37,786 nt of DNA from positions 5,690 through 43,475 of the forward strand of contig JAUNCQ010000015.1 in NCBI GenBank assembly GCA_030526515.1. The letters are read 5' to 3'. The translations under genes were made by a program, and so were the position numbers. This document shows, in pieces, positions 1-37,786 of this stretch. Source of the DNA: Coriobacteriia bacterium. Its GTDB lineage: Bacteria > Actinomycetota > Coriobacteriia > Coriobacteriales > Eggerthellaceae. The notes beneath the pieces were generated by a model that ran no database searches, was not told the DNA's origin, and saw only the letters and a list, made by a program, of their open reading frames with translations. How positions within the stretch are numbered: the first letter of the stretch is position 1; each line of letters opens with the position of its first letter.

Positions 1-1770
1 AATGACGGCCAGAATGAGCAGCAGCACGGCCAGCACCAGCTGAGCGCCAACGCCGAAGGCGCCGCCAGCCTGGGCAGCCAGCACATCGCCGGGGCCAGCC
101 AGCAGGGTCAGCTTGGCGTAAGCGGTCTGGACCAGAGACGTCAGGGTCACGATCAGCATGAACACCATGGGGATGTAGAACATCTTGTTGTTCTTGCCGA
201 TGTTGCCCAAGAAGGCGCACACGGCCAGCAGAGCCAGAGCAGCCAGCAGCTGGTTAGCAGCACCGAACAGCGGCCAGATGATGCTGTAGCCGTTCATGCC
301 CAGGGCAACGCCCAGGGCAACGGAAACGACGGTGGCCACGTAGGGGTTCACCAGCAGCTTGCGGGCGCCGGTGACCTGAGAGGGCTCCTCGCCCGGCTTC
401 AGGAACATTTCCTGGAACATCATGCGGCAAATACGGGTTGCCGTGTCCAGGGAGGTCAGGCAGAAGGTGGAAACAGCCAGGATCAGCAGGGAGTAGACGA
501 TGCTGACGGTAGCCTCGGAGCCCAGACCGGGGATGGTGCCGACCATCTGGGACAGACCGTGGGCGAAAATGGCGGTCGGGGTGGCGTAGCCGGCGTCGCC
601 AGCCATGTAGTGCTGGAAGACGAAGGCAACGGCGCACAGAGAAATCACAGCCAGTAGGCACTCCAGCAGCATGCCGCCGTAAGCGATGGGCTGTGCGTGA
701 GCCTCGCGGTCGAGCTGCTTGGAGGTGGTGCCGGAGGCGACCAGGGAGTGGAAGCCGGAGATAGCACCGCAGGCGATGGTGATGAACAGAGCCGGGAACA
801 GGTTGCCCACCGTAGCGGCGGAGGAAGCGTTGCCGGAAGCTGCCAGGCCAGCGGCCTTCAGCTCAGTTGCGTTGAAGCCGGCGAATGCCGGGATCTCGCA
901 GTTGGCGGTTGCGCCGGTCACGGAAGCGCCGACAACGCCGATCACGGCCAGGATGATCATGCCGTACAGCAGGTAGCTGGACAGGTAGTCACGGGGCTGC
1001 AGCAGGATCCACACGGGAGCCACGGAAGCGACCAGAATGTACAGGCCGATGATGAACATCCAGGTGGTGCTGTTCAGGTGAACCAGCGGGAAGTTGTAGC
1101 CAACTGCCACGATGGCGATGATCAGAACGATGGCAGCGACGATGTTGACCACGCCGGGGATGTTGCGACCGCGGGTCAGCAGACCCCAGACGACAGCGAC
1201 CACGATGAACAGGATGGAGATCATTGCGGTACGGGAGTTGGCCAGGTTGGCTGCCTCGGTGGAAGCCTTCACGGCTGCGTCAGCATCTGCCGGGATCGGA
1301 GCAACGGCAAAGGTGCCGGCAACGATGGAGGCGAATGCAGCCACGACCAGGACCAGGGTCAGGAAGCTGAACACGCAGAACAGCTTCTTGGCGGAATCGT
1401 CGATGTTCTGACCGATGACGACTGCCAGGGTCTGGCCCTTATGGCGCAGGGATGCGAACAGAGCGCCGAAGTCGTGCATAGCACCGAAGAAGATGCCGCC
1501 GATCAGAATCCACAGGAACACGGGGACCCAACCGAAGACGGCCGCCTGAATGGGGCCGTTGATGGGGCCAGCGCCTGCAATGGAAGAGAAATGGTGGCCG
1601 ATGACCACGTAGGGCTTGGCAGGAACGTAGTCCATGCCGTCCTCAAGAGCGTGAGCAGGGGTTTCGTTAGCGTCGTTGACGCCCCACTGCTTTGCCAGCC
1701 ATCCGCCGTAGAAGATGTAGCCGCAAACCAGGACCACAGCTCCCAGGACAAGAATGAACAGAGCATTCAT
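1..1770 (-). CDS. cstA: CstA-family carbon starvation / peptide-pyruvate transporter, 3' end cut off
   Basis: An inner-membrane transporter of the CstA family, whose members import peptides or pyruvate when carbon is scarce. The visible 590 codons begin MNALFILVLGAVVLVCGY and keep the family hallmarks: GGWLAKQWGVND near the start, then VIGHHFSSIAGAGPINGP around residues 55-75, then many hydrophobic helices. The reading frame is still open at base 1, so the C-terminus lies outside the window. The ATG at 1768-1770 has a strong ribosome binding site (AGGAGG on the minus strand, about 1781-1786), which overlaps the end of the upstream gene, so the two are co-transcribed and probably translationally coupled. 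The family call is firm. The exact substrate (peptides or pyruvate) cannot be read from sequence. Confidence 0.93.
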   Translation of the reverse strand, partial: MNALFILVLGAVVLVCGYIFYGGWLAKQWGVNDANETPAHALEDGMDYVPAKPYVVIGHHFSSIAGAGPINGPIQAAVFGWVPVFLWILIGGIFFGAMHDFGALFASLRHKGQTLAVVIGQNIDDSAKKLFCVFSFLTLVLVVAAFASIVAGTFAVAPIPADADAAVKASTEAANLANSRTAMISILFIVVAVVWGLLTRGRNIPGVVNIVAAIVLIIAIVAVGYNFPLVHLNSTTWMFIIGLYILVASVAPVWILLQPRDYLSSYLLYGMIILAVIGVVGASVTGATANCEIPAFAGFNATELKAAGLAASGNASSAATVGNLFPALFITIACGAISGFHSLVASGTTSKQLDREAHAQPIAYGGMLLECLLAVISLCAVAFVFQHYMAGDAGYATPTAIFAHGLSQMVGTIPGLGSEATVSIVYSLLILAVSTFCLTSLDTATRICRMMFQEMFLKPGEEPSQVTGARKLLVNPYVATVVSVALGVALGMNGYSIIWPLFGAANQLLAALALLAVCAFLGNIGKNNKMFYIPMVFMLIVTLTSLVQTAYAKLTLLAGPGDVLAAQAGGAFGVGAQLVLAVLLLILAVI

Positions 1771-1776
1771 GTGTAC

Positions 1777-2352
1777 TTACCTCCTAAAGAATTTCTTCTT
1801 GCTTTGGGCAAAGCCGGAGTTGGCCTCCAGGGAAGCCTTCATCTCCTTGCCCATGCCGTTCGTGTGAACAGCCCGCGCCGAAAGATCAACCACAGCCAGC
1901 CTCAAGTCGGCCCATCCCTGAAAGCCCAGCTTGAAGTTCTTGCGGAAGGAGGTCTTGCGAATCTTCGCCACTGCTTCATCCGTGACCTGATCGGCCACGA
2001 ACACCAGCGAAAGGAAGCTCTGCATGTGATTGGGTTCCGGATGAACCTTCTGCAGCGCCTTCTCCGTCATATAGGCCACCATGCGATCGACCTCATCGAC
2101 GTCCAGGCACTCCACATCGCGGAAGAACAGGTACTCGTGGGCATCCACTTCCCAAAGTTTCGCTCGCTTGACTAAAACGTATTTTTCACCATGCGAGTGA
2201 AACTCGGCATACCCCGGGAAGCGCTCACCCGCGTACTCGTAGTCCTGGTACACGTTGAACCACTCCTGGTGCGCGGCAAGCAGCCTGCTGAGCACCGTTT
2301 GACGGTCGTCTCCCGACGGAATCCGCTCCGCCATCTGGTCTTCCTTTGTCAT
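1777..2352 (-). CDS. Hypothetical cytoplasmic protein co-transcribed with cstA
   Basis: I do not recognise this 191-residue protein. It has no signal peptide or membrane helix. The N-terminal half is acidic and rich in aromatic residues (EWFNVYQDYEYAGERFPGYAEF); the C-terminal end is basic (QSKKKFFRR). The ATG at 2350-2352 is preferred because GGAGG lies 8 bases upstream; a GTG at 2385 has no such site. Its stop codon lies 6 bases before the cstA start, inside the cstA ribosome binding region, so it is the first gene of a two-gene operon. By position it may regulate or assist CstA, but this is inference. It is not the short YbdD/YjiX protein that often accompanies CstA. Confidence 0.8.
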   Translation of the reverse strand: MTKEDQMAERIPSGDDRQTVLSRLLAAHQEWFNVYQDYEYAGERFPGYAEFHSHGEKYVLVKRAKLWEVDAHEYLFFRDVECLDVDEVDRMVAYMTEKALQKVHPEPNHMQSFLSLVFVADQVTDEAVAKIRKTSFRKNFKLGFQGWADLRLAVVDLSARAVHTNGMGKEMKASLEANSGFAQSKKKFFRR

Positions 2353-2462
2353 CCGAAACACCTCCCCTCCTGAATCTGACAACACAAGTTCGGCATTGTA
2401 CGCCTGATGGATATGACAGCTGTTAACACATAGCTAAACTTCGTATTCGGCATATATTTGCG

Positions 2463-2475
2463 GTAAGCGGTTTAC
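2463..2475 (-). promoter_or_regulatory. Imperfect dyad upstream of the cstA operon, faintly cre-like
   Basis: The minus strand reads GTAAACCGCTTAC, an imperfect palindrome (GTAA...TTAC). It resembles catabolite-response elements (consensus near TGTAAACGCTTACA) but has one extra central base, so it would not be a standard LacI-family site. Carbon-source control would make sense for a carbon-starvation transporter; that is inference. Confidence 0.35.
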
Positions 2476-2491
2476 AAGGTGACATTTTATG

Positions 2492-2512
2492 CAGATTATG
2501 TAAATTAATCTG
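2492..2512. promoter_or_regulatory. Perfect 7-base inverted repeat upstream of the cstA operon
   Basis: CAGATTA at 2492-2498 and TAATCTG at 2506-2512 are exact reverse complements separated by 7 bases. A 21-base dyad in an AT-rich promoter region is a good candidate operator for a dimeric regulator. No T-run follows, so it is not a terminator. Confidence 0.5.
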
Positions 2513-2620
2513 TAGTTATATTCATTTTTATCAATAGGACGAAAGCTCCGCCGCGAATCACAGCCAAACCCAAGCCCCGAGCACCCCGCACTTTCGATCG
2601 TTGCCCGCAATAGACCCCGC

Positions 2621-2649
2621 ACGCAAAAAGGCCCCGCCGAAGCGGGGCC
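2621..2649 (-). terminator. Intrinsic terminator of the aldolase gene
   Basis: GGCCCCGC (2630-2637), loop CGAA, GCGGGGCC (2642-2649) is a perfect 8-base stem. On the minus strand it is followed by TTTTTGCG. It lies 35 bases past the aldolase stop codon. Confidence 0.88.
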
Positions 2650-2684
2650 CGAAGGTTCAGCAACAATATATGTTGGGACGAAAA

Positions 2685-3623
2685 TTAGAGCACGAGCTCC
2701 TTTTCGCCATTGAAGACCGCCACGGCGTCTTCGACGGAGTAGTCCGCCAGCGTGATGGCGCTGATGGCATTGGTCAGGCGGATAGCCTCCTCCGTGGAGC
2801 GCATGTGGATGTTGCGGCCGGTTGCGTTGCCGCAGCAGCCGCCGATGTTGATCTGGTCATGCAGCTGCTGCAGGAAGGCCTGCGGGTCAGCCTTGGAGCC
2901 GCCGGCGCACACCAGGCCGCAGCGACCGGATGCGGTGGAGGCAACTGCCAGGTTTTCGGCAGAGGTCTTGCCATTGCCATCGGAGGGCGGGTTGACCTTC
3001 ACGAAGTCAGCGCCCAGGCACAGGGCCACGCCAGCAGCGCCGGCGATCAGGTCCGGATCCTTCTCAGCCGTGACGGCCTTGCCGCGCGGGTAGATCCACA
3101 GAACCACCAGCAGGCCGGCAGCATGGGCCTGGGCGATCAGCTCGCCGGCCTCTGCCAGCATGGTGGACTCGTACTCGCTGCCCAGGTAGATGGTGTAGCC
3201 CAGGCCAACGATGTTCACGCCAGCATCGCGCATGGCCAGCACGGCGTCCAGGGTGGTGAGCTGCGGGGAGTACGGATCCTCCTGAGCGGTCTTCACCAGG
3301 TTGGTCTTGGAGTTCATCTTCACCAGGTAGTTGACGTCCGGGTAGTCAGCAGCATACTGGGCGATCAGGCCGCGCTGGCCAGCCAGCACGCCCACGGTGC
3401 CCTGGGCGCCGATCTGGAACAGGTGCTCGGGGTCAGCATCCTCAGGATGAATGCCCTCACCGTAGAAGTCTGCGTTCAGATGCTCGATCTTCTGGTCACA
3501 GGCGAAGAGCATCAGGCGGCTCGTCTCGCGGGTAGCCTTCATGTAGTTGTCGATGTAGATTTCGCGAGACTCAGGCATGACGTCAACCGGGACGCGCACC
3601 TGATCACGGGTGATCTTGGGCAT
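2685..3623 (-). CDS. Class I fructose-bisphosphate aldolase, DhnA/archaeal type
   Basis: Reversible cleavage of fructose 1,6-bisphosphate into dihydroxyacetone phosphate and glyceraldehyde 3-phosphate through a Schiff base, in cytosolic glycolysis or gluconeogenesis. The 312-residue protein is of the DhnA family. The YPRG motif gives Tyr178 and FVKVNPP gives the Schiff-base Lys209; their spacing of 31 matches the Tyr146/Lys177 pair of the archaeal enzyme. A GGCCGN phosphate-loop region (INIGGCCGNATGRNIH) follows. The start has AAGGAGG upstream. The gene stands alone, with its own promoter (3684-3712) and terminator (2621-2649). A related activity such as LsrF or 2-amino-3,7-dideoxy-heptulosonate synthase is possible, but the aldolase reading fits best. 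Confidence 0.88.
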   Translation of the reverse strand: MPKITRDQVRVPVDVMPESREIYIDNYMKATRETSRLMLFACDQKIEHLNADFYGEGIHPEDADPEHLFQIGAQGTVGVLAGQRGLIAQYAADYPDVNYLVKMNSKTNLVKTAQEDPYSPQLTTLDAVLAMRDAGVNIVGLGYTIYLGSEYESTMLAEAGELIAQAHAAGLLVVLWIYPRGKAVTAEKDPDLIAGAAGVALCLGADFVKVNPPSDGNGKTSAENLAVASTASGRCGLVCAGGSKADPQAFLQQLHDQINIGGCCGNATGRNIHMRSTEEAIRLTNAISAITLADYSVEDAVAVFNGEKELVL

Positions 3624-3683
3624 TTTTCCTCCTTAGAGCATGCGAATCAGCTGTAGCGCGCAAAGGCGCACATAACCGCCTAC

Positions 3684-3712
3684 ATTGTATACGCAGATAG
3701 GAGGGCACAACA
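3684..3712 (-). promoter_or_regulatory. Candidate promoter of the aldolase gene
   Basis: On the minus strand TGTTGT (3707-3712), 17 bases, then TACAAT (3684-3689) within TATACAAT. It sits about 60 bases before the start codon. A GGACGAAA octamer (3713-3720) directly abuts the -35 box. Confidence 0.5.
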
Positions 3713-3744
3713 GGACGAAACCCAGCAGCGGGGCTCTTGCAAGG

Positions 3745-4446
3745 CTAAGCGTCCTTGCGAACCAGCTTGCTCATGATGAAGTCGCGCTTGGCAATGCCCA
3801 CCACGGAGGCAACGACCAACGCGATCAGGACCACGGTGGGAAGCACCAGGTTGCCGTCCGCGTAGCCGTCGGCCACCAGCAGGGTGGCGAACAACACGGG
3901 CAGACGCGCCGTGGTGGTCAGGATCAGGAACTGCTTCATCTCCATGGAGGTCAGCGCCAGCAGGTAGGTGAAGGTGTCCTTGGGCATGCCGGGCAGCAGG
4001 AACAGGATGAAGGTGAGCACGCTCAGCTTGCCGGAGTGCTCGAACTCGTAGAAGCGGTCCAGCGACTTGGTGGAGACCATCTCCTGAACGAAGGGAGCCC
4101 CCAGCTTGTGCACCACCAGGAAGATCAGGGAGCTGGCAATGATGTTGCCCACGGTAAGCAGCAGGGTGCCCAGCAGGCTGCCGTAGATCATGCCAGCGGC
4201 AACCTCCACCACCTCGCCGGGGATGGGAGCCACGATGATCTGGAGCACCTGCACGCCGATCATGGCGAACATGCCCATGGAGCCCTGGTCCTTCACCAGG
4301 TTGACCACGCCGTCGATGCCGCCCTGCTCGAAGACCGCGCGAATTGCCGGCCACATCATGAAGGCCGCAACTCCCATGGCCACCAGAATGGCAATAAGAC
4401 CGGCAAGCCTCAGGATGTTCCCTCTGCTCGCTACCTTATTCGCCAT
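3745..4446 (-). CDS. TVP38/TMEM64 (VTT-domain) membrane protein
   Basis: A 233-residue polytopic membrane protein of the VTT/SNARE-associated family (DedA-like fold), whose members are linked to lipid scrambling or undecaprenyl-phosphate flipping. A first helix (about residues 10-35) is followed by the hallmark APIPGEVVEVAAGMIYGSLLGT (re-entrant loop with Pro and Gly), LFLLPGMPKDTFTYL, and a last helix near the C-terminus. The ATG at 4444-4446 is chosen over an upstream in-frame extension because it starts inside the last codons of the PRC-barrel gene (11-base overlap), as in coupled translation, and because the extension encodes a non-membrane basic stretch. It is the third gene of the YtxH-PRC-VTT operon. 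The substrate is unknown. Confidence 0.87.
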   Translation of the reverse strand: MANKVASRGNILRLAGLIAILVAMGVAAFMMWPAIRAVFEQGGIDGVVNLVKDQGSMGMFAMIGVQVLQIIVAPIPGEVVEVAAGMIYGSLLGTLLLTVGNIIASSLIFLVVHKLGAPFVQEMVSTKSLDRFYEFEHSGKLSVLTFILFLLPGMPKDTFTYLLALTSMEMKQFLILTTTARLPVLFATLLVADGYADGNLVLPTVVLIALVVASVVGIAKRDFIMSKLVRKDA

Positions 4447-5350
4447 CCCGTGCCCTTTCGTACTCTTCCTTGAACGATGAAAACATAGTGCTTGCGCGGC
4501 CCAGCTGGCGCCCAGCCGCGAACAGGCCCTTCTCGGCCGCCGCACCGGCGGTTTCCTTGGCCTCTTGGATCTTCGGCTTTGCCGCTTCGCGGGCCTGGTC
4601 GAAGGAAACGCCCATGGCGTCCTCCGCCTTGACCTTGGCCGCCTCGGCGGCGTCCTGGACCTTCGGCTTCACGCGAACCACGGTGCGGCGCACCTTCTTG
4701 ACCGCCTCACCGGTGGCCGTGCCGGCCTTTTCGGCCAGGCCGCCTTCAGTGGAAAGCTCCTTGACCTGGGACGATACCAGAACCGCGCCCAGCTCGGAAG
4801 CATCTTCCACGCTTGAACGGCTCTTCTGCTGCACCAGCGGCGATCCCACGCCCAGCTTGAACCCGCGAATCAGGTCGGAGGGGACGTGGACGGTGCCCAG
4901 CAGCACGCTTTCCGACATGCCGCCCTCGAGCTCGAAGGCAGCTACCTTGCCGTCAGCCGGGTCGAACCAGACGTCACCGACAGTACCCAGGGCATCGCCG
5001 TCGTCGCAGACCACGGGGAGGCCCCACCACAGCACGCAGCTGTTCCAGTCGACCCCCAAGGACTTGCACGCCGCGGCGTCCATGGCATCGGACTCGTTGG
5101 AGACCAGCAGGCCTTCGTCGCATTCCTCCCAGGCACCAAGGCGCACGAACGCGTCCTTCCGATGGAACATCATGGCAGCGTCAGGGCGCTTCACCAGAAC
5201 GCCGATCAGGCGCTTTTCCGTGGGATGGAACACGAAGTTATGGATCTTGCCGATCTTGTGGGCCTTGCCCTTCTTGTTTTCGCCGAACACCTTCTTCCCC
5301 ATCAGGGACGCGGTGCTCAGCGTACCTTGAAGTGCCTCGGGGACCTCCAT
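4436..5350 (-). CDS. PRC-barrel domain protein with alanine/lysine-rich tail
   Basis: A 304-residue soluble protein. Two PRC-barrel-like units are visible: about residues 12-85 (LMGKKVFGENKKGKAHKIGK...IGVLVKRPD) and about residues 100-175 (DWNSCVLWWGLPVVCDDGDALGTVGDVWFDPADGKVAAFELEGG). PRC barrels are small beta-barrels used for binding partners near RNA, photosynthetic or envelope complexes. From about residue 200 the chain becomes an Ala/Lys/Glu-rich, probably helical stretch (KPKVQDAAEAAKVKAEDAMG), like stress or LEA-type helices. It lies 11 bases after the YtxH-like gene and overlaps the VTT gene, so the three likely act together in the envelope. The molecular role is unknown. Confidence 0.8.
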   Translation of the reverse strand: MEVPEALQGTLSTASLMGKKVFGENKKGKAHKIGKIHNFVFHPTEKRLIGVLVKRPDAAMMFHRKDAFVRLGAWEECDEGLLVSNESDAMDAAACKSLGVDWNSCVLWWGLPVVCDDGDALGTVGDVWFDPADGKVAAFELEGGMSESVLLGTVHVPSDLIRGFKLGVGSPLVQQKSRSSVEDASELGAVLVSSQVKELSTEGGLAEKAGTATGEAVKKVRRTVVRVKPKVQDAAEAAKVKAEDAMGVSFDQAREAAKPKIQEAKETAGAAAEKGLFAAGRQLGRASTMFSSFKEEYERARDGE

Positions 5351-5361
5351 GCGCTCGCTCG

Positions 5362-6075
5362 CTATTCAGCTTCGGGCGAAACAGGCTCCGCCTGGGCGGC
5401 AGCCTCCTCGGCCTCCACCTGGACGGCAGGCTCGGGTGCGCTCTCGGTCACGGCCTCCACGTCCTCCTGGGCGTTCTTCATGACCTGGGCGGCAATGCGG
5501 GCGCGGGCGGCCTCGATGCGAGCACGCAGCTCGTCGTCGGTGGCACCGCCGGCCATGACGCCCTCAACGGCCTGATGAGCGTACTCGGAAGCGCGGGCAG
5601 CGATCTCCGGAGCATGCTGGGCTGCGGCCTGGGCGAACTCCTGGCCCTTGGTGGCAGCCTGCTGGGCGAAGTCCCTCAGCTGCTGTGCGCCCTGGGCAAA
5701 GGCCTCTTCGGCGGCGGCGCGGGGATTCTGCGCGGGCTCGACCACGGGCTCAGCCGCGGGCTCAGCGGGGATTTCGTCCTGAGGCTCTGCCGGCTCCTGA
5801 TCCGCGGCCTCCACGGGCTCGACCTCGGAAACGATCGGCTCGGCGAAGTCGTCAGCCAGCGGCTCCTCCTCAGCCACGAAGGCATCGGTCACCGGAACCT
5901 CCTGGTACTCGCGCTCCTCAGGCTCAGCGGCAGTGCGAGCCTGGGCGTTCTCCCATGCCTGGTTGACCTTCTGCGATACCTTTTCGCGCGTTTCGGCGCC
6001 GCTGCGCGGAGCGTATGCCAGTGCCAGGCCGGCACCGACCAGACCGCCAACAATAAGAGTAGTGAGCCTGCCCAT
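5362..6075 (-). CDS. YtxH-like membrane-anchored protein, acidic
   Basis: A 237-residue protein with one N-terminal hydrophobic segment (MGRLTTLIVGGLVGAGLALAYAPRSGAETREKV), the usual YtxH pattern of a glycine-rich membrane helix followed by AP..G.E.R. Residues about 45-130 are low-complexity, very rich in Glu and Pro; the rest is Ala/Gln/Glu-rich and probably helical. YtxH proteins are general-stress proteins of unknown mechanism. The start has AAGGAGG nine bases upstream. It is the first gene of the three-gene operon; the TATAAT at 6134-6139 is the best promoter candidate. Confidence 0.8.
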   Translation of the reverse strand: MGRLTTLIVGGLVGAGLALAYAPRSGAETREKVSQKVNQAWENAQARTAAEPEEREYQEVPVTDAFVAEEEPLADDFAEPIVSEVEPVEAADQEPAEPQDEIPAEPAAEPVVEPAQNPRAAAEEAFAQGAQQLRDFAQQAATKGQEFAQAAAQHAPEIAARASEYAHQAVEGVMAGGATDDELRARIEAARARIAAQVMKNAQEDVEAVTESAPEPAVQVEAEEAAAQAEPVSPEAE

Positions 6076-6133
6076 TTTGGCCTCCTTCGTCTACGGAGCG
6101 GAAGGTCCCGCACCCGTCTGTTATCTGGGGCTC

Positions 6134-6139
6134 ATTATA
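6134..6139 (-). promoter_or_regulatory. TATAAT -10 box, probable promoter of the YtxH operon
   Basis: The minus strand reads TATAAT, which would place the transcript start about 50 bases before the YtxH start codon. No good -35 box is seen at 17 bases. The rest of the 125-base gap shows only a GC palindrome near 6151. Confidence 0.4.
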
Positions 6140-6200
6140 CGGCAGGCAGGCGGCCGCCCTGGACTAATGCACGGTATATCCACAGCGTATGACGGAAATT

Positions 6201-6632
6201 TTACAAACCTGGCGCGGGGCTCGCGGCCAGCTGGTTCAGCAGCTCAATGGCCCGGGTGAAGCAGCCCAGCGCCACCAGGTCGTCCCAGTAGCCCACCTCC
6301 ACGCGGGCGGTGCCCTTTTCCCGGTTCACCCACTGGGTGACGCCCGTCAGCGGACGGGCCTGGATGGCCGCGGGCAGGTCCATGCGAGCGTACTGCTCCA
6401 GCTGCAGGTCAATCACCAGATGCTCCAGCAGATGCGGCGTGGGCGTATGGTCCATGACCTGGGCGAAAGAGGGCCCCACCTGGTTCACGCAGGCGTGGCG
6501 GGGCAGATCGGGGAAGCGCTCCAGCACCCGTGCCATGAGCTCCGGGCTGGTCATGAGGGGAAAGGGCGGCTTGACCTGGACCACGCACACCACGCGATCC
6601 GGCCGCACGGTCATTGCCTGGGCGGTCAGCAT
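6201..6632 (-). CDS. Stand-alone protein resembling the N-terminal domain of cyanophycin synthetase
   Basis: A 143-residue protein without signal or membrane segments. The stretch PTPHLLEHLVIDLQLEQYA ... LTGVTQWVNREKGTARVEVGYWDD (about residues 62-115) resembles the N-terminal region of cyanophycin synthetase (CphA), which has a conserved H-EH-ALELQ helix and a following G-T...Y-V-F-Y segment. There is no ATP-grasp or Mur-ligase domain, so it cannot polymerise cyanophycin. Its ATG overlaps the stop of the preceding membrane protein (TGATG), which indicates coupling. The family match is by pattern recognition and is moderate; the function is unknown. Confidence 0.6.
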   Translation of the reverse strand: MLTAQAMTVRPDRVVCVVQVKPPFPLMTSPELMARVLERFPDLPRHACVNQVGPSFAQVMDHTPTPHLLEHLVIDLQLEQYARMDLPAAIQARPLTGVTQWVNREKGTARVEVGYWDDLVALGCFTRAIELLNQLAASPAPGL

Positions 6633-7963
6633 CAGGACTGCTCGGTCGCAGCGGAGTCGGGACGGACCACCACGTCCTTGCCGCGGTTGGCGGCGGCGTC
6701 CTGGTCCGAAGGCTGAGGCTGCGGCTGCTCCGAGGTCGGCTCCTGGGGAGCGGGGTTTTCGCCCTGGTCAGGCTTTGCCTGGTCCTGGCCAGCGCCCTGG
6801 GCAGCGGAATCGTCCTTGACGGCATCGCCCTCGCCAGCGGCATCGCCCTCGCCGGCAGTATCGTCTTTGGAGCCGTCGTCCTTGGAAGCATCAGGGGCGA
6901 CCGGGTCCATCTGGGACGCGCGGGTCAGCAGCGTGCCCTCCCCCGTCAGCGGCGGATGCTCAACGCCCCGCACAGCACTGACCAGGTCCATGATGGTCCA
7001 GGCAAGGTCGTCCAGGAACGCCTCGGTGGGGTTCACCTCGGCAGCATCCCACACCGCCAGCTGGCGACCGTCCCGGGACAGGCGGTACCTGGACAGGCCG
7101 GTCAGGTTCTTGAAGGACGTGGTCAGGTATTTGTTGTCCGTGTCGATCTGGTACTCGTAGGCAGCCATGCCGTTCAGGTCGATCTGCTCCGCGGTGATCA
7201 CCGCGGAGCGCGTCTTGTCGTCACCGCGCCAGGTACCCTGGATCACCGACGCGTCCTGGGAAAAAGGCCCCCTGAACAGGGCGAAAGCACCCAAGGACCC
7301 CGCCACCAGCAGGAACAGCACCAGGATGGTGACGAGCACCGGCACCAGGGCGCCCTTGCTCGTGGATTTGGCTGCGGACTTGGGACGTGCCGCGACGCGC
7401 GACGCGCTTTCCGCGGAGCCTTCCGAGGACGCATCTTCGACGTCACCCGCCGGCACCTCGCGGGCCACCTTCATGGCACCGGACACCGACGGACGGCCGG
7501 AGGCTCCCGGCTCCCCCGCAGCGCCTTCGGGAACGCGGCGGGCCACCTTCTTGGCCTTCACCGACTTGCGCTTGGGCTGGCCGTCCTCCGGGGACGGGGC
7601 AGCGTCGGCGTCGGCATCGGGAGCCGCCTCCAGGGTCGAGGCGGATTCGGGTTCGGGCGAAGCAACCGCCGGCTCAACCGCAACGGCAGCCCCGGCAACC
7701 CCTGCTGCCGCCCCAACAGCGGCCATGGGCACGGTCTTGCCCAGCGCGGCGTCATCCAGGTCCGCCTTCGCGGGCGCAGCTGACTGCGCGGGCACGACCT
7801 GCGGCACTGCCGCCAGCCTTTCAGCCGTGGACTTGACCGAGGCGTCAGCAGCCGGCGCTGCGTCAACCCGGGGAATATGGGCAAGCGAAGGCCGACCAGG
7901 CGCGGCGTGCGCCTGGTCGGCCGAAGTTGCATGGGTGTTACGGGTGTTGCTTTCGCCCATCAT
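6632..7963 (-). CDS. Single-pass membrane protein with long disordered ends, unknown function
   Basis: A 443-residue protein. Residues 1 to about 215 are low-complexity (Ala/Pro/Ser/Lys) and should be cytoplasmic; one clear membrane helix follows (GALVPVLVTILVLFLLVAGS, about residues 222-250). Next comes a compact region of about 130 residues (ASVIQGTWRGDDKTRSAVITAEQIDLNG...YRLSRDGRQLAVWD), then an acidic Asp/Gln/Pro-rich tail. The compact part resembles small extracytoplasmic lipocalin-like or DUF4923-like folds, but I cannot name it. The start is the first of two ATGs at 7961-7963; the ribosome site is poor. It lies 23 bases after serS and is coupled to the next gene by a TGATG overlap. Confidence 0.75.
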   Translation of the reverse strand: MMGESNTRNTHATSADQAHAAPGRPSLAHIPRVDAAPAADASVKSTAERLAAVPQVVPAQSAAPAKADLDDAALGKTVPMAAVGAAAGVAGAAVAVEPAVASPEPESASTLEAAPDADADAAPSPEDGQPKRKSVKAKKVARRVPEGAAGEPGASGRPSVSGAMKVAREVPAGDVEDASSEGSAESASRVAARPKSAAKSTSKGALVPVLVTILVLFLLVAGSLGAFALFRGPFSQDASVIQGTWRGDDKTRSAVITAEQIDLNGMAAYEYQIDTDNKYLTTSFKNLTGLSRYRLSRDGRQLAVWDAAEVNPTEAFLDDLAWTIMDLVSAVRGVEHPPLTGEGTLLTRASQMDPVAPDASKDDGSKDDTAGEGDAAGEGDAVKDDSAAQGAGQDQAKPDQGENPAPQEPTSEQPQPQPSDQDAAANRGKDVVVRPDSAATEQS

Positions 7964-7986
7964 CAAATTGGTCAGGAGCTCCCGGA

Positions 7987-9264
7987 CTACTGGGGGCCAA
8001 TGACGTCGCAGCCCATGTAGGGGCGCAGCACCTCGGGCACGGTGATGGTGCCGTCGGCGTTCTGGTAGTTCTCGATGATGGCAGCCATGGTGCGGCCCAC
8101 TGCCAGGCCGGAGCCGTTCAGCGTGTGGGCGTAGCGGGTGCCCTTGAAGTTGTCCGGGTCGCGGTACTTGATGTTGGCGCGACGTGCCTGGAAGTCCCAG
8201 CAGTCGGAGCAGGAGCTGATCTCCTTGTAGGCGTTGTAGGACGGCAGCCAAACCTCCAGGTCGTAGGTCTTGCAGGAGCCGAAGCCGATGTCACCGGTGC
8301 ACAGGGCGATGACGCGATACGGGAGCTCCAGCAGCTGCAGGACGTTCTCGGCGTCCTTCACCATGAGCTCCAGCTCTTCCTGGGACTCCTCTTCCTTGGC
8401 GAACTTGACCATCTCCACCTTGCTGAACTGGTGCACGCGGATGATGCCGCGGGTGTCGCGACCGGCAGCGCCGGCCTCGGAGCGGAAGCACGGGGTGAAT
8501 GCGCAGTACTTCAGCGGCAGGTCAGCGGCGTCCAGCACCTCGTCGCGATGCAGGTTGGTCAGCTGCACCTCGGCGGTGGGAATCAGGTACATGCCGTCGG
8601 TGGTCTTGAACAGGTCCTCTTCGAACTTGGGCAGCTGGGCGGTGCCGGTCAGGGTCTCCGCATTGGCGATTGCCGGAACCCACCACTCCTTGTAGCCACG
8701 GGAGGTGTGGGTGTCTGCCATGAAGTTGATCAGGCTGCGCTCCAGGCGAGCACCCAGGCCGCCCAGTGCGTAGAAGCGGCTGTGGGCCAGCTTCACGCCG
8801 CGTTCGCAGTCGATGATGCCCAGGTCAGCGCCCAGGTCCCAATGGGGCTTGGCCTCGAAGTCGAACTCGCGGGGAGTGCCCCAGCGGCGAATCTCGGGGT
8901 TGTCGTCCTCGCTGGCGCCGATCGGCGTGGTGGGATGGGGCAGGTTGGGGGAGGTCATGAGGATCTCGCGCACGGCAGCGTCGGCGGCGTCGCGGCGGGC
9001 GCCGGCGGACTCCAGCTTCTCGTTGATGACGCGGACCTGCTCCTTGGCCTGCTCGGCCTCGTCCTTCTTGCCTTCCTTCATGAGGGCGCCGATGGCCTTG
9101 GACGCAGCGTTGCGCTCGGCCTGCAGGGACTCCTCCTCGGCAATGGCGGCGCGGCGCTCTTCGTCCAGCGCGGTGAAGCGCTCGGAATCCCACTTGGCGT
9201 TGCGGTTCTTCATAGCCTCCGCAACGGCGTCAAGGTTTTCGCGTACGTACTTAATGTCAAGCAT
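7987..9264 (-). CDS. serS: Seryl-tRNA synthetase
   Basis: Charges tRNA-Ser with serine using ATP (class II synthetase). The 425-residue length is normal. An N-terminal coiled-coil arm (about residues 30-105, rich in Glu/Lys/Ala) binds the long tRNA-Ser variable arm. The catalytic core shows motif 2 ([26 protein letters not shown]) and motif 3 ([19 protein letters not shown]). The ATG at 9262-9264 has GGGAG upstream; a longer in-frame extension lacks family similarity. No T-box leader is present. It heads an operon with the two genes downstream on the minus strand. Confidence 0.97.
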
Positions 9265-9356
9265 CGACGAACTCCCTTTCCGTTTGTCTTCGTCAGTAAT
9301 CACCCATGACCTGGGCACAGCCTTCAGCCTGGGGCGAAGGCGGTTTTTCATGGTCG

Positions 9357-9365
9357 TATAGTATA
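9357..9365. promoter_or_regulatory. Palindromic -10-like box between serS and the small plus-strand gene
   Basis: TATAGTATA, extended to GTATAGTATAC, reads as a good -10 hexamer on both strands (TATAGT on plus, TATACT on minus). It lies between the divergent serS and the small membrane-protein gene, so it may serve either or both. Neither strand has a clear -35 box at 17 bases. Confidence 0.4.
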
Positions 9366-9408
9366 CTGCTCCAAAACACAGGCACGACGAAGCGAAGGGC
9401 ATAAGGCT

Positions 9409-9612
9409 ATGGATTTCGGTCAGATTTACTCTTTCCTGTTCGAGAGCATCGAAGGCATCATCATTCTGGTGGTTGCCTGCCTGATCATCTCTGGCCTGGT
9501 GGCAGCCATCCTGGAGGTCCGCACCCGCAAGATCTACCAGGACCGCGGTCCCCGCAAGGACGAATGGGAGCTCTTCGACGAAGAGGACGAAACCGCCGAT
9601 TCCGACGACTAG
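9409..9612 (+). CDS. Small single-pass membrane protein (67 aa)
   Basis: Residues about 14-38 ([21 protein letters not shown]) form one membrane helix; the tail is basic then very acidic ([30 protein letters not shown]) and would face the cytoplasm by the positive-inside rule. TAAGG lies five bases before the ATG. The frame uses normal codons for this DNA, and a promoter-like box lies 45 bases upstream. One GGACGAAA octamer is in its coding sequence (9585). The function is unknown. Confidence 0.7.
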
Positions 9613-9698
9613 CCCGTCCCGCCACGGCCCCTCAGCCGCGGCCATCACCAGGGATCTTTCGCCCCTCTGCTCAATCTGACCTTAAACTGGCCTTAGTC

Positions 9699-9718
9699 TG
9701 GCATGACGAAAAATGCCA
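9699..9718 (+). other. Small hairpin in the gap before the pyridoxal kinase gene
   Basis: TGGCAT (9699-9704), loop GACGAAAA, ATGCCA (9713-9718). No T-run follows directly. The 186-base gap 9613-9798 also carries two TTTCGCCC octamers (9657-9664 and 9729-9736) and nothing else I can name. The hairpin may be a weak terminator or an operator. Confidence 0.3.
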
Positions 9719-9798
9719 CTTGTGACCATTTCGCCCCATGCCAACAGCCGCGTAACCTTGCTCCATCACACTAAATCGCTACTCGTGAAGGAGCTCCC

Positions 9799-10683
9799 AT
9801 GGCTGAAAGCACCCCCATCTACCAGCGCGAAGGCGCCTACATCCCCCGCATTGCCGCCGTCCACGACCTGTGCGGCTACGGCAAGTGCTCCCTGGGCGTG
9901 GCCATTCCCGTCCTGTCCGCTGCCGGCTGCGACGTGTGCCCCGTGCCCACCGGCCTGTTCAGCAGCCACACCGCCTTCCCCGGCTGGTACATGCATGACA
10001 CCACCGACATCCTAGACGACTACCTGAAGGCCTGGGACGGCATCGGCATCCAGATCGACGGCGTGTACTCCGGCTTCCTGGGCGCCCCCGAGCAGGTGCG
10101 CATCATCCGCGAGCTGTACGCCAAGTTCCCCAAGGCCCTGCGCGTAGTGGACCCCGTCATGGCGGACCACGGCAAGGTCTACCCCACCTACACTCCGGAG
10201 CTGTGCGAGGCCATGGCCGACCTGGCCGCCGACGCCGACATCCTGACCCCGAACCTGACGGAGGCCGCCATCATCCTGGGCCAGCCCATCGGCGACCAGT
10301 GGCGCGGCACCGACCTGTCCGACGCGGAAGCAGGTGAGATCGTGGACGCACTGCTGGCCAAGGGCGCCAAGAACGTGGTCCTGAAGGGCATCCAGCGTCA
10401 GGGCGAAAACGTCATCCGCAACTTCGTGGCCGGCCAGGACCTGGACATGGTCGAGGTCAGCAACGAGTACCTGCCCTACATGCTCCACGGTACCGGCGAC
10501 GTGTACGCCAGCTGCCTGATGGCCGCCATCATGGCCGGCAAGACCCTGGAGGAGGCCGCCCGCTTTGCCGGCGACTTCACCCACGACGCCATGATCGTGT
10601 CCGCCAAGCAGCCTGACTTCCAGGCTCGCGGCGTGAACTTCGAGCTGCTGCTGGGCAAGGTCAGCGCCCTGCTGGCCGAGTAG
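9799..10683 (+). CDS. Pyridoxal/pyridoxamine kinase (ribokinase family)
   Basis: ATP-dependent phosphorylation of vitamin B6 vitamers in salvage to pyridoxal 5'-phosphate. The 294 residues match the PdxK/PdxY group: N-terminal AAVHDLCGYGKCSLGVAIPVLSAAG, TGLFSSHTAFPGW, RVVDPVMADHGKVYPTYT, DILTPNLTEAAIILG, and the HGTGDVYAS motif, which holds the catalytic Asp and anion hole of ribokinase-type enzymes. A ribosome site (GAAGGAG) lies seven bases before the ATG. It appears to be a single-gene unit. PdxY and PdxK-like forms cannot be told apart safely, so I give no symbol. Confidence 0.9.
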   Translation: MAESTPIYQREGAYIPRIAAVHDLCGYGKCSLGVAIPVLSAAGCDVCPVPTGLFSSHTAFPGWYMHDTTDILDDYLKAWDGIGIQIDGVYSGFLGAPEQVRIIRELYAKFPKALRVVDPVMADHGKVYPTYTPELCEAMADLAADADILTPNLTEAAIILGQPIGDQWRGTDLSDAEAGEIVDALLAKGAKNVVLKGIQRQGENVIRNFVAGQDLDMVEVSNEYLPYMLHGTGDVYASCLMAAIMAGKTLEEAARFAGDFTHDAMIVSAKQPDFQARGVNFELLLGKVSALLAE

Positions 10684-10751
10684 CCAACACGCTATTGAAT
10701 ATTCTGCGAAGACCTCGGTGAACGCCGCTTCGCGCAGGGGGCCGGTAAGCC

Positions 10752-10776
10752 GTATCTGGTATGATTGCCAAGATAC
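10752..10776 (+). promoter_or_regulatory. Inverted repeat enclosing a TATGAT box before the CapA-family gene
   Basis: GTATCT (10752-10757) and AGATAC (10771-10776) are inverted around TATGAT (10760-10765), a -10-like hexamer. The dyad could be an operator covering the promoter. The -35 is not clear. Confidence 0.4.
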
Positions 10777-10807
10777 GCTTACTGGCCTTTTTCTGTTTGG
10801 GATGACG

Positions 10808-12754
10808 ATGGACGAACGCAGATACAACCAAGCACGCAACGCCCGCAACCCGCAGCTTCGCTCTTCGGGCGAAAACGTGCGTCGTTCGCGCCTGAACCCG
10901 TCCCCGTCGGCCGCGAACCGCTCCTCTGACCAGGGCGAAAACCTGTGGGCACGCAACCAGCGCGCCATGCAGGAACAGCGCCGCAGGCAGGAGGCCGCCG
11001 CCCGCGCCAAGGCGGAGGAAGAAAAGAAGGCCAAACCCAAGGAAAAGCCCGCCGAGTCCCGCCCGTCGGTGCGCAGCAACGACCGCACCGCCCGCCGCTC
11101 GGCCTCCACGGCCCGCACCAGCGTCGGCCGCGCCAGCTCCACGACCCGCGCCAGCTCCCGCGCCTCCCGCCCCACGGGCTCGACCCGGAGCCGCGTCACC
11201 GTGGACAGCTCCCTGAGCACCGGCACGGGTACGGGTACCGGCATGGGCACCGCAACCGAGCCCGCCGCGACCCCGCGGACCCGGGCCAACCGCAACGCCC
11301 ATACCATCGACGCCCGCACCAGCTACGCCCAGTCCCCCCGCGCCCGCATGGAAAGCCAGCACGGGCGGCACGCCGTGGCCCCCGCGGACGCTCCCACGGA
11401 AGAGACCATGTTCCGCCAGACCATCAGCAGCGTGGAGCCGGACCATCTTTCGCCCACCGAAATGCCATTCCAGGCCGTGGCGGACCAGCGCGGCGTGCCC
11501 ATTGCCGCCATCGGCAACGGCGGGCACCATCGCAGCTGGTCGTCCATGGAGGCGCAGCCCGCGCCCCAGGCAGGCATCCCCAAGATCGCGCTGATCATAG
11601 CCGCCGTGCTGGCGGTCATCATAGTGGTATTCCTGGTGCTGAAGGGCACCGTGTTCGCCAAGCCCGCCCCCACCGCGGACGCCGCGTCCGACCAGCCCGC
11701 CAAGGTCATGCCCGTGGCCGATGCCGACCAGCCCCCCGCAGACACCGCGGCCACGACCGGCACCCCCGTGAACCTGACCATCTCCTTCGCCGGCGACTGC
11801 ACCCTGGGCACCGACGAGTCCTTCGACCGGGGCAGCAGCTTCAACGCCGCCTTCGAGTCCAAGGGCGACCCCAGCTGGTTCTTCGCCAACGTGGCGGACA
11901 TCTTCGCCAAGGACGACCTGACCGTGGCCAACATGGAGGGCACCCTGACCACCGAAACCTCCCGCCAGGACAAGACCTTCGCCTTCAAGGGCGATGCCGA
12001 CTACGCGCAGGTCCTGGCCAAGGGCAACGTGGACGCCGCCAGCCTGGCCAACAACCACAGCCGCGACTACGGCGAGCAGTCCTACCAGGACACCATCAAG
12101 AACGTGGAGGCCGCGGGCGTTCCCACCTTCGGCTATGACCGCATTGCCTACGTGACCCCCAAGGACGTGAAGGTGGCCCTGATCGGCACCTACGTTCTTG
12201 ACCAGGGCGAAGGCGTGATCGACTCCATGGTCCAGAACATCAAGAAGGCCCAGGACGAAGGCGCCCAGATCATTGCCGTGTACCCCCACTGGGGCAACGA
12301 GCTCGACGACGTGCCCGACAGCACCCAGGTGGCCGTGGCCCATGCGGCCATCGACGCCGGTGCCACCCTGGTGGTGGGCAGCCATCCCCACGTCATCCAG
12401 GGCCTGGAAAAGTACAAGGGCCGCTACATCGTGTACAGCCTGGGCAACTTCTGCTTCGGCGGCAACACCAACCCCACCGACTCCGACTGCATGATCTTCC
12501 AGCAGACCTTCACGGTGAACGGCAAGGACGTGGCCCAGGACGACCAGGTCACCACCATCCCCTGCCGCGTCAGCTCCGTACAGGGCACCAACAACTACCA
12601 GCCCACCCCGGCCGAGGGGTCGGAAAAGGAGCGCATCCAGGAAAAGATCGACCAGCGCACCAACGCCATCGGCGACTCCGTGAGCAAGGCCCGCGCTGAG
12701 GCCGCATCCGCTCCCGACGCAAATAAGGATCAGGGCGAAAAGGCCGCTGCATAA
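10808..12754 (+). CDS. CapA-family membrane-anchored protein with long disordered N-terminus
   Basis: A 648-residue protein. Residues 1 to about 255 are cytoplasmic, basic and low-complexity (Arg/Ser/Thr/Pro, including a short GTGTGTGMG run). A membrane helix (IPKIALIIAAVLAVIIVVFLVL, about 259-283) follows. The rest is an extracytoplasmic CapA/PGA_cap domain: ISFAGDCTLG, NMEGTLT, LANNHSRDYG, HWGNELDDVPDS, GATLVVGSHPHVIQ, IVYSLGNFCFGG. These Asp, Asn and His residues form the metallophosphatase-like site of the family, known from poly-gamma-glutamate capsule synthesis. No other pgs genes are present, so a role in wall or surface polymer is inferred. The ATG at 10808 has GGG six bases upstream; an ATG at 10802 is possible. 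Confidence 0.85.
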   Translation: MDERRYNQARNARNPQLRSSGENVRRSRLNPSPSAANRSSDQGENLWARNQRAMQEQRRRQEAAARAKAEEEKKAKPKEKPAESRPSVRSNDRTARRSASTARTSVGRASSTTRASSRASRPTGSTRSRVTVDSSLSTGTGTGTGMGTATEPAATPRTRANRNAHTIDARTSYAQSPRARMESQHGRHAVAPADAPTEETMFRQTISSVEPDHLSPTEMPFQAVADQRGVPIAAIGNGGHHRSWSSMEAQPAPQAGIPKIALIIAAVLAVIIVVFLVLKGTVFAKPAPTADAASDQPAKVMPVADADQPPADTAATTGTPVNLTISFAGDCTLGTDESFDRGSSFNAAFESKGDPSWFFANVADIFAKDDLTVANMEGTLTTETSRQDKTFAFKGDADYAQVLAKGNVDAASLANNHSRDYGEQSYQDTIKNVEAAGVPTFGYDRIAYVTPKDVKVALIGTYVLDQGEGVIDSMVQNIKKAQDEGAQIIAVYPHWGNELDDVPDSTQVAVAHAAIDAGATLVVGSHPHVIQGLEKYKGRYIVYSLGNFCFGGNTNPTDSDCMIFQQTFTVNGKDVAQDDQVTTIPCRVSSVQGTNNYQPTPAEGSEKERIQEKIDQRTNAIGDSVSKARAEAASAPDANKDQGEKAAA

Positions 12755-12778
12755 CTCCTGTTCAAGTGCCTTTTCCTA

Positions 12779-12803
12779 CCGCTTGGAAACAAGTGGGCGT
12801 TTT
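12779..12803 (+). terminator. Probable terminator after the CapA-family gene
   Basis: CCGCTTG, loop GAAA, CAAGTGG (12779-12796, one G-U pair), then GCG and TTTT. The stem is short and the T-run is brief. Confidence 0.45.
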
Positions 12804-12899
12804 GCGCAAATCATTACTCGCGCGCGAATAAACTAATGCCTGTGCTACGCTGAACCCAATCTATCCAGCGACCATCGAAACCAGCAGCAAGGAGGAATC

Positions 12900-13253
12900 A
12901 TGAAGAAGATCGCACTTACCCTGCTGAGCGCCTTTACCGCCGTGGCCATGACCTGCGGCGTTGCCTTTGCAGCCGAGTCTCCCACGGCTGAGTCCCCCAC
13001 CTCCGACTCCCCCACGGCCAACTCCCCGACGGCGGAAAGCCCCAGCGATGACGGCCCCGAGCTGCCCGAGGACTTCACCCCCGGTGACGGCGCCCGTGGC
13101 GCAGCCGAAAGCACCGCAGAGGCCCAGGGCAAGGACGTGCCCGAGACCTCTCCCCAGACCGGCCTTGACCTGAACGCCGTTGCTGGCGGCACCGTTGCCC
13201 TGGTGGCAGCCGCCGGCGCTGCAGCCGTGGCCCTGCGCCGCGAGCTGGCCTAA
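12900..13253 (+). CDS. Small secreted wall protein with SPQTG sorting signal (probable sortase substrate)
   Basis: A 117-residue protein. It has a signal peptide (MKKIALTLLSAFTAVAMTCGVAFA, cleavage near AFA-AE), then five tandem five-residue units of the type AESPT, then a short acidic linker. The C-terminus has SPQTG (residues 84-88), a hydrophobic segment (NAVAGGTVALVAAAGAAAVAL) and RRELA, which is the layout of a sortase-anchored protein. SPQTG is not the LPXTG of class A enzymes but matches the (S/P)PXTG signals used by Clostridioides difficile class B sortase. The next gene is a class B sortase. AAGGAGGAATC ATG gives a strong start. Too short to be an adhesin with domains; it may be a wall spacer or stalk. 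Confidence 0.8.
   Translation: MKKIALTLLSAFTAVAMTCGVAFAAESPTAESPTSDSPTANSPTAESPSDDGPELPEDFTPGDGARGAAESTAEAQGKDVPETSPQTGLDLNAVAGGTVALVAAAGAAAVALRRELA
12972..13046 (+). repeat. Five tandem 15-base units coding (A/S)(E/D/N)SPT
   Basis: The units start at 12972, 12987, 13002, 13017 and 13032 and encode AESPT, AESPT, SDSPT, ANSPT and AESPS. They are in frame within the SPQTG wall protein. Such repeats can expand and contract. Confidence 0.8.
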
Positions 13254-13267
13254 ACTCCCGAGCACGA

Positions 13268-13296
13268 CCCGGTCGGCGGAAGCCGGCCGGGTTTTT
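13268..13296 (+). terminator. Intrinsic terminator between sortase substrate and sortase
   Basis: CCCGGTCGGC (13268-13277), loop GGAA, GCCGGCCGGG (13282-13291), then TTTTT. The single T opposite G is a legal G-U pair in the plus-strand RNA. The T-run merges into a TTTCGCCC octamer (13294-13301). Substrate expression is therefore probably uncoupled from, or higher than, sortase expression. Confidence 0.85.
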
Positions 13297-13345
13297 CGCC
13301 CCTTTACGTAGTACCCGTCACGCAGCAGGAAAGAACGCACGAGCC

Positions 13346-14116
13346 ATGTCCGAAGCACGCCCGAAGAAGCGGACCCCCGTCATTGTGGCGCTGATCCTGG
13401 TGATCATCGTCTGCCTTGCCGGCGCCATCACCGGCGGCGTGTACCTGCTCAGCGTCAACCAGCAGATATCGGACGTGGAGAACTCCGCCCAGGTCACGCC
13501 TGCGGCTCCCGAGCCCAAGCTGGAAAAGAACCCCATCGACTTCACGAGCCTGCGGGAGCAGAACAAGCACATCTACGCGTGGATCTACGTGCCTGGCACC
13601 AAGGTGAACTACGCGGTGTGCCAGAGCAAGAACAACGCCTTCTACCTGGACCACAACGAAAAGCGGGAGAAGAGCTCCCTGGGCGCCATCTTCAGCGAAG
13701 ACTACAACGCCAAGGACTTCCAGGACCCCGTGACCATCCTGTACGGGCACAACGGCGCCAAGAGCACCATGTTCGGGTCCCTGCACAAGTTCTCCGACAA
13801 GGACTTCTTCAAGAAGAACAAGGTCATGTACGTGTACGCCCCCGGCCACATCTACACCTACAAGATCGTGAGCGCGTACACCACCAACAACCGCCATCTC
13901 ATGGGCGCCTACAACTTCTACAACGCCGACCAGCTGGCCTCGTTCCAGGAGCAGGTCCTGAACCCTGCCGCCGTGGACAAGAACGTGCGCAAGAAGACCA
14001 CGCTGGACGCATCCAGCAAGCTGCTGGTCCTTTCCACCTGCAACACCGGCGCCCTGGCCAAGAGCGCCCGCTACCTGGTGATCGGGGTGATGACCAATGA
14101 CCAGCCAACCAAGTAG
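13346..14116 (+). CDS. srtB: Class B sortase
   Basis: A membrane-bound cysteine transpeptidase that cuts a sorting signal and joins the protein to the cell wall. The 256-residue protein has an N-terminal helix (VIVALILVIIVCLAGAITGGVYLL) that leaves the catalytic domain outside. Class B features are the WIYVPGTKVNYAVCQSKNNAFYLDHN opening and the catalytic triad His135 (TILYGHN), Cys232 (LVLSTC) and Arg242 (ARYLVIGV). The upstream neighbour ends in SPQTG and is the natural substrate candidate. The next gene starts 20 bases before this one ends, so sortase and LCP protein are made together. The ribosome site (AGGAAAG) is rather far from the ATG. Confidence 0.92.
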   Translation: MSEARPKKRTPVIVALILVIIVCLAGAITGGVYLLSVNQQISDVENSAQVTPAAPEPKLEKNPIDFTSLREQNKHIYAWIYVPGTKVNYAVCQSKNNAFYLDHNEKREKSSLGAIFSEDYNAKDFQDPVTILYGHNGAKSTMFGSLHKFSDKDFFKKNKVMYVYAPGHIYTYKIVSAYTTNNRHLMGAYNFYNADQLASFQEQVLNPAAVDKNVRKKTTLDASSKLLVLSTCNTGALAKSARYLVIGVMTNDQPTK

Positions 14117-15245
14117 CGACCATCTGGACCCGCAAGTGGAGCAGCCCCAAGCTCAGGGCGAAAGCCAGGACATGGTCACCATCCGCGTGCGCAAGAAGCG
14201 CCGCACCAAGCGTCGCCACGAAGACGCCCCCAAGCGCCGCGGCCTGAAGGTGGCCCTGATCGCGCTGGGCGTGGTGCTGGCCGCGCTGCTGGTTTCCGGC
14301 CTTGCCGTGGCGGGCCTGGTGAACGCCGGCAAGATCAACCTGCACCCGCTGTTCCAGGGCATCGAGGCCCCGGAGGAAGTGGAGTCCGAAGACGACGGCA
14401 GCGTCATCGAGCACAAGGGCCACCGCTACGCCTACAACGAAAACGTGGTGAGCGCCCTGATCATCGGCTACGACGACGAATCCGGCTACACCAGCCGCCC
14501 CGACTACAGCTGCGCCGACGCCAACCTGCTGCTGACCATGGACACCAAGACCAACCGGGTCAAGCTGTGCGTGATCCCCCGCAACTCCATCGTGGACCTG
14601 GACGTGTTCAAGGAGGACGGCAGCCTGAAGGCCACCCGCCGCGCCCAGCTGTGCCTGGCCTACGCCCAGTTCCCCAACACCGACAAGCGGGCCGCGGAAA
14701 ACACGCTGAAGTCCGTTTCGACCCTCATGTACGGCATGCCGCTGAACCACTACTTCGCCTTCGACGAAAAGGGCCTGGTGGAAGCCACGGGCATGCTGGG
14801 AGGCGTGCGGGTCGAAGCCCTGGAGACCATCCCCGGGACGCCCATCCGCAAGGGGCAGGAAGTGCTCCTTCAGGGCGAAAACGCCTGGCGCTACGTGAGC
14901 TATCGCGATATTGACGTGGACGAGTCCGCCCTGGACCGCCAGCGTCGGCAGATCCAGTTCGCCCAGGCGTTCCTGACCGCCGCCCGCTCCGGCGGCGCCA
15001 AGGGCATCATGGGCATGTACGATGCCGTGAAGAGCCGCGCGGTGACCAACCTGGGCGCCAGCGAGATCGGCTACCTGGTGTCCTGCTTTGCCTCCGGCAA
15101 GAAGGTGGAGCTGGAAACCTGCACCATCAAGGGAAGGACCAAGCTGGCCACCGGCTCCGACGGCGTGGAGCTGGAGCGCTACTACTTGAACGACAACAGC
15201 GTGTTGGAAACGGTCCTGGACCTGTTCTACACGCGGATCGACTAG
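14097..15245 (+). CDS. LytR-CpsA-Psr (LCP) family wall-polymer transferase
   Basis: LCP proteins move lipid-linked polymers (teichoic acid-like or capsule) onto peptidoglycan on the outer face of the membrane. This 382-residue protein has a basic cytoplasmic N-terminus (VRKKRRTKRRHED), one membrane helix (about residues 52-76) and an LCP domain. Visible core motifs are VVSALIIGYDDESG, ADANLLLTMDTKTNRVKLCVIPRNSIVDL and YRDIDVDESALDRQRRQIQF, with the conserved arginines and aspartates. The usual IPRD is IPRN here, a small departure. It overlaps srtB by 20 bases and is followed after 36 bases by the Wzz-like gene, so it bridges protein anchoring and polysaccharide genes. Confidence 0.87.
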   Translation: MTSQPSSDHLDPQVEQPQAQGESQDMVTIRVRKKRRTKRRHEDAPKRRGLKVALIALGVVLAALLVSGLAVAGLVNAGKINLHPLFQGIEAPEEVESEDDGSVIEHKGHRYAYNENVVSALIIGYDDESGYTSRPDYSCADANLLLTMDTKTNRVKLCVIPRNSIVDLDVFKEDGSLKATRRAQLCLAYAQFPNTDKRAAENTLKSVSTLMYGMPLNHYFAFDEKGLVEATGMLGGVRVEALETIPGTPIRKGQEVLLQGENAWRYVSYRDIDVDESALDRQRRQIQFAQAFLTAARSGGAKGIMGMYDAVKSRAVTNLGASEIGYLVSCFASGKKVELETCTIKGRTKLATGSDGVELERYYLNDNSVLETVLDLFYTRID

Positions 15246-15281
15246 CGGACCCTACCGCCAAGCAAGGGAGGAACTGAGGAA

Positions 15282-15956
15282 ATGACACTGCTGGAACTGC
15301 TGCAGCTGCTGCGCAAGCACCTGCGCCTGGTCGTGGCGCTGCCAGTGGCCTTTGCCCTGGTAGCAGCCGTGTACTGCTGGGGATTCATGCCCAACCAGTA
15401 CACCGCGGAAACGTCCATCTACGCGCTGTCCAAGACGGAGACCACTGCCCAGAGCGCTGAGGCGGGCCCGTCCTACGGCGACCTGAACGCCTCTCAGCTG
15501 CTGGCCAACGACTTTGCCGAGCTGGCCAAGAACGAGCAGGTGCAGAACAACACCGCCCTGGCCCTGGGCATGGAGGACCTGGAGGGCTACAAGGTCAACA
15601 TCACCTCCTCCACCACCACCCGCGTGATCAAGCTTTCCGTGACCGGCGGCGACCCCAACAACGTCGCTCTGATCGCCAACAAGCTGGCGTCGGAGATCGG
15701 TTCCACGGCCACCAAGGTCATGGACGTAAAGGCCGTCAACATCATCACCCAGGCCAAGGCACCGGACAAGCCCTCCGGCCCGCGCCGCGCCATGTACACC
15801 CTGGTTGCGCTGCTGGCCGGCCTGTTCCTGGCCGTTGCCCTGGTGGTGCTCATGGACATGGTGAACACCACCATCCGCAATGACGAGGACATAACCGAGG
15901 GCCTGGGGCTGCCGGTCATCGGCCGCTTCCCGGAGCAGAAGGGAGGTCGTAGGTAA
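15282..15956 (+). CDS. Wzz/CpsC-type polysaccharide chain-length regulator
   Basis: A 224-residue membrane protein with helices near both ends (about residues 16-36 and 170-192) and an extracytoplasmic middle, the Wzz layout. The start MTLLELLQLLRKHLRLVVALPVAFALVAAVYCW and the proline-rich entry to the second helix (ITQAKAPDKPSGPRRAMYTLVALLAG) are typical of CpsC/Wzz proteins. In Gram-positive systems this protein activates the BY-kinase encoded next. Its TAA overlaps the kinase ATG (TAATG), so the two are translated together. Confidence 0.88.
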   Translation: MTLLELLQLLRKHLRLVVALPVAFALVAAVYCWGFMPNQYTAETSIYALSKTETTAQSAEAGPSYGDLNASQLLANDFAELAKNEQVQNNTALALGMEDLEGYKVNITSSTTTRVIKLSVTGGDPNNVALIANKLASEIGSTATKVMDVKAVNIITQAKAPDKPSGPRRAMYTLVALLAGLFLAVALVVLMDMVNTTIRNDEDITEGLGLPVIGRFPEQKGGRR

Positions 15957-16714
15957 TGGCACTGTTCAAGAGTAAGCGCAAGAAGGACCTGCGCCCCAGC
16001 ATCGCCATCAGCCGCAGCGACGCCTTCCAGAACGCCGCTGCCACCCTCATGGCGAACATCCGCTTCTGCAGCGTGGACAAACCCATCAAGACCATCGTGA
16101 TCACGTCCTCCGCTCCCAACGAAGGAAAGACCACCGTAGCCGTTGCCCTGGCGCTGGCCATGGTCCGCGCAGGCAAGAAGGTCCTGATGGTGGAAGGCGA
16201 CATGCGCCGCCGCTGCCTGCAGGGCATGCTGGACGTGCGCACGCCCCACGGCGTCCACGCCGTGCTCAGCCATGAGTGCACCGCGGAGGAGGCCATTGTG
16301 GCCACCAACGACGAGGGCCTGTTCTTCCTGAACGCAGAGGGCGGCATCCCCAACCCCGAGGCCATCATCGATTCCCAGAGCTTCGCCGACCTGCTCAAGG
16401 ACCTGGGCGAAGCCTACGACTACGTGATCATTGACACCCCGCCCGTGGCAGCGTTTTCCGACGCAGCGGTGATTGCCAGCAGGGTTGACGGCACCATCCT
16501 GGTAGCCCGGGAAGGCTACACCGAGCGTGCCGAGGCCGCCTACGCCACGGACCAGCTGAAGGCATCCGGCGCCAACATCCTGGGCGTGGCCATGAACGGC
16601 AAGAGCGCCCAGGCCGGCAGCTACGGCTACTACTACGACTACTACTACGAGGACAAGACCGTCCCCGCCAACAGCCCCGAAGCCAAGGCAGCTCTGCAGA
16701 AGGACCAGGCCTAG
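15956..16714 (+). CDS. CpsD/CapB-type bacterial tyrosine kinase (BY-kinase)
   Basis: A cytoplasmic autophosphorylating tyrosine kinase controlling capsule or exopolysaccharide assembly, 252 residues. Walker A is SSAPNEGKTT (Lys58), Walker A' is VLMVEGDMRR (VEGD in place of the more usual VDAD/VDLD), Walker B is YDYVIIDTPP. The C-terminal tyrosine cluster YGYYYDYYYED is the autophosphorylation tail. It is coupled to the Wzz-like gene upstream and lies 3 bases before the phosphatase gene. Confidence 0.92.
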   Translation: MALFKSKRKKDLRPSIAISRSDAFQNAAATLMANIRFCSVDKPIKTIVITSSAPNEGKTTVAVALALAMVRAGKKVLMVEGDMRRRCLQGMLDVRTPHGVHAVLSHECTAEEAIVATNDEGLFFLNAEGGIPNPEAIIDSQSFADLLKDLGEAYDYVIIDTPPVAAFSDAAVIASRVDGTILVAREGYTERAEAAYATDQLKASGANILGVAMNGKSAQAGSYGYYYDYYYEDKTVPANSPEAKAALQKDQA

Positions 16715-16717
16715 GCC

Positions 16718-17356
16718 ATGCGCGACCAGCACTGCCACATACTCTGGGGCGTTGACGACGGCGCCGCTACCTGGGACGACACCCTGGCCATGCTGGCTGC
16801 CGCCAAGGAGGCCGGTGTGGACCGCATGGTCTGCACGCCGCACCTGCGCTGGGACGACTTCGACGAAGGCGTGGTCCGCAGCCGTTTCGCCCAGTTCAAG
16901 GAACATTCAGCGGACGCTGGCGTGACCGCGGAGCTGGGGTTCGAGGTCTACTACAAGACCCTGCTGAAGCGCGGCCTGGACTGCGCGCCCCGCTACTGCC
17001 TGGATGGAACCAACCAGCTGCTGCTGGAGTTCAACTCAGGGGGCGAAATCCCCTTCGGGTGGGAGCAGACCGTGGACAAGCTGCGCAACGTCTACGGGTT
17101 GGACGTGACAATAGCGCATCCCGAAAGGTACTCCACCGCATGGAAGGACTTCGATGCGGTGTACCAGCTGAAGGACGCCGGCTGCTCGCTGCAGGTGAGC
17201 GCCATGGACCTGGAAGGAGGTTTTTTGAGCAAACCGACCAAGGTGGCCAAGCGTATGATGAAGGAGGGCCTGTGCGACGCCCTGGTAAGCGACGCGCACC
17301 GAGCCGAGCATTACGCGCGCTTTGCGAAGATGACCTCCCGCTTCGGCACACCTTAA
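16718..17356 (+). CDS. CpsB/CapC-type PHP-domain tyrosine phosphatase
   Basis: A metal-dependent phosphatase that removes phosphate from the BY-kinase tyrosine tail, 212 residues. PHP-fold metal motifs are visible in order: DQHCHILWGVDDGA (residues 3-16), CTPHLRWDDF (about 37), LEFNSGGEIPFGW (about 105), IAHPERY (about 131) and VSDAHR (about 188). It ends the sortase-LCP-Wzz-kinase-phosphatase run. No glycosyltransferase, flippase or polymerase follows. Confidence 0.9.
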   Translation: MRDQHCHILWGVDDGAATWDDTLAMLAAAKEAGVDRMVCTPHLRWDDFDEGVVRSRFAQFKEHSADAGVTAELGFEVYYKTLLKRGLDCAPRYCLDGTNQLLLEFNSGGEIPFGWEQTVDKLRNVYGLDVTIAHPERYSTAWKDFDAVYQLKDAGCSLQVSAMDLEGGFLSKPTKVAKRMMKEGLCDALVSDAHRAEHYARFAKMTSRFGTP

Positions 17357-17428
17357 CCAAGGCACCACACGCGCATTCGGTACCGCGTGAAAGAATAGTA
17401 CCCGACCTAAGAAGGTAAGGAGAAAAGC

Positions 17429-18163
17429 ATGCATCAGGCAAAGACCATGAGCACCAAGCTCGTTGCCCTGTTCGCCCTTGCAGTCGCAGCAGTGATGGCA
17501 GTTGCCGCCACCTCTACCTCTGCATTCGCGTTCGACAACGCAACGGCTGACGCAATCATCAACCCCACCAGCAAGACCGTCTACGTGGGCAAGACCGCCA
17601 CGCTGAAGGCAACCTGCATTGCCACCGACGAAGCCAACGACACCGCCCTGGGCGACACCATGACCAAGAAGTGGACCAGCTCCAACACCAAGGTCGCCAC
17701 CGTGTCCTCCGCAGGCACCGTCAAGGGCATCACCGCCGGCACCGCCTACGTAAAGTGCACCTTCACCTTCACCAGCCCGGACGGCGCCAAGCGCACCTTC
17801 ACCACCCCGAACTGCAAGGTCACGGTGAAGAAGTACAGCCAGTCCCCGAAGATCACCGCCTCCACCATCAAGGTGAAGCAGTCCACCGTCAAGAAGGGCA
17901 AGGTCACCCTGAAGGGCAAGATCACCACCTCCGGCACCCACGGCACCAAGGTGTTCGCCAAGGTCAGCGGCTGCAAGGCCATCAAGGTCAGCAGCGCCGG
18001 CACCATCACCATCAATAAGAAGCTTGCCTACTGCTCCGACTACAAGACCAAGAAGGACCGCAAGGGCACCCATAAGATCAAGGTGAAGATGTACGCCAAG
18101 GGCACCACCGCCTACAACAAGAGCTCCTACGTCTACAAGACCCTCTACATCAAGATCGTCTAA
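17429..18163 (+). CDS. Secreted protein with a BIG2 immunoglobulin-like domain
   Basis: A 244-residue exported protein. The signal peptide runs to about residue 34 (LVALFALAVAAVMAVAATSTSAFAF). Residues about 44-132 form a BIG2 domain (NPTSKTVYVGKTATLKAT...WTSSNTKVATVSSAGTVKGITAGTAYVKC). The second half is a Lys/Thr-rich beta region (ASTIKVKQSTVKKGKVTLKGKITTSGTHG). There is no sorting motif or membrane tail, so it is free or held by charge. AAGGAG precedes the ATG. It is probably an adhesin or matrix-like surface protein; the partner is unknown. Confidence 0.82.
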   Translation: MHQAKTMSTKLVALFALAVAAVMAVAATSTSAFAFDNATADAIINPTSKTVYVGKTATLKATCIATDEANDTALGDTMTKKWTSSNTKVATVSSAGTVKGITAGTAYVKCTFTFTSPDGAKRTFTTPNCKVTVKKYSQSPKITASTIKVKQSTVKKGKVTLKGKITTSGTHGTKVFAKVSGCKAIKVSSAGTITINKKLAYCSDYKTKKDRKGTHKIKVKMYAKGTTAYNKSSYVYKTLYIKIV

Positions 18164-18190
18164 GGCAACGGTAGCCAAACCAATGCACGA

Positions 18191-18218
18191 AGAGGGGTCC
18201 TGCGGGGCCCCTCTTTCG
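18191..18218 (+). terminator. Intrinsic terminator after the BIG2 protein gene
   Basis: AGAGGGGTCC, loop TGC, GGGGCCCCTCT (18191-18214) with a short T-run (TTTCG). The stem has about ten pairs with one bulge. Confidence 0.75.
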
Positions 18219-18257
18219 CTACCATGGGAACATGAACCCGCGTAATTGGAGGAACTC

Positions 18258-19535
18258 GTGACCGGTATTTCGTCCCATCCGTACGTCCGCGCTGCTGCCG
18301 CAGCCCTATGCGGGGCAGCCCTTGCCCTTGCCTGCGGCGCTGGCCTGAGCTTCGCCCTGCCCCAGCCGGCCCATGCAGCCGCCACCGATGCCCAGATGGA
18401 GACCGCCTTCAAGCGCTCCGTGGCCAAGATCAAGGACTACCGCAACCAGCCGCAGGTCATCAAGGTCAAGGTCAGCGACCTGGGGCTGACCAGCAAGCAG
18501 AAGCAGCAGGTCATGGACCGGGTGCACTACAGCGGCGAGTACTTCTGGGTGAACACCCTGGGCAACGGCAAGTTCGACAATGACTACCTGCTGTATCCGT
18601 GTGTGTATTCGGACGAAACCATCGATCGCATGCGCACGAAGTTCGAGGCCGGCATCAAGCGCGCACTGAGCGGGTTCGACTCCACCACCGGCAAGGCACA
18701 GCGGGTGCATCTGCTGCACGACTGGATCATCCGCAGCAACACCTGGGTGTACGACAGCAACTACACCCACAAGTCCGCCTACGGAACCATTGCCGCGGGG
18801 ACGGGCGACTGCCTGAGCTTCACCCTGGGCATGCAGGTGCTGCTGAAGCGCGCCGGGCTCACCACGCTGTACGTGCAGAACATGAGCGTGGCCAGCGGCG
18901 GCGGGCATGCCTGGAACCTGGTGAAGATCGGCTCCAACTGGTATCACGTGGACACCACCTGGGACAACTCGTGGACCGGCAAGTACTTCTGGAAGGACTC
19001 CATCTGCCACCGGTGGCTGCTGCGCTCCGACTCCGGCATGCGCGACGACGACCACAACGTAGGCTCCGGCTGGACCGTGTTCTACAAGGGCGCCCTCACC
19101 ACCAAGTACAAGGCCCGCAGCACCGCCTACGCCAAGGAGGACGGCTGGAAGAAGAGCTGCGCCAAGCGCGCAAAGGTGGGCACCACGTTCACCGCCAGCG
19201 GCGTGACCTACAAGGTGGTCTCCAAGAAAAGCGTCTACGTGACCCGCATTGCCAGCGCGTCCAAGCGCAAGGCCACCACGCTGACCCTGCGCGCCAGCGT
19301 CCCCTACAAGGGCTGCGGCTACCAGGTGATCGGCATCCGCGCCAAGTCCCTGAGCGGCACCGCAGCAAAGACCCTGAAGGTCTGCAGCACGGCCCTGAGC
19401 AAGGACCGGGTGAAGGGCAGCCTGAGCGGCTCGCGGGTGAAGACGGTGCGGACCTATGCCGGCAAGGTAGCTGCCTACAAGAGCTGCTTTGCCAAGGCCA
19501 ACAGCGGCCGCTCCGTCACCGTGCGGGCCTTCTAG
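18258..19535 (+). CDS. Secreted transglutaminase-like (papain-fold) protein
   Basis: A 425-residue exported protein with a signal peptide ending near AHAA (about residue 42). The transglutaminase-core triad is present: Cys185 in TGDCLSFTLGMQVLLKRAG, His217 in GGGHAWNLVKIGSNWYHV and Asp232 in HVDTTWD. Bacterial members act as peptidases or crosslinkers at the surface. A C-terminal region (about residues 300-425, Lys/Ser/Thr-rich) may bind the wall and resembles the low-complexity tails of its neighbours. The GTG at 18258 is the start because GGAGG lies six bases upstream; a TTG further up falls inside that site. A convergent terminator follows at 19614. Confidence 0.83.
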   Translation: MTGISSHPYVRAAAAALCGAALALACGAGLSFALPQPAHAAATDAQMETAFKRSVAKIKDYRNQPQVIKVKVSDLGLTSKQKQQVMDRVHYSGEYFWVNTLGNGKFDNDYLLYPCVYSDETIDRMRTKFEAGIKRALSGFDSTTGKAQRVHLLHDWIIRSNTWVYDSNYTHKSAYGTIAAGTGDCLSFTLGMQVLLKRAGLTTLYVQNMSVASGGGHAWNLVKIGSNWYHVDTTWDNSWTGKYFWKDSICHRWLLRSDSGMRDDDHNVGSGWTVFYKGALTTKYKARSTAYAKEDGWKKSCAKRAKVGTTFTASGVTYKVVSKKSVYVTRIASASKRKATTLTLRASVPYKGCGYQVIGIRAKSLSGTAAKTLKVCSTALSKDRVKGSLSGSRVKTVRTYAGKVAAYKSCFAKANSGRSVTVRAF

Positions 19536-19613
19536 CCGGCGGCGCCGCGCGGCAGCGGCGCGCCACGATCCCGCGGACCGCCCCGGACCAGCCACCAGCC
19601 CCCGAGCATGAAA

Positions 19614-19647
19614 AAGCGGGCGAAAGCGACGTTGCTTTCGCCCGCTT
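19614..19647. terminator. Bidirectional terminator built from two inverted octamer copies
   Basis: AAGCGGGCGAAAGC (19614-19627), loop GACGTT, GCTTTCGCCCGCTT (19634-19647): a perfect 14-base stem. A-run on the left and T-rich tail on the right serve both convergent genes. Each arm contains one complete GGGCGAAA octamer. Confidence 0.92.
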
Positions 19648-19665
19648 GCTTATTTTGGGCCGCTG

Positions 19666-20943
19666 CTACAGGGCGTTGTACAGGTAGCCGATATGACCGG
19701 CGCGGAAGCCGATGCACTTCTTCATGTCGGAGATGCTGTACTTGACCGCGCGGTGCTTGCTGATGGTGTTGTAGACGTTGCCGCTGGGGTCATGGGAGTA
19801 GAAGACGTTGCGCTTGGCATCGTACTTGTAGAAGATGACGTAGTGGCCGCCGTGGTACTCCCACACGCCGTCGGAGTTCATGAAGCACTTGCCGCCGCCG
19901 CGGCTGACCAGGTAGACGTAGCCCTTCATCAGGCCGTCCTTCATCTTCTCAATGCATTCGTTCACCGACTGGGTCTTCTTGGCCGGGGTGCTGAAGTCCA
20001 GCTTCTTCATGGTGACCTGCTTCACGCCGAAGTATTTCTCGCTGAACTGGCTGTGGGTCAGCTTCGGGGACTCCAGCTGGCCGTTGGTGCTGCTGCCCGT
20101 CAGGTCGGACCCGCGCCAGGAGCCCTTCAGGCCGCCGCGCAGATAGTACATGTCGCGCGGGGTGTAACTGCCCTTGGTCAGGATGTCGATGGCCATGGTG
20201 TAGCTGACCAGGCCGCAGCCGCTGCCGCCGATGTTCTTGCCGCTCCAGTAGGGCAGGTTGTACCAGTCGCTGGTCTTGTCGTTCTGACCGAAGAAGGCGT
20301 AGTTGGCGCCCTTCCACTTCCACTTGGCGTACAGGTCCAGGTTCTTGGCGGTGCCCTTGGCGACCTTGGTGATCTTCTTGGTCAGGGAGCTGTTGGTGTA
20401 CCAGCCCGCGAACGTGTAGCACGCGCGGGTGGGGCTCTTCAGGGTGAAGGTAGCCGTGGACTTGGTGAAGGTGGTGCGCTGGTTGGCCGCCTGCTTGCCG
20501 CCCCGCAGATGATAGCGGATCACGTAGGTGCCCGCCTTCTGGGAGGTGCTGGCCTTCTTCCACTTGGCGTACAGGGTGCGCTTGGAGGTGGTGGACACGC
20601 CCTGGACCTTGGTGGCGGCAGTCTTCAGGGAGCTGGTGGTGTACCAGCCCGCGAACGTGTAGCCGGGGCGGGTGGGCTTCTTCAGCTTGGACACGGCCAG
20701 GGACTGGCCCTTGAACACGCGGACGGTCTGGCCCAGAGGCTGGTCTCCGCCGTTCAGGTGGTACTTGATCACGTAGCTGGTGCGCTTGGTGGGCGAGATA
20801 TCGGACTCGGTGTAGCCGTCGTCACCGATGTTGAGCTGGGTCAGCGCGGCGTGGGCCGTCGGAGCCGTGGCAGCCACCAGGGCGAAGGAAAGCACGGCGC
20901 ACGCCATCAGGCGCGGCACGCGCACGGACTGTTCGTGTTGCAT
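19666..20943 (-). CDS. Secreted C39-like cysteine peptidase with two InlB-type repeats
   Basis: A 425-residue exported protein. A signal peptide (about residues 1-33, ending TAHA) is followed by two InlB/Flg_new beta-repeats (about residues 57-128 and 138-212, each with the PTR.xYTFAGWYT motif and YAKWK ending). The C-terminal domain (about 215-425) has a papain-like C39_2 pattern: Gln in FFGQNDKTSDWYNLPYW, Cys243 in GGSGCGLVSYTMAIDIL, His367 in GGHYVIFY and Asp385 in SHDPSGN. It is one of three paralogues in this window. AAAGGGG lies before the ATG. Substrate unknown; a host or competitor protein or a wall peptide is plausible. Confidence 0.85.
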   Translation of the reverse strand: MQHEQSVRVPRLMACAVLSFALVAATAPTAHAALTQLNIGDDGYTESDISPTKRTSYVIKYHLNGGDQPLGQTVRVFKGQSLAVSKLKKPTRPGYTFAGWYTTSSLKTAATKVQGVSTTSKRTLYAKWKKASTSQKAGTYVIRYHLRGGKQAANQRTTFTKSTATFTLKSPTRACYTFAGWYTNSSLTKKITKVAKGTAKNLDLYAKWKWKGANYAFFGQNDKTSDWYNLPYWSGKNIGGSGCGLVSYTMAIDILTKGSYTPRDMYYLRGGLKGSWRGSDLTGSSTNGQLESPKLTHSQFSEKYFGVKQVTMKKLDFSTPAKKTQSVNECIEKMKDGLMKGYVYLVSRGGGKCFMNSDGVWEYHGGHYVIFYKYDAKRNVFYSHDPSGNVYNTISKHRAVKYSISDMKKCIGFRAGHIGYLYNAL

Positions 20944-21083
20944 GTTAGATCCCCTTTTGAACAGATGTGGTCCCTTGATGGTACCAGTTCGCGGAGCCCT
21001 TCACCACAACAACACACCCGGCAGGCGATCGGGAGCCGCACGACGCGCTGCGGGCGCGAGGACAGCGGGGGTTTCGTCCCCTT

Positions 21084-22142
21084 CTACCAGATGCCCAGGA
21101 GCTGCTGAGCGCCCAGGCTCACGGCGGCGATGCAGACCCAGCACACGAAGCCCAGGGCAATGGGCTTGCCGCCGGTCTTGACCAGCTTCACCAGGTCGGT
21201 GTTCAGGCCAATGGCGAACATGGCCATGATGATGAAGAACTTGGACAGATCCTTCAGCGGGGCGAAAAGCTCGGCGCTGCCGCCGCAGGCCATGACGACG
21301 GTGGTCACGGCGGAAGCCACCATGAACCACAGGATGAACAGGGGGAACGCGCGCTTCAGGCTGAAGTTGCCCAGGGCGCCTTCGCCCTCTGCCTGCGCCT
21401 GAGCGGCCGCGGCCTCGGCCTTGGCCTTGCGGACCTGCCACAGGGCCAGCACCAGCGTGATGGGGATGATGGCCAGGGTACGGGTCAGCTTCACGATGGT
21501 GGCCTGGTCAAGGGCGTTGGACCCCGGGTGCATGCCGTCCCAGGCGGCAGCCGCGGCGGTCACGGAGGAGGTGTCGTTCACGGCGGTGCCGGCGAAGATG
21601 CCGAAGCCTTCGTTGGACAGGCCCAGCAGCGTGCCCAGCGTGGGGAAGATCAGCGCAGCCACCACGTTGAACAGGAAGATGACGGAAATGGCCTGGGCCA
21701 CCTCCTCGTCGTCAGCCTTGATGACCGGCGCGGTGGCCGCAATGGCGGAGCCGCCGCAGATGGAGGAGCCCACGCCCACCAGGGTGGCGGTGCGGCCCGG
21801 GACCTTCATGACCTTGCACATGACGAAGGCCACGATCAGCGCGGTGGCGATGGTGGACACGATGATCGGCAGCGAAAGGGCGCCCACCTGTGCGACCTGG
21901 GCCAGGTTCAGGCCAAAGCCCAGCAGGATAACGGCGTACTGCAGCACCTTCTTGGAGGAGAACTGGATGCCCTCCTTCAAGCTGCCACGGTCACCGCGCC
22001 AGAACAGGGCGATCACCATGCCCAGAAGAATGCCGAACACCGGGCCGCCCACCACGGGCAGCGCCATGCCCAGGAACCAGCACGGGATGGCAGCAACGGC
22101 GCACAGCGCCACGCCGGGAACTCGCTTCCTCACGTTATCCAT
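21084..22142 (-). CDS. YeiH/UPF0324-family membrane transporter (putative sulfate exporter)
   Basis: A 352-residue polytopic membrane protein with about ten helices. Family signatures visible are [70 protein letters not shown] and [21 protein letters not shown]. The family name as sulfate exporter comes from weak indirect evidence; true substrates are mostly untested. The start has AAGGGG upstream. Its stop is 5 bases from a TTTCGTCC octamer, and the 140-base gap to the next gene (20944-21083) holds nothing else clear. Confidence 0.87.
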
Positions 22143-22204
22143 TCAGGACCCCTTCGATTCAAACCATAAAAAAGCCGCGGTCAGCGGCAGGATTTCCAGT
22201 GGCA

Positions 22205-22210
22205 TATAAT
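22205..22210 (+). promoter_or_regulatory. TATAAT -10 box that predicts a leaderless trmO transcript
   Basis: TATAAT ends seven bases before the trmO ATG, so transcription should begin at or next to the start codon. No Shine-Dalgarno sequence is present, as expected for leaderless mRNA, which is common in actinobacteria. The -35 region is weak. Confidence 0.55.
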
Positions 22211-22217
22211 AACGCTC

Positions 22218-22916
22218 ATGGAAGTTATCGCGCACATACATACTGATTTTCCCCAGAAATTCGGCGTGCCCCGCCAAAGCGGCGTGGTGGACAGCCTGAA
22301 GGCCACCATCCACTTCGAGCCGAAGTTCGCCGACCCCGCCGCCGTCCGCGGCATAGAGGGCTTCAGCCACCTGTGGCTGATCTGGCAGTTCGAGGGCGTG
22401 GAGCGCCCGGGTCCCGACGGCACCCCCGCCTTCAGCCCCACGGTTCGTCCCCCGCGCCTGGGCGGCAACGAGCGCATGGGCGTCTTCGCCACCCGCAGCC
22501 CCTTCCGTCCCAACGCGCTGGGCCTTTCGTCCGTGAAATTGGAACGGGTCGAAATCACCGACCGCGGCCCCGTGCTGCACGTGACCGGCGCGGACCTGCG
22601 GGACAACACGCCCATCTTCGACATCAAGCCCTACCTGCCCTCGGCCGACTGCCACCCCGCCGCCACCGGCGGGTTCACCGACGAGCGCAGCTGGCATCCG
22701 GCCACGGTGGACTTCCCCGCCGAGCTGCAGGCCAAGGTGCCGGCGGACAAGCTGCAGGCCCTCACCGACGTGCTTGCCCAGGACCCCCGTCCGTCGTTCC
22801 AGCACGACCCGGAGCGCGTGTACGCCATGGCCTTCGGCAGCCAGGACGTGCGCTTCACGGTTTCAGAGGAGCAGGGCGAAAGCATCCTTCACGTGGTCGC
22901 CGTGGACGACCGCTAG
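22218..22916 (+). CDS. trmO: tRNA (N6-threonylcarbamoyladenosine-37) methyltransferase TrmO
   Basis: SAM-dependent methylation of t6A37 to m6t6A37 in tRNA-Thr (TsaA/YaeB family, beta-barrel fold). The 232-residue protein shows the family core: IHTDFPQKFGVPRQSGVV near the start, GIEGFSHLWLIWQFE, RPPRLGGNERMGVFATRSPFRPNALGLSSVKLE, and LHVTGADLRDNTPIFDIKPYLPSAD. Its TAG overlaps the TAG of the convergent peptidase gene (the shared CTAG at 22913-22916), so the two transcripts must overlap at their ends. It appears to be a leaderless single-gene unit. Confidence 0.93.
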   Translation: MEVIAHIHTDFPQKFGVPRQSGVVDSLKATIHFEPKFADPAAVRGIEGFSHLWLIWQFEGVERPGPDGTPAFSPTVRPPRLGGNERMGVFATRSPFRPNALGLSSVKLERVEITDRGPVLHVTGADLRDNTPIFDIKPYLPSADCHPAATGGFTDERSWHPATVDFPAELQAKVPADKLQALTDVLAQDPRPSFQHDPERVYAMAFGSQDVRFTVSEEQGESILHVVAVDDR

Positions 22917-23596
22917 CGGTCCGGCTCCATCCAGCCAATGGCCATGGTCCGAAAACCCAGGACCTTGCGCATGTCATCCTCGGAATAGGGCACCGCCTGG
23001 TGCAGGGCAATGGCCTGGGGCGTGTCCCCGCTGGGATCGTGGATGAAGAACGTGCGGGTGCGGGCATCGTAGCGGTACAGCAGCACGTAGTGGCGCTCGT
23101 GGTACTCCCATTCATCCCGGGCGTTCTTGAAGCAGTCGCCGCCGCCACGGGTGACGAAGTACACCCGGCCCTTGCCCAGGCCCCGGCGCAGCTTGCCCAG
23201 GCATTCCTCCACCGCCGCGGCCTTTTCGGCTTCGCTTTGGCCGAAGTCCAGGTTGCGCATGGTCCCCATGGTCAGGCCGAAGTGCTTCTGGGAAAACTCC
23301 CTATGGGTCAGGGGCGGGTCCTCCAGCTGTCCCAGGGTGCTGGAGGCCGTCAGGTCGCTGCCCAGCCAGCAGCCCTCCGCACCGCCGCGCAGGTCGTACA
23401 TGGTTCGGGGCGTATGGTCGGTGCCGGCCAGCATGTTCACGGCCATGGTGTAGCAGACCAGGCCGCAGCCGCTGCCGGACACGCCCTTGCGCCAATACGG
23501 CAGGTCGAACCAGTCGCTGGTCTGGTCGTTCTGGGCAAAGAAGATCTGGTCCCACTCCTTATGGGCGGGCTTGGACAGAAAGTCGAAGAGTCCCAC
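22913..23596 (-). CDS. C39-like cysteine peptidase domain protein without signal peptide
   Basis: A 227-residue paralogue of the secreted peptidases on both sides, made of the catalytic domain alone. The triad is kept: Cys44 (GSGCGLVCYTMAVNML), His169 (ERHYVLLY) and Asp187 (IHDPSGD), with Gln in FFAQNDQTSDWFDLPYW. It lacks a signal peptide, lipobox and repeats, so it should be cytosolic unless exported in another way. The start is a GTG that overlaps the TAG of the lipoprotein paralogue (TAGTG), so it is coupled to it; GGGAAGG serves as ribosome site. One difference is HERHYV in place of the GGHYV or AGHYV of its paralogues. Confidence 0.82.
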   Translation of the reverse strand: MGLFDFLSKPAHKEWDQIFFAQNDQTSDWFDLPYWRKGVSGSGCGLVCYTMAVNMLAGTDHTPRTMYDLRGGAEGCWLGSDLTASSTLGQLEDPPLTHREFSQKHFGLTMGTMRNLDFGQSEAEKAAAVEECLGKLRRGLGKGRVYFVTRGGGDCFKNARDEWEYHERHYVLLYRYDARTRTFFIHDPSGDTPQAIALHQAVPYSEDDMRKVLGFRTMAIGWMEPDR

Positions 23597-24897
23597 TACT
23601 GGTCCTTCCCCGCGGCCTTTTCGTCCGCCAAGGCTGCTTCATACAGGGCCAGGTCCTCCGCGGTGGGGTCCATGCCCTCCTTGACCCACATCTCGGTGAT
23701 CTGGAAGCCGCGGGACTTCACGCAGCGGCGCATGTCCGACGCAGAGTAGGGCACCGCCTGGTTCAGGCGCTGCTGCTGCACCGTGTTGCCGCTGGGATCG
23801 TGGATGTAGAAGGTGTTGGTCTTGGGGTCGTGCCGATACAGCAGCACGTAGTGGCCGGCGTGGTAGTGCCAGGTGCCGGCGGCGTCCTTGAAGCACTTGT
23901 TGCCGCCGCGGCTCACCAGATACACATGGCCCGCATCCAGGCCGGCGGCCAGCTTCTCGTTGGACGGATAGCTTTCCGTCACCCTCATGGTCACGCCGAA
24001 GTTCTGCTCCGACCACTCCTTGTGGGTCAGGTTGGAGCCCTTCTTGCTCCGCGGGGTGCCGTCGGAGCCGTTCCAACCGCCCTTTTCTCCCCCGCGGAGG
24101 GCGTGCATGTCCGCCGGCGTCAGATTTGCGCCGGTCAGCACGTCAATGGCCATGGTGTAGCTGACCAGGCCGCAGCCCTTGCCGCCTATGCGCTGACCCC
24201 AGTAGGGCAGGTCCCACCAGTCGCTGGACTTGTCGTTCTGGGCAAAGAAGTACTCGTCGCCGGGGATGAGCTTCCACTTGGCGTAGTAGGTGCGGTCCCC
24301 CGTGGAGCCGTGGGCCAGGCCGCTGACCTTCTTGGTGTAGCTGGCGTCCTTGTACCAGCCCTGGAACTCGAAGCGGGCACGGGTCGGCTCCTCGAACTTG
24401 AAGTCCTTGGTCTTGACGGAGTACTTGGTGCGCACGTCGTCGGGCAGCACGCCACCCAGGGTCACGTAGCGGATGGAGTACTGCTCCATCTTCCACTTGG
24501 CCACCAGCACCCGGTGCTTGGAGGACTTTTCTCCCACCAGCTGGGTCGCCTCGGTCTTGTAGGAGCCGTCCGTGTACCAGCCCTGGAACTTGTAGCCCTT
24601 GCGGGTGGGCTCGGGCAGCTCGGACACGTCCAGGGTCTGGCCCTTCGCCAGGGATTCCGGCACGTCCGCGGAAAGCTTTCCGCCACGCAGCTTGTACACC
24701 AGCGGATACTCCGCCGGCTCCTCCTGAGCAGCCGGCGCGTCCGCCTGGGCTGACGCCTGGCCGTTGCCGCAGGAGCTCAGCCCGGAGCAGGCCAGGCCCG
24801 CCATCAGGCATAACATCAGGACGAAAACCAGCCTGAGCATCCCGCCGCTGCGGCCGTCGGCCAGCGCGGACGCGGGTGTGGAGATGCTGCGCTTCAT
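23596..24897 (-). CDS. Lipoprotein C39-like cysteine peptidase with InlB-type repeats
   Basis: A 433-residue paralogue. A hydrophobic signal (about residues 20-38) ends in LSSC, a lipobox with Cys43 as the lipidation site. Two InlB-type repeats follow (about residues 65-135 and 138-212, PTRKGYKFQGWYT and PTRARFEFQGWYK). The peptidase domain (about 215-410) has FFAQNDKSSDW, Cys242 (GGKGCGLVSYTMAIDVL), His349 (AGHYVLLY) and Asp367 (IHDPSGN). A tail of about 30 residues is Ala/Glu/Lys-rich. The ATG follows AAAGGGGG; this region also contains an octamer copy (24898-24905). First gene of a two-peptidase operon. Confidence 0.84.
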   Translation of the reverse strand: MKRSISTPASALADGRSGGMLRLVFVLMLCLMAGLACSGLSSCGNGQASAQADAPAAQEEPAEYPLVYKLRGGKLSADVPESLAKGQTLDVSELPEPTRKGYKFQGWYTDGSYKTEATQLVGEKSSKHRVLVAKWKMEQYSIRYVTLGGVLPDDVRTKYSVKTKDFKFEEPTRARFEFQGWYKDASYTKKVSGLAHGSTGDRTYYAKWKLIPGDEYFFAQNDKSSDWWDLPYWGQRIGGKGCGLVSYTMAIDVLTGANLTPADMHALRGGEKGGWNGSDGTPRSKKGSNLTHKEWSEQNFGVTMRVTESYPSNEKLAAGLDAGHVYLVSRGGNKCFKDAAGTWHYHAGHYVLLYRHDPKTNTFYIHDPSGNTVQQQRLNQAVPYSASDMRRCVKSRGFQITEMWVKEGMDPTAEDLALYEAALADEKAAGKDQ

Positions 24898-24977
24898 TTT
24901 CGCCCCCTTTCAGCATAGTCAGAGGGCAATGGTATCATGAACAAATACTTTGACCGCAGGTAGAAGGACAACCGACC

Positions 24978-26255
24978 ATGCAACGCACCAATAACGCACA
25001 AGTAACGGTCCTGGGCCTTGCCCTTGCCGCACTCCTGGCCGCCTTCGCGCTGGCCGCCGCCCTGCCCGGACAGGCTCACGCTGACCGCGCCTACGGCACC
25101 CTGTGCTCCACCTACGAATCGGGAAACGATCCCGCGTGCATCGACTCCGGCTGCGCCTACGGCGCCTACCAGATGAGCTACGACAACGCCCGCGGCTTCG
25201 CCCGCTGGCTCAAGGCCAGCTCCAACAGCCGCTACGCCAGCTGGGGCAAGCGCCTGTGCGCCGCAACCAGCACCTCTTCCTTCAACAGCGTGTGGCGCAG
25301 CATTGCTTCGTCCTATCGCACCGACTTCTTCACCCGCCAGTACCTGTACTGCAAGAAGGTCTACTACAACCCGGCCGTTTCCTACTGGAAGAAGGCCGCG
25401 CCCGGGTTCAGCACCGCCAACTACACCTGGGCCCTGCGCTCGGTCCTGTTCAGCACCGCCATCCAGCACGGCCCCCAGGGCTCCTGCGAGCGCGTGTTCA
25501 AGCTGGCCCTGAAGGACCTGGGCGGCTGGCGCACGTCTCTGACGGAAAAGCAGCTGATCAACGCCATCTACTACGAGCGCTCCGAGGTCACCTCCACCAA
25601 GCCGGCCTCCGGCGCCATCAAGATTGCCTCCACGGAAAAGTCGCGCCAGCTCGGCATTGCCGGCAAGTACATGGTGCACTTCTACGCCTGCAGCTCCGCG
25701 GTGCAGATTGGCGTATACGACCGCCTGCACAACACCGAGCGCAAGCAGGCCCTTTCCCTGCTGGCCAGCCTAGGCAGCAGCAGCGGCTCCGCAGAGAAGC
25801 CGGCCACCGGCGTTGACGAGTCCAAGCCCGCGCCTACGCCCACCAAGTACACCATCACCTACTACCTGAACAACGGCACCCAGGCCACGGGGCAGCGCAA
25901 GAGCTTCTACGCCACCACGCCCACCTTCAAGCTGAAGACCCCCACCCGCGTGGGCTACAAGTTCAAGGGCTGGTACACCAGCAGCTCCTACACCACCCAG
26001 CGCGTGTACGTGCGCCAGGGCACCAAGAAGAACATCCGGGTGTACGCCAAGTGGGCTCGCCTGACGGATCCCTTCAGCGTGAAGGTCAACCCCGAGGACG
26101 GCCTGTTCATCCGCTCCACCTACGACACCACCGGCAAGATCAAGGGCCACCTGGCTCAGGGCTCCAAGGTCACCATCTTCAAGGTCTACAAGGACTGGGG
26201 CCTGCTCATTGACGGTCGCGGCTGGATCAGCCTGAAGTACTGCTCCAAGGTATAA
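24978..26255 (+). CDS. Secreted putative cell-wall hydrolase with InlB repeat and SH3-like domain
   Basis: A 425-residue exported protein. The signal peptide ends near QAHA (about residue 36). The N-terminal domain (about 37-265) contains YESGNDPACIDSGCAYGAYQMSYDNARGFARWL, a layout (acidic Glu, then G-AYGAYQ) like lysozyme-type glycosidases and chitosanase-like wall enzymes; Glu47 would be the acid. An InlB-type repeat (about residues 292-361) and a C-terminal SH3b-like domain (about 365-425, GLFIRSTYDTTGKIKGHLAQGSKV) follow, both common for wall or surface binding. The catalytic reading is moderate. AAGGA precedes the ATG. It is divergent from the peptidase lipoprotein gene. Confidence 0.75.
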   Translation: MQRTNNAQVTVLGLALAALLAAFALAAALPGQAHADRAYGTLCSTYESGNDPACIDSGCAYGAYQMSYDNARGFARWLKASSNSRYASWGKRLCAATSTSSFNSVWRSIASSYRTDFFTRQYLYCKKVYYNPAVSYWKKAAPGFSTANYTWALRSVLFSTAIQHGPQGSCERVFKLALKDLGGWRTSLTEKQLINAIYYERSEVTSTKPASGAIKIASTEKSRQLGIAGKYMVHFYACSSAVQIGVYDRLHNTERKQALSLLASLGSSSGSAEKPATGVDESKPAPTPTKYTITYYLNNGTQATGQRKSFYATTPTFKLKTPTRVGYKFKGWYTSSSYTTQRVYVRQGTKKNIRVYAKWARLTDPFSVKVNPEDGLFIRSTYDTTGKIKGHLAQGSKVTIFKVYKDWGLLIDGRGWISLKYCSKV

Positions 26256-26290
26256 GAGCATTTCAGGACGAAACCAAGCCCAAGCAGTAC

Positions 26291-26330
26291 AAAGCCCCGC
26301 GGCTCACGCAAGAGCCGCGGGGCTTTCTTG
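26291..26330. terminator. Bidirectional terminator between convergent genes
   Basis: AAAGCCCCGCGGCTC (26291-26305), loop ACGCAA, GAGCCGCGGGGCTTT (26312-26326): a perfect 15-base stem with A-run and T-rich flanks. It serves the wall hydrolase (plus) and asparaginase (minus). A GGACGAAA octamer (26266-26273) lies between the hydrolase stop and the stem. Confidence 0.92.
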
Positions 26331-26351
26331 TTCCGTTAGGGTCGCCCGTCC

Positions 26352-27377
26352 CTAGTACAGGTCAAACATGCGGGCGATGAGCGCAGGGTTGCTGGTGACG
26401 GTCAGGGCCAGGCGCAGCAGGACCGCAGCCTTCATGGGCGGCAGATCGTTGCCGGGGATGGCGTTTTCGCACACCATGGTGCTGTCCATGATCACGCCAG
26501 AGCCCACGCGGGAGCTCACCACCACGGGTACGTCCACCGCGGCAATGGCATCAGCGAACTTCTGGCTGAACTCGCCGCCGCCGGCACCGGCAATGACCAG
26601 GCCGTCGGAACGCTGGGCTGCGAAGGAGATCAGCTCGGGGTCGGCGTCCACGTTGAAGTAGAGCACCTGGACCTTGGGCAGGGTCGTCAGCTCGGACACG
26701 TCGAACTCGGTGTGGCCGGTATGGCGCTTGGTGCTCTGGGACGTGTAGAAGATCTTGTCGTCGCGGATGGTGCCGCAGGAGCCGTTTTCACCACCGGACA
26801 TGGTGGTCATGGAGTGGGTGCTGGTCTTCTGCACGTCACGGGCGTTGTACAGGCGGCCGCTGAAGGCGACCAGCACGCCCTTAGCGCGGGACTCCGCGGT
26901 GGCGGCGGTGACCACGGCCTGGTACAGGTTCATGGGGCCGTCTGCGGACGTGGCCGTGGACGGACGCATGGAGCCGGTCAGGACCACGGGCTTGCCGGTA
27001 TGCAGGACCAGGTTCAGGAAGTAGGCGGTTTCGTCCATGGTGTCAGTGCCATGGGTCACCACAAAGCCGGTCACGTCGGAGCGCAGGGCCAGGTCGTCGA
27101 TGATGCGGGCCAGGTCCAGCCAAATCTCGGCCGTGATGTCGTCGGAGTTGACGTTGCAGATCTGGTAGGCCTCGATTTCAGCCACGTCGGCAATCTGGGG
27201 CACGTCACGCAGCAGGTCGTCCACGCTCAGCTGACCGGAGGAGTAGCCGGTGGACTTGCCTTCCTCTCCCACGCCGGCAATGGTTCCGCCAGTGGCCAGG
27301 ATCACAACCTTCTTGCGGCGGCCGGCAGCGCGTGCAGCCTGGTTTTCGCCCTGAATATGCTGGTGTTCCTGAGCCAT
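26352..27377 (-). CDS. L-asparaginase, type II-like sequence but without signal peptide
   Basis: Hydrolyses asparagine to aspartate and ammonia, 341 residues. Active-site motifs are ILATGGTIAGVGEEG (first Thr), VTHGTDTMDETAYF (second Thr-Asp) and VVLTGSMRPSTATSADGPMNLYQAV. The body resembles periplasmic AnsB more than cytosolic AnsA. However, the ATG at 27375-27377 (AAAGGAAC upstream) gives only about 35 polar residues before the domain, with no signal peptide, so the enzyme should stay in the cytosol. It is transcribed divergently from asnS, which links asparagine breakdown with asparagine charging. Confidence 0.9.
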   Translation of the reverse strand: MAQEHQHIQGENQAARAAGRRKKVVILATGGTIAGVGEEGKSTGYSSGQLSVDDLLRDVPQIADVAEIEAYQICNVNSDDITAEIWLDLARIIDDLALRSDVTGFVVTHGTDTMDETAYFLNLVLHTGKPVVLTGSMRPSTATSADGPMNLYQAVVTAATAESRAKGVLVAFSGRLYNARDVQKTSTHSMTTMSGGENGSCGTIRDDKIFYTSQSTKRHTGHTEFDVSELTTLPKVQVLYFNVDADPELISFAAQRSDGLVIAGAGGGEFSQKFADAIAAVDVPVVVSSRVGSGVIMDSTMVCENAIPGNDLPPMKAAVLLRLALTVTSNPALIARMFDLY

Positions 27378-27422
27378 GTGAGTTCCTTTCAGCCAATGCT
27401 CCTGATGAAATTCGCGCATTCG

Positions 27423-27473
27423 ATTATACGGTCAAATCCCTTTCTGGTCAGTCCCAGGTTTACGCGTTACTAT
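27423..27473. promoter_or_regulatory. Overlapping divergent promoters for asparaginase and asnS
   Basis: Plus strand: TGGTCA (27445-27450), 17 bases, TACTAT (27468-27473), leading to asnS. Minus strand: CTGACC (27446-27451), 17 bases, TATAAT (27423-27428), leading to asparaginase. The two -35 boxes occupy the same bases, so polymerases should compete. No T-box or other leader structure is visible. Confidence 0.6.
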
Positions 27474-27538
27474 AAGCAGACCGACCGCCGAACTGGCACA
27501 ACGCCGACTCGGCACCGTATCAACACCAAGGAGAACGC

Positions 27539-28942
27539 ATGCAACGTACGCGCATCGCAACGCTTTTTGCCGACGCTGATCAGCTTGACGGAGCCACGCT
27601 GACGGTGGCGGGCTGGGTCCGCTCCATCCGCGACATGAAGAACTTCGGCTTTGCCGCCCTCAACGACGGCAGCTGCTTCAAGGACCTGCAGGTGGTCATG
27701 AGCCGTGAGGCCCTGGAGAACTACGACGAGATCGCCCGCCAGAACGTGGGCGCTGCCCTGGTTGCCACCGGCACCCTGAAACTGACCCCGGACGCCCAGC
27801 AGCCCTTCGAGCTGACCGCCACCCAGATCGAGGTGGAGGGCGCATCCGCTCCCGACTACCCGCTGCAGAAGAAGCGCGCCACCGTGGAGTTCCTGCGCAC
27901 CCAGCAGCATCTGCGTCCCCGTACCAACCTGTTCCGCGCCGTGTTCCGCGTGCGCTCCGTGGCGGCCTTCGCCATCCACTCCTTCTTCCAGGAGCGTGGC
28001 TTCGCCTACGTGAACACCCCCATCATCACCGCATCCGACGCCGAGGGCGCAGGCGAGATGTTCCGCGTGACCACCATCGACCCGGCCAACCCGCCGCTGG
28101 ATGACAAGGGCAACGTGGACTACAGCCAGGACTTCTTCGGCGGTCCGGCCCACCTGACCGTGTCTGGCCAGCTGAATGCCGAGAACTTTGCCATGTCCAT
28201 GGGTGACGTGTACACCTTCGGCCCCACGTTCCGCGCGGAAAACTCCAACACCGCCCGCCACGCCGCCGAGTTCTGGATGGTGGAGCCGGAAATGGCCTTC
28301 GCCGACCTGGAAGACGACATGAACGTAGCCGAGGAGATGCTCAAGTACGTCATCCGCTACGTCATGGAGCGCTGCCCCGACGAGCTGAACATGTTCAACA
28401 AGTTCGTGGACAAGGGCCTGATCCAGCGCCTGGAGCACGTGGCCGGCAGCGACTTCGCTCGCGTCACCTACACCGAGGCCATCGAGATCCTGGAGAAGGC
28501 AATCGCCGGCGGCCACAAGTTCGAGTTCCCGGTCGAGTGGGGCATTGACCTGCAGACCGAGCACGAGCGCTTCCTGACCGAGTCCCACTTCAAGAAGCCC
28601 ACCTTCGTGTACGACTACCCCGCCGCCATCAAGGCCTTCTACATGCGCCTGAACGACGACGGCAAGACCGTGGCCGCCGCCGACTGCCTGGTGCCGGGCA
28701 TTGGCGAGATCATCGGCGGCTCCCAGCGTGAGGAGCGCCTGGATGTGCTGGAGCGCCGCATTGCCGAGCTGGGCATGGACGCCGAGCAGTACACCTACTA
28801 CTGCGACCTGCGCCGCTACGGCTCCTGCAAGCACGCCGGCTTCGGCCTGGGCTTCGAGCGCCTGGTCATGTACCTGACCGGCGTCAGCAACATCCGCGAC
28901 GTGATCCCCCACCCGCGCACCGTGGGCAACGCGGAGTTCTAA
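27539..28942 (+). CDS. asnS: Asparaginyl-tRNA synthetase
   Basis: Charges tRNA-Asn with asparagine (class IIb synthetase), 467 residues, the normal length. The N-terminal OB-fold anticodon-binding domain (about residues 15-105, [24 protein letters not shown]) is followed by the catalytic core with [24 protein letters not shown] (motif 2) and [25 protein letters not shown] (motif 3). AAGGAG lies upstream of the ATG. Its presence means the cell does not depend only on transamidation of Asp-tRNA-Asn. It has its own terminator at 28966. Confidence 0.96.
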
Positions 28943-28965
28943 GCTCGCACGCAATGCATTCCCTT

Positions 28966-28995
28966 GGGGCGGCCGTTCGTTCGGCCGCCCCTTTT
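28966..28995 (+). terminator. Intrinsic terminator of asnS
   Basis: GGGGCGGCCG (28966-28975), loop TTCGTT, CGGCCGCCCC (28982-28991), then TTTT: a perfect 10-base stem 24 bases after the stop. Confidence 0.92.
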
Positions 28996-29061
28996 GCTTT
29001 TCAGGGCGAAAGACCCGCTCCGTACCAAGCCGGCGCAGAAACGGCGTTTTCGTCCTGCAAT

Positions 29062-29108
29062 AGAAAAGGCCCCGGGCCTGGCAGGCGATCTGCCGGGCCC
29101 GGGGCCTT
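29062..29108 (-). terminator. Intrinsic terminator of the AGCS symporter gene
   Basis: AAGGCCCCGGGCC at 29066-29078 pairs with GGCCCGGGGCCTT at 29096-29108; the stem continues inward by a wobble pair and four more pairs, with loop GGCGATC. The minus strand ends in TTTTCTA. Octamer copies flank the gap to the asnS terminator (29004-29011 and 29048-29055). Confidence 0.92.
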
Positions 29109-29131
29109 GGAGCCTCAGGGAGTCGCAGTGA

Positions 29132-30640
29132 TTACTGCGGGTCCTTCGGGGTGGTCAGCGCGTCGAAGACCTCGCCGGTGAACTCCTTCACCGGGTTGGC
29201 GTCGCTGGCCTGAGCATGGTCCTCAGCATGCCAGCACTCGGTGGCGGGCAGGCCGGGGATGTTCTCGGCAATGAAGACGGGGTCCTTGCCGGCCTTGCGC
29301 TGCTCGGTGTAGTCGTCCAGCAGCTTGAAGGCCCACTTGCCCAGCATGAAGATCACGATCAGGTTGATGATGGCCATGAAGCCCATGAAGATGTCGGCCA
29401 GGTTCCATGCCAGGTCGAAGCTGTTGCAAGCGCCTGCGAAGACGATCAGCAGACAGCACAGACGGAAGATCAGCAGGGCGATCTTGTTCTTGGTGATGAA
29501 CAGGAAGTTGCTCTCGGCGTAGAAGTAGTTGCCGATGATGGAGCTGAAGGCGAAGCACCAGATGGCGAAGGTCACGACCATGATGCCGTTTTCGCCGAAC
29601 ACGTTGCTCACGGCCATCTGAACCAGCGGAATGCCGTTCAGGGTGGTGGCGGTTGCCGGATCCTGCACGTAGAAGACCATGACCATCATGGCGGAGCAGG
29701 TGCACAGCAGCAGGGTGTCGATGTAGACGGACAGGGACTGGATCAGGCCCTGCTTGACCGGGTGGCTCACGTCAGCGGCAGCAGCGGCGTTCGGAGCGGA
29801 ACCCATACCTGCTTCGTTGGAGAACAGGCCGCGCTTGATGCCCAGCATGATGCAGCTACCGGCGAAGCCGCCGAAGATGCTCTGGAAATCGAAGGCGTTG
29901 GAGATGATGTAGCCGAAGACAGCCGGCAGCTCACCGATGTTCATGACGGTGACGGCCAGTGCCAGGAAGATGTACACCATGGCCATGGCCGGAACCAGGG
30001 CGGAGGTGATGGTGGAGATGCGGTCGTTCTCACCGAAGATGGTGAAAGCGAACAGGGCAGCCAGGAAGATGCCCACGCCAGCGGCCATGCCGTTGTTCAT
30101 GTAGTCCGGGAAGTAGTGCTCCAGGGAGCTGGCGGTGTTGAACGCCTGCAGGCCGTTGAAGCCGAAGGCGAAGCACAGGATCAGGGAGATGGCGAAGATC
30201 ACGCCCAGCCAGCGCTGCTTAAGCACCTGCTCGATGTAGTAAGCAGGACCGCCGCGGAAGGAGCCGTCCGGGTTCTTGACCTTCCACACCTGAGCCAGGG
30301 TGGACTCGATGAATGCAGAAGCGGAGCCCAGCAGAGCCATGACCCACATCCAGAACACGGCGCCGGGACCGCCCATGGCAATGGCCGTAGCCACGCCGGC
30401 GATGTTGCCGGTGCCCACGCGGGATGCGGTGGAGATCATCATGGCCTGGAAGGAGCTGACGGCCTTGCCGTCCTTGTTGTGCTTCTTTTCCATGATGTGC
30501 TTGAACATATCCGGAATGAAGCGCAGCTGCACGAACTTCGTGCGAATGCTGAAGTAGACACCGGCAGCAACAAGCAGGATCACCAAAATGTAGGTGTACA
30601 TGAAGCTGTCGATATCGCCCGTGAGTTGAACAAGATCCAC
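29132..30640 (-). CDS. Alanine/glycine:cation symporter (AGCS family)
   Basis: A sodium- or proton-coupled importer of alanine or glycine, 502 residues with about ten membrane helices. Signatures include FQAMMISTASRVGTGNIAGVATAIAMGGPGAVFWMW, GGPAYYIEQVL, CIMLGIKRGLFSNEAGMGSAPNAAAAADVSHPVKQGLIQS and FAIWCFAFSSIIGNYFYAESN, all typical of the family. Translation begins with GTG at 30638-30640, preceded by AAAGG; no nearby ATG fits better. It has its own terminator. A GATAAT -10-like box (minus strand, 30679-30684) is present without a good -35. Confidence 0.93.
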   Translation of the reverse strand: MDLVQLTGDIDSFMYTYILVILLVAAGVYFSIRTKFVQLRFIPDMFKHIMEKKHNKDGKAVSSFQAMMISTASRVGTGNIAGVATAIAMGGPGAVFWMWVMALLGSASAFIESTLAQVWKVKNPDGSFRGGPAYYIEQVLKQRWLGVIFAISLILCFAFGFNGLQAFNTASSLEHYFPDYMNNGMAAGVGIFLAALFAFTIFGENDRISTITSALVPAMAMVYIFLALAVTVMNIGELPAVFGYIISNAFDFQSIFGGFAGSCIMLGIKRGLFSNEAGMGSAPNAAAAADVSHPVKQGLIQSLSVYIDTLLLCTCSAMMVMVFYVQDPATATTLNGIPLVQMAVSNVFGENGIMVVTFAIWCFAFSSIIGNYFYAESNFLFITKNKIALLIFRLCCLLIVFAGACNSFDLAWNLADIFMGFMAIINLIVIFMLGKWAFKLLDDYTEQRKAGKDPVFIAENIPGLPATECWHAEDHAQASDANPVKEFTGEVFDALTTPKDPQ

Positions 30641-30737
30641 GATGGTACCTTTCTACCTAGGGGAATCGAAACTAGCGCATTATCGCACAAATGTGGAGGA
30701 AGTGTGTAGAAAACTGCGTTTTCGCTGGTAGTGCGGC

Positions 30738-30771
30738 AAAAAACAACGGGTCGGGAGCATCTCCCGACCCG
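30738..30771 (-). terminator. Intrinsic terminator of the CAP-domain protein gene
   Basis: CGGGTCGGGAG (30747-30757), loop CAT, CTCCCGACCCG (30761-30771): a perfect 11-base stem, followed on the minus strand by TTGTTTTTTG. A GGGCGAAA octamer (30790-30797) lies between the stop codon and the stem. Confidence 0.92.
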
Positions 30772-30844
30772 CTTGACCATATGTCATGGGGGCGAAATAG
30801 CCGCCAGCGCAGCGGAGCCCCCGGCTATGTTCGGACCCGAAAGC

Positions 30845-32143
30845 CTACTTGGTGCGGACCGAGCGGGTCTTGGACCAGAAGCTGTTGTAGGTCTTACCGC
30901 CCAGCACCTTGTAGGTGCGGACCTTCACGTAGTAGTACTTGCCCGACTTCAGATTGCGGATGGTGGTCTGCGGCGTGGCCTTGCTCACCTTCTTGTACTT
31001 CCAGGTGGAAGAGCCCTTCTGCCGATAGGCCACCTCATAGGCGGAAACCTGGGTGGTCTGCTTGTCCCACTTGGCGACGATCTTCTTGGATCCCCCGGTC
31101 AGGCTGCGCAGGGGCGTGCCCTTGGGAACCACGGTGACGGTGCGCTTCACGACCTTGCCGGTGGCGGCGTCGGTCAGGGTCACCACGGCGGAGCCGATCT
31201 TCTTGCCCTTGAAGGTGGCCTTCTTGCCAGACACCTTGGTCAGGCTGACCACGGAATTGCGCGGCATGGACCAGCTGGGGCTCACCAGGGGGAACACGGT
31301 GCAAGCAATCTTTACGCCACGCGACGTTTCCTGGGAGGTGGTGACATAGGTGTTCAACGTACGGCTGCTGCCATAGGGCACCGCCCAGCGCTGCCTGGCC
31401 AGGGTCTTCTTGCTGACCTCCAAGGCCTGGAAGCGCTTGCCCTTCACACCCACCTCTGCCGTTCCAGGCGTCACGCCGTCCCAGTCGTACCAGTACTTTG
31501 TGCCGAACTCAGCGGCAACCGTGCTGGCCATGTAGGAACCGTTGGTAGTGCGGGACGTGAACTGACCCAGGGCAACGTAGTCGAAGTCCTCCGATATCAG
31601 GGAGGTGTAGTGGCCGATCACGCCGCAGGGCTTGCCGGCCAGGTACCGCTCATAGTCGGCCTTTTCGTCATACCACTGGTTAATGGCCAGCATCATGGCG
31701 TCGGAATCGCCCAGATAGTTCCAGGCAAGGTTCTCGCCATGCGTGGAGATGCCGTTCTTCTTAAGGCCGAACAGATTGACGCTGCCCGGACGCGTATGGC
31801 CTGGCGCAACGGCTGCCTCCGCAGCGCGAGTCTGGGCGATCCACTCCAGCTCTGACGCCCACTTCATAGGCTTGTACGTCTTGACCAGGCCCTCGTTGTA
31901 GGCTTCCTTGCGGATGGCGTTGATGCGCTTGAGCACGGCGTCCTTGCCTGCGCTGTAGAACTCGCCGTAGGTATAGACCAGATCGTAGCCGCTGGCGGGC
32001 TTGGCCACATCGGTGCCTCGAACGGCAGCCTGAGCCGTGCTGGGCGCGCACAGAACGCACGTCGTGGCCAGCACTGCGGCCGTCACGGCCACTGCCACGG
32101 TCATAGCGGCAAAACCCCTGTTCAATCCATAAGTCTTCTTCAT
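30845..32143 (-). CDS. Secreted CAP-domain (SCP/PR1-like) protein with Fn3-like end
   Basis: A 432-residue exported protein. The signal peptide ends near AQA-AV (about residue 40). The CAP domain (about residues 63-195) shows VLKRINAIRKEA, MKWASELEWIAQTRAAEAA, HGENLAWNY, INQWYDEKADYE and IGHYTSLISEDFDYVALGQF, including the His and Glu residues of the CAP cavity. An Ig-like/BIG2-type stretch (about 255-340, VVSLTKVSGKKATFKGKKIGSAVVTLTD) and a fibronectin type III-like end (about 345-432, KKIVAKWDKQTTQVSAYEVAYRQKG...YYVKVRTY) follow. The ATG at 32141-32143 is favoured by AAAGGG seven bases upstream. The activity is unknown; it is probably surface-exposed. Confidence 0.85.
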   Translation of the reverse strand: MKKTYGLNRGFAAMTVAVAVTAAVLATTCVLCAPSTAQAAVRGTDVAKPASGYDLVYTYGEFYSAGKDAVLKRINAIRKEAYNEGLVKTYKPMKWASELEWIAQTRAAEAAVAPGHTRPGSVNLFGLKKNGISTHGENLAWNYLGDSDAMMLAINQWYDEKADYERYLAGKPCGVIGHYTSLISEDFDYVALGQFTSRTTNGSYMASTVAAEFGTKYWYDWDGVTPGTAEVGVKGKRFQALEVSKKTLARQRWAVPYGSSRTLNTYVTTSQETSRGVKIACTVFPLVSPSWSMPRNSVVSLTKVSGKKATFKGKKIGSAVVTLTDAATGKVVKRTVTVVPKGTPLRSLTGGSKKIVAKWDKQTTQVSAYEVAYRQKGSSTWKYKKVSKATPQTTIRNLKSGKYYYVKVRTYKVLGGKTYNSFWSKTRSVRTK

Positions 32144-32179
32144 GGAAAGTCCCTTTCTCCCCATCAATTCAACCGCACT

Positions 32180-32185
32180 ATTATA
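32180..32185 (-). promoter_or_regulatory. TATAAT -10 box before the CAP-domain gene
   Basis: The minus strand reads TATAAT about 37 bases before the start codon. The -35 is weak; TGACC just upstream may act as an extended element. Confidence 0.45.
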
Positions 32186-32221
32186 GGTCAGTCGAGCCGG
32201 GGTCCCCCGCCCCCGTGCATG

Positions 32222-32255
32222 AAAAAGCGGGCCGGAGGCGTTCCCCCGACCCGCT
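32222..32255 (-). terminator. Intrinsic terminator of the PurF-like gene
   Basis: AGCGGGCCGGAGG (32226-32238), loop CGTT, CCCCCGACCCGCT (32243-32255). The two plus-strand mismatches become G-U pairs in the minus-strand RNA, giving a full 13-pair stem followed by TTTTTC. An octamer copy (32272-32279) lies between the stop and the stem. The 16 bases 32217-32232 are identical to those at 19606-19621 beside another terminator. Confidence 0.88.
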
Positions 32256-32295
32256 CGGTCACATGCTCTATGGGCGAAAACGCCGCCGACGAAAC

Positions 32296-33720
32296 CTACT
32301 CCTTGCCGTTCCAGCAGTAGGTGCAGACCTTGGAGGGGTCAATGCCAATGGCCTCCAGGTGGCCCTGCAGGCTGGCATAGCGCAGGGAGTCGAAGCCCAT
32401 TTCCTCGCAGATGCTCTTCAGCAGGCACTTGCCGCGCTCGGTGCGGGCGTCAGCGTACTCTTCGATGTGCTCCAGGCCGGCATCGCCTTCCAGCTTGTCG
32501 ATGACCTGGCGGGCGATCAGCTCCATTTCCGACTTGCTGCTGCTGAAGTTCAGGTACTTGCAGCCGTACATGATGGGCGGGCAGGCGGAGCGCATGTGCA
32601 CTTCCTTGGCGCCCAGGCCGTACAGGAAGTCAACGGTTTCGCGCATCTGGGTGCCGCGAACGATGGAGTCGTCCACGAACAGCAGCTTCTTGCCGTCGAT
32701 CAGCTCGGGCACGGGCACCTGCTTCATCTTGGCCACGTGGTTGCGAACCGCCTGGTTGCTGGGCATGAAGCTACGGCTCCAGGTGGGGGTGTACTTCACG
32801 AACGGGCGGGCGAAGGTCTTGCCGCTGCGGGTGGAGTAGCCGATGGCATGGGGCAGGCCGGAGTCGGGAATGCCGGCAACGTAGTCAACGTCGGGCATGG
32901 TGCCGTCGTCCATTTCGTCCTGGGCCATGATCTCACCGTTGCGATAGCGCATGACCTCCACGTTGGTGCCCTCGTAGGTGGAGTTGGGGTAGCCGTAGTA
33001 GGTCCACAGGAAGGCGCAGATCTTCATGTCCTCGCCGGCCTCGCGCACGGTCTCGTAGCCGTCCTTGGTGATGCGCACGATCTCATTGGGGCCCAGCTCG
33101 TATTCGTCCTCATAGCCCAGCTTGTGGTAGACGAAGCTTTCGAAGGTCACGCAGTAGCCGTCGTCGTCCTTGCCGATGATCACCGGCAGGCGGCCCAGAC
33201 GGTCGCGGGCAGCGAAGATTTCGCCCTGATCCGTCATGAGCAGCATGGTCATGGAGCCTTCGATGATCTCCTGGGCGTGACGCAGGCCGCTGACCAGGTC
33301 GTCCTCCTTGTTGATGATAGCGGCCACCAGCTCGGTCTGGTTCACGGCGCCGTTGCTCATGGCCATGAACTGCTGGCCGCAGTCAGCCAGGTAGCGCTCG
33401 ATGATTTCGTCCTGGTTGTTGATCACGCCCACGGTCGTGAGGGCGAACAGGCCCAGGTGGGACTTGACCATGAGGGGCTGCGGGTCGGCGTCAGAAATGC
33501 AGCCGATGACCGTGGTGCCCTTGGCCTTGTCCAGGAAGCTTTCGAACTTGGTACGGAAGGGCGTGTTCTCAATGGAGTGGATGTCTCGCTGGAAGCCCTG
33601 CTCAGGATGATGCGCAATCATGCCCGCACGCTTGGTGCCCAGATGAGAATGGAAGTCCACGCCGAAGTAGACGTCAATGCAAACATCGCGCTTTGAAGCA
33701 GCGCCGAAGAAACCACCCAT
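32296..33720 (-). CDS. Amidophosphoribosyltransferase (PurF)-like protein lacking the N-terminal catalytic cysteine
   Basis: PurF makes phosphoribosylamine from PRPP and glutamine in purine synthesis. This 474-residue protein has the two PurF domains: an Ntn-glutaminase-type half (about residues 1-230) and a phosphoribosyltransferase half with the PRPP motif LLFVDDSIVRGTQMRETV (about 345-365) and the IPDSG and SFMPSNQAVRN segments. The start reads MGGFFG where genuine PurF has Met-Cys-Gly or a propeptide before Cys; the nucleophile is Gly. I recall the same MGGFFG start in a second PurF-like protein of Bacteroides and other anaerobes. GAAGGG precedes the ATG. It may use free ammonia or have another role. 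Confidence 0.85.
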   Translation of the reverse strand: MGGFFGAASKRDVCIDVYFGVDFHSHLGTKRAGMIAHHPEQGFQRDIHSIENTPFRTKFESFLDKAKGTTVIGCISDADPQPLMVKSHLGLFALTTVGVINNQDEIIERYLADCGQQFMAMSNGAVNQTELVAAIINKEDDLVSGLRHAQEIIEGSMTMLLMTDQGEIFAARDRLGRLPVIIGKDDDGYCVTFESFVYHKLGYEDEYELGPNEIVRITKDGYETVREAGEDMKICAFLWTYYGYPNSTYEGTNVEVMRYRNGEIMAQDEMDDGTMPDVDYVAGIPDSGLPHAIGYSTRSGKTFARPFVKYTPTWSRSFMPSNQAVRNHVAKMKQVPVPELIDGKKLLFVDDSIVRGTQMRETVDFLYGLGAKEVHMRSACPPIMYGCKYLNFSSSKSEMELIARQVIDKLEGDAGLEHIEEYADARTERGKCLLKSICEEMGFDSLRYASLQGHLEAIGIDPSKVCTYCWNGKE

Positions 33721-33913
33721 GTTCAACCCTTCAGTAGTCGGGCGCACACGCACCCCCCGAACTTTTCCAGTACTACAGAATACCGCTTTGCGCACCTGGG
33801 AGCAGGCAAATCAGGGCATCGGCGCCCAATGAAACACGATTTTCACATGTGGGACGAAATCGCCCCTGCGCATGCTAAACTATACGCCCACAGGCGCATA
33901 GCAAGGAGGTCCC

Positions 33914-34591
33914 ATGACAAGGCTGATCCTGTACCACGGCTCCGACCGCATTGTCGAAAAGCCCCGGTTCGGCGTGGGCAACCCGCGCAACGACTATGGC
34001 CTGGGATTCTACTGCACCGCGTCGCTGGAAATGGCCTGCGAATGGGCCGTGGGACGCGGGACCGACGGCTATGCCAACAAGTACGTTTTCGACGACTCTG
34101 GCCTTACCGTGGTGGACTTCGAAAGCGTGGGCCTGTGTACCCTCCATTGGCTGACCACGCTGCTGGCCAACCGGACCTTCGACGTGCGCGCTCCCCTGGC
34201 GCTGGAGGCGCGGGAGTATCTGCTGGAGCACTTCTACGTGGATCTGGACGACGCCGACGTGGTGAAGGGATTCCGCGCGAACGACAGCTACTTCACCTTC
34301 GCCCAGGACTTCATCATGGGCACCATATCCTACCGGCAGCTGAACAACGCCATGCGCCTGGGCGACCTGGGCCAGCAGACCGTGATCAAGTCCGCCCGGG
34401 CCTTCGAGCGCCTGGAGTTCCGGGAAGCCCGGGAGGTGCCGCGCAGCGTGTGGCTTCCGCGACGAGAGGAACGGGACCGCACGGCCCGACGCAAGTACTT
34501 CGACGTGGAGCGGTCGAAGCGCCGCCGCGGCGATCTGTACATCACGCAAATACTCGACGAGGAAATGAGGCCTGGCGATGCGTGCCTATAG
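33914..34591 (+). CDS. DUF3990 protein, likely ADP-ribosyltransferase-fold toxin
   Basis: A 225-residue cytoplasmic protein. The start TRLILYHGSDRIVEKPRFGVGNPRNDYGLGFYCT matches DUF3990, which I believe belongs to the ADP-ribosyltransferase (ART) clan: His8 in YHGS and the Tyr in GLGFYCT would be the NAD-binding positions. The C-terminal quarter is strongly basic (LPRREERDRTARRKYFDVERSKRRRG). It overlaps the following XRE gene by 14 bases, as toxin and antitoxin genes often do. A strong AGGAGG precedes the ATG. The ART activity is inferred from family membership, not shown. Confidence 0.78.
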   Translation: MTRLILYHGSDRIVEKPRFGVGNPRNDYGLGFYCTASLEMACEWAVGRGTDGYANKYVFDDSGLTVVDFESVGLCTLHWLTTLLANRTFDVRAPLALEAREYLLEHFYVDLDDADVVKGFRANDSYFTFAQDFIMGTISYRQLNNAMRLGDLGQQTVIKSARAFERLEFREAREVPRSVWLPRREERDRTARRKYFDVERSKRRRGDLYITQILDEEMRPGDACL

Positions 34592-35288
34592 CGACCTGTA
34601 CGTCCTGGAAGCCCAGCGAACGCTGGGATCCATGCTGGACTTTGCCGTCAACGGCTGCCGGTTCGACCTTGCGGCATTCTACGACCGGTTCCTGGCATCG
34701 GGCCTGGCCCAGCGCTTCGGCCTCGGGGAGCCCTGCCTGATTGCCGGGCGCTCCGGCGTGGAACTGGCGCTGGACGTGATTCAAGCCACGGACGAAACAG
34801 GGTTCCAAAGGGACCGCTCCCGCTATCGGGAGTTGGAGCGGAGCTTCGCCCCCATAGGCGGAGCCTCCCCCGAGTTCTGGACGGGCTGGGCGCTGGCCTA
34901 CTACCAGTGGGAAAGCGGGCAGGACTTCGGCCGCATCCAGCAGCTGGTGCCCATCGGGACCGTACGGGACCTGTACCACCCCTTCCACGAGATGGACGTG
35001 ACGCAGTTCTGCGACCAGATGGACTGCCTGTGCGTGGAGGTGCGCGCGGAATCGGCCCTGAAAGCACAACGCTTGGCCGCCGGCTTGAGTCAAAGCCAGC
35101 TGGCCAGGGCTGCGGGAATTTCCGTGCGGACGCTGCAGCAGTACGAGCAGCGTCGGAAGGACATCAACAAGGCCCAGGTTGAGTGCGTGGTCAGGCTTGC
35201 CCGAGCGCTGCACTGCAGCGTGGAGGACCTGCTGGAATATTCGTCCCAGCCCCACCACGCGTTCGAGTACGCGGTGGTTGAGCTGTAG
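34578..35288 (+). CDS. XRE-family helix-turn-helix protein, probable antitoxin partner
   Basis: A 236-residue protein. The C-terminal part (about residues 157-216) is an XRE/Cro-C1 DNA-binding domain: KAQRLAAGLSQSQLARAAGISVRTLQQYEQRRKDINKAQVECVVRLARAL. The N-terminal 150 residues are an unknown domain (YSDLYVLEAQRTLGSMLDFAVNGCRFDLAAFYDRFLASGLAQRFGLGE), likely the toxin-binding part. The start lies inside the DUF3990 gene, so the pair is coupled. An antitoxin that also represses its own operon is the simplest reading. It ends 3 bases from the convergent serpin gene with no visible terminator. Confidence 0.78.
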   Translation: MRAYSDLYVLEAQRTLGSMLDFAVNGCRFDLAAFYDRFLASGLAQRFGLGEPCLIAGRSGVELALDVIQATDETGFQRDRSRYRELERSFAPIGGASPEFWTGWALAYYQWESGQDFGRIQQLVPIGTVRDLYHPFHEMDVTQFCDQMDCLCVEVRAESALKAQRLAAGLSQSQLARAAGISVRTLQQYEQRRKDINKAQVECVVRLARALHCSVEDLLEYSSQPHHAFEYAVVEL

Positions 35289-35291
35289 CGG

Positions 35292-36587
35292 CTACGCCGT
35301 GGGATCCTGGACCAGGCCCACGAACAGCGGGGTGCCGTCGCGGCCGATCAGCGCGTAGACGAAGGGACGGTCCAGGGTGAACTCCACTTCCTTCTGGTCC
35401 TGGGGCGGCAGGGCGGTGGCCTTCAGGCCGATGGCGGTGTAGGCCGCGGCCAGGGCGCCGTCTTCGTCCACGGCAATCTTGGTGCCCTGCTGCACCATGG
35501 AAACCGCCATCTCCGGGGTAGTGCCCTCCTTGGCGGTCACCATGGACTCGAAGTCCTTGGAGGACTCGAACATGGCGGTCAGGCCCATCTGCTGCAGGGT
35601 GGGGACCAGATCATAGGTGTTTTCGATGGTGAACTTCGGCAGCGACCAGGTGACCTGGCACTCCTCCAGCTGGGCGACCAGCAGGGCCTCCAGCAGGGCC
35701 GGGTCCTCCATGAGAGATGCGGTGCTGCCGCCCTCCCAGGGAAGCATGAAGCGCAGGGCCGCGCCAGAGCTGGCAAAGCGCAGCTCGCCCACCTGGCATT
35801 CGGCGAACTCGGCAAAGTCGCTGTGCAGCACCGTGTGCATGAAGTCCGCCTTGACGGCACCGGGCGCGGCGGCGAAGTCAGCCTGCTCGGTGAGGGACTT
35901 TTCGAAGGGGTTCGGCCAGGAATCCCGGAAGTACAGCGTGTTGACCAGGGCCAACGCCATGGCGGCATCGAACTGGAACTGGGGCTTCAGCAGGCCCATG
36001 GTCTTTTCGCTCACCCAGTTGGAAACCGTTTCGTTGGTCTTGGGGTCCGCAAAGTCAACGGAGCTGATCTGGGCGTCGAAGTCGTCCTCCAGTTTCTTGG
36101 CGTAGTCGGGCTTGGGCTCGAACCCCATGTCCACCCACAGGGAGTTGGCGAACATCAGGCGCGGATCCTCGTCGGTGCCGGTACCGCAGGTCGGGCCGAA
36201 GGTCAGGTCGCTGATCACGGCCTGGCAGGCCTTGGACAGGGCCTCGGCGTCCTTTTCGCCCAGCTGATCGACGAGCTGCTGCTGAGTGGTGCCGCTGACG
36301 CCCACGGTCAGCAGGGTCAGCGCCACGTACAGCGATGCCGGGCTGAAGCAGCTGTTGTCCTGCGCCTCCGCCAGCAGCTGGCTGGCAACGCGGGCGGAGA
36401 AGGAGGGGTCGGCCGCGCCGTCGACCACCGACGGGAAGTCGCCGTTCTTGACCAGATCAGCAGCCTGGTCCGCCGGCTTGCCCGGCTCAGCCGCATTGCC
36501 GCAGCCCGCCAGAGACCCCATCATTGCCGCTGCGCCCAGGGCGCCCATCAGCTGAACCGCACCGCGGCGGGAAATGCTCTGTGCCAT
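35292..36587 (-). CDS. Lipoprotein serpin (serine protease inhibitor)
   Basis: A 431-residue serpin attached to the cell surface. The signal region (MAQSISRRGAVQLMGALGAAAMMGSLAGC) ends in a clear LAGC lipobox, and the SRRGAV stretch is Tat-like. The body shows serpin core motifs: FSPASLYVALTLLTVGVSGTTQQQL, LVNTLYFRDSWPNPFEKSLTE, LPKFTIENTYDLVPTLQQMGLTAMF and RPFVYALIGRDGTPLFVGLVQDP. The reactive-centre hinge DEDGALAAAYTAIGLKATA (about residues 368-388) has the small residues needed for loop insertion, so it should be inhibitory. The P1 residue cannot be fixed from sequence. GGAAGGAG precedes the ATG. Such serpins are known in gut Bifidobacterium, where they block neutrophil or pancreatic elastase. 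Confidence 0.9.
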   Translation of the reverse strand: MAQSISRRGAVQLMGALGAAAMMGSLAGCGNAAEPGKPADQAADLVKNGDFPSVVDGAADPSFSARVASQLLAEAQDNSCFSPASLYVALTLLTVGVSGTTQQQLVDQLGEKDAEALSKACQAVISDLTFGPTCGTGTDEDPRLMFANSLWVDMGFEPKPDYAKKLEDDFDAQISSVDFADPKTNETVSNWVSEKTMGLLKPQFQFDAAMALALVNTLYFRDSWPNPFEKSLTEQADFAAAPGAVKADFMHTVLHSDFAEFAECQVGELRFASSGAALRFMLPWEGGSTASLMEDPALLEALLVAQLEECQVTWSLPKFTIENTYDLVPTLQQMGLTAMFESSKDFESMVTAKEGTTPEMAVSMVQQGTKIAVDEDGALAAAYTAIGLKATALPPQDQKEVEFTLDRPFVYALIGRDGTPLFVGLVQDPTA

Positions 36588-36819
36588 GCCGACTCCTTCC
36601 CGAGTGGAAATAATTGCGTGGCCCCACCATACCGCAGCATGCCGACCTGAGCTGCGGCTTCACATAATCTGGACGAAAACCCGCCCAACTTCCCACAATC
36701 TACCGCCCACTTGGGGCAACAGCGGACGCTTTGCCCCCTTGAAGCCCTATACTTGCAGGTAGAGGCGGCGCAGGCCAGCCGAGCGCCGCCCGGCACGCAC
36801 CCGGAAGATGGGAGGACCC
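36588..36819. promoter_or_regulatory. 232-base divergent gap between serpin and LRR genes
   Basis: It must hold the promoters of two divergent surface-protein genes. TATACT (36748-36753) on the plus strand is the best -10 candidate. One GGACGAAA octamer is at 36671-36678. No other structure is evident. Confidence 0.4.
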
Positions 36820-37758
36820 ATGACCCTGTCCGTCCTCAAGCGCCGCGCGACCCTGCTGCTGGCGGGCGTTGCGCTGATCGCCGCTTGCCTTGCACTTCCC
36901 CCGGCGGCCCACGCCGAATCGGGGAGCCTGAGCGACCAGGTTTCCTGGAACTACGACGAAACCACCTGTACGCTGACCATCTGCGGCACCGGGGACATGC
37001 CGAAGGTAAGCTACCACGAGCCGCCCTGGAAGGCGCTCCGCCCGTACATCAAATCCATCGTCATCGAGGACAGCATCACAGCCATCAGCAGCGAGGCTTT
37101 CGTGGAATGCGAGGCCGTCACATCAGTGAGCCTGCCCGAAGAGCTGAAGGCCATCGACATCAGTACCTTTAAAGAATGCTCCTCCCTGGAGTCGATCAAT
37201 CTGCCGAGTGCCCTGAAAAAAATCGAAGCCGCCGCCTTCGACGGCTGCTCCAGCCTGAAGTCAATCACCATCCCCGCTGGCGTGACAGACATCAAGGATC
37301 AGGCCTTCGCGCACTGCACCGACCTATCCTCCGTCACCTTCCTGGGAAAGGTTAAGCCAATCGGAAGGCGCACCTTCGAGAGCTGCTCATCCCTGAAATC
37401 CATTGCGCTGCCGGAGGGTATGACTTCCATCGACAATTACGCGTTCTACTCTTGCGGCAACCTGAGGACCATCACGCTGCCCAGCACCCTGACCACCATT
37501 AATGCGTACGCGTTCGAGGAGTGCGGCAACCTGCAAAGCCTCACGATCCCCAACAAGGTGACCAGCATCGGCAGAATGGCGTTCTACGGCTGCGGCATGC
37601 TGCAGTCGGTGTCCCTCTCCGACGGACTGACCTCCCTGGGAGAAAGCGCCTTCCAGGGCTGTGGCTGGCTGACGCGCATCGACCTGCCCCAGAGCATCAC
37701 CAAGATCGAGCCTGGCACATTCAAGAACTGCAACGGTCGCGTCCGTAAAGTGGTGTAA
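36820..37758 (+). CDS. Secreted BspA-type leucine-rich repeat protein
   Basis: A 312-residue exported protein. The signal peptide ends at AHA (about residue 32). After a short beta segment (WNYDETTCTLTICGTGDMP), residues about 75-305 carry about ten BspA/LRR_5 repeats of about 23 residues, consensus SLESINLPSALKKIEAAAFDGC, each ending in FxxC. Such repeats bind host matrix proteins in oral and gut bacteria. There is no sorting motif or membrane tail at the end. The ATG at 36820 is preferred over 36808 because the latter lies within its GGAGG ribosome site. A TATACT box (36748-36753) is a possible -10. Short for the family. Confidence 0.87.
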   Translation: MTLSVLKRRATLLLAGVALIAACLALPPAAHAESGSLSDQVSWNYDETTCTLTICGTGDMPKVSYHEPPWKALRPYIKSIVIEDSITAISSEAFVECEAVTSVSLPEELKAIDISTFKECSSLESINLPSALKKIEAAAFDGCSSLKSITIPAGVTDIKDQAFAHCTDLSSVTFLGKVKPIGRRTFESCSSLKSIALPEGMTSIDNYAFYSCGNLRTITLPSTLTTINAYAFEECGNLQSLTIPNKVTSIGRMAFYGCGMLQSVSLSDGLTSLGESAFQGCGWLTRIDLPQSITKIEPGTFKNCNGRVRKVV

Positions 37759-37786
37759 ATACAAGGAATGAGCCAGGGGCTCCTCT

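Follow-up and report, generated by a model that had tools for sequence, protein, structure and literature searches.

GGRCGAAA, a candidate DNA uptake sequence of an Eggerthellaceae species, some inverted pairs of which are predicted to serve as terminators

The stretch of DNA analyzed here (the window; 37,786 nucleotides) contains, between two convergent genes, a perfect hairpin at positions 19614 to 19647, each arm of which holds a copy of the octamer GGGCGAAA. The inverted octamers and their 14-base stem had already been pointed out in a first-pass annotation, and both are confirmed here; the question is what this octamer is and why two copies of it should form a single stem. The arms, AAGCGGGCGAAAGC (19614-19627) and GCTTTCGCCCGCTT (19634-19647), are paired along all 14 bp (Table 1). 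The predicted RNA fold has an energy of -37.1 kcal/mol on the plus strand (shuffled sequences, -19.9; z of -5.5) and -37.7 kcal/mol on the minus strand (z of -5.9), and none of the shuffled sequences of either strand folded as well as the native one. A terminator scan accepted the hairpin on the plus strand, with 5 T among the 8 tail bases, and its minus side is absent from the same list. The plus-side tail is an interrupted T-run (GCTTATTTT); on the minus strand, the stem leads directly into TTTTTC (the stem TT followed by TTTC), by eye the better U-tract of the two. An Rfam search of the window detected no known RNA; positions 10808 to 17356 are occupied by a surface-polymer cluster that includes genes for a PGA_cap capsule protein, a sortase, LytR-CpsA-Psr, and Wzz, along with a tyrosine-kinase-like gene.

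The element at 19614-19647 has the GC-rich stem followed by a T-tract, 3' of a gene, that characterizes intrinsic terminators and can be predicted to end, probably, the transcription of both facing genes. It resembles the intrinsic (Rho-independent) bidirectional terminators in its perfect stem, short loop, T-rich tails, and location between convergent genes but differs from them in that its stem consists of two copies of a genome-wide tag and its plus-side tail is interrupted.

Table 1. Coordinates of the hairpin, its flanking genes, and the GGRCGAAA sites listed for the window
Feature	Position	Strand	Remarks
Hairpin, predicted bidirectional intrinsic terminator	19614..19647	.	Perfect 14-bp stem, 6-base loop GACGTT (19628-19633)
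GGGCGAAA copy	19618..19625	+	5' arm of the hairpin; extension GCGACGTTG, matching gmnmCGyyv
Inverted GGGCGAAA copy	19636..19643	-	3' arm of the hairpin; extension GCAACGTCG
T-rich tail for plus-strand transcripts	19648..19657	+	GCTTATTTTG
T-tract for minus-strand transcripts	19606..19615	-	TTTTTCATGC, read on the minus strand; first TT is the stem end
Convergent gene 1	18258..19535	+	Secreted protein, transglutaminase-like core (PF01841)
Convergent gene 2	19666..20925	-	Secreted protein, Listeria-Bacteroides repeats (PF09479)
GGGCGAAA	29004..29011	+	Extension GACCCGCTC; begins a +- pair with a spacer of 36, 3' of gene 27539-28942
GGACGAAA	29048..29055	-	Extension ACGCCGTTT; second of the +- pair begun at 29004
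GGGCGAAA	30790..30797	+	Intergenic, CG at +12
GGGCGAAA	32272..32279	+	Intergenic, CG at +12
GGGCGAAA	13294..13301	-	Intergenic, CG at +12
GGACGAAA	2537..2544	+	Intergenic, CG at +12
GGACGAAA	21072..21079	-	Intergenic, CG at +12

The octamer is abundant throughout the genome. Its statistics were derived from 438 to 789 kb of sequence stretches and from pattern counts over the entire 2.417-Mb draft genome; in the 438-kb sample, 90% of which is coding, genes were called with a caller seeded on codon-position composition. The window alone contains 29 copies of GGGCGAAA (1.6 expected) and a total of 48 GGRCGAAA sites. Genome-wide, GGGCGAAA is found in 1,778 copies (883 on the plus strand and 895 on the minus strand; 40 in the reversed control) and GGACGAAA in 1,016 copies (508 on each strand; reversed control, 77), which amounts to 2,794 copies of GGRCGAAA, about one per 865 bp. 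Between the genes of the 438-kb sample, GGGCGAAA occurs 114 times and GGACGAAA 58 times, with 4.8 and 2.4 copies, respectively, being expected; the coding copies number 201 and 120, compared to 25 and 13 under synonymous codon shuffling. The enrichment is thus ∼24-fold between genes and, beyond codon choice, ∼8-fold within them. Three other words, GGCCGAAA, GGTCGAAA, and GGGCGAAG, were at or near expectation in the intergenic sample, without clear enrichment, and because this holds for GGCCGAAA and GGTCGAAA, the core word is defined as the R-specific GGRCGAAA.

The octamer is about as dense in divergent gaps as in convergent and tandem ones (3.7 to 4.9 per kb) and is therefore not, as such, a signal for starting or ending transcription. 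None of the large contigs showed a strand bias (e.g., 79 copies on each strand of 160 kb). The spacing of the copies, analyzed on five contigs, was more even than random on two of them and less even on one. Codon-atypical genes show no clear depletion, the observed-to-expected ratio being 7.1 in the lowest GC3 class and 6.6 to 8.9 in the others, a flat trend. The number of long GGRCGAAA-free gaps fits a Poisson distribution, and the largest of them spans 11.45 kb. This stretch (C41:21223-32673 of the source genome, G000; L029) has a GC content of 0.55, compared to 0.645 overall, carries genes for a transporter along with several oxidoreductase-like genes, and may have been recently acquired. 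A search of the draft genome for integrases returned none of the phage type, only chromosomal-looking XerC/D-like genes (C32:7265 and C5:18236).

The octamer forms the core of a longer, weakly conserved motif of ∼20 bp, wnrGGRCGAAAgmnmCGyyv (positions -4 to +16), which is present even at isolated sites, i.e., the 190 intergenic copies that have no other copy within 70 bp. At these sites, positions -3, -1, +8, +9, +11 to +13, +15, and +16 depart from the background. The CG at +12/+13 accompanies 39% of 931 sites, compared to about 10 to 14% of unrelated octamers, and is seen in every common reading frame; by hand count, a central CG is contributed from both sides in 14 of the 50 pairs listed. 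In the hairpin at 19614-19647, the extended motifs of the two arms overlap in a central ACGT, common to both because the octamers are separated by a spacer of 10 bases.

Closely spaced copies show a marked preference for the +- order, in which 54 pairs within 30 bp were found genome-wide, compared to ∼10 expected from the octamer density and none in the reversed control, whereas the 13 pairs in the -+ order are near the chance level (about 10). The result that would have refuted the first-pass annotation, a lack of any other inverted pairs near gene ends, was thus not obtained. Among the strong intergenic hairpins of the 438-kb sample, 7 of 54 (∼13%) contain a pair; four of these are located in convergent gaps, three in tandem gaps, and none in divergent gaps, and all seven lie 3' of genes, in line with the suggestion that the pairs might be found downstream of stop codons. 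Some inverted GGRCGAAA pairs are therefore best read as predicted bidirectional terminators, which lends support to the earlier idea of uptake-sequence-like octamers doubling as a terminator, with their role in uptake being itself inferred. That they do so very often, as was said of Neisseria and Haemophilus, is too strong a statement for this genome: termination appears to be a side use of the motif, because just these 7 of the 54 hairpins employ it. The signal is contained in 54 to 57% of the terminators in Neisseria and in 16 to 29% of those in Pasteurellaceae (PMC1852404); the share found here is nearer that of Pasteurellaceae, equal to or a little less than the lowest of its values, in a comparison that is rough, as the hairpin definitions differ.

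The source genome encodes the components that pilus-driven transformation generally requires. An operon on contig C70 comprises pilB, pilT, pilC, several pilin genes, pilM, likely pilN and pilO (both assigned by position only), and pilD. ComEC adjoins ComEA, assigned by its helix-hairpin-helix sequence and position, on C75, and DprA is encoded on contig C5. ComP, the receptor of the neisserial DUS, is strongly basic; no ComP-like pilin of this kind was seen among the pilins checked for charge, and no ComP homologue was recognized. Amid the small pilins of the C70 operon (L186:13181-19771), one gene encodes a protein of 2,196 aa whose N terminus resembles that of pilins and in which no Pfam domain was found; it may be an adhesin or a very large minor pilin. 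Four scattered type IV pilin genes (C15:3753-5692, C33:130367, and C74:9335) share a near-identical N terminus and diverge in the remainder, as if they formed a duplicated, diversifying family.

Uptake sequences spread over the whole genome have been described in Neisseriaceae and Pasteurellaceae, the neisserial DUS being GCCGTCTGAA and the Pasteurellaceae USS being AAGTGCGGT, with extended flanks. The DUS is found in ∼1,900 copies per genome, equally on both strands, within and between genes, and its +- pairs act as terminators, most frequently where genes converge; the +- bias and the terminator use were described by Kingsford and colleagues for both Neisseria and Pasteurellaceae (PMC1852404). 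The copy number, strand symmetry, and +- bias of GGRCGAAA match the figures published for DUS and USS (PMC1852404). As in the case of the neisserial DUS, the copies reside on both strands, inside and outside genes, in an organism with a type IVa pilus; the differences are that the word is another one and that the organism is an actinobacterium in which pairs form a minority of the terminators. The Pasteurellaceae USS has a weak extension about one helical turn from the core, a moderate +- excess, and some pair spacings that accommodate the extension (PMC1852404). GGRCGAAA similarly combines a core with a weak extension about one helical turn off and has some pair spacings that fit it, but this extension contains mCG rather than A/T tracts, and both the word and the phylum are unrelated. 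Several of the features that would be expected of a DUS or USS, namely, about 1,000 or more copies, the lack of a strand preference, an extended motif, a +- excess with some pairs at gene ends, and the genes for a retractile type IV pilus and DNA import, are found in this genome. GGRCGAAA can thus be regarded as a candidate uptake sequence, without being assigned as a member of either DUS or USS.

On balance, it appears likely that GGRCGAAA, within its ∼20-bp motif, is a DUS-like tag of this Eggerthellaceae species and that some of its pairs have been kept as terminators, a reading that fits the facts better than any rival framed here. According to this proposal, a DNA receptor of the type IV pilus would prefer DNA that carries the tag, and such DNA would be imported by PilT retraction followed by ComEA/ComEC transfer. 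Recombination by DprA/RecA would then spread the tagged alleles, which is why ∼2,800 copies of the word could have built up, oriented both ways and most densely packed in sequence free of coding constraint. Close copies in the +- order would form GC-rich hairpins, some of them retained as intrinsic terminators at gene ends, and the hairpin at 19614-19647 would be one such retained pair.

The relatives of its SerRS protein put the source genome within Eggerthellaceae (Coriobacteriia) or close to that family. Among 398 sampled genomes of the class, no other genome had more than two +- pairs. The sole genus-mate compared, G001, has the same R-specific word in a weaker form, with 38 and 15 intergenic copies compared to 4.9 and 2.5 expected. 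In aligned orthologues (median protein identity, 79%), 17 of 35 G001 sites are at the same positions as in the source genome, so that the word either is older than the split or has been exchanged since; the count includes any sharing due to general sequence conservation. No comparable octamer was detected in 100-kb samples of the PilB-bearing relatives outside the genus (G002, G004, G008, and G043), so the pilus alone is no predictor of the motif, and no other dialects were found in pilus-bearing relatives from the sampled wider family. G001 itself gave no match to PilB and carries two PilM genes, on the short contigs C11 and C75; with these found, the idea that pilus loss explains its weaker motif was dropped. 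The presence of two PilM genes in this draft could reflect a strain mixture (8% contamination), which makes its gene content uncertain.

The alternative that survives best, albeit an unlikely one, is that GGRCGAAA is the site of a nucleoid-associated or chromosome-organizing protein, selected at ∼2,800 places, with the hairpins as by-products. A bound protein would also fit the strand symmetry, the wide scatter, the extension over about two helical turns, and the enrichment in all intergenic classes. However, the sites of nucleoid proteins seldom depend on an invariant 8-bp word repeated by the thousand, and the clear difference in the abundance of the R-specific word in the genus-mate would be expected of drive rather than of an essential architecture site; both considerations argue against this alternative indirectly. 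A polar recombination or segregation signal similar to Chi or KOPS, suggested by the octamer length and the thousands of copies, is highly improbable: such signals are expected to be strand-biased along the replichores, whereas the two strands have similar numbers of copies, both in total and on each large contig of this draft genome, whose replichores are unmapped, and neither the extension nor the +- excess would be expected. Equal strands and similar densities across the gap types also make a promoter or terminator, as well as a polar Chi- or KOPS-like signal, unlikely as the main cause. There is just as little reason to regard the octamer as a standard terminator stem, abundant for that purpose and unrelated to uptake; its +- pairs do make strong hairpins 3' of genes, but ∼65% of the copies are inside genes, the density in divergent gaps is hardly lower, the pair occurs in a small minority (7 of 54) of the strong hairpins, and isolated copies have an extension of their own. 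Codon or dipeptide preference and base composition can be dismissed. The in-gene copies do prefer frames in which common codons spell Gly-Glu, Phe-Ala, or Ser-Pro, but the intergenic enrichment and the ∼8-fold excess over synonymous shuffling exclude codon usage as the source, and single-base neighbors of the octamer are unenriched between genes.

If GGRCGAAA is indeed a DUS-like tag, it would represent a further origin of self-DNA recognition beyond Neisseriaceae and Pasteurellaceae. It seems somewhat likely that a DUS with this core of its own arose independently in an Eggerthellaceae actinobacterium, where it would be served by a type IVa pilus and its pairs would have been recruited as terminators. 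A literature search of incomplete coverage retrieved no paper linking uptake sequences with Eggerthella, and such tags are, as far as could be found, undescribed in this bacterial branch. According to a 2019 review, type IV pilus-mediated competence is found only in Gram-negative species (PMC6370729). An independent case of uptake sequences in a monoderm lineage would imply that a bias toward self-DNA evolves repeatedly alongside pilus-driven transformation. The drive model would become testable between two congeneric species that have a strong and a weak version of one word, and the tag would suggest a route to the transformation of hard-to-manipulate actinobacteria in the laboratory.

A scan of viral contigs yielded a fixed-spacer palindrome that is apparently unrelated to GGRCGAAA. 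Dispersed palindromes of this kind, built around GGGCGAAARATYTTTCGCCC and having an invariant spacer of 4 bases, are found in IMG/VR contigs L227, L230, L242, L247, L271, and L282, where they occur several times per 10 kb and are often flanked by GTA/TAC.
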